Part shown: piece after piece, positions 1-44,149 of the stretch | Layout: the number at the start of each line of letters is the position of its first letter | How positions within the stretch are numbered: position 1 is the stretch's first letter | Origin: Bacteroidales bacterium | GTDB lineage: Bacteria; Bacteroidota; Bacteroidia; Bacteroidales; P3 | NCBI GenBank assembly: GCA_017530105.1 | Contig: JAFXMW010000014.1 | Location: 1-44,149, forward strand | Length of the DNA: 44,149 bases | Direction: 5' to 3' | Notes under the pieces: generated by a model | Told to the model about the DNA's origin: nothing | The model's database searches: none | What the model saw: the letters and a program-made list of their open reading frames with translations, nothing else | Program-made: the position numbers and the translations under genes

Positions 1-1
1 C

Positions 2-286
2 GACGGCATCCTGTATGCCAAGGAGATAAAGGTGACGCTCACCGACTGGCCCGACTTTGTGTTCAGCAATGGCTTCCGTCTGCTCTCCCTTGCCGAGACC
101 GAGTCTTACATCAAGGAGAACGGCCACCTGCCCGGAGTCCCCTCCGCCGCCGAGGTGGAAGAGAAGGGCATGAACGTGGGCGAGATGAACAAAGTGCTGC
201 TGCAGAAAGTGGAGGAACTGACCCTGCACGTGATTGAACTGCAGAAACAAATTGACGAATTAAAAACGCAACAAAATGAAAACTAA
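2..286 (+). CDS. C-terminal end of a tail-fibre/cell-surface-like protein (5' truncated by window edge)
   Basis: The frame is open from the first bases of the window (it reads DGILYAKEIKVTLTDWPDF), so the true start lies upstream; the in-frame GTG at 32 is internal. The visible part has the pattern GHLPGVPSAAEVEEKG followed by a short leucine-rich coiled coil (roughly LLQKVEELTLHVIELQKQ). This ending is common in Bacteroidota surface proteins annotated as tail-fibre or cell-wall-anchor-like, where it forms a C-terminal trimerising or chaperone-like module. No enzymatic motif is visible. The stop codon overlaps the start of the next gene, so the two are probably co-transcribed. Confidence 0.7.
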   Translation, partial: DGILYAKEIKVTLTDWPDFVFSNGFRLLSLAETESYIKENGHLPGVPSAAEVEEKGMNVGEMNKVLLQKVEELTLHVIELQKQIDELKTQQNEN

Positions 287-854
287 AAATATTACGTCTA
301 CTCCTATCGTCATAATAACCATATTGACAATGATTTTTTATGGATGCAAGGGGCAAGAGATTGAGCCTTTGCCATGCAACCCTTGGGCTCCGAAGGATTG
401 CGTCATTTCAAGAACAAATTACATCTCTCTTATTGAACTCCGGGATTTTTATGATAATATTCAATACAACGACTCAACAAAATTATCTTACCATGATAGT
501 ACCATAAAATTTTGGGGATGGGTGTACTATCACGGTTCGGAAGAACCTATTTTTGAGGCCGATTACAGCTCAACCCCTTTACAGGAATCCTGGTCACCGG
601 AAGCAGGGTATATAGTATTAGTGCCCAATGAAAATCATCACGGATACGACCAAAGCATCAGGATAGAATGGGATGATTCATTCTTGAAAAAACACCCTGG
701 ATTTTGCCAGAATTTTGACTCATATCTCCAAAAGAAATGGTATGTAACAATACAAATAGAATGTATACAAAACATTATTGGTTGGGAACCTTGCAATCAA
801 TTTGGTTTCCGCTTCCATGCAGTTTCTATCGACACAATAAGTAATAATAAATGA
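276..854 (+). CDS. Putative lipoprotein of unknown function
   Basis: A 192-residue protein with a short basic N-terminus (MKTKN), a hydrophobic stretch (PIVIITILTMIFYG) and a lipobox-like FYGC with the cysteine near residue 24, consistent with signal peptidase II processing and outer-membrane anchoring. The rest is rich in aromatic and acidic residues and has several cysteines, one in the lipobox and others near both ends. No family is recognised. The start overlaps the stop of the upstream gene by 11 nt, and the next gene begins 4 nt after its stop. Base composition is clearly more AT-rich than in the hydrogenase region, as for the next two genes. Confidence 0.6.
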   Translation: MKTKNITSTPIVIITILTMIFYGCKGQEIEPLPCNPWAPKDCVISRTNYISLIELRDFYDNIQYNDSTKLSYHDSTIKFWGWVYYHGSEEPIFEADYSSTPLQESWSPEAGYIVLVPNENHHGYDQSIRIEWDDSFLKKHPGFCQNFDSYLQKKWYVTIQIECIQNIIGWEPCNQFGFRFHAVSIDTISNNK

Positions 855-858
855 CGCT

Positions 859-2669
859 ATGAAAACCATCTTCAATACAATGATATTTTTTTTAACCTTG
901 GTCTCTACTGTATGCCTTAACGCACAACAAAAACAGCAGGTAACGCGCGACGAGGCAATTAATGTGGCTCTTACCCTATTAACAGGTTCAAATGTACCAA
1001 CCGGCAATAGCTTACGAAATATTAAATTAATGCAATAGAAAAAAACGATAGTTCAGGGAATATTGTTTTATTTGAAATTTCTACCGATGGTACTTCTTTG
1101 TTACTTTCTGGCAGCAAGGCTTGTTATCCTGTTTTGGCTAAGTACCAGACACATTCTGGATCATTACTGAATTGTTATAACGATTTATCAGAAAACCTGC
1201 GCAATTTCCTCGATGGGTATATTCAACAGATTTCATTCTGTTTCAACAACGATACAACAGTGCTTTACTACCAAGCTGTTTGGGACAGTTTGATCGAAGG
1301 AATAAACATTATGCAGAGAGACAATGTTTCAGTAGGACCTTTAGTCAGCACAAAATGGGGGCAGATGGGATGTAATACGGGAACTAGCGTGGGTTACGAG
1401 TATTCAATGCCCGACACTTGCAACTGTAATCATAATTGTCTTGCTGGTTGTGTTGCTGTGGCCATGGGACAGGTAATGAACTATTGGAAACATCCATCGC
1501 CTACCAATTGGAATTATTTTTTTGACTGGTGTAACATGTCAGACTTGTTAGAAGACATTTCCCCCTCTTTCTTTCAAAACAGAGATGCTATATCAAATCT
1601 GCTACGAGACTGTGGAGAGAAAGTTCATATGCATTACGGGTGTAATGGATCTGGAGCATACTTCGATTCTATCAGATCCGCTCTTGTTGATAATTATGAC
1701 TATTCTCGCAACGCCTCATACATTGAAAAAAACAGAATGAGCGATGACGATTGGATAAATTGTTTAAAGCAAGAAATCGACGCGGGAAGGCCTATACTTT
1801 ATAATGCAACTGGGTCATCTGGACATGCTTTCATCTGTGACGGTTATGGTAATGGCAATTTTTTTAATTTCAACTGGGGTTCCTGGGGGCAGGGCAATGG
1901 ATCATATCTTGTTGGTAATCTAACCCCCTATTTCAATGGCCAACAACATAGTTTTCTATCTGGGCATAAAGCTTTAATAGGAATCAAGCCCCAAAACCCA
2001 ATAATACTTTGCGACAGAAATGTGGAATTAGACGATTATTACAGACAATACGAGGACGAAATCTCAAATGGAACATATAACCCATGGGAAATAACTCCTG
2101 CCACGGTAACCAACCTAACAAGTGCGTCTATCAACTCTTCAGCATTATGGAGAACAATCCCAACAGGAGCAACATCAACATATAAGGCTCAGGAGTCCAT
2201 TACATTGAAGGATGGTTTCTCTGCGAAAAGCGGAGCCAGGTTTGTCGCAAAAATTGAACCCTGTATCAATTGTGGAAATTCGAGGAGTTCAATGAGCCAA
2301 AGAGAAGTCTCCCAAATGGACGTGAGCATTGGGCAACTGGGATGGAATGACCCCACTGGCGAACCATCAGATGAATTTCAAAGCAAGTCTCTGATGTCCT
2401 CTGCTGACAATGACAGCGAACACAACATCAACGTGTATCCCAATCCGACAGAGGGGCAGGTGGCGGTGGAGATTCCCCGGATGACCGAGGGGAAGGTAAG
2501 CATCCAAATAATGGATATATTCGGCAGACAGGTGATGGAATGTCACGAGGATGCAGCCACAGGTTCCTATCGGAAAACAATAGACGCATCTTCGTTACCG
2601 TCGGGATGCTACTATGTAGTAGTCTACATCAATGAAAAACAAGAAGTAAAATGCATTATTAAACAATAA
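859..2669 (+). CDS. C10-family (streptopain-like) cysteine peptidase with T9SS sorting domain, apparent frameshift near 1025
   Basis: The ATG at 859 begins a signal peptide (MKTIFNTMIFFLTLV...LNAQ) and a C10 propeptide start (VTRDEAINVALTLL), but this frame stops at 1036-1038. The other frame is open from 1026 (INAIEKNDSSGNIVLFEIS) and continues the propeptide to LLLSGSKACYPVLAKY, so one missing A in the run at 1024-1026 splits the gene. The peptidase domain has the catalytic-Cys motif AGCVAVAMGQVMNYW (Cys codon 1449-1451) and the His motif SSGHAFICDGYG (His codon 1824-1826), then NFNWGSWG. A spacer with an ESITLKDGFSAKSG segment precedes a C-terminal T9SS sorting domain (VYPNPTEGQVAVEIP to the end). 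Expected role: secreted or surface-anchored protease. The shift may be a real mutation or a homopolymer error. Confidence 0.85.
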
Positions 2670-2683
2670 ATTTAGTATCCATC

Positions 2684-3270
2684 ATGAAAAAAAAATTTTA
2701 TCACAATTATTGATTGCCACCTTAGTTTTAAGTGGCTGCACAAGGCATTGCATTGGATTCCCCAACGATATGTTACGACTTTATTTCCCATATTCAACTG
2801 GACAAACTATAACGTTTGTTGATGATTCAAGGGATACGGTTTCAGTTAATGTGACTGACATGACATTGTCACGGCCTTATTCACTTGAATGGAATGTTAA
2901 AGAAGAATGCTCTCCTACGTCAAATATAAAAATGTCGGGCATGATGGACAATAATGAATTTGAACTGCATTTTAATATTTTTCTTCATTCTCCCATAGAG
3001 CAAGAAGATGATGACTGGGCTACTAACAGTTCGATAATGTTTACAATGTTTACGTACTTTAATAGCCCAATGGCACACAATGCCTATACATTTTTAGATA
3101 CAACCGCACTCTTCCCGTCGGCAGACATACGAGGTCTGTATGATTCGATTATTCTCATAGGATCAACAAATTCGTTGGAAAGCAATATCGATACGCTTGT
3201 AATGGTGAAAAACAAAGGTCTGGCCAGTTTCAGCACCAGCGACGGACGGAAATATGTGCTGGCTGACTGA
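2684..3270 (+). CDS. Putative lipoprotein, start separated from body by a poly(A) frameshift
   Basis: The ATG at 2684 is followed by nine A residues and then stops after nine codons. Adding one A gives MKKKILSQLLIATLVLSGC, a textbook lipoprotein signal with lipobox LSGC, continuous with the open frame to 3270. The only start in the long frame is a TTG at 2710, in the middle of this signal peptide, so the ATG is the better start. The mature part (about 170 residues) matches no family I recognise. It lies 14 nt after the C10 peptidase stop and is probably its co-transcribed partner. Nine A's make this a plausible slippage (phase-variation) site or sequencing error. Confidence 0.6.
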
Positions 3271-3329
3271 GCAGTTCGGCTGCACTTTTTCTGTAGAAAA
3301 CCGTTGTGTTTGACAGGGTGCATGCCCAA

Positions 3330-3348
3330 GGGGGACGCCCCCTTTTTT
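3330..3348 (+). terminator. Rho-independent terminator
   Basis: GGGGG (3330-3334), loop ACG, CCCCC (3338-3342), then six T's. It closes the surface-protein island before the hydrogenase-associated operon. Confidence 0.75.
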
Positions 3349-3368
3349 GCATTTTTTTTGAAAATAAG

Positions 3369-3398
3369 TTGATATATCGATTTTTTTTTGTAAATTTG
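3369..3398 (+). promoter_or_regulatory. Bacteroidota-type promoter of the DRTGG/RsbW/H-cluster operon
   Basis: TTG at 3369-3371 and TAAATTTG at 3391-3398, 19 nt apart, match the -33/-7 consensus (TTTG ... TAnnTTTG). The DRTGG start codon follows 42 nt downstream. Confidence 0.6.
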
Positions 3399-3440
3399 CA
3401 GTCTCAAATTATCTTCAAATAATGTAAATCTGTTTATATC

Positions 3441-3782
3441 ATGACACTGCGAGAAATAGTTGAAAAGCTTAATGCTACAGTGTATCTGGGCGAGGGACGT
3501 CTGGATGAAGAAGTGACAACCGCCTTTGCGTCGGATTTGATGAGCGATGTGCTGACCCTGAAGGACACGCCTATGCTGATTACAGGCCTCTGCAATGTGC
3601 AGACCATCAGAACATGCGACATGGCCACGCTCGACATTGTGGTCTTTGTCCGCAACAAAAAGCCTACACCGGATATGATTGAGTTGGCCGAGGACAACGA
3701 CATGGTGTTGATTGCCACCAGTTATTCTATGTTCAAGACCTGCGGCCTGCTGTTTGATGCAGGTGTGCAGCCGTTATATTAA
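3441..3782 (+). CDS. DRTGG-domain protein associated with [FeFe] hydrogenase
   Basis: A 113-residue single-domain protein that starts MTLREIVEKLNATVYLG and contains AFASDLMSDVLTL and VVFVRNKKPTPDMIELAEDN. This matches the small stand-alone DRTGG domain (named after a motif seen next to CBS domains and phosphotransacetylases). Such proteins are often encoded beside [FeFe] hydrogenase genes in Clostridia and Bacteroidota; their molecular role is not established. First gene of an operon with the RsbW-like ATPase (22-nt gap) and the H-cluster-like protein. It is paralogous to the 111-residue protein at 42723-43058: both share the REIVEKLN/KELVEKLN start and the SDLMSDV/SDLLSDV core. Confidence 0.8.
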   Translation: MTLREIVEKLNATVYLGEGRLDEEVTTAFASDLMSDVLTLKDTPMLITGLCNVQTIRTCDMATLDIVVFVRNKKPTPDMIELAEDNDMVLIATSYSMFKTCGLLFDAGVQPLY

Positions 3783-3804
3783 TAATGTATAACATTCAGG
3801 TAAG

Positions 3805-4218
3805 ATGCATCAAGAATATACAGTTGTAGAAGGCGATTTCACCAATGCGGGCACCGCTTCGAGTTCGGTCAAGAAGACTTTGAAACAGCTGGGTGTCGCC
3901 CCGCAGGTTGTCAAACGGGTGGTGGTGGCTCTGTACGAGGCCGAAGTGAACGCCATAGCCCATGCCTACGGCGGCAAGGTGCTGGTGGACATCGAGGCCG
4001 ACAAAATCCACATGGTGGTGGCCGACAAAGGCCCCGGCATCCCCGACATAGCCCAGGCTATGCAGGAGGGCTACTCCACGGCACGGCCCGAGGTACGCGA
4101 CATGGGTTTCGGCGCCGGCATGGGTCTGCCCAATATGCAGAAGAATGTGGATGTGCTCAACGTCACCTCCGAGGTGGGGGTGGGCACGACGGTGGAGATG
4201 GTCGTCAATTTTGTTTAA
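3805..4218 (+). CDS. Anti-sigma-factor-like serine kinase (RsbW-type HATPase)
   Basis: A 137-residue GHKL ATPase domain with no sensor domain. The N-box is seen in ALYEAEVNAIAHAYGG, the G1 box in VADKGPGIPD and the G2 box in FGAGMGLPNMQKN, all in the order found in RsbW/SpoIIAB proteins. Known members bind ATP and phosphorylate or sequester a regulatory partner (an anti-anti-sigma or sigma factor). No partner with a STAS domain is visible here, so the target is unknown. It sits between the DRTGG protein and the H-cluster-like protein with gaps of only 22-23 nt, which suggests it transmits a signal sensed by one of them; this is inference. Confidence 0.85.
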   Translation: MHQEYTVVEGDFTNAGTASSSVKKTLKQLGVAPQVVKRVVVALYEAEVNAIAHAYGGKVLVDIEADKIHMVVADKGPGIPDIAQAMQEGYSTARPEVRDMGFGAGMGLPNMQKNVDVLNVTSEVGVGTTVEMVVNFV

Positions 4219-4241
4219 CCTATAGAATTGTTTGATAACTC

Positions 4242-5615
4242 ATGTTTTACCACGCCCTTGAAATAGACAATGGCAATTGCATCGGTTGTTCCCGTTGCAT
4301 GAAAATCTGCCCTACCGAAGCCATCCGTATCAGTAACGGGAAGGCTTTTATTATGGAAGACCGTTGCATTGACTGCGGCAAATGCCATGCGGCTTGTCCG
4401 GTGGATGCCATCTATATCAAACAGGACGACTTCAAGATGGTGCATGAGTTCCCACACTCCGTGGCTCTGTTGCCTGCGGTGTTTCTGGGACAGTTCCCCG
4501 ACGACATCAGGGTCTCGCGCATCTATGCCGCCTTGAAGGACTTGGGTTTCAAGCATGTGTTCGAGGTGGAGTCGGCGGCAGGTATCTACGCCGAGGTGAA
4601 GAACAGGTATGCCGCCGAGAACGACGATGACGGGCCGCTGATTTCCAGTTTCTGCCCCGCCATTGTGAGGCTGATACAAATCAAATACCCCTCGTTGGTG
4701 GGCAACATCATTCCGGTGAAGGCTCCGTTGGACATTTCGGCCATGTATGTGTTGAAAATGCTTACCGAGGAACGCGGGGTGCCGCGCGAGGAGATAGGGC
4801 TGTTCTACGTCACTCCCTGTGCCGCCAAGATTGCCGCCGTGAAGGCCCCGGTGGGAGAAAAACGCTCCATCATCGACGGTGTCATCAACATGGATTCGCT
4901 GTTCAATAAGGTCTACCGCAAGATTAAGGAGCAGGGCAAGGGCTATTCGTTCACAGCGTTGCAGACACCCCAGCTTTCGGCTGATGCCATCCTGTCGACT
5001 CTCACCAATGGCGAGAGGCGTATCAGCCTGGCCAAGCGGTCGTATGCCATCGACGGCATTGAGAATGTGATGGACTTTCTCGACAAACTGGAGAATGACG
5101 AGGTGGAGGGCGTGGAGTTCCTTGAACTGAGAGCCTGCGACCAGAGCTGTGCGGGAGCGTTGCTGTCGTGCGAGAACCGCTTCCTTTGCGGCGAGCGCAT
5201 GTATGCCCGTGCCCGCAAGGCTGCCGAGCGCGAGCGCAACGGCGAGATGGCACGTGCCCGCGAGATGGATGCCTATAAAGATTATCTGATAGAGAACTCC
5301 TTTGCCGAACCGGCACAGGCACGTTCGATGTTGACTTTGGACAAGGATTTGGCCAAGGCTTATCAGAAACTGGAGAAGATAAACAAGTTGAAAATGTATC
5401 TGCCGCAGGTGGACTGCGGCATGTGCGGAGCACCCACGTGCGAGGCCTTTGCCACCGACGTGGTGTGCAAGCAGGTGGGGCTGACCCGCTGCGTCTTTTA
5501 TCAGCGCCATCTCGAACGGCTGGACGACATCACCCGGCAGGAATGTCTTGCCGCCACCCGCTCAGTATGGGGCGAGGATCCCATAGGCGACAACGAGCCC
5601 CCTGAGGTGAAGTAG
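4242..5615 (+). CDS. Ferredoxin/[FeFe]-hydrogenase-like protein, probable sensory H-cluster protein
   Basis: A 457-residue protein. Residues 1-60 hold two [4Fe-4S] ferredoxin motifs (CIGCSRCMKICP and CIDCGKCHAACP). Residues 70-310 are the hydrogenase large-subunit C-terminal domain: L1 reads SSFCPAIV (Cys138), L2 TPCAAK (Cys193), L3 RACDQSCAGA (Cys299, Cys303). All four ligands of the H-cluster cubane are kept, but the proton-relay cysteine next to Cys138 is Phe137. Residues 392-417 form another Fe-S site (DCGMCGAPTC...C). Loss of the proton-relay Cys is known in HydS-type sensory [FeFe] proteins, so sensing is more likely than H2 turnover. Last gene of the operon; the 127-nt gap after it holds a large hairpin. 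Confidence 0.8.
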   Translation: MFYHALEIDNGNCIGCSRCMKICPTEAIRISNGKAFIMEDRCIDCGKCHAACPVDAIYIKQDDFKMVHEFPHSVALLPAVFLGQFPDDIRVSRIYAALKDLGFKHVFEVESAAGIYAEVKNRYAAENDDDGPLISSFCPAIVRLIQIKYPSLVGNIIPVKAPLDISAMYVLKMLTEERGVPREEIGLFYVTPCAAKIAAVKAPVGEKRSIIDGVINMDSLFNKVYRKIKEQGKGYSFTALQTPQLSADAILSTLTNGERRISLAKRSYAIDGIENVMDFLDKLENDEVEGVEFLELRACDQSCAGALLSCENRFLCGERMYARARKAAERERNGEMARAREMDAYKDYLIENSFAEPAQARSMLTLDKDLAKAYQKLEKINKLKMYLPQVDCGMCGAPTCEAFATDVVCKQVGLTRCVFYQRHLERLDDITRQECLAATRSVWGEDPIGDNEPPEVK

Positions 5616-5653
5616 CCTCGTTTCTTAGGTTTTTCATTCCTATTATATATTTG

Positions 5654-5697
5654 TATTACACCTGTTTCACATTTTTATGTGTAAAACAGGTGTAATA
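5654..5697. terminator. Bidirectional terminator between convergent genes
   Basis: TATTACACCTGTTT (5654-5667) pairs with AAACAGGTGTAATA (5684-5697). The stem continues ACA/TGT across one C-A mismatch and ends in a T-rich loop. It separates the H-cluster-like gene (+) from the helicase gene (-). Confidence 0.75.
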
Positions 5698-5742
5698 TAA
5701 GTAATTAATGGATGACTTGCGGGAGTGCGGCAGACGGCGGGT

Positions 5743-7680
5743 TTAGGCTTCGTCGTGGGGGTGCTGCGTGTCGGCGGAGTCGGGGGGTGGCAGGGTGACG
5801 AAGTCGCCGTGGGCTTGGAAGTGTTCGATGAGTTGGGCGTAGAAGCGGTGGCGTGAGAGGGTTTGGGCGTTGCCGACGATGATGAGTTTCATGCGGGCGC
5901 GGGTGATGGCTACGTTCATGCGGCGGAGGTCGTTGAGGAAGCCTATAGTGCCTTGGTCGTTGTCTCGCACCATGCTGATGACGATGACGTCGCGTTCCTG
6001 TCCTTGGAATCCGTCGACGCTGTTGACGGTGATTTGCCGGTTGAGGTGGCGGAAGAATTTCTGCCATTTGAGCAGGCGGCGGATGAGGCGCACTTGGGCG
6101 CGGTAGGGGGAGATGATGCCAAAGTCGATGCGCTCGTCGTGGATGCGTGAGGGGCCTATCATTTCGATGTAGTCGCGCACTACGTGGACGAGGAGGCGTG
6201 CTTCTTCGGAGTTGGTGCGGCTGAGGGTGCGGCTCTGTTTTTCGGCGAAGGCGCATTGGGAGGTGTCGATCCAGGTGAGCGGGGTGTCGAGTGGCGAGAC
6301 GAGGCGGTCGGCCACTTGGGGCGCGGCTTTGAGGCGGCCGTGGTAGAACCATTGGGAGGGGAAGTCCATGATGTCGCGGTTCATGCGGTATTGGGTGGTG
6401 AGGAGTGTGATGCAGTGGGGTTTGGTGTGCGCTATTTTTTGCATGAGGGTTTGGTCGAGGCCTCCGCGGGCGGCTTGGGGGCATTTGATGGTGGGTGGCA
6501 GTTGGCGGTGGTCGCCGCTGAGGATGACGCGGTCGGCTTTGAGTATGGCTGCCCAGCAGGCGGGTTCGAGGGCTTGGGCGGCTTCGTCGATGAAGAGGGT
6601 GGAGAAGCGGCGGTGTTCGAGGATGTGGTAGGCACTGCCTATGAGGGTGCAGGAGATGACGCGTGCTTGGTTGAAGAGGTCGCTTTGGATGCGGATTTCC
6701 AGTTCGGTGGCGCGGGAGCGGAGTTGTGCCAGGCGGGCGCGTTTTTCGCGTGAGAGGTCGGGGTTTTCGCGGGTTTGGTGCAGGGTGCGCCGGATGGCCC
6801 AAAGTTCGGAGTAGTCGGGGTGGGCGGCGTAGCGCCGTTCGTAGCTACATTCGAGCATTTCATCGCTCATGCGCAGGGGGTTGCCTATGCGGAGGACGTT
6901 GACTCCCCGTCGGGCGAGTTGTTCGCTTATCCAGTCGACGGCGGCGTTGCTGGGTGCGCACACCATTACTTGGGTTTCGCGTTGGAGGGTTTCGATGACG
7001 GCTTCGACAAGGGTGGTGGTTTTGCCTGTGCCCGGGGGGCCGTGGACGATGGCCACTTCCTGGGCTTCGATTACTTGTTGCACGGCGTTTTGCTGGTCGG
7101 GGTTGAGCCAGGGGAAGGAGAGTCGGGGAAGGTGGCGGAAGGAGGGTTGGAGGGGGCCGATGAGGGTGTCGCGGAGGTGGATGAATTTGGGGTTGTCGCT
7201 GCGCATGGCCGCCGAGAGGGCGTCGAGCATGACATTGTAGCTGGTGTTGTCGATGGTCATGAGGAGACCGAGGAGGTGGTTTTGGCTGTGGGTGAGGAGT
7301 GACTGGAGGGCGGCGCGATGGGGGACGGCAATGGTGAGGATGCCGGTGCCTGTTTCTTCGATGTAGTATTGGTTGGGCAGGGTGTGGAGGCCGGTGTTGG
7401 CGCCGTCGAGGTGGAAGAAAGCGATGGGTTTGCCGGGTTCGAAGTCGGTGTCGGGTTCGTCGTCGGAGACATCGAAAGTGACGGTGAGGACCATCTGGTC
7501 GAGGGCGTTGTAGGTTACTTTGCCGAGGGTGACGGGGTAGCGGCAGGAGGGTTCCTGGATTTGGGCGATATAGTGTGTTTGATTGAGCGAACGGGAATAG
7601 GCTTCCTGTTCGTAATGCATTTCGAGCCGCAGCAGTTCGGCCTGTTTTTGCAGTGCGTGGATGGGTGATGTTTTGTCCAT
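5743..7680 (-). CDS. UPF1/SMUBP-2-like superfamily 1 helicase
   Basis: A 645-residue protein with a complete set of SF1B helicase motifs: Walker A VHGPPGTGKTTTLVEA, Walker B FIDEAAQALEP, motif III GDHRQLPPT, motif IV region TQYRMNRDIMDFPS, motif V VDGFQGQERDVIVIS and motif VI NVAITRARMKLIIVGN. The N-terminal ~190 residues resemble the beta-barrel and stalk region of IGHMBP2-like proteins. Expected activity: ATP-dependent 5'-to-3' unwinding of DNA or RNA; the physiological substrate in bacteria is uncertain. It interrupts the hydrogenase-associated genes on the opposite strand. Its GC-rich, biased codon use leaves long open frames on the other strand, which are not genes. Confidence 0.9.
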   Translation of the reverse strand: MDKTSPIHALQKQAELLRLEMHYEQEAYSRSLNQTHYIAQIQEPSCRYPVTLGKVTYNALDQMVLTVTFDVSDDEPDTDFEPGKPIAFFHLDGANTGLHTLPNQYYIEETGTGILTIAVPHRAALQSLLTHSQNHLLGLLMTIDNTSYNVMLDALSAAMRSDNPKFIHLRDTLIGPLQPSFRHLPRLSFPWLNPDQQNAVQQVIEAQEVAIVHGPPGTGKTTTLVEAVIETLQRETQVMVCAPSNAAVDWISEQLARRGVNVLRIGNPLRMSDEMLECSYERRYAAHPDYSELWAIRRTLHQTRENPDLSREKRARLAQLRSRATELEIRIQSDLFNQARVISCTLIGSAYHILEHRRFSTLFIDEAAQALEPACWAAILKADRVILSGDHRQLPPTIKCPQAARGGLDQTLMQKIAHTKPHCITLLTTQYRMNRDIMDFPSQWFYHGRLKAAPQVADRLVSPLDTPLTWIDTSQCAFAEKQSRTLSRTNSEEARLLVHVVRDYIEMIGPSRIHDERIDFGIISPYRAQVRLIRRLLKWQKFFRHLNRQITVNSVDGFQGQERDVIVISMVRDNDQGTIGFLNDLRRMNVAITRARMKLIIVGNAQTLSRHRFYAQLIEHFQAHGDFVTLPPPDSADTQHPHDEA

Positions 7681-7738
7681 AATAGTGCGATTTTAACGAT
7701 AAAAGAATGAAAATATTTTTTTAATCAAATAAAATGTG

Positions 7739-7746
7739 TATCTTTG
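7739..7746 (+). promoter_or_regulatory. -7 element of the hydrogenase operon promoter
   Basis: TATCTTTG fits TAnnTTTG. No clear TTTG is seen at the expected -33 distance. The predicted transcript has a leader of about 105 nt before the first gene. Confidence 0.5.
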
Positions 7747-7847
7747 CAAAGTGCGATGCATATTGTGTGCAGTGTGTATATGCATGTGTATTAATTAAAT
7801 AAAGTATATAAACAGAATAATTATTAATCCCAATATTAATCCAAAAA

Positions 7848-7853
7848 GAAGGA
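7848..7853 (+). promoter_or_regulatory. Shine-Dalgarno site of the first hydrogenase operon gene
   Basis: AAGGAG lies 8 nt before the ATG at 7862. hydB also has GGAGG at 8263-8267, 7 nt before its ATG. Such strong sites are uncommon in Bacteroidota and support both start codons. Confidence 0.55.
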
Positions 7854-7861
7854 GTTTTCAT

Positions 7862-8257
7862 ATGACAAAAGTAAAATCATTAGCTGACCTCAAGGCAATG
7901 AGAGAGAAGCTTCAGTCGAATCTGGATGTTCGCGAAAAGGCGGAGAATCCTGAGTCGCTTGTGCAAATCAAAGTCGCTATGGCCACATGCGGTATTGCAG
8001 CCGGTGCCAAGCAAGTAATGGAACACATGATGGCTAAGGCTGATGAGCTCAAGATTGCTGCTGTCTTCACACAGACGGGTTGCATGGGTTACTGCCATGC
8101 CGAGCCTACGCTCGAAGTGCGTGTTCCCGGTAAGGACCCCATTGTTTTCGGTCACGTGGACAATGACCGCGCCGATGAGATTCTGACTAAATATGTCATG
8201 AATGGCGAACTGGTTGAGGGTATTATCCCTGTCAATTACGAAACTATCGATAAGTAA
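7862..8257 (+). CDS. Thioredoxin-like [2Fe-2S] ferredoxin-domain protein of the hydrogenase operon
   Basis: A 131-residue protein resembling the small thioredoxin-like ferredoxins often found with NAD-linked [FeFe] hydrogenases. The conserved parts are VAMATCGIAAGAKQVM, TQTGCMGYCHAEP and the VFGHVDNDRADEILTKYV tail. Only three cysteines fall in the cluster region (Cys43, Cys74, Cys78), because the usual second cysteine of the C-x4-C pair is Gly48; family members I recall share this ATCGIAAGA pattern. It may carry a [2Fe-2S] cluster with a non-Cys ligand, or be a scaffold. It lies 17 nt before hydB and has a good Shine-Dalgarno site, so it is the first gene of the operon. Confidence 0.8.
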   Translation: MTKVKSLADLKAMREKLQSNLDVREKAENPESLVQIKVAMATCGIAAGAKQVMEHMMAKADELKIAAVFTQTGCMGYCHAEPTLEVRVPGKDPIVFGHVDNDRADEILTKYVMNGELVEGIIPVNYETIDK

Positions 8258-8274
8258 AAAACGGAGGACACACT

Positions 8275-10089
8275 ATGGCAAAGTACAAAATGCACGTTCT
8301 CATCTGTGGCGGTACTGGATGTAAGTCCAGCAACAGCCTGGATATTATAGAAAACTTCCACACTATACTGAAAGAGAAGAACCTTCAGGACGAAGTGCAG
8401 GTTATTAAGACCGGTTGCTTCGGTTTCTGCGAGAAGGGCCCCATCGTCAAGATTATGCCCGACAACACGTTCTACACCCAGGTCAAGCCTGAGGATGTCC
8501 GCCGTATTGTCGAGGAGCATCTGATTAAAGGCCGTAAGGTTCCCGAGCTGCTTTATATGAACCCCGAGAACAAGGAGCATGTGGCAGACTCGAAACACAT
8601 GGATTTCTACAAGAAACAAATTCGTATCGCACTGCGTAACTGCGGCTTTGTGGATCCCGAGAATATCGAGGAGTGCATCTCCCGCGGCGGTTATGAGGCT
8701 CTGGCAAAATGTATCACCGAGATGACCCCCGAGCAGGTTATCGCCGAGGTGAAGGCTTCCGGTCTCCGTGGCCGTGGTGGTGCTGGTTTCCCCACTGGTT
8801 TGAAATGGGAACTGTGCGCCAAGAACAAGGCCGACCAGAAGTATGTCATCTGCAACGCCGACGAGGGTGACCCCGGTGCTTTCATGGACCGTTCCATTCT
8901 GGAAGGTGACCCCAACAGCATCGTCGAGGCTATGGCCATCTGCGGTTATGCTATCGGCGCCAGCAAGGGTTTGGTGTATATCCGCGCTGAGTACCCCCTG
9001 GCTATCGAGCGTTTGAAGATTGCTATCAACCAGGCTCGCGAATATGGTCTGCTGGGCGAGGATATCCTTGGCACAGGCTTCAACTTTGACATCGAGCTCC
9101 GTTACGGTGCCGGTGCTTTCGTCTGCGGTGAAGAGACTGCTCTTATCCATTCAATGGAAGGTCAGCGCGGCGAACCTACTTTGAAACCCCCGTTCCCCGC
9201 TGTCAGCGGTTATATGGGCAAACCCTCCAACGTGAACAATGTCGAGACTTTCGCCAACGTTCCCGTTATCATCACCAAGGGTGCCGAGTGGTTTAGCAAA
9301 ATCGGTACTGAGAAATCGAAAGGTACTAAGGTTTTCGCTCTCGCTGGTCAGATCAACAATGTGGGTCTTATCGAGGTTCCCATGGGTATCACCCTGCGTG
9401 AGATTATTTATGAAATCGGTGGTGGCATTAAGGACGGTCGTCAGTTCAAGGCTGTCCAGACCGGTGGTCCTTCAGGCGGTTGCTTGACTGCCAAGCACCT
9501 CGACACTGCTATCGACTATGACAGCCTGGTGGCTGCCGGCTCGATGATGGGTTCCGGTGGTATGGTTGTTATGGACGAGACCAGCTGTATGCCCGCTATC
9601 GCTAAGTTCTACCTCGAGTTCACCTGCGAGGAGAGCTGCGGTAAGTGCTCCCCCTGCCGTATCGGTAACAAGCGTCTGTGCGAAATCCTTGAGAAAATCA
9701 CCGATGGTCGCGGTACCATGGAAGACCTCCAGGAGCTCCGCAACCTCGCTGCCGTTATCAAGGATACCGCTCTTTGCGGACTTGGCCAGACTTCGCCCAA
9801 CCCCGTTCTCTCCACCCTCGACAATTTCTGGGATGAGTATGTGGAACACGTGGTCGACAAGAAATGCCGTGCCGGTGTCTGCAAGAAACTGATGAGCTAT
9901 GTTATCGACCGCGAGAAGTGCATCGGCTGCGGCAAGTGCGCCAAGGGTTGCCCCGTTGAGGCCATCACCCGCACCGACTACACCGCCCCCGGCCACAAGC
10001 TTGCTTCGATGGTTATCGACAGCACTAAGTGCATCAAGTGCGGCGCATGTATCAACAACTGTAAATTTGGTGCCATCTCCATTCAGTAA
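8275..10089 (+). CDS. hydB: NAD-linked [FeFe] hydrogenase, flavin/NADH subunit (HydB)
   Basis: A 604-residue NuoF-type subunit. Residues 1-100 are a thioredoxin-like [2Fe-2S] domain (Cys11, Cys16, Cys48, Cys52). The FMN/NADH core shows GLRGRGGAGFPTGLKW, CNADEGDPGAFMDRS and GAGAFVCGEETALIHS. An SLBB-like region follows, then the [4Fe-4S] motif ESCGKCSPCRIG...C. The C-terminus adds two ferredoxin motifs (CIGCGKCAKGCP and CIKCGACINNCK). This layout is that of HydB in trimeric group A3 hydrogenases, where it exchanges electrons between NAD(H), ferredoxin and HydA (electron bifurcation or confurcation, known for the family). A GGAGG site supports the start. The next gene, hydA, begins 40 nt downstream. 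Confidence 0.95.
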   Translation: MAKYKMHVLICGGTGCKSSNSLDIIENFHTILKEKNLQDEVQVIKTGCFGFCEKGPIVKIMPDNTFYTQVKPEDVRRIVEEHLIKGRKVPELLYMNPENKEHVADSKHMDFYKKQIRIALRNCGFVDPENIEECISRGGYEALAKCITEMTPEQVIAEVKASGLRGRGGAGFPTGLKWELCAKNKADQKYVICNADEGDPGAFMDRSILEGDPNSIVEAMAICGYAIGASKGLVYIRAEYPLAIERLKIAINQAREYGLLGEDILGTGFNFDIELRYGAGAFVCGEETALIHSMEGQRGEPTLKPPFPAVSGYMGKPSNVNNVETFANVPVIITKGAEWFSKIGTEKSKGTKVFALAGQINNVGLIEVPMGITLREIIYEIGGGIKDGRQFKAVQTGGPSGGCLTAKHLDTAIDYDSLVAAGSMMGSGGMVVMDETSCMPAIAKFYLEFTCEESCGKCSPCRIGNKRLCEILEKITDGRGTMEDLQELRNLAAVIKDTALCGLGQTSPNPVLSTLDNFWDEYVEHVVDKKCRAGVCKKLMSYVIDREKCIGCGKCAKGCPVEAITRTDYTAPGHKLASMVIDSTKCIKCGACINNCKFGAISIQ

Positions 10090-10129
10090 ACGGTACAATA
10101 ATTAATTATTTAAAAGAAGACTTAACAAT

Positions 10130-11896
10130 ATGATTAATCTCACAATAGATAACAAACCGGTTCAAGTTCCCGAAGGCACCACGATTCTTAAAGCTGCCCG
10201 CATGGCCGGTATCGATATTCCCACTCTCTGCCATTTTGAGCTTGATGGGATGAATTTTGAAAACAAACCCGGCGGATGCCGCGTGTGTGTCGTCGAGGTG
10301 AAGGGCCGCCGTAACCTGGCTCCCGCTTGCGCCACCGACGTGATGGAAGGCATGGAAGTGCTGACCCACAGCGCCCGCGTCATCAACGCCCGCAAAACCG
10401 TCGTTGAGCTTATCCTCAGCGACCACCCCAACGATTGCCTCCAGTGCGAGAAGAATGGCGACTGCGAACTGCAGAGCCTGACCAAACGCCTTGGCATCAA
10501 GGAAATCCCCTTCAAAGGCGCTACTTCAACCTATCGCAAGGACAGCACTCTCAGCGTGTATCGCGATATGGACAAGTGCGTTATGTGCCGCCGTTGCGAA
10601 TCGATGTGCAACAAGTTCATGTCTGTCGGAGCCCTGAGCGGTGTCAACCGTGGTTTCCAAGCCGTTGTCGCTCCCGCTTTCGAGCAGAACCTCGGTGACA
10701 GCAGTTGCGTCAACTGCGGTCAGTGCGTTCAGGTGTGCCCCGTGGGTGCTCTTACCCTTGTCGACAACATCAGCGATGTGCTCAAGGCTATTGCCGATCC
10801 TACCAAGAAAGTGGTTGTGCAGACCGCTCCCGCCGTCCGTGTGGCTCTGGGTGAGGAATTTGGCATGAAACCCGGCGAAATCGTCACTGGCAAAATGGCT
10901 GCCGCTCTCCGTCGTCTTGGCTTCGACCAGGTCTACGACACCGACTGGAGCGCTGACCTTACCATTATGGAAGAAGGCACCGAGCTTCTCGGCCGCCTGA
11001 AGAAAGCCCTCGCCGGCGAAGAGGTGAAACTGCCCATGTTCACTTCCTGCTGCCCCGCTTGGGTTACCTTCTATGAGAAGAATTTCCCCGATTTGCTTGA
11101 ATATCCTTCGACCGCCAAATCGCCTCAGGGTATGTTCGGCGCTGTTGCAAAGAACTACCTGGCTCCCAAACTGGGTGTGAAACGCGAAGACCTCGTGGTC
11201 GTCTCCATCATGCCTTGCTTGGCCAAGAAGAGCGAGCGCGCCCGTGAGGAACTGGCTGTGAACGGCGACAGCGATGTCAACTACACTCTCAGCACCCGCG
11301 AGCTGGCTCACATGATTCGCCAGTGCAACCTCAACCTCAACGACATGCCCGACGAGGACTTCGACAGCCCGCTCGGTCAGTCCACAGGTGCTGCTGTCAT
11401 CTTCGGTGCTACCGGTGGTGTTATGGAGGCTGCCCTCCGTACCGCCTACGAGCTGCACACCGGCAAGACCCTCCCCAAGGTCGAGTTCCACGAGACCCGC
11501 GGTTTCGACGGCGTGAAGGAAGCCACCATCGATGTCGACGGATTCCCCCTCAAGATTGCTGTCGTTTACAGCCTTGCCAATGCCCGTAAGATGATGGAGC
11601 AGGTGCGTCAGGGCAACCCCAACGGCTACCACTTCATCGAGGTGATGGCATGCCCCGGCGGTTGCATCGGCGGTGCCGGTCAGCCCTATCACCATGGCAA
11701 CAGCGAGATCATCCGCAAGCGCATGGAAGCCATCTACCGCGAGGACGAAGGCAAGCCCATCCGCAAGAGCCACGAGAACCCCGAGATTCTTGCTATCTAC
11801 AAGGAATACTACGGCGAACCCTGCGGCCATCTCAGCCACGAGCAACTGCATACCCACTATTTCGACAAGTCCGACAAAGTGGAGGCAACAAAATAA
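10130..11896 (+). CDS. hydA: [FeFe] hydrogenase catalytic subunit (HydA)
   Basis: A 588-residue M3-type catalytic subunit. In order: an N-terminal [2Fe-2S] domain (Cys34, Cys50, Cys53, Cys67), a His-Cys3 site (HPNDCLQCEKNGDC; His99, Cys103, Cys106, Cys112), two ferredoxin motifs (CVMCRRCESMC at 150-160, CVNCGQCVQVCP at 193-204), then the H-cluster domain with L1 FTSCCPAW (Cys307-308), L2 MPCLAK (Cys363) and L3 VMACPGGCIGG (Cys508, Cys512). All catalytic residues are present, including the proton-relay Cys307. A short small-subunit-like tail ends the protein (residues after about 540). It makes or consumes H2 in the cytoplasm with HydB and HydC. Confidence 0.97.
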   Translation: MINLTIDNKPVQVPEGTTILKAARMAGIDIPTLCHFELDGMNFENKPGGCRVCVVEVKGRRNLAPACATDVMEGMEVLTHSARVINARKTVVELILSDHPNDCLQCEKNGDCELQSLTKRLGIKEIPFKGATSTYRKDSTLSVYRDMDKCVMCRRCESMCNKFMSVGALSGVNRGFQAVVAPAFEQNLGDSSCVNCGQCVQVCPVGALTLVDNISDVLKAIADPTKKVVVQTAPAVRVALGEEFGMKPGEIVTGKMAAALRRLGFDQVYDTDWSADLTIMEEGTELLGRLKKALAGEEVKLPMFTSCCPAWVTFYEKNFPDLLEYPSTAKSPQGMFGAVAKNYLAPKLGVKREDLVVVSIMPCLAKKSERAREELAVNGDSDVNYTLSTRELAHMIRQCNLNLNDMPDEDFDSPLGQSTGAAVIFGATGGVMEAALRTAYELHTGKTLPKVEFHETRGFDGVKEATIDVDGFPLKIAVVYSLANARKMMEQVRQGNPNGYHFIEVMACPGGCIGGAGQPYHHGNSEIIRKRMEAIYREDEGKPIRKSHENPEILAIYKEYYGEPCGHLSHEQLHTHYFDKSDKVEATK

Positions 11897-11906
11897 ATTG
11901 AAAATG

Positions 11907-11969
11907 GAAAATTGAAAGTTGAAAGACAATGTGCGTAAGCAAATTTTCAATTTTCAACTTTCAATTTTC
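11907..11969. repeat. Inverted repeat inside the hydrogenase operon, between hydA and hydC
   Basis: GAAAATTGAAAGTTGAAA (11907-11924) is the exact reverse complement of 11952-11969, with a 27-nt loop. The flanks repeat related AATTGAAAAT units, so a longer imperfect stem is possible. There is no T-tract after it, so it is less likely a terminator than an mRNA-stabilising or dispersed repeat. Confidence 0.8.
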
Positions 11970-11986
11970 AATTAATAATAAGAATT

Positions 11987-12466
11987 ATGGCAAACATCAA
12001 GTTATCTGAAGAGAAAATAAATATCATCAAGGAGATTGCCAAATCGTTTGGCAACAAGCCCGGTGAGGTTATCAACGTCCTCCATCAGGTGCAGGGCAAA
12101 TTTGGCTATCTGCCCGCCGAGGTTCAGGAAGTCGTTGCTCACGAGCTGAACATCCCCGTGTCGCGTGTTTATGGCATTGTGTCCTTCTACAGCTTCTTCA
12201 CCATGGAGCCCAAAGGCAAACACCCCATCGACATCTGCCTGGGTACAGCCTGCTACGTGCGTGGAGCCGAGAAGGTTCTCGATGCCTTCCAGCGTGCCCT
12301 TAATGTCCAGGTTGGCAAATGCACTGCCGACGGTAAGTTCTCATTGAACACCCTCCGTTGTGTCGGTGCCTGCGGTCTGGCTCCCGTGGCCATGATTGGC
12401 GACAAGGTTTATGGCCGTCTTACCCCCGATTTGGTGCCCGGCATCATTGCTGAGTATAACGACTAA
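11987..12466 (+). CDS. hydC: NAD-linked [FeFe] hydrogenase, NuoE-like subunit (HydC)
   Basis: A 159-residue NuoE/24-kDa-type subunit. The helical N-terminus contains VINVLHQVQGKFGYLP and VSRVYGIVSFYSFF. The thioredoxin-like domain binds one [2Fe-2S] cluster through Cys84 and Cys89 (CLGTACYVRGA) and Cys125 and Cys129 (RCVGACGLAP). Length and motifs fit the small subunit of the HydABC complex, where it relays electrons at the HydB flavin site. It is the last gene of the operon, 90 nt after hydA, and is followed by a strong terminator. Confidence 0.95.
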   Translation: MANIKLSEEKINIIKEIAKSFGNKPGEVINVLHQVQGKFGYLPAEVQEVVAHELNIPVSRVYGIVSFYSFFTMEPKGKHPIDICLGTACYVRGAEKVLDAFQRALNVQVGKCTADGKFSLNTLRCVGACGLAPVAMIGDKVYGRLTPDLVPGIIAEYND

Positions 12467-12482
12467 TATCCCTTTATAATGG

Positions 12483-12522
12483 CAAAGCCCCTGCGCTCGA
12501 AGGGTAGGGGCTTTGTTTTTTT
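12483..12522 (+). terminator. Terminator of the hydrogenase operon
   Basis: CAAAGCCCCT (12483-12492) pairs with AGGGGCTTTG (12506-12515), followed by a run of T's. The ATG of the UpxY-like gene is only a few nt beyond the T-run. Confidence 0.85.
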
Positions 12523-12528
12523 TATTCC

Positions 12529-13047
12529 ATGTCGCTCACACAACAGTTTCAATGGGTGGCGGCTTACACCGCGCCGCGTGCCGAGAAAACCGTGACAAAG
12601 CGCATTGCGCAGGAGTTGCAGCTGGAGACCTATCTCCCCCTGCATAGGGTTTTGCGCAAATGGTCCGACCGTGTAATGAGTCTGGAGGTACCCCTCATCC
12701 CCTCCTACACCTTTATCAAGATGCGCGAGTGCGACCTATGGCGCGTCAGGGAGATAAAAGGCGTGAGTGGCTTTATCTCCTTCCCCCGCACGGGCATTGC
12801 TGTAATCCCCGACAGCGACATACTCGTCCTCCGGCGTTTTGCCGACTCGCTCGAAGAGGTGCATGTCCGCAACCTTGAGCAATTGCGTGTCGGGGCATAC
12901 GTCAAAGTAATCGACGGGGAGTTTGCGGGCATGTCAGGGCGTATCACGCGGAACGGAGAGTGCGGCAATTTTGCCGTGGCGATATCAAACCTGAACCTCT
13001 ATCTGACAGTCACCATCCAGCAAGAGTACCTACAAATTGAGAATTGA
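12529..13047 (+). CDS. UpxY/NusG-family transcription antiterminator
   Basis: A 172-residue NusG-like protein: the N-terminal NGN domain contains WVAAYTAPRAEKTVTKRI, TYLPLHRVLRKWSDR and the typical VPLIPSYTFIKM; the C-terminal KOW-like part shows GAYVKVIDGEFAGMSGRI. This is the pattern of Bacteroides UpxY proteins, which let RNA polymerase read through the leader of capsular polysaccharide operons. Here only one glycosyltransferase lies nearby and a minus-strand nitroreductase follows, so it may be an orphan or a remnant of a larger polysaccharide locus. It has no Shine-Dalgarno site or promoter of its own that I can see, and starts right after the hydC terminator. Confidence 0.85.
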   Translation: MSLTQQFQWVAAYTAPRAEKTVTKRIAQELQLETYLPLHRVLRKWSDRVMSLEVPLIPSYTFIKMRECDLWRVREIKGVSGFISFPRTGIAVIPDSDILVLRRFADSLEEVHVRNLEQLRVGAYVKVIDGEFAGMSGRITRNGECGNFAVAISNLNLYLTVTIQQEYLQIEN

Positions 13048-13067
13048 AATTGATAATTCCCAATTTG

Positions 13068-13140
13068 CATTTATATATAAACATAAATTGCCATGTAATG
13101 TTCATATAATTATTAATGGTAATTGATGGTAATTCATGTT
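13068..13140 (+). repeat. 73-bp direct repeat, copy 1
   Basis: This stretch, from CATTTATATATAAACAT to GGTAATTCATGTT, recurs identically at 14014-14086. The two copies flank the nitroreductase gene. Both adjoin short AATTCTCAATTC-type motifs. Confidence 0.9.
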
Positions 13141-13154
13141 AAAAATCCCAATTC

Positions 13155-13793
13155 TCAATTCAAGAGCAATGCCTTGGTTTCCACTTTGGGCACGTAGTGG
13201 ACTCCCCCTTCACGGTAATAGGCGTGGCTCTCCTCAGGCGAAATGGGTTTGAGTTCGATTCTCTCAATACCCTTACCTATGGCGACAATCATTAGTGGCT
13301 CCAGAGGCAGGTTGAGACCTTGCATTATCTTTTCCTTGTTAAAGGCACCAATAGCCAAGCCGTTCAACCCCATCTCCACAGCCTTCAGCAGCATACTTTG
13401 CAAGGCAATCCCCAAGTCGACATCCACCAATTTGTTCTCCCCCACGGTGCTGCAGATAACGATGAACGCCTCCGGTTCGGTGCCAGGCAGGGGGAGGTGA
13501 AGCTCCGGAAGGGCGGCACCAAGGCGGATATTATCCAGCACAATGTCGGAGCCCGAGTCGCGGGTGACCAGCCTGAAACGCAGCACCTGTTGGTTGCGGG
13601 CTGAAGGTATCTTGTTGCACACCCCCACTATGCGTTCCAGTTCACCCCGTTTCACCACATAGTTTTTATTGTAACCCCTGCAGCTGCGGTTGCGGGTCAG
13701 CAGCTCGTCAAGGGTATGTCCGACCCTCTTCACCCTCGTGCGGCCTGTTCCAAACACCTCCTCGTATCTTTTCTCCAAATAATTGTCTGCCAT
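13155..13793 (-). CDS. Nitroreductase-family protein
   Basis: A 212-residue FMN-dependent nitroreductase-fold protein. It has the family start RNRSCRGYNKNYVVKRGELERI (the S-R-R/C-x-Y region that contacts FMN), the SARNQQVLRF segment, and VDLGIALQSMLLKAVEMGLNGLAIGAFN, which matches the helix and loop around the flavin and dimer interface. Members reduce nitro compounds, quinones or flavins with NAD(P)H; the substrate here is unknown. It is a single-gene unit on the minus strand with a TATCTTTG promoter element upstream (13848-13855), bracketed by two 73-bp direct repeats. Confidence 0.85.
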   Translation of the reverse strand: MADNYLEKRYEEVFGTGRTRVKRVGHTLDELLTRNRSCRGYNKNYVVKRGELERIVGVCNKIPSARNQQVLRFRLVTRDSGSDIVLDNIRLGAALPELHLPLPGTEPEAFIVICSTVGENKLVDVDLGIALQSMLLKAVEMGLNGLAIGAFNKEKIMQGLNLPLEPLMIVAIGKGIERIELKPISPEESHAYYREGGVHYVPKVETKALLLN

Positions 13794-13847
13794 ATTGCGT
13801 TTATTATCATGTTGTTAATGCCCCCCGACAGCAACAGGGGGATAGTG

Positions 13848-13855
13848 CAAAGATA
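13848..13855 (-). promoter_or_regulatory. -7 element of the nitroreductase gene
   Basis: Reads TATCTTTG on the minus strand, 55 nt upstream of the start codon. Between it and the start lies a hairpin (CCCCC/GGGGG around 13823-13842). No clear -33 element is seen. Confidence 0.45.
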
Positions 13856-13885
13856 CGTTTTTTTTCAGAACTTGTAAAATATTTG

Positions 13886-13893
13886 TATATTTG
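13886..13893 (+). promoter_or_regulatory. Possible -7 element reading toward the glycosyltransferase
   Basis: TATATTTG fits TAnnTTTG. The 220 nt from here to the glycosyltransferase start hold no gene, only the AT-rich repeat region with the second 73-bp copy. No -33 element at a good distance. Confidence 0.35.
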
Positions 13894-13990
13894 CGAAACA
13901 AACGAAACACAAATTACATCAGTTACTTGTTGTAAAACAATAATATGCGAGTGATGCCAGTAATCGTAAAACGCAACGAATTGAAAATTG

Positions 13991-14110
13991 GAAAAAACTC
14001 AATTCTCAATTCCCATTTATATATAAACATAAATTGCCATGTAATGTTCATATAATTATTAATGGTAATTGATGGTAATTCATGTTGAAAAAACTCAATT
14101 CTCAATTCCC
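13991..14110 (+). repeat. 73-bp repeat copy 2 inside a 24-bp direct repeat
   Basis: The 73-bp unit at 14014-14086 is identical to 13068-13140. It is flanked by a 24-nt direct repeat (starting GAAAAAACTCAATTCTCAAT) at 13991-14014 and 14087-14110, so the region is a partial tandem duplication of about 96 bp. The glycosyltransferase ATG follows within 3 nt of its end. Confidence 0.85.
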
Positions 14111-14112
14111 CC

Positions 14113-14934
14113 ATGCTATTCTCAATAATCACAATCAATCGCAACAACAGTGCAGGCCTTCGTCAGACAATGGAGAGTGTCGCCGCCCAGCAGAACTGCG
14201 ACATGGAATACGTTGTAGTGGATGGAGCCAGCACCGACGGAAGTGTCGAAGTGATAAAGCAGTACGCCGCCCTGCCCCGCCTCAAATGGGTGTCCGAGCC
14301 CGACAGCGGCATCTACAACGCCATGAACAAAGGCATATCCATGTCCGAAGGCGACTATGTTGTGTTCGTCAATTCGGGCGACACCCTCGTCTCCCCCTCC
14401 GTCATGCAGCGATTGACCCGGGCGTTGGCCGAAACAGGCCGTCCCGCCATACTCTACGGCAACATCATAAAAGTCTGGCCCGACGGCCGGACATTGAAAG
14501 GGAAAGGGAGGAAAGACCCCTTTACCATGTTCAGCTTCTATCGCGGCACACTCGACCATCCCGGCACCTGTATCCGACGAGACCTCTACGACACCTACGG
14601 CATGATGGACGAAACCATGAAAATCTGTTCCGATTGGGCATGGTTTATGAAAGCGATAGTGTTTGGGGAAGAAAAGCCCGTATATGCAGATATTGACACT
14701 GTTTATTTCGATATGACAGGAATAAGTGAAAGCAGTGGGAAAGTACGTGAACGGCTCCGCAATGAGCGGCGCAGTGTCCTGAAAAAATCATTGCCGCCAT
14801 TGGTTCTTGCCGACTATGACCGTTATGCCGACGACATCATCATGATAAATCGGTTGCATCGCCATCCCTGGGCTTTCAAGTTGGTGAGGTTCATCGAGCG
14901 GGTCCTGTTCAAGATAGAGAGATTGAAGAAATAA
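14113..14934 (+). CDS. Family 2 glycosyltransferase
   Basis: A 273-residue GT-A fold enzyme. The N-terminus has the family pattern FSIITINRNNSAGLRQTMES, then YVVVDGASTDGS and SEPDSGIYNAMNKGIS, and the metal/nucleotide-sugar site region VFVNSGDTL in the place of a DxD motif. The C-terminal third (PGTCIRRDLYD...CSDWAW) is typical of WcaA-like transferases of capsule or O-antigen synthesis. It would transfer a sugar from an NDP-sugar at the inner membrane face; donor and acceptor are unknown. It is isolated: no other polysaccharide genes lie next to it except the UpxY-like gene 1 kb upstream. Confidence 0.88.
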   Translation: MLFSIITINRNNSAGLRQTMESVAAQQNCDMEYVVVDGASTDGSVEVIKQYAALPRLKWVSEPDSGIYNAMNKGISMSEGDYVVFVNSGDTLVSPSVMQRLTRALAETGRPAILYGNIIKVWPDGRTLKGKGRKDPFTMFSFYRGTLDHPGTCIRRDLYDTYGMMDETMKICSDWAWFMKAIVFGEEKPVYADIDTVYFDMTGISESSGKVRERLRNERRSVLKKSLPPLVLADYDRYADDIIMINRLHRHPWAFKLVRFIERVLFKIERLKK

Positions 14935-15124
14935 CCCTTTCATTTTTTTCGGGTAAACGACGTCTTGAAACGGTGTTCTTGAGTACAAATAATTGTTTAG
15001 AGAAAGGTGCGATTTTTCCTTTTTTTACGATTAAATGAGCCGTTTTTATAGGGGTAAAAAGACGTGATGTAAAAAATAGTTTTGTTTATAATCAGGATGT
15101 TGTGAGCATAATAAAAAAAATATT

Positions 15125-15154
15125 TTGTCATGTCGAAAAAAGTTTGTACTTTTG
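15125..15154 (+). promoter_or_regulatory. Promoter of the tRNA-Val pair
   Basis: TTG (within TTTTG) at 15125-15127 and TACTTTTG at 15147-15154, 19 nt apart, match the Bacteroidota -33/-7 consensus; the first tRNA starts 33 nt after the -7 element. Confidence 0.65.
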
Positions 15155-15187
15155 CAACCGCTTTTCGAGAGAGAAAAGAACCGAAAT

Positions 15188-15265
15188 GATCTGTTAGCTC
15201 AGTTGGTTTAGAGCGCTTGCTTGACAGGCAAGAGGTCACAAGTTCAAATCTTGTACAGATCACCA
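15188..15265 (+). tRNA. tRNA-Val (anticodon GAC)
   Basis: Cloverleaf fits: acceptor GATCTGT/ACAGATC, D-arm GCTC/GAGC, anticodon stem CTTGC/GCAAG with loop TTGACAG (anticodon 15223-15225), T-arm ACAAG/CTTGT with TTCAAAT loop. The 3' CCA is encoded (15263-15265). Confidence 0.95.
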
Positions 15266-15333
15266 AAAAGGGAGACGGAGGCATACGCCTCCGCTTGTTT
15301 TGAGAAAGACACCCTTTATGGTCAAAACCAAGC

Positions 15334-15408
15334 GGTCTGTTAGCTCAGTTGGTTCAGAGCGCTTCCTTCACACGGAAGAGGTCGACAGTTCGAATCTGCC
15401 ACAGACCA
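15334..15408 (+). tRNA. tRNA-Val (anticodon CAC)
   Basis: Acceptor GGTCTGT/ACAGACC, D-arm GCTC/GAGC, anticodon stem CTTCC/GGAAG with loop TTCACAC (anticodon 15369-15371, reads GUG). The T-stem has one A-C mismatch (15385/15399). CCA is not encoded (CCC follows the discriminator base). It lies 68 nt after the first tRNA-Val, in one transcription unit. Confidence 0.9.
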
Positions 15409-15413
15409 CCCAG

Positions 15414-15439
15414 AAGCCCCTAAAACAGGGGCTTTTTTT
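15414..15439 (+). terminator. Terminator of the tRNA unit
   Basis: AAGCCCCT (15414-15421) pairs with AGGGGCTT (15427-15434), followed by a T-run. Confidence 0.85.
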
Positions 15440-15604
15440 ATTTCATAAAGTCTGGATAAAGACACCTCTTTGTTTTATTATTATGTTTTCCATAGTTTGG
15501 ACATCATCTATTTTCTTTTTAGTTGTAGTGGCTGTATTACTATGATTTGATGAAATAAGGTACATTTATGTTACCAGATTGTTATTCGAATGAAAAAAAA
15601 AGTG

Positions 15605-15612
15605 TATCTTTG
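15605..15612 (+). promoter_or_regulatory. -7 element of the restriction-modification operon
   Basis: TATCTTTG fits TAnnTTTG; TTG at 15579-15581 is 23 nt upstream, longer than the usual 19-20. The implied leader before the first gene is about 260 nt and holds the nested hairpin described separately. The rest of the 475-nt gap since the tRNA pair holds the tRNA terminator and AT-rich sequence without a gene. Confidence 0.5.
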
Positions 15613-15701
15613 CACCGTAAATATTAACGAAAATAGACAATATATCGAAGCAAAAGAATAGAAATAAATACATAATATAGAAGCGTTTTTGCTTTTCTTT
15701 G

Positions 15702-15810
15702 TACGTGGAAATCTGGTAAATTTCAACTGTACTACAAAAGAGGCTAGACGCTCACGGGTATCCGTGAGCTTTCTTGTTTGTAGTACGGGCATTACCAGAG
15801 CCTCCACGTA
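15702..15810 (+). ncRNA. Candidate structured RNA leader (nested four-helix hairpin)
   Basis: Four perfect helices nest in order: TACGTGGA (15702-15709)/TCCACGTA (15803-15810); TCTGGTAA (15712-15719)/TTACCAGA (15792-15799); GTACTACAAA (15729-15738)/TTTGTAGTAC (15777-15786); GCTCACGG (15750-15757)/CCGTGAGC (15762-15769) with loop GTAT. The separating internal loops are asymmetric, as in folded regulatory RNAs rather than a plain palindrome. The segment TCACGGAT (15823-15830), followed by a T-rich run, can pair instead with ATCCGTGA (15760-15767), which suggests a terminator/antiterminator switch. I do not recognise a known riboswitch or leader class. The position, within the predicted 5' leader of the methylase/nuclease gene, points to control of that operon; this is inference. 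Confidence 0.6.
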
Positions 15811-15840
15811 GACATTAAAGATTCACGGATTTCTTTTTTG

Positions 15841-15884
15841 TAATGCTTGGAAAGGCAATTGACTTCGAAATAATCCAAGCATTA
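15841..15884 (+). promoter_or_regulatory. Hairpin overlapping the start codon of the restriction-modification gene
   Basis: TAATGCTTGGA (15841-15851) is the exact reverse complement of TCCAAGCATTA (15874-15884); the last base is the A of the ATG. The 22-nt loop is unpaired. Such a stem would hide the initiation region and could limit translation. Confidence 0.55.
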
Positions 15885-17782
15885 TGGCAAAAGAAAAGAA
15901 GACAGACATCATTGTGGCAGGACTTCTTGCAGAGGCTGGCATAGATGCAACGCCTAACGAAAGTTCCATTCGTGAGATAAACGATGCACTGAAAACGGCC
16001 TCAAAGCGCGATACTGGTAGGATGGGTTTTCCAGAGTATGTGGCACAGTCGGGCGATTTCATTCTTGTAATAGAAGACAAGGCAGAGGCTGAGTATCAGG
16101 CAAAGTATATTTACGGAAAGAACGACACCTTGCTCATGGATACACCCAGCAAAGAGAGGTATGCTGAAAATGGAGCCCTGCATTATGCACTAAAAATCAT
16201 ACAGGGCACAAACTTCAAACGCGTCATAGCCTTTGGCTGTTCGGGTACGGAAAAGGAGCGTCTGCGCATCCGTCCTATCTACGTTAGTCCTACTGGCTAT
16301 AAGTTGATGCCCATGGTCAGGGATTTTTCTTGGTTTGCCGCTGATAAGATAGAGCGTTACTATAAGGAGAAGATCTGCGGAAACAAACCCATCGAACAGG
16401 TCGAATTGGAGGAAATCATCTGTCGTGCAGGAAAATTGCACGAAGATTTGCGCAACTACGGACAGTTGGGCGATACAGAGAAGCCGCTGGTTGTTTCGGC
16501 AATTCTCCTTGCCCTACAAGAGGATAGTTTCAGTACGGAAGACTTGACTACGGATAAAGTCAAGACCGACGGCATGAAAATATATGAGGCTCTCTCCACC
16601 CACCTCGACCGAGTGAAGGTGCAACCAGAGGTGAAAAAACAGCGGGTCCTCGACCAATTCGCACTCATTAAGAACCGTCCCCATCTATCGGAAGAAAATA
16701 AGCAATTAGGCAAGTCCCCGCTGCACTACTTTGCCGAATATATCAATTCGAACATTCTTACCGCCATCACAAACAATTCACCAGAAGACGTACTCGGACG
16801 TTTCTATGGTGAGTTTATCCGTTATAGTGGCGGTGACGGGCAGACATTGGGGGTAGTCCTCACGCCGAAACATATTACAGAACTTTTCACAGAGCTGGTT
16901 GATGTACGTCCCGACGACAACGTCTTTGACCCCTGTTGTGGAACGGGAGGATTTCTTATTGCCGCCCTTCATAGAATGCTTACGCTGGCGCCAGCTTCCC
17001 AACACGAATTCATTCGCAAGAACAATCTGCATGGAATAGAACTGAGAGACGATATGTTTGCCATTGCCACCACCAACATGATTCTACGTGGGGATGGAAA
17101 AAGCAACCTCATTTGTCAAGACTTCTTGAAGCAGGACGAGGCAAAACTGCGTAACAAACATTTCACCGTAGGACTTATGAATCCGCCTTACTCACAGGGG
17201 AAGGTGAAGGAGACAGCGCACCTGACGGAATTGAAATTCATCTGCCATCTGCTCGACTCTTTGGCCGACGGAGCGCGTTGTGCCGTTATTGTGCCGCAAA
17301 GCACAATGGTGGGAAAATCGAATGAGGACAAAGAGGATAAGCGATATATTCTCGCACACCATACTCTTGAAGGTGTTATTACACTCAATCCGCAGACATT
17401 TTATGGAGTGGGAGTTAATCCCGTCATAGCAGTATTTACAGCTCACTATCCGCACGACCAATACGCCAAGTTTATCGACTTTAAAGATGATGGTTATGAG
17501 GTGTTTCCTCATGTAGGGTTGTTGCCCACTTCACGTGCTGCCGAGCGACGGAAACTGTTGTTGGAATGTTGGTCAAAGGGTCGTCCTGCACCTGTCAGTT
17601 TTATGGTGCAGAGCAAGGTAGAGGCTGATGATGAGTGGTTGCACTCATTCTACTATTTTAATGAGGAGATTCCCACCGATGCCGACTTCGAGCAAGCAAT
17701 GGCCGATTATCTCACATTTGAGTTCTCAATGATTACGCATGGCAGAGGTTATCTGTTTGAAAGAAAGGAGGCTGGCGAGTGA
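15884..17782 (+). CDS. BcgI-like Type IIB restriction-modification enzyme, nuclease-methylase (A) subunit
   Basis: A 632-residue fusion. Residues ~45-70 carry a nuclease-type motif FPEYVAQSGDFILVIEDK (Pro50-Glu51 ... Glu64-Asp65-Lys66), matching the PE-(X)n-ExK signature of the BcgI A subunit. Then come N6-adenine methylase motif I (FDPCCGTGGF, about residue 348) and motif IV NPPY (432-435), in an HsdM-like domain. The BcgI A and B subunits are, from memory, about 637 and 341 residues, close to the 632 and 348 here. Members methylate adenine in a bipartite site and cut on both sides of it, needing S-adenosylmethionine and Mg2+. There is no separate hsdR gene. A plain Type I HsdM is the main alternative, but the N-terminal motif argues against it. 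Confidence 0.8.
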   Translation: MAKEKKTDIIVAGLLAEAGIDATPNESSIREINDALKTASKRDTGRMGFPEYVAQSGDFILVIEDKAEAEYQAKYIYGKNDTLLMDTPSKERYAENGALHYALKIIQGTNFKRVIAFGCSGTEKERLRIRPIYVSPTGYKLMPMVRDFSWFAADKIERYYKEKICGNKPIEQVELEEIICRAGKLHEDLRNYGQLGDTEKPLVVSAILLALQEDSFSTEDLTTDKVKTDGMKIYEALSTHLDRVKVQPEVKKQRVLDQFALIKNRPHLSEENKQLGKSPLHYFAEYINSNILTAITNNSPEDVLGRFYGEFIRYSGGDGQTLGVVLTPKHITELFTELVDVRPDDNVFDPCCGTGGFLIAALHRMLTLAPASQHEFIRKNNLHGIELRDDMFAIATTNMILRGDGKSNLICQDFLKQDEAKLRNKHFTVGLMNPPYSQGKVKETAHLTELKFICHLLDSLADGARCAVIVPQSTMVGKSNEDKEDKRYILAHHTLEGVITLNPQTFYGVGVNPVIAVFTAHYPHDQYAKFIDFKDDGYEVFPHVGLLPTSRAAERRKLLLECWSKGRPAPVSFMVQSKVEADDEWLHSFYYFNEEIPTDADFEQAMADYLTFEFSMITHGRGYLFERKEAGE

Positions 17783-18825
17783 AACAAATAAAAGATTTCA
17801 AGTGGAAAGCTGTTTTGTTAAGCGAATTATTCTACTTCGACAAGGGCAATCAAAATAATATGGGCACAATGCAAGACGGTGATATTCCTCTCGTATCGGC
17901 CAAGAAGTGCGATAACGGCTATAAGGCGTTCATATCCGAAAACGGGAAAAGACTTTATGAAGGACATTGCATTACATTGAACAATGATGGAGATGGCGGA
18001 GCGGGATTGGCTTACTATCAGCCTATAAAGATGGCATTAGATTCCCATGTCACAGCCCTCATTCCAAAAGTTCCGTTGAGTAAACACGCAATGCTTTTTA
18101 TTGCACGAAGTATTTCAATGCAACGTTCTTTGTTTGGTCATGGTCGCAGTATTAATATGGCAAGGTTGCGCATATTCAGGTTAATGCTGCCTATGGATGG
18201 AAACAGCCAACCCGACTATGCGTTTATGGAAGAGTATATGATGGCAGTTGAAAAACGCCTCCTGATGCAATATGTAGCCTATTTGACGCGCATTTGCAAC
18301 CAAGTTGAAATGGATTTGTCAGAAAAGAAATGGAGGGCTTTTGCTATTTACAATGTGTTCTCCGACATAAAACGAGGAAAACGTCTAAAAACAGGCGACC
18401 ACATTGTAGGTGATACTGCCTATGTGTCGTCCTCGGCATTGAATAATGGTGTAGATGGATTTATTAGCAACACGGTTGGAGTTCGAATTTTTGACAATTG
18501 CATTACATTGGCAAATAGTGGAAGTGTGGGAAAGGCGTTCTATCATCCATATATTTTTGTGGCTAGCGACCATGTAACTAAGTTAAAGAACGAGTGTTTT
18601 ACAAAATACATTTATTTGTTTATTGTTACAGTTGCTAATAGACTGTCTGAAAAGTATAGTTATAATCGAGAAATCAATGATAAGCGACTTGAACGAGAGA
18701 AAATAATGCTTCCAATTGACGAAAACGGGCAGCCCGATTTCGACTATATGGAGAAGTACATGCAAAAACACGAGGCACTTCTTTTAAATCGATATATTAA
18801 AGCAAAAATACGTCCCCGGTTTTAA
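17779..18825 (+). CDS. BcgI-like specificity (B) subunit, HsdS-type with two target-recognition domains
   Basis: A 348-residue HsdS-like protein made of two repeated halves. Each starts with a W(K/R)A...F sequence (residues ~9 and ~185), has a target-recognition domain (IPLVSAKKCDNGYKAFI; TAYVSSSALNNGVDGFI), and ends with an LP(M/I)D.NGQPD/NSQPD...Y(M) helix (RLMLPMDGNSQPDYAFMEEY; KIMLPIDENGQPDFDYMEKY). Each half would read one half of a bipartite DNA site. The GTG start overlaps the upstream stop (GTGA), so translation is coupled and the two proteins should form one complex. No second hsdS copy or recombinase is nearby, so shuffling is not indicated. Confidence 0.85.
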   Translation: MKQIKDFKWKAVLLSELFYFDKGNQNNMGTMQDGDIPLVSAKKCDNGYKAFISENGKRLYEGHCITLNNDGDGGAGLAYYQPIKMALDSHVTALIPKVPLSKHAMLFIARSISMQRSLFGHGRSINMARLRIFRLMLPMDGNSQPDYAFMEEYMMAVEKRLLMQYVAYLTRICNQVEMDLSEKKWRAFAIYNVFSDIKRGKRLKTGDHIVGDTAYVSSSALNNGVDGFISNTVGVRIFDNCITLANSGSVGKAFYHPYIFVASDHVTKLKNECFTKYIYLFIVTVANRLSEKYSYNREINDKRLEREKIMLPIDENGQPDFDYMEKYMQKHEALLLNRYIKAKIRPRF

Positions 18826-19207
18826 TATCACAAAGGGCAAAGGGGGTAAGGAGTTTGTCCGATATAGTTCGTATGGGACAAGTAATTATCATTGTTATCG
18901 GTGCCGATATTTAACCCAAAGTGGCAGCATGTTTCATTAAAATAGACACCCGTTTTTGCCATTTTGGGGTATAACTATATCAGACGGGCATAAGTGTGCC
19001 TTCGCTTTAGGTTTACTCTTAGGAGTGAATATGGAGCGTCCCCAATGTCCACCCACTCTGAGATGACTATACACCGATAGAATATTCAAAAAGCAAAAAC
19101 TGCCAACTGCCACAATGAAAGAGGATAAATTGTTTGTTTATCAAAAGATTTATCGTATTTTTATATGATTTAATATTCGGCAGGGGCAATAATCAAATTA
19201 TTTTGTG
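18826..19207. other. Intergenic region without recognisable gene
   Basis: About 380 nt after the restriction-modification pair. It holds small palindromes only: TTGTCC/GGACAA around 18855-18880 and TATCGG-TG-CCGATA at 18896-18909. Short frames such as the one starting at 18928 lead to nothing I recognise. It becomes AT-rich toward the next promoter. It could be a decayed gene or insertion scar. Confidence 0.4.
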
Positions 19208-19215
19208 TAAATTTG
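19208..19215 (+). promoter_or_regulatory. -7 element of the T9SS plug gene
   Basis: TAAATTTG fits TAnnTTTG. It is only ~20 nt before the ATG at 19235, which argues for a very short leader and against the TTG at 19232 as start. Confidence 0.5.
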
Positions 19216-19234
19216 CATGTTATAATTTGACTTG

Positions 19235-20515
19235 ATGAATAGGCGTATTATATTAGTGTTCATTGTGTTGTTTGCGACAGCGTTGGGCTGCTGCAGGGGT
19301 GCGTTTGCGCAGGTGGTGACAGATTCCAATTGGACGGAGCGGGTGAAGACTGTGTCTTTGTGCCGCGGGGGCGTGGAGCTGGAGCAGCCGGTGTTGACGT
19401 TGGAGGGGGAGGATCGTCTGCTGCTGCGCTTCGACGTGCTGGGGGCTGAGGTGGGCAGCTACCGCTACCGCATCCAACACTGCAACAGCCGTTGGCAGGT
19501 GGACGACCTGGAACCGTTTGAGTTCATCAATGGTTTCGAGGAGGGCCCCATCGAGGGGTATAACAGCTCTTTCACTACAAGGGTGGACTATGTGAATTAT
19601 TACCAGTATATCCCGTCGCAATACAGCCGTTTCCTCGTCTCGGGCAATTACGTGGTGACGGTTTTCGACCCGGACAACGGGGACAGTGTCCTCCTCACAC
19701 GCCGTTTCTGTGTGGTGGAGCAATCGCTGAAGGCTGACGTTCAGGTTACCAATCCTTATGATGGTGCAAGCATAATGCAGCGGAGGGAGGTGGATGTGTC
19801 GCTGGGGGTGAATGACGATTACCGCGGCAGCAACATCCCTCCAACACTCAATCCCGCGTGGTTCGAGGTCGCGGTGCAGCAGAATGGCCGTCTCGACAAT
19901 ATGCGCAGGCTGCAGTTCAGCGGCTATGACGGGGGCGCATTGTGCTACCGTCATCGAAAGGAGAATATCTTTGACGGGGGCAACACCTTCAGATGGTTCG
20001 ACATCAGCAATATCCGCACGGCAATGTACAATGTGGTGAAAATCGAGGACTTCGGGGGCGAATGGTACGCAATGCTCAAGCCCTTAGAGGACAGGTCTGG
20101 CAAGAGTTTCATTACCGAGCAGGTGCTGAACGGGGGGATGAAGGTGAATGTGTGGGACCGCACCAACAAACAGACCGAAGCCGACTATGTGTATGTGAAT
20201 TTCCTTCTGCCTATGCAGTATCCTTTCATGAACGGCAATATCTACGTGGTGGGCGATTTGACCCAATGGCTTTTGGACGAGCGGAGCCGCATGGAATACC
20301 GTCCCGACCTGAAGGCGTACACTCTGAGGCTGCTGCTTAAACAGGGTTACTATTCCTATCAGCTGCTTTTCCTCCCGGTGGGAGAAAAGATGGGGCTAAC
20401 CGCCACCCTTGAGGGTGACCATTACGAAACCCCCAACCTCTACAATGTCTTTGTCTATTATCGTAGCCCCAACGACCGCTACGACCGTCTTGTGGCTTTT
20501 AATCAATACCGTTGA
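19235..20515 (+). CDS. Type IX secretion system plug protein (DUF5103 family)
   Basis: About 426 residues with a signal peptide (MNRRIILVFIVLFATALG...FAQ). The body matches the DUF5103 family: LLLRFDVLGAEVGSYRYRIQHC near the N-terminus, SGNYVVTVFDPD, RRFCVVEQ, a central SNIRTAMYNVVKIEDF, and a C-terminal YVVGDLTQW...EGDHYETPNLYNVFVYYR. The family founder is the plug that closes the SprA (Sov) translocon of the type IX system, on the periplasmic side of the outer membrane. It therefore fits with the T9SS cargo proteins in this window. I chose ATG 19235 over TTG 19232. Confidence 0.85.
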   Translation: MNRRIILVFIVLFATALGCCRGAFAQVVTDSNWTERVKTVSLCRGGVELEQPVLTLEGEDRLLLRFDVLGAEVGSYRYRIQHCNSRWQVDDLEPFEFINGFEEGPIEGYNSSFTTRVDYVNYYQYIPSQYSRFLVSGNYVVTVFDPDNGDSVLLTRRFCVVEQSLKADVQVTNPYDGASIMQRREVDVSLGVNDDYRGSNIPPTLNPAWFEVAVQQNGRLDNMRRLQFSGYDGGALCYRHRKENIFDGGNTFRWFDISNIRTAMYNVVKIEDFGGEWYAMLKPLEDRSGKSFITEQVLNGGMKVNVWDRTNKQTEADYVYVNFLLPMQYPFMNGNIYVVGDLTQWLLDERSRMEYRPDLKAYTLRLLLKQGYYSYQLLFLPVGEKMGLTATLEGDHYETPNLYNVFVYYRSPNDRYDRLVAFNQYR

Positions 20516-20520
20516 GATTT

Positions 20521-20556
20521 TTAACATGAATTACCATCAATAACCATTAATAATTA
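20521..20556 (-). repeat. Partial inverted copy of the 73-bp repeat
   Basis: The reverse complement reads TAATTATTAATGG-TTATTGATGG-TAATTCATGTTAA and matches the 3' half of the repeat at 13068 and 14014 with one mismatch. It lies just after the plug gene. Confidence 0.75.
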
Positions 20557-20640
20557 AATGAAGGGAGGTTCTATATATCAGTTTTGTGTCGTTTATTCTC
20601 CGCTGACGCTATCAAAGTACCACAGGCACTTCTTCATCTG

Positions 20641-20730
20641 TCGGGACGCACTCCGTCGTCTCAGACAATCACGGCACTGCGCCTAACGGCTTGTACCGTG
20701 TTATTGAAAGTCTCACCTCTTCGAGGTGGT
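20641..20730 (+). repeat. Dispersed intergenic repeat, copy A
   Basis: Contains CGGGACGC, CGGCACTGCGC, CTTGTACCGTGTTATTGA and a hairpin CACCTC-TTC-GAGGTG (20714-20728). The same series occurs in inverted orientation at 42467-42559. Confidence 0.65.
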
Positions 20731-20776
20731 TTATGAAATTGAAAATTGAAATATATAAATAAAGCTATCAATCATC

Positions 20777-23700
20777 ATGCGTAAAGTTCTGTTTTTATTA
20801 CTCGTTTTGGTTTATACCGCCGGGGCTATGGCCGCGCCGGTAAGGTATATGCCTGTCGTCAGGATTCAGCCCAACGGCGACACGCTGCATTGTTTTGTTT
20901 CGGGCGACGAATTCTACCACCGTCTTCACGATGCCGACGGTTTCACCATAATCCAGGATTCGGAAAGCGGCCAGTATGTCTATGCCGAGCCTGACCATCA
21001 AGTCCCGACGGGCATGAGGCCGACCCAATTGGTCCCCGGACGTGACAACCCCGCCTTGGCTGGTCTGTCGCCCAATCTTGTCCCCAGCAGGGAGGTTCTT
21101 GCACAACTGCATGGGGGTTGGGATGTCCCTGAGAAGTATCGGCCCGCACAACCCAAGACCGGCGGCCGTAACCATGGTGTGCTCAACAATATTGTCATCT
21201 TTATCCGTTTCAGCGACGAGACGGTGTGCACCACCACCCCGATGGACACCATCGATGCAATGTTCAACGACAGTACGGCCAATGCGGTGTCGATGTACAG
21301 GTATTTCCAAGCTGCCAGCTACAACAATCTCCGTATCGTTACCCATTATTATCCCAACCCGTCGGGCGGCACGGTTCTGTCGTATCAGGATTCCCATCCC
21401 AGGGGGTATTTCCAGCCTTACGTGGCTTATTCCAACCCCAATGGATATACCACGGAGAACCAGCGTCGTGCGCGTGAATTCACGCTTTTGGAGAATGCCG
21501 TCAACTGGGTGAATACTTTTCATCCGGTCGACTCGACCCTCGACCTCGACATGGACAACGACGGCATGGTGGATAACATCTGTTTTCTGGTTAGCGGGAC
21601 CTTTACGGGATGGAGCGATATGCTCTGGCCGCACAAGTGGAGCCTTTGGGACAGGAATGTCTATATCAATGGCAAACGTGTCTACACCTATAATTTTCAA
21701 TTGACGGGTTCGGGAGAACACTATTTCAGCGTCAGCACCTTCTGCCACGAAATGACCCACACTCTCGGAGCCCCCGATATTTATCATTACAACAACTATA
21801 CCTCGGTGTCGCCCGGTGGGGCGTGGGATTTGATGAACTCCAACATGACGCCTCCGCAGCAGACCAATTCGTTTTTCAAGTATTATTATTTGAACTGGTT
21901 CGACAGCATCCCGGTTATTGAGGACTCGGGCACATACACGCTTTCGTCACTGGGGTCGGGTCCCAACAACGCAGTGAGGATTGCCTCGGCCGACCCCCAT
22001 CAGTGGTATATCCTCGAGTATCGCAATTACAGCGACCCCTTCGACTCGTCGATACCCGGGCGGGGGCTCCTGATATGGCGCTACAACGACAACCCTATTG
22101 CCGACAACGCCGCTTTCAACAACGGCGACACGGCGCACCAACTGTGGCTCTTCCGTCCCAATAGTTCGAATGACATAACCGATGGGTCAGTCTCACAGGC
22201 GGGCTTCGGGGTGAGCGGCCGCTATAGTTTCAACGCCACCTCCAACCCGCATCCCTATCTGTGTGACGGAACCCCCGACACCACTTTCAGCATCACCGAC
22301 ATCCATGTCGACGGTCCTTCCTACCAAACCGTAACGTTCACTTTTACCCCACATGTTCATTACAGTTGTGGAAGAATAGCAGATTACCCCTATTCGCAGG
22401 GCTTTGAGACGGGTAGCACCGGTTGTTGGACGGCCATAAGCCAAAACACCTCCAACAGTGGCAGTATGGGCGTGATAGATGCTTCGAGCGGCAACTCCCC
22501 CCATTCGGGCAACTACCTGTTCCGTTTCAGCAGCTACCATTCGGCCGACAATTATAACCAATATCTCATTTCGCCCCGTTTGCAGCATCTCAACTCTTTG
22601 CGTCTAAGGTTTTACTACCGTCGCTCCGTTGACGCTGCCGAGCATTTCTGCGTCAAATACTCCACCACTTCCCCTTCGCCTGAATCCTTCACCGCCACCC
22701 TTGCCAGCGTTTCGGTCAACTCCGGCGGATGGCAACTCTGCGACCTCACGCTCCCGGCCGAAGCCAAGTATGTGGCTATTGACTATTGCTCCAATTACCA
22801 GTATTACCTCTATATCGACGACATCGAGCTGCGCGACACCATCACCAACGACACCCTCGTCCGTGACACCGCCTACATCTACATCCAGGATACCCTCACG
22901 CAGGTTCACCACGACTCCGTTTTCGTTTTAGTCCACGACACCCTCACGCATGTCTTTGCCGACACCATTTTCACCTATCTCACCGATACCATCTCTTTCA
23001 CTCCCGTCGACACTATTGTCATCTACACTTACGACACTGTTCTCTACATCCCGCAAAAACACGAGGTGTTGGTGGCTCCCAACGAAGCGCTCCGCGGCAA
23101 GACCTCGGGCAGCGGCCATTTCCTGCATGGTACCAAACTACAGATTGCCGCAATCCCCAATCCCGGATACCGTTTTAGCTTTTGGATGGACGGCAACACT
23201 GAGAATCCACGCACCATCACAGTTTATGACGATTTGCTATACAATGCTTTCTTCTCCGAAAAGGACGCCGGTGGCGAAACCAAATCTGTCATCTATATCC
23301 ACGACACACTTATCGTGCGTGACACATTCTGGACTACGCGCTACGACACCATCACAGTCTTCCTCCACGATACCACGTGGCTCTCACGGCACGATACACT
23401 CTATCTCACTGTCCGTGACACCCTCTGGATTCCCAACCCTGTTCATGACACCGTCATTCTGCCTGTCCACGAGACCTATTACAATGACACCATCACCTAT
23501 TTCCCCTTGACCGTACTCTCGGCCGACACCTCCATGGGACTTGTGGCCGGCAGCGGGCAGTTCCCGCTCCACACACCCGTGCAGCTCGGGGCGGTACCTC
23601 TTCCCGGATACCATTTCGTCAGGTGGTCGGATAACTCTACCGACAACCCCAAAACCGTCACCGTAGAACCGGGGGCTGTGTTTACGGGCTATTTCGCCGT

Positions 23701-23953
23701 GGGCGATCCCGTCTCTGTCGAGCCGCCAGTTCTCACGTCACAAATCAAGGTGTTTACTGTCGACTCCCGTATTGTTGTCCAGGCTCCCGCCAATCTCCCG
23801 ATATTCATCTACAATGTTCAGGGACAACGTATGTCGACCTTCGGCACATTCCCCTACAACACCGTCGTCAACAGGGCTTCGGCTCCTCTGCCCACAGGTG
23901 TCTACCTGGTGCAGATGGGTACGTTCCCAACCCAAAAGGTTATGGTCAAATAG
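20777..23953 (+). CDS. Secreted M6-family metalloprotease with T9SS sorting domain
   Basis: A 1058-residue protein. Signal peptide MRKVLFLLLVLVYTAGAMA; the M6 (immune-inhibitor-A-like) domain has the zinc motif CHEMTHTLGAPDIYH (His324, Glu325, His328), after a DMDNDGMVDNICF calcium-type loop. Residues ~540-690 look like a MAM/jelly-roll domain. Then follow low-complexity HDT-type repeats (e.g. YIHDTLIVRDTF, RHDTLYLTVRDTLW) around two InlB-like modules (PNPGYRFSFWMDGNTENP; PLPGYHFVRWSDNSTDNP). The C-terminal ~70 residues are a T9SS type A sorting domain (VFTVDSRIVVQAP ... KVMVK). Predicted role: exported protease attached to or released from the cell surface. miaB follows 14 nt downstream. Confidence 0.9.
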   Translation: MRKVLFLLLVLVYTAGAMAAPVRYMPVVRIQPNGDTLHCFVSGDEFYHRLHDADGFTIIQDSESGQYVYAEPDHQVPTGMRPTQLVPGRDNPALAGLSPNLVPSREVLAQLHGGWDVPEKYRPAQPKTGGRNHGVLNNIVIFIRFSDETVCTTTPMDTIDAMFNDSTANAVSMYRYFQAASYNNLRIVTHYYPNPSGGTVLSYQDSHPRGYFQPYVAYSNPNGYTTENQRRAREFTLLENAVNWVNTFHPVDSTLDLDMDNDGMVDNICFLVSGTFTGWSDMLWPHKWSLWDRNVYINGKRVYTYNFQLTGSGEHYFSVSTFCHEMTHTLGAPDIYHYNNYTSVSPGGAWDLMNSNMTPPQQTNSFFKYYYLNWFDSIPVIEDSGTYTLSSLGSGPNNAVRIASADPHQWYILEYRNYSDPFDSSIPGRGLLIWRYNDNPIADNAAFNNGDTAHQLWLFRPNSSNDITDGSVSQAGFGVSGRYSFNATSNPHPYLCDGTPDTTFSITDIHVDGPSYQTVTFTFTPHVHYSCGRIADYPYSQGFETGSTGCWTAISQNTSNSGSMGVIDASSGNSPHSGNYLFRFSSYHSADNYNQYLISPRLQHLNSLRLRFYYRRSVDAAEHFCVKYSTTSPSPESFTATLASVSVNSGGWQLCDLTLPAEAKYVAIDYCSNYQYYLYIDDIELRDTITNDTLVRDTAYIYIQDTLTQVHHDSVFVLVHDTLTHVFADTIFTYLTDTISFTPVDTIVIYTYDTVLYIPQKHEVLVAPNEALRGKTSGSGHFLHGTKLQIAAIPNPGYRFSFWMDGNTENPRTITVYDDLLYNAFFSEKDAGGETKSVIYIHDTLIVRDTFWTTRYDTITVFLHDTTWLSRHDTLYLTVRDTLWIPNPVHDTVILPVHETYYNDTITYFPLTVLSADTSMGLVAGSGQFPLHTPVQLGAVPLPGYHFVRWSDNSTDNPKTVTVEPGAVFTGYFAVGDPVSVEPPVLTSQIKVFTVDSRIVVQAPANLPIFIYNVQGQRMSTFGTFPYNTVVNRASAPLPTGVYLVQMGTFPTQKVMVK

Positions 23954-23967
23954 CATACACCCAACCC

Positions 23968-25299
23968 ATGTCCGCAGTTTACATCGAAACCTATGGCTGT
24001 CAGATGAACTTTGCCGATAGCGAGATTGTGGCCTCCCTTCTTCAGAAGGCGGGCCACACTGTCGCATCCGATATTGAGCAGGCCGACTACATCCTCATCA
24101 ACACCTGCGCCATCCGCGACAATGCCGAGCAGCGCATCCGCAAACGCCTCCGCGAGCTCCGTGCCCTCCAGCAACGCCACCGTCAAGTGCGTATAGGCAT
24201 CCTCGGTTGCATGGCCGAAAGGCTCCAGAGTCAGCTTATGGTCGAGGAAGAGAATGTCAGTTTCGTGGTAGGCCCCGATTCTTATCGCAGTCTACCCCTT
24301 ATTCTTGACAGAGTGAGACAGGAAAATGTCAAGGCTGCCGAGACGCAACTCAGCACTACCGAGACCTATGCCGACATCGAGCCTGTCCGCCTTTCCTCAA
24401 ATGGCATTTCGGCCTACATCTCCATCATGCGTGGCTGCCAGAACTATTGTGCCTATTGTGTGGTTCCCTATACTCGGGGACGTGAACGCAGCCGCGACCC
24501 GCAAACCATCGTGGACGAGGCTCGCTCACTTTTCAATCAAGGCTACAAAGAGGTCACCCTTCTTGGCCAGAATGTCAACTCCTACCGCTTTGCTTCCCTT
24601 GACGGAAACGAGGTCACAGTCGACTTCCCCGAGCTAATGCACCGCGTGGCTGAAATCAGTCCCTTACTCCGTGTCCGTTTCGCCACTTCCCATCCCAAAG
24701 ACCTCAGCGACAAACTTCTTCAGGTTATGGCCTCCCACGACAATATCTGCAAGTGCATCCATCTTCCGGTTCAAAGCGGCAGCGACCGAATGCTCAAACT
24801 GATGAACCGCCATTACGACTCCGCTTGGTATCTCGACCGTATCGCAGCCATCCGCCGCTACATGCCCGACTGCTCCATCACCACCGATGTCATTGCAGGC
24901 TTCTGTTCCGAAACAGAAGAGGAACATCAAATGACTCTTGACATTTTCCGCAAGGTGCGCTACGACTATGCCTACATGTTCAAATTCTCCATGCGCCCCG
25001 ACACCTATGCCGCCAAACATCTGCACGATGACATTCCCGAAGCCGAAAAAACGCGCCGCCTCGAGGAAATCATCGCCCTTCAGGGGCAGATAGCACTCGA
25101 AAACAACCGCAACGAGATAGGGAAGACTTTCGAAGTGCTGGTAGAGGGCGAGTCGCATCGCAGCAAACAACAGCTCTTTGGCCGCAACAGTCAAAACAAA
25201 GTCATTGTCTTCGACCGTCAGGATGCGCAACCCGGGCAGTATATCCATGTCAAGGTCACCGACTGCACCGCCGCCACGCTCAAAGGGGAGATTGTCTGA
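23968..25299 (+). CDS. miaB: tRNA-2-methylthio-N6-dimethylallyladenosine synthase
   Basis: A 443-residue radical-SAM methylthiotransferase. The N-terminal UPF0004 domain has its three cluster cysteines (TYGCQMN Cys11, INTCAIRD Cys47, GILGCMAERL Cys81). The radical-SAM motif is RGCQNYCAYCVVPYTRGRE (Cys157, Cys161, Cys164), followed by a TIM-barrel core and a C-terminal TRAM domain (VLVEGESHRSKQQLFGRNSQ). It adds the methylthio group to i6A37 of tRNAs reading U-starting codons. The length fits the family. It follows the M6 protease gene with a 14-nt gap, so the two may share a transcript although their functions are unrelated. Confidence 0.95.
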   Translation: MSAVYIETYGCQMNFADSEIVASLLQKAGHTVASDIEQADYILINTCAIRDNAEQRIRKRLRELRALQQRHRQVRIGILGCMAERLQSQLMVEEENVSFVVGPDSYRSLPLILDRVRQENVKAAETQLSTTETYADIEPVRLSSNGISAYISIMRGCQNYCAYCVVPYTRGRERSRDPQTIVDEARSLFNQGYKEVTLLGQNVNSYRFASLDGNEVTVDFPELMHRVAEISPLLRVRFATSHPKDLSDKLLQVMASHDNICKCIHLPVQSGSDRMLKLMNRHYDSAWYLDRIAAIRRYMPDCSITTDVIAGFCSETEEEHQMTLDIFRKVRYDYAYMFKFSMRPDTYAAKHLHDDIPEAEKTRRLEEIIALQGQIALENNRNEIGKTFEVLVEGESHRSKQQLFGRNSQNKVIVFDRQDAQPGQYIHVKVTDCTAATLKGEIV

Positions 25300-25412
25300 T
25301 AAACTTAAACTGGCTATTGTTTACAGCGTATTAAAGCGTTACAAACCTTTTCAACCCACAAAAAAAACATCCCAACAATAAAAACGAAACCTCCGCGTTA
25401 TTAAAGGCAATT

Positions 25413-26300
25413 ATGAATAAAGACTTCTTTCAAAAGCACCCTCTTGTCAAACACCTGCTTTACATGCTGGTGGTTTCCATCATCATTGTAGTGTTGGCCT
25501 TTTTGCTCATCAAATCCATAGCTCGACAGGGCAAAGAATACGAACTGCCCGATATCTGTGGCACCTCTCTTGCCGAACTCAAGGCCGACAACCCCTTGCA
25601 TCTCACCTATGTCGTCATCGACTCGGTCTACGACTCAGAGAAAGAGGGAGGCATTGTTATCCAGCAAGACCCCAAGGCCGGTACCATGATTAAGACCCAT
25701 CGCAAGGTCTACATCACCGTCACCACCTTTGCCCCCTCCGATGTTGTTCTGCCCGAACTCTCCAACATGACAGTCCGCAGTGCGGTCTCAGCTCTCGAAG
25801 CCGCAGGGCTCCGTTGCGGTCAGCTCCGCTTTGTCGATAGTCCCTACCGTAATGTTATCCTCGAAGCCACTTGCAAAGGAAAGATGGTCTATGCGGGTGA
25901 AAAAATGGACCAGGGTGCCATGGTCGACCTTACCGTGGGCATGGGCGACAAGCCCGTGGGCACCCGTGTCCCCTTTGTCATCGGTCAGTCGTCCGCCAAA
26001 GCACGGCGCGGCATCCTCTCCGCCTCCCTTAATGTCGGTCTCGAACACTGGGATGGCGTAACCAACCGCAACAGTGCTGTTTGTTATAAACTCTATCCCG
26101 ACTACACCGGTGTAACCCGCTATCCGTTGGGTACTGCCGTCGAAGTGTGGTATTGCGATGCCACCGAAGCCGACATCGAGCGTATTATCTCCAATTTCAA
26201 AGTCGACTCCACTCAAATCTTCGCTACTCAGTTCGACGAGTATGATGATTATTACATCACCGAAGAGGATGCCGATTTTGATGATGGCTGGGACTGGTAA
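25413..26300 (+). CDS. PASTA-domain membrane protein
   Basis: A 295-residue protein with a short cytoplasmic start (MNKDFFQKHPLVKHLL), one membrane segment (about residues 15-36, YMLVVSIIIVVLAFLLI), then PASTA repeats: KEYELPDICGTSLAEL..., SDVVLPELSNMTVRSAVSAL and VPFVIGQSSAKARRGIL. PASTA domains bind peptidoglycan fragments or beta-lactams in kinases and PBPs; here no kinase or transpeptidase domain is attached. An acidic C-terminal tail (DEYDDYYITEEDADFDDGW) is unusual. Such stand-alone PASTA proteins commonly lie upstream of an RluD-type gene in Bacteroidales. The next gene starts 1 nt after the stop. Confidence 0.85.
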   Translation: MNKDFFQKHPLVKHLLYMLVVSIIIVVLAFLLIKSIARQGKEYELPDICGTSLAELKADNPLHLTYVVIDSVYDSEKEGGIVIQQDPKAGTMIKTHRKVYITVTTFAPSDVVLPELSNMTVRSAVSALEAAGLRCGQLRFVDSPYRNVILEATCKGKMVYAGEKMDQGAMVDLTVGMGDKPVGTRVPFVIGQSSAKARRGILSASLNVGLEHWDGVTNRNSAVCYKLYPDYTGVTRYPLGTAVEVWYCDATEADIERIISNFKVDSTQIFATQFDEYDDYYITEEDADFDDGWDW

Positions 26301-26301
26301 C

Positions 26302-28167
26302 ATGCGCAAATTCTTTCTCATAGTCTTTATTGTTCTGTTGGGAAGCCCTCTCGCAGCCCAGGAAGTTTTGTTGCCGCTTTGTCGCCCTGTCCAACTGCCG
26401 GCAAAGGCCGAAAAGCCTGTTGTCTTGCCTTTCTTCGACGACTTCTCCAAACCGGCTCTCTCCAACACCCTATGGACTCTCGGCGGCACTTTCATCAACC
26501 AAGGCTATGCGCCCTTGCCTCCTACCGTCGGGATGGCCACCCTCGATGCCTTCGATGCCCAAGGTCGTCTTTATCCCACAGAACAAGGGCAACTCGCCCC
26601 TGGCGATACCCTTCTCTCCTTACCCATTCGGCTGGACTCTCTTTTCAAACCCTATTCGCGTTCTCTTACCCCTTCCGACTCCCTTTACCTGTCCTTTTTT
26701 TACATTCCCGGCGGGGGTTATGGCAACATGTGGGAACGTGTAGGCGATGTCCCCGAGTCTCAGGACTCTCTCATCCTCGAGTTCTACGACCCGCAGGATG
26801 ACTCATGGAACCGTGTATGGACGATGCAGGGTTGCAGTGCCGACACCCTTTTTGCCCACACCGGCTCCTATTGGCAGTTTGTCGACATCCCCATCCTCGA
26901 GTCCAAATACTTCCGTCCCGACTTCCGTTTTCGATTCCGGAACCTTTGCAGTTTGGACAATATCAACAAAAACGGCATCCTCAGTAATTCCGACCAATGG
27001 AATATCGACTACGTCAGTCTTAACTCCAACCGTCACAGCAACGACACAGCCGCGCGCGACGTGGCTTTCGTCAACCCTGCTCCCTCTCTTCTCAAAGGCT
27101 ACCAATCTATGCCTGCTCGCCAGTTCACCCCCTCCGACCTCCGCGACAGCCTGCCCCTCACCATCGTCAACCGCTATACCGAGGAGCTGGCAACCAACTA
27201 TGGCTACACAATTGTCGACAATCAGGGGCGAACAATCCACACTTATGACGGGGGCTTCGAAAACACACCTGTCTATTGGCGCGACAATACCTATCAAACA
27301 GCTCCTGCACATGCCCGCCCTCCGCTTAACTGCTCCCTGTCGGTCAACCCCGCCGATGCTCCTGTCGTCTTCACCGTGGTTCATGGCCTGCGCGAAGGTG
27401 TCAGCGGCGACAACCACACCCAGAACGACACCGTAGTTTTCACCCAGACATTCGACAACTATTATGCCTACGACGACGGCACCCCCGAAAATGGCTACGG
27501 CATCACCTCCACCACTCCCGCAGTGCGCCTTGCCTGCCGTTTTAAGCTTAACACCGACGACACTCTCACCGCACTTTACTTGTATTTTAACCAAACATTC
27601 GCAAACCAGAACAGCAACATCCGTTTCTACATTACTGTCTGGGACGATAACGATGGCCACCCCGGCAACGTCATCTATCGCGACAACGAGCGTCGCCGCA
27701 CAGCCTTCAACGGCTTCAACCGCTATGTGCGCTACCTTCTCGAAGAGCCCGTCCTTTGCACCGGCACAGTATATATCGGTTTCGAGCAAACCTCTTCCGA
27801 CTACATCAATCTGGGTTTCGACCGCAACAACAACGCTTCGCAGCATATCTTCTACCTCACTGGAACCGAATGGCAGACCAGTATCCTCAGCGGAGCTCTC
27901 ATGCTCCGTCCCGCCTTTGGCCATCGTGCCACCCTCGACGTCAAGCCGACCTACGGCTCTGAGGCCAAGGTCTATGCCCTTGGGAAGCGCATCGTTGTCG
28001 AAACCGACACCCCGCAACCCGTTGCCATCTACAACCTCAAAGGACAATGCCTCTACCGCACCGCTGCTGCTTCGGCTCCCACCCGCTGCTCCTCGCAGCC
28101 CCTGCCTGCGGGCCTTTATCTCGTCCGCGTAGGCCTGACGTCAACTCACAAAATCATAGTCCAATAA
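26302..28167 (+). CDS. T9SS type A sorting-domain protein of unknown function
   Basis: About 621 residues from the ATG at 26302, one nt after the PASTA stop; the frame is open further upstream but that part overlaps the PASTA gene and lacks a signal peptide. The chosen start gives MRKFFLIVFIVLLGSPLAAQ. The body is beta-rich, with FDDFSKPALSNTLW near the N-terminus (a jelly-roll style start), a FYIPGGGYGN segment and a central YAYDDGTPENGYGI motif that is common in T9SS cargo. The last ~60 residues are a T9SS sorting domain (VYALGKRIVVETD ... GLYLVRVG ... KIIVQ). No catalytic motif is visible. Confidence 0.85.
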   Translation: MRKFFLIVFIVLLGSPLAAQEVLLPLCRPVQLPAKAEKPVVLPFFDDFSKPALSNTLWTLGGTFINQGYAPLPPTVGMATLDAFDAQGRLYPTEQGQLAPGDTLLSLPIRLDSLFKPYSRSLTPSDSLYLSFFYIPGGGYGNMWERVGDVPESQDSLILEFYDPQDDSWNRVWTMQGCSADTLFAHTGSYWQFVDIPILESKYFRPDFRFRFRNLCSLDNINKNGILSNSDQWNIDYVSLNSNRHSNDTAARDVAFVNPAPSLLKGYQSMPARQFTPSDLRDSLPLTIVNRYTEELATNYGYTIVDNQGRTIHTYDGGFENTPVYWRDNTYQTAPAHARPPLNCSLSVNPADAPVVFTVVHGLREGVSGDNHTQNDTVVFTQTFDNYYAYDDGTPENGYGITSTTPAVRLACRFKLNTDDTLTALYLYFNQTFANQNSNIRFYITVWDDNDGHPGNVIYRDNERRRTAFNGFNRYVRYLLEEPVLCTGTVYIGFEQTSSDYINLGFDRNNNASQHIFYLTGTEWQTSILSGALMLRPAFGHRATLDVKPTYGSEAKVYALGKRIVVETDTPQPVAIYNLKGQCLYRTAAASAPTRCSSQPLPAGLYLVRVGLTSTHKIIVQ

Positions 28168-28229
28168 CCCATCTCTTACTATTTACCCTGTCAATTTCTC
28201 TCAGTTCTATTCCTTTTAAAAATCAGCTC

Positions 28230-29279
28230 ATGACCCAAAACGACCCCACGCCCGACAACCTTCCGCAAGACGAACCCGAACTGTTCGAACACCATCGTAT
28301 TGCCGTCGACAAAGGGCAGGCCATGCTGCGTCTCGACAAATACCTGCAGATGCGCCTTGAAGGCATATCGCGCACCAAAATCCAGGCGGCCGCCAAAGCC
28401 GGATGCGTGATGGTCAACGACCACCCCTCCAAATCCAACTACAAGGTCAAGCCCTGCGACATCATCAGTATCCTCCTCCCTGAACCGCCACACGAAACTG
28501 AGCTTATCCCCGAGCCGGTGCCCTTCAATATAGTGTTCGAAGACGACGATGTGCTCGTTGTCGACAAGCAGGCCGGTCTTGTGGTCCATCCCGGCTACGG
28601 AAACTTCACAGGAACCCTCCTCAACGGTCTCCTCTATTATTTTCAGGATAAGGTCGGCTATGGGGGAGTACCCATTTTGCCATACCTTGTTCACCGCATC
28701 GACAAAGATACGTCGGGGTTGCTACTCGTTGCCAAGAGCGAGGATGCCCAGGCTGTTCTTGCCAAGCAGTTCTTCAACCACACCATCGAGCGTAAATACT
28801 ATGCCTTGGTTTGGGGCAATTTCGACGACGACAGCGGCACCGTAGTCGGCAACCTTGAACGCTCGCCACAGAACCGCCGTGTCATGCACGTAACCGACGA
28901 CCCCGAGCGCGGCAAGCACGCCGTTACCCACTGGCGTGTGGTTGAACGTTTCGGCTATGTCACCTTGGTGGAATGTATTCTCGAAACCGGCCGGACCCAT
29001 CAAATCCGTGCCCACATGCAGCATATAGGACACCCCCTCTTCAACGATGCCGCCTATGGTGGCGACCGCATACTCAAGGGTACAACCTTCTCACGCTACA
29101 AGCAGTTTGTCGAAAACTGCTTCCGGCTTCTGCCGCGCCAAGCCCTTCACGCTGCGGTGCTGGGCTTTGAACATCCCGTTACCGGAAAACACTTCCATTT
29201 CGAAAGCCCCATGCCCGACGATATGGCAGCGGCGCTTGCCAAATGGCGCGCCTACGCTGCCAACTCCGCCGAACATTAA
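28230..29279 (+). CDS. rluD: RluA/RluD-family pseudouridine synthase
   Basis: About 349 residues from ATG 28230; the frame is open back to 28047 but that part overlaps the upstream gene. Residues ~33-85 are an S4 RNA-binding domain (LRLDKYLQMRLEGISRTK). The catalytic domain has VLVVDKQAGLVVHPG, the active-site motif HRIDKDTSGLL (Asp158), and ETGRTHQIRAHMQHIGHP. RluD modifies uridines 1911, 1915 and 1917 of 23S rRNA helix 69 in E. coli; exact targets here are inferred. The window also encodes RlmH (40853-41329), which methylates pseudouridine 1915, so both steps at that base may be present. It ends the PASTA/T9SS operon. Confidence 0.88.
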   Translation: MTQNDPTPDNLPQDEPELFEHHRIAVDKGQAMLRLDKYLQMRLEGISRTKIQAAAKAGCVMVNDHPSKSNYKVKPCDIISILLPEPPHETELIPEPVPFNIVFEDDDVLVVDKQAGLVVHPGYGNFTGTLLNGLLYYFQDKVGYGGVPILPYLVHRIDKDTSGLLLVAKSEDAQAVLAKQFFNHTIERKYYALVWGNFDDDSGTVVGNLERSPQNRRVMHVTDDPERGKHAVTHWRVVERFGYVTLVECILETGRTHQIRAHMQHIGHPLFNDAAYGGDRILKGTTFSRYKQFVENCFRLLPRQALHAAVLGFEHPVTGKHFHFESPMPDDMAAALAKWRAYAANSAEH

Positions 29280-29282
29280 TAA

Positions 29283-29528
29283 CCCCAAATCGGTCATTAG
29301 GCCGACTTTTTTCTCTCTTTTTCATGTCGGATAATCCTAAATCGGTCATTAGGGTTTATGGCAGATTAGTATTTGTTTCGAGCAGATTGGCCGCATCGCT
29401 GTCGAAGACGTAGCGGGCTACGGCGAGACAGGGATGTGGACAAGATGCCGAAAGAAATGCTGATATGGCATAAACAGACCTAAAAAAGCGAGAAAGGATA
29501 TAAAAGTCGGTCTAATGACCGATTTGGG
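29283..29528. mobile_element. MITE-like element or paired terminators: inverted repeats around a structured core
   Basis: The left end (29283-29315, CCCAAATCGGTCATTAGG-CCGACTTTTTTCTC) is an imperfect inverted copy of the right end (29490-29528). A third short copy, CCTAAATCGGTCATTAGG, lies at 29336. ATAA occurs within one base of both ends. The core holds the hairpin at 29391-29439. Each end also resembles a terminator (e.g. TCGGTC-ATTA-GACCGA then T's on the minus strand), which would suit the convergent rluD (+) and acyltransferase (-) genes. No transposase is encoded. Confidence 0.5.
29391..29439. other. 49-nt compound hairpin
   Basis: CCGCATC (29391-29397)/GATGTGG (29433-29439, one G-T pair), CTGTC (29399-29403)/GACAG (29427-29431) and GTAGC (29410-29414)/GCTAC (29417-29421) nest with small internal loops. 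It could fold in DNA or RNA on either strand. Confidence 0.5.
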
Positions 29529-29572
29529 ATAATTGATTTGGGACAACCGGCACCACCTTCGCTCGTTATTCG

Positions 29573-29636
29573 TTAGTTCTCCCATATTTCTCCCATATTT
29601 CTCCCATGCAGGATGGGAGAAATATGGGAGAACTAA
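29573..29636. repeat. 24-bp perfect inverted repeat with TTTCTCCCATA tandem units
   Basis: TTAGTTCTCCCATATTTCTC + CCAT (29573-29596) is the exact reverse complement of 29613-29636. The left arm is extended by one more TTTCTCCCAT unit (three in all). From here to 29740 nothing else is recognised. Confidence 0.75.
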
Positions 29637-29740
29637 TGGTTAAGTAGGGGATAAGGAGCGAACTTAGGGCATCGCGAAAAGTGGCCGCAAAGTTGTTTGC
29701 GACTTTTTGATGGATTGTAATGTAATGAGATAGAGTTGGT

Positions 29741-30409
29741 TTAGGGATTGGGGATGTCGTCGAGGAATTGTTCGACGTTCCAGAAGTGTTTGGCCACCTT
29801 GGGGAGTTCGCTTTCGGGCAGGTCCCACCAGCGGGATTCGAGCAACCGCTGTATGGTGTTGGGGTCGAAACGGTACTTGATTACGCGTGCGGGGACTCCT
29901 ACGGCTATGGCATAGGGAGGTATGTCCTTGGTTACTACGGCTCCCGCGCCAATCACGGCTCCGTGGCCTATGGTTGCCCCGTCGATGATGGTGACATTGG
30001 CTCCGATGTAGACATCGTTGCCTATGGTGGTTTGTTTTGTCTCCTGAAACTGGTTGGTGTGGCATAGGGTGACACCGTTCTGCTTGAGGGTAGAGTAGAA
30101 CATGGGGGCTGTGGAGAGGCCTGTGGTGGGGTGGAGTCCCAGCCCGCAGCAGAAGTTAGGTCCTATGGAGCAGAATTTGCCTATGGAGGTGTTGGTGACA
30201 CTGGCGTTTTTCGAGAGGTAGGAGAAGTCGCCCAGTTGCATGTTGTGGAGGTGGTAGGGGGCGAAGAGGCGGGTGTGCCGTCCTAAGGTGCATTGCGATT
30301 TCTCGGACCGTGTAAGAGAGTAGCCTACGGTTTTCCCTTTGGGGATGATGGGTTTGTCGAGCCAGCGTCCCAGAAGCTTCTGTATGCGGTAAGCTATTTT
30401 TTTCGCCAT
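29741..30409 (-). CDS. Hexapeptide-repeat (left-handed beta-helix) acyltransferase
   Basis: About 222 residues from the ATG at 30409; longer frames upstream overlap the preceding glycosyltransferase and lack sense. The protein has hexapeptide repeats [16 protein letters not shown] and [20 protein letters not shown], then [18 protein letters not shown] and [14 protein letters not shown], the standard ending of CatB/xenobiotic acyltransferases. The HTNQFQE region contains a likely active-site histidine. It would O- or N-acetylate a sugar or similar substrate using acetyl-CoA. It starts 16 nt inside the end of the upstream glycosyltransferase gene, so they are co-translated and may modify the same glycan. 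Confidence 0.85.
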
Positions 30410-31359
30410 GGTCCTTGATGTCTGAGTAGTTTCTTTATTTTTTTGTTCAGCAGGTGCCGGAATATTTTGGCACGTGACCAGTTGCCGCGTGAGGTTTCGA
30501 AGTACATGAAATGGAATTGTCTGTCGGCTTCGTGCTGGACAGCGGTGTCGGTGGGGTGGGTGAGGGGGAGGATGGGGTGCGAAGGAACGTTGTCGATGAT
30601 GTTGCCTTTGGTGAAGGTGTGGGTGGCGTCGTTGATGGTGCCGATGTTGCTGGTGAGGTTGACGTTGGGGATGATGCCTTTGCCGTGTTGGAGCCAGATG
30701 GACATGAGGAACTGCATGTCCCAGCTGGAGTTGCCTACACCGTCGCGGTGTACTTCGTCGAGGCGGTCGCACCAGTATTCGCGTTCAAGGATGCCGCATC
30801 CGTATCGGCGCAGGGCGCGTGAAAGGTCGCAGCGCGAGACGTTCATGTGCCGGATGTCGAAGTGCTGCCAAGCCCGCCGCCAGGAGGCCCATGCGCAGAG
30901 GTTGCGGTTCATCATGGAGAAGTAGTAGCTGCCGTCGCCCCAAGGGTGTTTGTCGACGTTCATGCTTCCTATTACCATGACGTTGTTGTCGTTGCGGTAG
31001 CGGTCGAGGAGTTGCTGGGCGTAGGGGAAGAAGTCGGGGTGGGGGATGGCGTCATCCTCGAGTATGATGCCTTCTTCCTCTTGCGAGAAGAACCATTGGA
31101 GAGCGGTGGCGGGGCCGGGGCCGCAGCCGAGGTTTTTGTCGGAGTAGAGGGTGTGGATTTGGGTGGGGGTGTTGTGGGTGAGTTCGTCTATCACTTGGCG
31201 CACAGCGGCAAGGCGCTGTGGGTCGGAGGGGTTGCCGGGGCGTGGCCCGTCTTGGAAGAGGTAGAGACGCGCGGGCGATTGTTGCATGGCTACGGTGAGA
31301 ACCTGCCGTGTGAAATCGGGACGGTTGAAGTTGATGATGAGTATGGGAGTGGAGAACAC
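30394..31359 (-). CDS. Glycosyltransferase (GT-A fold, HlpA-like)
   Basis: A 321-residue protein starting [17 protein letters not shown], with [13 protein letters not shown] and the divalent-metal motif [13 protein letters not shown] (EDD) in a GT-A fold. The middle part ([18 protein letters not shown]) and [10 protein letters not shown] are typical of the family of nucleotide-diphospho-sugar transferases often called HlpA-like. Substrate unknown; it should act on cell-surface glycan at the cytoplasmic face. The start is GTG at 31357-31359, 6 nt after the acyl-CoA ligase stop, and the end overlaps the acyltransferase gene; all three are one operon. Confidence 0.82.
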
Positions 31360-31365
31360 CGGGTG

Positions 31366-33240
31366 TTATTTCTTTTTTGTAAAGCCAAAGTTGGGGAGTT
31401 CGACGCTGCGGAAAGCGGAGATGATGGGGTTGGCGAGTGCGGGAGATTTGCCGTAGATGTCGGCGATGAGGCCTTTGTATTTCTCCATGAGTATGTTGCG
31501 CTTGAGTTTGAGCGTGGGGGAGAGGAGGCCGTTGGCGGACGACCATTCGTCGGAGACGAGTCGGAAGTTTTTGATTTGCTCGTGGGCGGCGAAGTCGCGG
31601 TTGATGGTGTCGATGACTGCTTTGTATTTCTCTTTGGTTTCGGGCATGGCGAGGAGGGCGTTGTTGTCGCGGTAGTGCATGTGGTGTTTCAGAGCCCAGT
31701 AGTGGAGGGTGTTGAAGTTGGGCGAGATGATGACGCCCACGCTTTTCTCGTTTTCGCCTACGACCATGGCTTGGTCGATGTATTCGGATTCGCGGAGTTT
31801 GTTTTCGAGCAACTGGGGGGCGATGTATTTGCCTGCCGAGAGTTTGAAGATGTCTTTTTTGCGGTCGGTAATGCGCAGATAGCGTTGGCTGCTGGTGAGG
31901 CCGCCGACAAATTCGCCGATGTCGCCGGTGTGGAACCATCCGTCGGAGTCGATGACTTGGGCTGTGTATTCGGGGTCTTTGTAGTAGCCGAGCATGACGT
32001 GAGGTCCGCGAGTGAGGATTTCGCCGTCTTCGGCAATCTTCACTTCAACGCCGCTGAGAACGGGTCCCACGGTTCCAATGCGGACATAGCCGTCGGCGGG
32101 GTTGTTGACGGCAATGACGGGCGAGGTTTCGGAGAGGCCATAGCCTTCGTAGATGTTCATGCCGGCGGCGGCAAAGGTGCGGATGATGCGGGGCTGGATG
32201 CTGGAGGAGCCGGTGATGATGGTGAGGCGTTTGCCGCCCAGGCGTTCGCGCCAGTGGCGGTAGACGAGGCGCTCGTAGAAGAATTGTGAGATTTGGTAGC
32301 CGAGGGAGACTTTTTTGAAGAGGGTGTAGTCGTAGCGTGCTCCGTGTTTGAAAGCTCGGGTGTAGATTTTTTTCTTGATGCCGGTGAGGTCTTTGCCCGC
32401 AGCGTAGAGTTTGTCGTATACCATTTCGAGTACACGAGGGACGGCGCAGAAGCCGTCGCCGTGGATTTCGGCGAGGTTTTGCTGTATGGTGCCCATGTTC
32501 TCGGCATAGTAGATGCTGCCGCCTTTGAGTTGGTAGTGGTAGTTGAGGCTGCGCTCGTAGATGTGGTTGAGGGGGAGGAAACTGAGGATGCGGCAGTCGC
32601 TTTTGAGGGGGTTGACTTTCTCGTGAGCGACGAAATTGCTGCACAGGTTGCGGTGAGAGAGCATGACTCCTTTGGGCAGGCCTGTGGTGCCGGAGGTGTA
32701 GATGAGGGTTACCCAGTCGTCGGGTTTGATGGTGTCTTTGAGGTGCGCCACAATGGGGCTGTTTTTCTCGCGGCTGGCAATACCGGCTTTGAGGACTTCG
32801 AGCATGCGGTGTTCCCCTTCGATGTTGGCAAGGGTGTAGATGACGGGCGGGTTCTCCATTTTGTCGAGCGCCGGTTTGATGCGGCGCAGGAGTATGTTGT
32901 TGCTGACAAAGATGTACTTGGCTTCGCTGTGGGTGAAGATGTGCTGATAGTTGTCGGGGCTGAGGGTGGGGTAGACGGGCACATGGATGACGCCGGTGAG
33001 GGCGAGGGCCATGTCCATGAAGTTCCACTCAGGGCAGTTGGCGGAGATGGTGATGACTTTGTCGCCGGGTTGGAGCCCCATTTCGATGAGGCCGCAGGCG
33101 AGATAGTGTGAATATTTATAATAATCGTGTGTGCTATATTTGACCCATTCGCCTTTTTCTTTTGCTGCAAAGATGTCGGGTTTGTCGGGAAATTTGGTGA
33201 CAAGGTGGTCAAGCAGGTCAAAGGTACGTGTTATTTCCAT
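31366..33240 (-). CDS. Long-chain acyl-CoA synthetase (AMP-forming)
   Basis: A 624-residue ANL-superfamily enzyme. The AMP-binding P-loop motif is LIYTSGTTGLPKGVMLSHRN; later motifs are YEGYGLSETSPVIAV, GWFHTGDIGEF and TDRKKDIFKLSAGKYIAPQ (the hinge and catalytic-lysine region). This is the FadD15/FACS-like subgroup. It activates fatty acids to acyl-CoA using ATP and CoA, at or near the inner membrane. It is the first gene of the minus-strand operon with the glycosyltransferase and acyltransferase; a TATCTTTG element lies at 33413-33420. Confidence 0.93.
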   Translation of the reverse strand: MEITRTFDLLDHLVTKFPDKPDIFAAKEKGEWVKYSTHDYYKYSHYLACGLIEMGLQPGDKVITISANCPEWNFMDMALALTGVIHVPVYPTLSPDNYQHIFTHSEAKYIFVSNNILLRRIKPALDKMENPPVIYTLANIEGEHRMLEVLKAGIASREKNSPIVAHLKDTIKPDDWVTLIYTSGTTGLPKGVMLSHRNLCSNFVAHEKVNPLKSDCRILSFLPLNHIYERSLNYHYQLKGGSIYYAENMGTIQQNLAEIHGDGFCAVPRVLEMVYDKLYAAGKDLTGIKKKIYTRAFKHGARYDYTLFKKVSLGYQISQFFYERLVYRHWRERLGGKRLTIITGSSSIQPRIIRTFAAAGMNIYEGYGLSETSPVIAVNNPADGYVRIGTVGPVLSGVEVKIAEDGEILTRGPHVMLGYYKDPEYTAQVIDSDGWFHTGDIGEFVGGLTSSQRYLRITDRKKDIFKLSAGKYIAPQLLENKLRESEYIDQAMVVGENEKSVGVIISPNFNTLHYWALKHHMHYRDNNALLAMPETKEKYKAVIDTINRDFAAHEQIKNFRLVSDEWSSANGLLSPTLKLKRNILMEKYKGLIADIYGKSPALANPIISAFRSVELPNFGFTKKK

Positions 33241-33412
33241 TGTTAGGATTTTTTTTCGTTTTGAATTTCGTTTATTATTGAATTAGGGGTGGAGTGATTG
33301 AGGGAGTTGGAGAAGTTGGCAGGGGACAACTCGTTGTCCCGATAGCGCGAGATATAATTGTTTCTTTACTTTACTTTACTTTTTTTATGTTCAACATTTT
33401 AGTTTTAATTTG

Positions 33413-33420
33413 CAAAGATA
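33413..33420 (-). promoter_or_regulatory. -7 element of the acyl-CoA synthetase operon
   Basis: Reads TATCTTTG on the minus strand, ~170 nt before the start codon. The leader contains a repeated CTTTA stretch (33363-33383) and AT-rich DNA. Confidence 0.45.
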
Positions 33421-33453
33421 CGACTTTTTTTTAGATATTTCTTTTTTTTTCTG

Positions 33454-33461
33454 TATTTTTG
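33454..33461 (+). promoter_or_regulatory. -7 element of the K+ uptake operon
   Basis: TATTTTTG fits TAnnTTTG. Transcription would begin near 33468, so the trkA start must be the ATG at 33520, not an earlier in-frame codon. Confidence 0.55.
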
Positions 33462-33519
33462 CAGTTTGGTAATTGCGGAGAGGACAGTGTATCTGTCTCC
33501 GCTAAATATTGGAACGACA

Positions 33520-34860
33520 ATGAATATAATCATCGCAGGGGACGGTGAGGTGGGTTTCTACCTTGCCAAATCGCTGACGGAGTTGAACCACAATATCACG
33601 GTGGTAGACCCCAATTCTGAGCTGTTGAAACGGCTGGAAAAGGAGACGGATTTGCTCACTATAGCGGGTTCGTCGACCTCGCCGCAGGTGTTGGCGGATG
33701 CCAATGTGGGCGATTGTGACCTTTTTCTTGCTGTGTTGCACGAGGAGAGCATCAATTTGATGAGCTGTGTGCTTGCCAAGAGGATGAAGGCCAAGCGTAC
33801 GGTGGCGCGAATAAGCAATGCCGAGTTGCTGGCTCCGAAGCACCGTGACATGTTCAAGGGGATTGGGGTGGACGAGTTGGTTTGCCCCGAGCGCATTGCC
33901 GCCAAGGAGATTACCAATTTGTTGAACAATTCGGTGGCTACTGAATTTTTCGATTTCTCGGGTGGATTGTTGACGATGTATCTCATTAGGCTTGAGGCAG
34001 ACTCGCCGGTGACGGGGAAGAGTGTGCAGGAATTGGTGCAGACATACAACACGCTCCATGTCCGAGTGGTGGCCATACTGCGCAATGGCGAGACTTTAAT
34101 ACCCCATGCGGGCTTGGTGTTCCAGCAGGGCGATTTGGTCTATCTGATCAGTCGCCCCAACCAGTTGGAGGCAATCAAGCAGGTGTCGGGCAAGCAGGAT
34201 GTGGCGGTGAAGAGGGCCATGATTGTAGGTGCTGGCCGAATAGGCCGTTATGCCGCCATGACGCTTGAGGACCGCATTGACATCACCCTTTTCGAGGAGT
34301 CGCGTCCCCGTTGTGAGGAAGCAGCCGCTTTGCTGAACAAGACTTTGGTCATCAACGGCGACGCCACCGACATTTCGCTGTTGAAGGATGAAGGGTTGCA
34401 GGCCACGGATGCTTTCATCGCTGTTACTGACTCGTCGGAGACAAATATCCTAACCTGTCTTCATGCCAAGAAACTTGGGGTGAGACGTACCATCGCCTTG
34501 GTGGAGAACACGGGTTTCATCAGTTTGTCGCAGGACATTGGCATCGATACCATCATCAACAAGAAACTGATAACGGCCAGTTATATTTCACGTTTTATTG
34601 TGCGTGGAGATGCTGTGAGCAGCAAGTGGCTGAGCGGCACTAATGCCGAATTGATGGAGTTTAATGTGGGCAAGTGGTCGCCTGCCACCCGTCAAATGAT
34701 TCGCGACTTGTCGTTGCCCAAGGGGGCTACGATTGGCGGAATAATACGTGGCAACGAGACTATCCTTCCCACTCGCGACACACAAATAAAAGCCAAGGAC
34801 AAGGTGGTGGTGTTTGCATTGCCCAAGGCTATGGAACAGGCTTCGAAATTGTTTGAGTAG
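33520..34860 (+). CDS. trkA: Trk potassium uptake regulatory protein TrkA
   Basis: About 446 residues from the ATG at 33520, fixed by the promoter element just upstream. It is made of two RCK halves: the first NAD-binding Rossmann motif is IIAGDGEVGFYLAKSL, the second MIVGAGRIGRYAAMTL. Each is followed by a TrkA_C domain (FFDFSGGLLTMYLIRLEADSPVTGKSV...; and LMEFNVGKWSPATRQM...). TrkA gates the TrkH channel in response to NAD(H) or nucleotides on the cytoplasmic side. It is followed by two trkH-type genes in the same direction (37-nt gap to the first). Confidence 0.95.
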   Translation: MNIIIAGDGEVGFYLAKSLTELNHNITVVDPNSELLKRLEKETDLLTIAGSSTSPQVLADANVGDCDLFLAVLHEESINLMSCVLAKRMKAKRTVARISNAELLAPKHRDMFKGIGVDELVCPERIAAKEITNLLNNSVATEFFDFSGGLLTMYLIRLEADSPVTGKSVQELVQTYNTLHVRVVAILRNGETLIPHAGLVFQQGDLVYLISRPNQLEAIKQVSGKQDVAVKRAMIVGAGRIGRYAAMTLEDRIDITLFEESRPRCEEAAALLNKTLVINGDATDISLLKDEGLQATDAFIAVTDSSETNILTCLHAKKLGVRRTIALVENTGFISLSQDIGIDTIINKKLITASYISRFIVRGDAVSSKWLSGTNAELMEFNVGKWSPATRQMIRDLSLPKGATIGGIIRGNETILPTRDTQIKAKDKVVVFALPKAMEQASKLFE

Positions 34861-34897
34861 GTTTGACGGGGATGTTCCCGCATATTGAGCCAGGCAG

Positions 34898-36418
34898 ATG
34901 AATCAGATTTCAATATTCAACTTCAGGTTGATGTCCCGTCTTACGGGAATGATGCTGGTGTATCTGTCGGCAGGCATGTTGTTGCCTTTGGCGGTGTCGA
35001 TTCACTGCGGTGACGGGATGCAGTTTGCCTTGCTTGTGTCGGGAATGTTGATTTTGATGCTGGGACTGTTTCTCCGCAATATTCTTGGCGGCAAGACTGA
35101 TTATGATTTAAAAGAGAATGAGAGCTATCTGATAACTTTGGCAGTATGGCTGGCAGTGCCGTTGTGCGGGGCTTTGCCTTATATTTTCACTGGGGTGTTG
35201 AACTCCTTTACCGATGCTTTGTTTGAGTCGTTTAGCGGTTTCACCACTACGGGTTCTTCTGTGGTGTCGCTTCCGGAGCAATTGCCTGAGTCGTTGTTGA
35301 CTTACCGTGCGTTGACCCAGTGGGTGGGAGGTCTTGGACTGATGTTGTTTGTGGTGGCCATATTGCGCAAGTTGACTCAGGGGGCGAGCCGTTTGTATGA
35401 GGCGGAGTTTTCGGGGACACAGCAACGCAAGCTGCATCCGAGACTGGCTCGGAGCGTTACCCGCATGTGGACCATCTATGTCGTGATTACCTTTGTGATG
35501 ATGGTGGTGATGATACTGAATGGCACTTCGGTGGTGGATGCGTTTTGCCTTTCTTGCAGCACGGTGTCGACGGGGGGCTTTGTAACCCATAGCAGCGGAT
35601 TGGCTATTTTGCCCGAAAGGACGTTGATTTGGGTAGTGGTGTTTATGTTCCTTAGTGGGGTGAATGTCGCTTTCCTTTATCGTATTTTCACCCTGAAATG
35701 GCATAAGCTGTGGCGTGATGAGGAGTTGCGCACATACGTGTTGCTCTTTGTTTTGGCGGTGGCGGTGTGTACAACGGCTTTCTGGACGGAAGGCAACGGT
35801 GTGGAGGAATCGCTACGGTACAGCCTTTTCCATATAGCATCCATCATGTCCACGTGTGGCTTTTATATGCCTAAGCCGCATCATTGGTCTTTCCTGGTGA
35901 GTGTATTGACATTTGTGCTTATTGTGGTAGGGGCTTCGTCGGGCAGCACCGGGGGTGGCGTGAAATTGCGCCGTATCATGATTATCCTGAAGTATATTGC
36001 CAATTATTTCTCCCGTATGGTGCACCCCAATGTGGTTTTCCGTGTCAAGGTGAACGGTGAGGTTGTGGAGAATGAATATATCAACAAGGTCTTTGCTTTT
36101 GTGTTTCTCTACATCATGTTCATAATCGGAGGGGCATTTGTGTTGACTTTGTGCGGTTGCTCTATTCCTGATGCTGTCTGCATGGCTGCAGCCAATATCA
36201 GTAATTTGGGTCCCTCGTCGCTGATCAATTCGGTGGGGGCGAACCTTGACTATTCTATGTTGCCCAATCTGGCCAAATGGACGCTCACGCTGCTCATGCT
36301 TGCCGGAAGACTGGAACTGTTTGCTTTGATAGCGGTGTTCTCTCCTGCCTATTGGACTGCAAACAGGAGGTTCAGAATAAGAAAAGTGAATAAAAAAACA
36401 GTTGTCAAAAATCGCTGA
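34898..36418 (+). CDS. trkH: Trk-type K+ transporter TrkH, first copy
   Basis: A 506-residue multi-spanning membrane protein with the four pore-loop repeats of TrkH/KtrB: GFTTTGSSVVSLP, TVSTGGFVTHSSG, MSTCGFYMP and NISNLGPSSL, each providing a glycine of the K+ selectivity filter. Between them lie the expected pairs of hydrophobic helices. It works with TrkA in low-affinity K+ uptake. A basic C-terminal tail (RRFRIRKVNKKTVVKNR) is visible. The next trkH begins inside this tail. Confidence 0.93.
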   Translation: MNQISIFNFRLMSRLTGMMLVYLSAGMLLPLAVSIHCGDGMQFALLVSGMLILMLGLFLRNILGGKTDYDLKENESYLITLAVWLAVPLCGALPYIFTGVLNSFTDALFESFSGFTTTGSSVVSLPEQLPESLLTYRALTQWVGGLGLMLFVVAILRKLTQGASRLYEAEFSGTQQRKLHPRLARSVTRMWTIYVVITFVMMVVMILNGTSVVDAFCLSCSTVSTGGFVTHSSGLAILPERTLIWVVVFMFLSGVNVAFLYRIFTLKWHKLWRDEELRTYVLLFVLAVAVCTTAFWTEGNGVEESLRYSLFHIASIMSTCGFYMPKPHHWSFLVSVLTFVLIVVGASSGSTGGGVKLRRIMIILKYIANYFSRMVHPNVVFRVKVNGEVVENEYINKVFAFVFLYIMFIIGGAFVLTLCGCSIPDAVCMAAANISNLGPSSLINSVGANLDYSMLPNLAKWTLTLLMLAGRLELFALIAVFSPAYWTANRRFRIRKVNKKTVVKNR

Positions 36419-37862
36419 TATAAAGTACATACTGAGGTTCTTGGGCATTGTGCTCATTGTGGAGGGACTGCTGATATTGAGTTGTCTCATTCCCGCTTTG
36501 CATTTTGCCGACGGCACTTGGAGGGAAATCACCCAGTCGGGGTTGTTTACTTTCTTTGTCGGATTGTTCCTGGTGGTCAGTTTCCATCAATACCGAAATA
36601 TGGGCAACCGCCGTATGGCATACCTTCTGGTGGTGTTGATGTGGGTGGTGCTGGCACTTTTTGGCACCTTGCCTTTCCTTGCCACGGGGACGCTTGTAAA
36701 TTTCTCTGACGCCCTTTTCGAGTCGATGTCCGGCATCACTTCCACGGGTGCCACGGTCTTTTATGCCGTAGAATGGCTGCCGGCATCCATCCTTCTGTGG
36801 CGCAGCATGACCCAGTGGTTTGGCGGTTTCGGTATCGTGTTGCTCGTTTTGGCCTTGGTCCCTTCGATGGGAATAAATAAGTACAGTCTTTACACTGCCG
36901 AAGCTTCGGGTGCCGACAGTGGTGGAAAACAGACCACCACCGTGGCTTCCACCGTCAGGCATACCCTTGGGGTTTACATTCTGTTGACCATTTTGTTTGT
37001 CTTTGTTTTGTATAAAAGTGGGATGCAGGTGTGGGATGCAGTCAATATCACCTTTACCAACATCTCGTCAGGAGGTTTCTCCATCTACAACAACAGCCTG
37101 CAGCGGCTCACTCACATCCAGCAATATATTGTGGCGGTAGCCATGCTGTTGAGTGGTGTGAACTTTGCCATGCTTTTCAATATCTTCACCCTTCGCTGGG
37201 AACTGTTGAAGGGGAAATTTGAACAGTTGAGATTCTACCTGGGACTCTATGTCGGTGCTTCAATTGTTGTGGTGCTGTCCTTGGTGTTCCGCATGGGATA
37301 TGGATGGAGCGATGCCGTGCGTTGTGGCTTTGTGCAGACTGTCAGTGTGCTCACCACCACAGGCTCCTTGGTGGGCGACACCTCGCAGTGGTGGATGCCG
37401 ATAACCTATCTTATGGTTATCCTTTCGCTGTGCGGAGGCATGGCCGGTTCCACCACGGGGGGATTGAAAGCCATGAGGGTGCTGATTCTGTTCCGCCATG
37501 TGGGGAAGACCTTGCGCGACCGTCTTCATCCCCATGCTGTCAATCCGGTGCGGCTGAACCACAAACCCGTCTCCCCGCACATTGTCACCAATGTCATGGT
37601 CATCTTCATGATATATGTCATGGTTGTCTTTGTGGGGATTATGCTACTGATGCTTTGCGGCATCAACGCCACCGAGTCTATAGGTGCTGTCATCGCCTGC
37701 ATCACAGGCTATGGCCCTGGGTTGGGCATCAGTGGCGGTTTCGGCTGCTATTCCCATTTCACCGTCAGTGCCAAGCTGATATGCTCTTTCTTGATGATTA
37801 TGGGCCGTCTGGAGTGTCTCCCTGTTCTCATCCTTTTCACTAGGGCTTACTGGAAGAGGTGA
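36402..37862 (+). CDS. trkH: Trk-type K+ transporter TrkH, second copy
   Basis: A 486-residue paralogue of the preceding gene, with pore loops SGITSTGATVFY, FTNISSGGFSIYN, VLTTTGSLVGD and ACITGYGPGLGISGG. The start is a TTG at 36402, overlapping the end of the first trkH by 17 nt; no ATG is available before residue ~67, so translational coupling with a weak start is likely. The pore glycines are all kept, but the second half differs enough that the two proteins may form heteromers or differ in affinity. It ends the K+ uptake operon. Confidence 0.92.
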   Translation: MSKIADIKYILRFLGIVLIVEGLLILSCLIPALHFADGTWREITQSGLFTFFVGLFLVVSFHQYRNMGNRRMAYLLVVLMWVVLALFGTLPFLATGTLVNFSDALFESMSGITSTGATVFYAVEWLPASILLWRSMTQWFGGFGIVLLVLALVPSMGINKYSLYTAEASGADSGGKQTTTVASTVRHTLGVYILLTILFVFVLYKSGMQVWDAVNITFTNISSGGFSIYNNSLQRLTHIQQYIVAVAMLLSGVNFAMLFNIFTLRWELLKGKFEQLRFYLGLYVGASIVVVLSLVFRMGYGWSDAVRCGFVQTVSVLTTTGSLVGDTSQWWMPITYLMVILSLCGGMAGSTTGGLKAMRVLILFRHVGKTLRDRLHPHAVNPVRLNHKPVSPHIVTNVMVIFMIYVMVVFVGIMLLMLCGINATESIGAVIACITGYGPGLGISGGFGCYSHFTVSAKLICSFLMIMGRLECLPVLILFTRAYWKR

Positions 37863-37997
37863 CAACATGTGTAAACGTAGTCACGCCACAACGTGCAACA
37901 CCCCTTTTCTTGAGTCAAATGGACAGGCAAAGCCCAATCAACACTCCTTCGTGAAAAAAAATACGTTTTCTTTTCCTGATTATAGGGAAAAAAGTAG

Positions 37998-38005
37998 TAC
38001 CTTTG
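37998..38005 (+). promoter_or_regulatory. -7 element of the ftsE transcription unit
   Basis: TACCTTTG fits TAnnTTTG, 20 nt before the ftsE ATG. Confidence 0.5.
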
Positions 38006-38025
38006 CAATTTGAAATATTGACTCT

Positions 38026-38703
38026 ATGGAAGCATCCATCATATCGCTAAAAGAGGTGACTATCAGTCATGAAGACGGTCCCCTGCTCACCCATGTAAAC
38101 CTCTCTGTCTGCCCTGGAGAGTTCGTTTATCTCATTGGCAAGAGCGGTGCAGGCAAGACTTCGTTGCTGCGCACCCTCTATGCCGACCACGAAATAGAGA
38201 GTGGCGAAGAGGCTCAGGTGTGTGGGTTTAACTTGATGCACCTCAAACGGCGCCACATCCCCATGCTGCGCCGCAAGGTGGGTATCGTCTTCCAGAATTT
38301 CCGTCTTCTCAAAGACCGCAATGTGTACGACAATCTGTCGTTTGTCCTCCATGCCACGGGATGGAAACGCTCGGAAATCAACACCCAGATAATGAATACC
38401 CTCAAAGCCGTCGGCATTGAGGACAAGGCGCAGGCCTCCATCTATCATCTCTCCGAGGGTGAGCAACAGCGTGTGGGCATTGCCCGTGCCTTAATCAATA
38501 ACCCCAGTCTCATCCTTGCCGATGAGCCTACCGGCAACCTCGACCCCGCCACCTCCTCCGACATCATGCAACTCTTGGTAAACATCAACCAGCAGACAGG
38601 CACCACCATGCTCATCTCCTCCCACGATTTCATGATGATTGACAAGTATCAATCGCGTATGCTGGTTTGTGAAAACGGCACTCTTTTGGATCCACAACAA
38701 TAA
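38026..38703 (+). CDS. ftsE: Cell-division ABC transporter ATP-binding protein FtsE
   Basis: A 225-residue ABC ATPase: Walker A IGKSGAGKTS (residues 37-46), Q-loop VFQNFRLLKDRNVYDNL, signature LSEGEQQRVGIARAL, Walker B LILADEPTGNLDP and H-loop ISSHD. The phrase FQNFRLLKDRNVYDN is characteristic of FtsE. It partners with FtsX at the septum to activate peptidoglycan hydrolases; ftsX is not next to it here. LolD/MacB-type ATPases are the closest alternatives. The following gene encodes an OmpA-family protein. Confidence 0.85.
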   Translation: MEASIISLKEVTISHEDGPLLTHVNLSVCPGEFVYLIGKSGAGKTSLLRTLYADHEIESGEEAQVCGFNLMHLKRRHIPMLRRKVGIVFQNFRLLKDRNVYDNLSFVLHATGWKRSEINTQIMNTLKAVGIEDKAQASIYHLSEGEQQRVGIARALINNPSLILADEPTGNLDPATSSDIMQLLVNINQQTGTTMLISSHDFMMIDKYQSRMLVCENGTLLDPQQ

Positions 38704-38741
38704 AAATATTATTTTAGCGTTATACCCGAAAACACATTCAG

Positions 38742-39815
38742 ATGAAGAAGCATTTTCCCATAATCCTATTGGCCGCGCTGATGCTTATTCCGGCGGGCAA
38801 TGTTCAGGCTCAGTATCGTAAGAAAAGACCCACCACCGATATTGCCAAGGATGGCGAAAACAAACGCCAGTGGCTGGGCAGCAAAGCCGATACCAGTTGG
38901 CATCCCACTGTGGGTGGCCTCTACGAACAGGTAACCCTTCCCGATGTTGGAAAGAAAGGCAAGAAAACCGAACCCATCATCGACCAGTCCGGCAAGCACA
39001 AGGTGCGCCAGGCTGCTTACGACACTGTGTGGAAGTTCACCGCTTTCGATGCCAAGACGTTCTATTTTATCGATTTCGACTATAACAAGTTCCGTACCCT
39101 TAAATGGAAACGCGACAAGGATCGCGACTGGGGCAATTTCGACCCCGTTATGGACTATATCTCCACCGCCGGCCGTATCCCCATGCATCTGTGCGCCATC
39201 TTTGCTGTCAACCCTACCGTCACCGACCCCGAACTCCGCGACGAACTGGTGGCCAAGGCCCAGATGGAGGCTGTCATCTCCCTCGACTATTTCCGCGACA
39301 TAGTCATTGAGAAGGAAATGAAGAACAAAATCAGCTATAAGGTGGCTGAGGTTGACTGGCGTTATTGGAAGGACGAGGCTTACTATAACGAGGAGCAACC
39401 CACCGAGGAGCTTATCCGTGTGGGTTTGATTTGCGATTTCAGCTCTAAGAAAATCGACCTTCTCCCCAGTGCCGCCAAGGGTGCCAAGTCTTTCCCCGAA
39501 ATCAAGTTCTTCCCCAACGATGCCACCATCCAGGAGTCTTACGTCCCCGAGTTGGATGAAATTGCCTCTTTCATGAAAGAAGAGAAAGCCCTGGAAGTCC
39601 TTCTCACCGGCTATTGCGACAATGTGGGTACCGAGACCTACAACACCGGACTCTCCCGTCAGCGTGCCGTGGAGGTGAAGAAAGCCCTCATGCAGCGTGG
39701 CATCGAAGAGCACCGTATCGAGGTTCTCTACAAAGGCGAGGAAGACCCTGTGGGGGACAACAACACCTACAGCGGACGTCTGGCCAACAACCGCGTCACC
39801 GTGGTCATTCAGTAA
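38742..39815 (+). CDS. OmpA-family outer-membrane/periplasmic protein
   Basis: A 357-residue protein with a signal peptide (MKKHFPIILLAALMLIPAGNVQA). Residues ~40-240 form an N-terminal region I do not recognise, containing YFIDFDYNKFRTLKW and ISLDYFRDIVIEKEMK. Residues ~250-357 are an OmpA C-terminal domain (IKFFPNDATIQESYVPELDE ... VLLTGYCDNVGTETYN ... NNRVTVVI) that binds peptidoglycan. It could link the outer membrane to the wall. The gene follows ftsE by 38 nt and likely shares its transcript. Confidence 0.8.
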   Translation: MKKHFPIILLAALMLIPAGNVQAQYRKKRPTTDIAKDGENKRQWLGSKADTSWHPTVGGLYEQVTLPDVGKKGKKTEPIIDQSGKHKVRQAAYDTVWKFTAFDAKTFYFIDFDYNKFRTLKWKRDKDRDWGNFDPVMDYISTAGRIPMHLCAIFAVNPTVTDPELRDELVAKAQMEAVISLDYFRDIVIEKEMKNKISYKVAEVDWRYWKDEAYYNEEQPTEELIRVGLICDFSSKKIDLLPSAAKGAKSFPEIKFFPNDATIQESYVPELDEIASFMKEEKALEVLLTGYCDNVGTETYNTGLSRQRAVEVKKALMQRGIEEHRIEVLYKGEEDPVGDNNTYSGRLANNRVTVVIQ

Positions 39816-39832
39816 TTGAAAGGGGCTAAGGG

Positions 39833-40816
39833 TTGGCAGTTCGCTGCTTCCACCTCCATCCCTCTATCCAATCCATCAGCATAATCACAAACAAGGAGAA
39901 ATACAAAGAATTATGTCAAACAGAGGAGTCGTCGATTCCTCTGTTTCTGCAATATTGGTGGATGGATGCCGTCTGCTGCGGCAAACAATGGGATGTGGCG
40001 TTGGCTTATGGTAGCGATGGCTCCGTGTCGGCGGCTATGCCCTACCTCATCGGCTCTAAAATGGGTATGCCTTATGTCCTCCAACCCCAGTTGACACAGT
40101 ATAACGGACCTTGGTATCGTCCCGGCTGCGACATCCCCATGGCCGCCCGCCAGTTGGCCGACCATTTCCGGCGTCTCCACCTGCTTTTCTTTCAGCAGAA
40201 CTTCGGACCTTCAGTCCTCACCCTGCAGGGGTGGGAAAACTACACTACTTCTTCCCGCATCACCTACCGCATCGAGGACATCTCCGACCCGCAGCGGGTT
40301 TTCGATGGTTTCGACAAACAGCGTCGCCAACGCCCCATCCGCCGTGCGGCAAAGGTGCTCTCTCCCGTCGAAGACCTCTCTCCCGAGGCTTTTGCCCGTT
40401 TCCATGCTCAATATTGGGCGTCGCGGGGGCAGCGTGACCAGCTCTCGCTCGACTTTATCCAACGCATTGTTCAGGTCTCTCTTTCCCGTCAGCAGGGCAT
40501 CCTCTTGGGACTCCGCGACGACAACGGTCTTCTCCATGCCGCCCGTTTTGTGGCTTTCGACAGCCGTTGCGCCTACTCCCTCCTGTCGGCTCTAAACCCC
40601 CAAGGCCATGCCAACGGGGCTTCGCCGTTGCTCTTCTGGCACATCATCCAGCGGCTCTCCCCCCTCACTCAGGCTTTCGATTTCGAGGGCAGCATGGATC
40701 CCGGCATAGCTTTCTCCTACAAACTCTATGGTGCTGTCCCTGTATCCTATCATCGCGTTACGCGTTACCGTAACCCTCTCGTCCGTTGCCTGCTCAAGTC
40801 CAAAGTGGATGAATAA
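39833..40816 (+). CDS. FemAB/GNAT-like acyltransferase
   Basis: About 327 residues from a TTG at 39833. The core NKEKYKELCQTE...IPLFLQYWWMDAVC is the usual start of a group of Bacteroidota GNAT/FemAB-like proteins, so the true start could be slightly downstream, but no ATG is available before residue 44. A second half resembles the C-terminal GNAT domain (LGLRDDNGLLHAARFVAFD, SLLSALNPQGHANGASPLLFW, DFEGSMDPGIAFSYKLYGA). The function is unknown; relatives transfer amino acids or acyl groups onto cell-wall or surface precursors. It lies between the OmpA-like gene and rlmH. Confidence 0.65.
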   Translation: MAVRCFHLHPSIQSISIITNKEKYKELCQTEESSIPLFLQYWWMDAVCCGKQWDVALAYGSDGSVSAAMPYLIGSKMGMPYVLQPQLTQYNGPWYRPGCDIPMAARQLADHFRRLHLLFFQQNFGPSVLTLQGWENYTTSSRITYRIEDISDPQRVFDGFDKQRRQRPIRRAAKVLSPVEDLSPEAFARFHAQYWASRGQRDQLSLDFIQRIVQVSLSRQQGILLGLRDDNGLLHAARFVAFDSRCAYSLLSALNPQGHANGASPLLFWHIIQRLSPLTQAFDFEGSMDPGIAFSYKLYGAVPVSYHRVTRYRNPLVRCLLKSKVDE

Positions 40817-40852
40817 TAGTACTCGATAACACCCTAATTCAATAGCATCCCC

Positions 40853-41329
40853 ATGAACATTAAACTCCTTGTTGTCTCCAAGACCGACACCCCCTATCTC
40901 CAAGAGGGCATTGACCTGTATGTCAAGCGGCTCCGCCACTATGTCAATTTCGAGATTGATGTCATCCCCGCCCTCAAAGACCAGAAGAATGCGTCGCCCG
41001 AAGAAATCAAGGAACGCGAGGCGCTGCTCCTGCTCAAACGCCTCGAAGGGGCCGACCGCATTGTGTTACTCGACGAGCATGGCAAGGAGCATACCTCCAT
41101 GGGCTTCTCCCAATATTTGCAGAAACAGATGAATTCAGGTGTCCGCAACCTGGTGTTTGTCATTGGCGGTGCTTTCGGCTTTGCCCCGTCGGTTTATCAG
41201 GTTGCCCACGACAAGGTGTCGCTCTCGCAGATGACTTTCAACCACCAAATGGTGCGACTCTTCTTTGTCGAACAGCTCTATCGTGCCTTTACCATTCTCC
41301 GCCACGAACCCTACCACAACGAAGGCTGA
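40853..41329 (+). CDS. rlmH: 23S rRNA (pseudouridine-1915-N3) methyltransferase RlmH
   Basis: A 158-residue SPOUT methyltransferase of standard length. The motif order fits RlmH: NIKLLVVSKTDTPYLQEGI at the start, VLLDEHGKEHTSMGFS, the trefoil-knot SAM site LVFVIGGAFGF, and SLSQMTFNHQMVRLFFVEQLYRAF...PYH near the end. It methylates pseudouridine 1915 in helix 69 of 23S rRNA in the assembled ribosome. The gene is followed, 28 nt later, by the convergent MBL-fold gene. Confidence 0.95.
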   Translation: MNIKLLVVSKTDTPYLQEGIDLYVKRLRHYVNFEIDVIPALKDQKNASPEEIKEREALLLLKRLEGADRIVLLDEHGKEHTSMGFSQYLQKQMNSGVRNLVFVIGGAFGFAPSVYQVAHDKVSLSQMTFNHQMVRLFFVEQLYRAFTILRHEPYHNEG

Positions 41330-41357
41330 AGCCCTCTCCAAACCTTTTTGCCGCCTC

Positions 41358-42005
41358 TCAAAGCCCCCAGCTGTAGTGCATCGGGTGCAGGTGCCCCACG
41401 CGTATGGCTTTCATCAACTGCAAGGGGCCTCGCAGCATCTCTTGCCCCAGGCGTGGGTCTACGGGGAACATGGCGTGGTCTATCTCGGGGTAGTCCTGCT
41501 TTATCTCTCGCAGTATGGAGAGGAACAGCTTCTCCATCTGGTCAGGGGTTACCTTCACACGGTCGCTGTCCTCGGCGTCGGCACTGGGGTGGAAATACCA
41601 GTTGTTGCAGTCTCCTGCATGGAACAGAGTGGTGCCGTCCCTCAACCGGGCCACGGTACACACTCCTACATCGGTCGACCGATAGGCTTTTAGGCGGAAA
41701 TAGGGGGTCTCCACCTCTTCGCCGAAACGCAGCACGGCCAAAGGCAGCGTCTTGTCGATACGGCGACGGCGCACCGTGTCGTACGAGGGGAGCAGATGCC
41801 AGTGGGGATTGTTTGAACACCATTCGGCAAGTGATGGGTTGTAGTGGTCCTCGTGGAAATGCGAAACGACGAAATACACCTCCTTGTCGGCGGCATCCAG
41901 CAACCCCTGCAACCGTCTGTCGGGGTCTCGCCAATAGTCATATACTATCAGGCAGTCCTCCTCCTCGGCTGCAAAACAGCTGTGGTAGATATAATGCAAC
42001 TCCAT
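41358..42005 (-). CDS. MBL-fold metallo-hydrolase
   Basis: A 215-residue metallo-beta-lactamase-fold protein with the metal motif VVSHFHEDHYNP (His49, His51, Asp53, His54), a second metal region LFHAGDCNNWYF and a final GHLHPMHY. It begins like the small-hydrolase group MELHYIYHSCF. Relatives hydrolyse varied phosphoesters, thioesters or lactones; the substrate is unknown. The minus-strand gene 42021-42422 lies 15 nt upstream and is likely its operon partner. Confidence 0.82.
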   Translation of the reverse strand: MELHYIYHSCFAAEEEDCLIVYDYWRDPDRRLQGLLDAADKEVYFVVSHFHEDHYNPSLAEWCSNNPHWHLLPSYDTVRRRRIDKTLPLAVLRFGEEVETPYFRLKAYRSTDVGVCTVARLRDGTTLFHAGDCNNWYFHPSADAEDSDRVKVTPDQMEKLFLSILREIKQDYPEIDHAMFPVDPRLGQEMLRGPLQLMKAIRVGHLHPMHYSWGL

Positions 42006-42020
42006 ACGGCTACCGTTGCA

Positions 42021-42422
42021 TCAGGGTTTGGGGATAAAATCAATCTTGATGGAGCTCTCGTCAAAATGAATATCCTTGAGGATAATGCGGTCAAATATCG
42101 GAGCCAGTTGCTGGCTCTTGCCCAACGCCAGCATCAGTCGGTTGCCGTCCAGGATGTCCAGCAGTTCGGCTCCCGGCTGTTTCTTTACTTGCCCCAAGGC
42201 AGTGCGCACCATGAACTCGATGCCTGCCCCGCCACCATAGGAGAGGAAGATGTCGCTGCCCTCTATACGGTCGACATTGATGTCAAGCCCTACGTCCCCC
42301 ATCAGGGGCACTTTGTAGGAGATTCGGAGCGTGTGGGGACCGCCATAGGTCATGGGAAGCTCTTTCCCGGTTTTGTCTTCGATGAGTTTCCCGACTTCGG
42401 AATAGGATAAGTTGAACTGCAT
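42021..42422 (-). CDS. Conserved hypothetical protein (133 residues)
   Basis: A soluble small protein with no signal peptide or transmembrane segment. It begins MQFNLSYSEVGKLIEDKTGK, has a regular pattern of polar and beta-forming residues (LRISYKVPLMGDVGLDINVDR; IFLSYGGGAGIEFM), and ends RIILKDIHFDESSIKIDFIP. The alternation suggests a beta-sandwich or lipid-binding-like fold, but this is only inference. It is the upstream gene of a two-gene operon with the MBL-fold hydrolase. Confidence 0.55.
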   Translation of the reverse strand: MQFNLSYSEVGKLIEDKTGKELPMTYGGPHTLRISYKVPLMGDVGLDINVDRIEGSDIFLSYGGGAGIEFMVRTALGQVKKQPGAELLDILDGNRLMLALGKSQQLAPIFDRIILKDIHFDESSIKIDFIPKP

Positions 42423-42466
42423 ATCAATTGTTTTTGGCTCTATTTAAAATAGGACTGTTTTTCCAC

Positions 42467-42559
42467 AGCCTCGAAGAGGCTCAATCTCAATAACACCGTA
42501 CAAGCGTAGTGCAGTGCGGTGACAGAATATACTCACTTACAGCGTCCCGAAGGGACGCG
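42467..42559 (-). repeat. Dispersed intergenic repeat, copy B (inverted relative to copy A)
   Basis: The reverse complement contains CGGGACGC, ACCGCACTGC, CTTGTACGGTGTTATTGA and CCTCTTCGAGG, in the same order as at 20641-20730. It carries two hairpins, AGCCTC-GAA-GAGGCT (42467-42481) and GCGTCCC-GAA-GGGACGC (42542-42558). The rest of the 300-nt gap to the next gene holds only a promoter. Confidence 0.65.
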
Positions 42560-42662
42560 ACAATGAAACGGTTTTGCAAAAATCAGTCATATATAGAAAT
42601 AGAGCATTGTTACTTTTTTCGAGTTTTTTCAACCAAATAACGGCTATTTGAAAAAAAAATTG

Positions 42663-42670
42663 TATTTTTG
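42663..42670 (+). promoter_or_regulatory. -7 element of the DRTGG-PHP operon
   Basis: TATTTTTG fits TAnnTTTG, 52 nt before the start of the DRTGG gene. No clear -33 element at 19-20 nt. Confidence 0.45.
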
Positions 42671-42722
42671 CATTATATTTGACTGCTTATTGAAGAGTAA
42701 ATAAAACCCAAATTATATCGTC

Positions 42723-43058
42723 ATGAAAGTAAAAGAACTTGTTGAAAAACTGAATTTGAAGGTTCTGTCGGGTGCCGACGGACTGGACCGCGAAATAGAA
42801 GGATGCTATGTCTCCGACCTGCTCAGCGATGTCATGGGCAACGCCGAAATGGGCAATGTGTGGGTAACCCTCCAGGTCCACAAGAACGTCATGGCCATTG
42901 CCTCCCTCAAAGAGCTTGCATGTGTCATCCTCGTCAAAGGGCAGACCGCTTCCGACGACACCCTTGAGCAAAGCAACGAGGAGGGCATCCCCTTCCTCAG
43001 CACCAACATGGAAACTTTCGAAACCGCCGGTAAGATATACGAATTGCTGAAACAGTAA
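42723..43058 (+). CDS. DRTGG-domain protein, second copy
   Basis: A 111-residue paralogue of the protein at 3441-3782. Both share the VEKLN start, an SDL(M/L)SDV core and a hydrophobic VI(L/F)VK/VR strand, then a C-terminal helix. Here the core reads CYVSDLLSDVMGNAEMGN and ASLKELACVILVKGQT. Stand-alone DRTGG proteins occur near [FeFe] hydrogenase genes; their role is unknown. It precedes the PHP gene by a few nt and probably forms a two-gene operon. Its promoter is independent of the hydrogenase region 30 kb upstream. Confidence 0.75.
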   Translation: MKVKELVEKLNLKVLSGADGLDREIEGCYVSDLLSDVMGNAEMGNVWVTLQVHKNVMAIASLKELACVILVKGQTASDDTLEQSNEEGIPFLSTNMETFETAGKIYELLKQ

Positions 43059-43071
43059 TTGGCAAGACGTG

Positions 43072-43920
43072 ATGACCACCCAAGGCAATCCCCCAAACGG
43101 CGACAAGATGTCCCTTGGCGGCGACTCCGCTGCCCGGGAGGTGCAGTTGCGGCCTTTCAAAGCCGACCTGCACATCCATACCGTCCTGTCGCCGTGTGGC
43201 GACTTGGAGATGAGTCCCTCCGCCATTGTCCAGCGGGCTTTGGCGCGGGGACTGGACATGATTGCCATCACCGACCACAACACCACCCGTCAGGTGAAAG
43301 TGGCGCAGCAGGTGGGCCGTGCCAACGGCCTTTTCGTCCTCGGGGGTGTTGAGGTCACCTCACAAGAAGAGGCCCATTGTCTCGCCTATTTCGAGACCGA
43401 CGAGCAACTCGACCTCTTCCAGCAGTTCCTCGACCAGCACCTGCCGCCCATCCCCAACGACGAGGACCGTTTCGGCTACCAGCTTATCGTCGATGAGAAT
43501 GATGAGATTGTAGGGGAGGAGGAATACCACCTTCTTAACGGCATCGATGTGGACATCGACGGCATCTACGAGGAGGTGCATCGCATCGGCGGACTCTTCG
43601 TCCCCGCCCACGTCAACAAAGGCACCACCTCGCTCACCAGCCAGCTTGGTTTCATCCCGCCCGACCTCAAGGCCGACGGGCTGGAGATAAACCGGTTCAC
43701 CACCCGCGAAGAGATGCTGAAGAAATTCGCCTACCTCAAACGTTTCAATTTCATCACCGACAGCGACGCCCATTTCATCGACAATGTAGGCGATGTCTAC
43801 AATGTCCTTTACATGGAACACCGCACCTTCGACGAGTTCCGCAAAGCCCTCAAAGGCATCGACGGCCGCCATATCGACACCATGGCCTTCCGCTCCGCCC
43901 CCCTTCCACGCATAGCTTGA
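43072..43920 (+). CDS. PHP-domain phosphoesterase
   Basis: About 282 residues from ATG 43072 (a GTG lies directly before it at 43069). The PHP metal motifs are KADLHIHTVLSPCGD (His35, His37 counting from the GTG), AITDHNTT, and ITDSDAHFID near the end. This group is the small PHP family of predicted metal-dependent phosphoesterases (TrpH-like), with substrate unknown; nucleotide or phosphate-ester hydrolysis is expected. In many anaerobes such a gene lies with DRTGG and [FeFe] hydrogenase genes, so it probably belongs to the same module as the operon at 3441-5615. Confidence 0.82.
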   Translation: MTTQGNPPNGDKMSLGGDSAAREVQLRPFKADLHIHTVLSPCGDLEMSPSAIVQRALARGLDMIAITDHNTTRQVKVAQQVGRANGLFVLGGVEVTSQEEAHCLAYFETDEQLDLFQQFLDQHLPPIPNDEDRFGYQLIVDENDEIVGEEEYHLLNGIDVDIDGIYEEVHRIGGLFVPAHVNKGTTSLTSQLGFIPPDLKADGLEINRFTTREEMLKKFAYLKRFNFITDSDAHFIDNVGDVYNVLYMEHRTFDEFRKALKGIDGRHIDTMAFRSAPLPRIA

Positions 43921-43939
43921 CAAATATCAATATAGCCGT

Positions 43940-44071
43940 CCCCTCTATTAGAGGGGTAGGGGTGTGCTACCTGCTGGCGGAGCCAGCGTAAATCCAAAAA
44001 GTCAATATTTTCCCCTGCGCGTATCTTTGCGCCCACCCCGGCACTGACGTGCCACCCCTCCGAGGGAGGGG
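43940..44071. repeat. Cluster of four short palindromes
   Basis: CCCCTC-TATTA-GAGGGG (43940-43956), GCTGGC-GGA-GCCAGC (43973-43987), GGCAC-TGAC-GTGCC (44040-44053) and CCCCTCC-GAG-GGAGGGG (44055-44071). TATCTTTG at 44022-44029 is a possible -7 element for a gene beyond the window edge. From 44072 to the end the DNA is AT-rich and I see no gene. Confidence 0.6.
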
Positions 44072-44149
44072 ACGGCTGGTGCGGTAGTTTTTTATCATCT
44101 GTTCTTTCGTTCAAGGTTCGCTACATATATATCACATATATATCATATA

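Follow-up and report, generated by a model that had tools for sequence, protein, structure and literature searches.

A predicted four-strand RNA switch ahead of restriction–modification and surface-protein genes in Bacteroidota

The window analysed here, a 44,149-nucleotide stretch of a Bacteroidales genome (contig JAFXMW010000014.1), contains a set of nested inverted repeats just ahead of a restriction–modification operon. The locus raises the question of whether these repeats act as a regulatory RNA and, if so, of what kind and for which genes; how bacteria choose the moment to express restriction and defence genes that are costly or harm the cell itself is, in our assessment, a mostly unsettled matter. 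An original prediction, made from the DNA alone, had read the repeats as an attenuator or riboswitch of an unrecognised class that would time the restriction enzyme against its methylase. From sequence comparison and computed folding, we consider it probable that the 5′ leader of the restriction–modification mRNA contains a transcription attenuator that acts in cis.

Architecture of the leader

By homology and by its competing strands, the leader extends over approximately 15682–15839, and it lies, as an attenuator would, between a promoter-type motif on the 5′ side and a same-strand gene, the first of the restriction operon, on the 3′ side (Table 1). Four nested helices had been predicted at 15702–15810; all four are found there in the sequence and all four form in the computed fold, so the helices were placed correctly but the proposed span was too short. 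As had been claimed, the structure is beyond chance: 15698–15814 folds at −54.5 kcal/mol, compared with −28.1 kcal/mol (s.d. 3.8) for 200 dinucleotide shuffles, none of which is as good (z = −6.9), and the larger span 15618–15884 also gives z = −6.9. A z of about −7, together with the covariation described below, rules out a chance structure.

The competing segment TCACGGAT at 15823–15830 is present as predicted, complementary to ATCCGTGA at 15760–15767 and followed by TTTCTTTTTT at 15830–15839. This distal strand is real, but the full distal pairing spans about 20 nucleotides with mismatches (15760–15781 with 15809–15831), and a 5′ strand at 15682–15701 had been missed. The nested four-helix picture thus describes a real fold, but only one of two possible states. 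The loops of hairpins HpA and HpB are mutually complementary, so kissing loops could make up the long-range helix P2; the data fit this arrangement and simple nesting alike.

A second copy of TTACCAGA, the HpB loop strand at 15792–15799, is found at 15571–15578, just 5′ of the promoter; it may be a chance occurrence, given that it lies 5′ of the expected transcript start. Two tRNA-Val genes (anticodons gac and cac, 15188–15442), followed by a GC-rich hairpin and a T-run, also lie just 5′ of the leader promoter.

Table 1 Coordinates of the leader, its predicted parts and associated features
Feature	Sequence	Position	Strand	Remark
Promoter −7 element	TATCTTTG (TAnnTTTG)	15605–15612	+	Transcription start expected a few bases 3′
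Strand A, 5′ switch strand	AGCGTTTTTGCTTTTCTTTG	15682–15701	+	Complementary to strand B (15734–15753)
P1, 5′ strand	TACGTGGA	15702–15709	+	Pairs with TCCACGTA at 15803–15810, 8 bp
Hairpin HpA	GAAAT-CTGGTAA-ATTTC	15708–15724	+	Loop 15713–15719 pairs with 15792–15798 (long-range P2)
Second helix (P2)	TCTGGTAA/TTACCAGA	15712–15719/15792–15799	+	8 bp; sequence and computed fold
P3	GTACTACAAA/TTTGTAGTAC	15729–15738/15777–15786	+	10 bp; also in inverted-repeat list
Strand B, 5′ strand of P3/P4		15734–15757	+	Partner is C (folded domain) or A (alternative)
P4 hairpin	GCTCACGG-GTAT-CCGTGAGC	15750–15769 (15750–15757/15762–15769)	+	8 bp; proposed antiterminator core
Strand C, 3′ strand of P4/P3		15760–15781	+	Partner is B (folded domain) or D (proposed terminator)
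Hairpin HpB	GGGC-ATTACCAGA-GCCT	15787–15803	+	Loop complementary to HpA loop
P1, 3′ strand	TCCACGTA	15803–15810	+	Partner of 15702–15709
Strand D, 3′ arm of proposed terminator	TAGACATTAAAGATTCACGGATT	15809–15831	+	Complementary to C, with mismatches
U-run	TTTCTTTTTT	15830–15839	+	Closes the C:D helix
Second inverted repeat	TAATGCTTGGA/TCCAAGCATTA	15841–15884	+	Runs into the first operon gene's start codon
632-aa restriction–methylase fusion		15884–17782	+	N6_Mtase; PADLOC REase_MTase_IIG (profile of 637 positions)
348-aa specificity subunit		17779–18825	+	Two Methylase_S stretches; PADLOC Specificity_II (profile of 341 positions)
DUF805 RNA region 3′ of related leaders		L122 1699–1764; L125 1789–1854; L215 4879–4944; L185 5470–5538		Separate cmscan matches

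Covariation and conservation of the folded domain

From 72 leaders aligned with plain MAFFT, RNAalifold predicts 35 pairs, 21 of them with compensatory changes. Across 101 leaders, 91.8% of the cells in helices P1, P2, P3 and P4 are paired, and double-change cells number 630, compared with 167 (s.d. 15) after shuffling, a count that none of 500 shuffles reaches, and 72–125 when the partner strand is slid; the 101-leader alignment leans towards these helices because it was fitted to the model, a fault that the plain MAFFT alignment does not have. Covariation is strong in P1, in P3 and in the long-range P2. The expectation of compensatory changes in all four helices therefore holds for P1, P2 and P3, but the innermost helix, P4, varies mostly on one side. 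The HpA (GAAAT/ATTTC) and HpB (GGGC/GCCT) stems are paired in 95.5% of cells, with 25 double changes against 6.8.

The leader therefore has a conserved folded domain with covariation, as a riboswitch does. One special case of the attenuator is a small-molecule riboswitch, in which a metabolite, once bound to the P1/HpA/HpB domain, would stabilise the antiterminator. Second-messenger riboswitches combine many unrelated targets with an exclusive expression platform, and the leader has both of these traits as well as a compact domain and long-range loop pairing. In the consensus of three alignments, however, the switch strands and the HpA and HpB stems contain most of the strongly conserved bases, P1 and P3 are variable, and inspection by eye reveals no obvious pocket of conserved, unpaired bases. 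We regard a metabolite sensor as unlikely. Because the conserved bases lie mainly in strands and hairpin stems instead of an open pocket, we favour a protein or the elongation rate over a small ligand as the input.

A protein-dependent antiterminator, the other special case, would have an RNA-binding protein or a NusG-like factor pick the fold. P1 and P3 keep their structure without keeping their sequence and the HpA and HpB stems are constant, a pattern that suits a protein-binding site. In the window, a gene for a NusG-domain protein (PF02357, 172 aa, 12529–13047), which we presume may be a UpxY- or LoaP-like antiterminator, ends 2.6 kb 5′ of the leader, with nothing to tie the two together. 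Set against this is the lack of any candidate protein tied to the leaders across genomes, and we hold this variant to be possible, at somewhat less than an even chance.

Two exclusive pairings of four strands

The attenuator reading depends on strands A, B, C and D being able to pair in two mutually exclusive ways. A swap test on 200 distinct leaders, with the partner strand taken from 40 other leaders, supports the A:B and C:D pairings, both of which are absent from the covariance models. Native A:B pairs at −15.8 kcal/mol compared with −12.8 kcal/mol for swapped strands (native better in 174 of 200 leaders), native C:D at −21.9 compared with −16.3 kcal/mol (195 of 200), and B:C is better in its native form in 188 of 200. 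The control combinations A:D (72/200), B:D (97/200) and A:C (83/200) leave these alternative pairings unsupported, and as the controls have the same ancestry, shared ancestry alone is unlikely to lie behind the A:B and C:D effect. The fourth base of A is paired with its partner in B in 167 of the 172 leaders in which it could be read (G–C 135, G–U 16, A–U 11, U–A 3 and U–G 2; the other 28 of 200 were excluded from this table only). In two leaders (L113 and L117), the distal strand is shifted in register and pairs with GTGGGCTT instead.

Column by column, the A:B and C:D pairs are formed in 93.5% of cells, with 62 double-change cells compared with 17.9 after shuffling. Pairs with a change on both sides show no excess (4 compared with 3.2 in shuffles, 178 of 500 as high), nor is there a clear excess of pair types (21 compared with 19.1; 76 of 500). 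This weak column covariation follows from the sequence constraint on the strands.

Computed folding, which ignores pseudoknots in its energies, places the two states in order. Full-length leaders fold with B:C in 196 of 200 cases. Forcing C:D (mean 18.7 pairs) restores A:B in all 200, with an average penalty of 12.0 kcal/mol; for the window leader, the forced fold has −47.4 compared with −61.8 kcal/mol, a cost of 14.4 kcal/mol. When the sequence is cut at the end of B, at least six A:B pairs form in 200 of 200 leaders, compared with 168 of 200 with shuffled A and 184 of 200 with swapped A, which makes this a weak threshold; the mean number of A:B pairs is 16.8 for native, 11.0 for shuffled and 13.8 for swapped A. 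Sequence and computed folding thus agree on two exclusive pairings, one of which ends in a U-run, and the predicted attenuator or riboswitch layout holds at this level.

A leader-peptide attenuator, with a short open reading frame over strand A, was considered and is not supported. Counting ATG starts only, frames that enter the leader occur in 10 of 198 cases, compared with 68.5 expected from shuffled upstream letters; this depletion argues against ribosome control and makes a leader peptide unlikely.

If the U-run were not a terminator, the fold might instead control translation or mRNA stability. Start codons are close to the leader, at a median of 46 nucleotides after the match and in some cases at its very end, and in the window the second inverted repeat, a possible extra layer of translational control, forms a hairpin that reaches into the start codon, as it does for some related defence genes: a GGAAAGGC-like motif picks 23 leader-to-start regions, in 10 of which the computed fold pairs one or two bases of the AUG. 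Two features also count against the attenuator: the loop of the proposed terminator is long, and in the window its helix carries mismatches. On the other side, a U-rich tract (at least six U within a 9-nucleotide stretch of the last 16) closes the C:D helix in 191 of 200 leaders, which is the form of an intrinsic terminator, and control at translation or stability in place of termination seems to us quite improbable.

Distribution of the leader family

BLASTN finds three clear paralogues of the leader in the genome of the window. As judged by eye, they precede the starts of an HsdM-like and a PLD-helicase-like frame, each truncated at a contig end, and a set of open reading frames, the second of which encodes an Eco57I methylase. 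Further copies emerge with covariance model R2, which has nine matches in this genome (E ≤ 3.4e-5); the weaker copies precede, as judged by eye, a type I methylase-like frame, a BspA-like repeat protein, a lipoprotein-like frame and two others. Relatives ahead of other genes, which the original prediction proposed to look for, are thus found both by BLASTN and by covariance models.

The leader is matched in at least 110 of 190 genomes of the window's family by BLASTN and in at least 110 of 393 genomes of its order by covariance model R1 (E ≤ 1e-4). In the phylum as a whole, R1 finds it in 31 of 395 genomes (E ≤ 1e-5) and R2 in 61 of 395. R1 was built from 72 leaders, after exclusion of sites that scored below 50 bits, of repeated cores and of a single short sequence, and R2 from 29 leaders, mostly of other orders; few candidates were scored per genome and the model E-values are rough. 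A DNA pattern of the P4 region occurs in at least 114 stretches of named species genomes. Among the 80 listed, 78 come from Bacteroidota (five genera checked, the others assigned by name), among them Millionella massiliensis (loci L187 and L206), and 2 are labelled uncultured bacterium; by model, all 80 contain a leader, two of which lose the 5′ end at a contig or locus end. The remaining pattern loci, L217–L250 (34 of the at least 114), were left out of the leader analysis.

The original prediction recognised no published class. With cmscan, no Rfam 15 family reaches its gathering threshold over the leader; this applies to the window and to the relatives tested, which made up overlapping sets of 18, 20, 6 and 6. 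Overlaps below threshold are at chance level: in the window, Phe_leader on the other strand (E = 0.71) and ZNRD1-AS1_1 (E = 5.1); in the relative L286, SpF43 (E = 0.81). No description of the leader was found in the literature searched, which took in few subscription papers and no bioRxiv preprints. By sequence comparison, then, the leaders form a family that is not in Rfam 15 and is distributed across the phylum Bacteroidota.

Position relative to promoters and genes bears on whether the repeats act as RNA at all. After removal of 11 duplicates from 182 sites, a same-strand reading frame starts within 400 nucleotides 3′ of the leader in 158 of 171 unique leaders, the other 13 having no usable frame. 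The motif TAnnTTTG, which we take to be the −7 consensus of the Bacteroidetes-type promoter, occurs 140–20 nucleotides 5′ of the leader in 117 of 147 cases, compared with 7 of 147 for a control stretch; 11 of the 158 leaders were excluded from this count because the upstream sequence was too short. That the repeats are instead a DNA element, such as a repeat or a recombination or mobile site, would fit the several copies per genome and the location of some near contig ends (by eye). We find this scarcely credible, given the promoter motif, the same-strand genes, the one-sided U-run and the strand-specific complementarity, and given that the P4-region pattern has no match in IMG/VR viral contigs and the window leader no BLASTN match in plasmid and phage records. 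A DNA repeat unrelated to any 5′ leader, the outcome named in advance as fatal to the prediction, is thus not supported by the data.

Genes downstream of the leaders

The operon in the window is a restriction–modification operon, as predicted: its proteins match profiles for a type IIG fusion and a type II specificity subunit. A restriction–methylase fusion (its nuclease part visible only through the PADLOC profile) accompanied by a separate specificity subunit with two target domains is the arrangement of type IIB, and the operon is consistent, by sequence, with a BcgI-like system, a likeness that we assume. The leader precedes the whole operon and both activities reside in one protein, so it cannot delay the nuclease relative to the methylase; related leaders also precede many other kinds of gene, and the suggested timing of restriction enzyme against methylase is not supported.

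Nor is the leader a dedicated partner of this restriction system, an option rejected because most homologues lack it and its relatives stand ahead of many other genes. Only 3 of 15 homologues of the window methylase carry a leader, the same count with R1 and R2, which implies that the gene does not need the leader and that leaders come and go. Ahead of a homologue with 65% identity to the window methylase lies a strongly diverged leader (L253, 1267–1453). That it might lack the distal part, as R1 stops at position 139, was rejected; R2 matches the whole leader, and a T-run follows.

Two sets of target genes were compared. The near set comprises 73 genes, 67 from the listed BLASTN matches most like the window leader, within its family, and 6 from the order search. 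At least 37 belong to protein clusters whose scanned members match defence profiles, a count in which some cluster members carry no individual scan and two large-protein groups are unmatched: 17 PLD-Snf2 helicases, 12 type I/IIG methylases, 4 large type I/IIG fusions, and one each of a type II methylase, a type III methylase, a type IV protein and an HsdR. As the near set was picked by similarity to the window leader, this share is not a genome-wide rate. The wider set holds 85 genes among the matches listed from the order search and the P4 pattern, some same-clade relatives included. By a simple home-made score, 54 of these 85 have a signal-like N terminus; the near set has 19 such genes among its 73, and the background, made up of frames no shorter than 200 codons that surely include some non-genes, has 125 among 558. 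Ten targets from other orders were scanned, giving four TonB receptors, two proteins with a sigma-70 region (ECF-like), two with a receiver domain, one RibD_C and one without a match; LytTR and response-regulator genes are also among the targets.

Large proteins of approximately 820 aa (L194, L086, L090, L093 and L048) and 770 aa (L034 and L058) are also encoded 3′ of the leader. PADLOC returns no match for L194, L048 and L058, and Pfam none for L194 and L058; the two groups are candidates for undescribed defence proteins.

Related leaders thus precede type I, II, IIG, III and IV proteins, helicases, lipoproteins, TonB receptors and regulators. That one RNA design serves as leader to five restriction types as well as to surface genes suggests that all respond to a common signal, which might be phage attack, starvation or the state of the cell surface. 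We give roughly even chances to the broader reading, in which an undescribed, phylum-wide class of RNA switch, built of four strands and paired loops and working without a peptide, puts restriction defence of nearly every type, together with surface and secreted proteins, under one co-transcriptional signal.

Proposed mechanism

In the attenuator that we propose, strand A would pair with B during synthesis, before C exists. In the OFF state, C would then pair with D in a helix of approximately 19 pairs (family mean) closed by the U-run, and transcription would end before the genes. In the ON state, P1, the HpA–HpB pairing and P3 would join B and C, so that P4 forms, D stays single and transcription proceeds. 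Since the ON state has the better computed energy and A:B can form earliest, the outcome would be a race of folding against elongation. A factor that holds the P1/HpA/HpB domain, or the speed of RNA polymerase, might bias this race, and we think that such a factor is slightly more likely to be a protein than a small molecule. With an ON advantage of 12 kcal/mol, the leader could also be nearly always ON. Termination, the direction of control and the trigger are points that we infer. The proposed switch predicts exact bases that are easily mutated, which makes attenuation and its trigger directly testable.

Comparison with known regulatory RNAs

In trp-type attenuators, strand pairings 1:2 and 3:4 (the terminator) exclude 2:3 (the antiterminator), and the leader appears to follow the same logic. 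Unlike these attenuators, it has no sign of a peptide, carries an extra domain (P1, the complementary-loop hairpins and P3) around strands 2 and 3, and does not target biosynthetic operons. Transcriptional riboswitches with loop–loop contacts, such as the purine type, set a folded domain against a terminator by strand exchange during transcription. The proposed competition in the leader is similar, whereas its conservation is mainly in the switching strands and not in the domain, with no pocket seen and no Rfam family at threshold.

Restriction–modification genes are themselves known to be under the control of C proteins. Antisense RNAs control EcoRI and Eco29kI restriction–modification, according to a review (PMC3874152) whose text contains neither the word riboswitch nor the word attenuation. 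The controls described there for EcoRI and Eco29kI concern single type II systems, whereas the leader type spans types I, II, IIG, III and IV. Among structured RNAs of Bacteroidetes found computationally are Bacteroidales-1, Bacteroid-trp and Flavo-1, as described in a second paper (PMC2864571); cmscan reports none of these, nor other Bacteroidetes motifs of that paper, in the leaders tested.

DUF805 RNA (RF03081) and DUF805b (RF02914) are cis-regulatory RNAs that here lie between leader and gene. Their models, of 68 and 35 positions, have structures unlike that of the leader, and the DUF805 regions are matched separately from it (Table 1); in L125, DUF805b matches only below its threshold. 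By sequence, the leader and a DUF805 RNA would form a tandem of two regulatory RNAs in several Bacteroidota.
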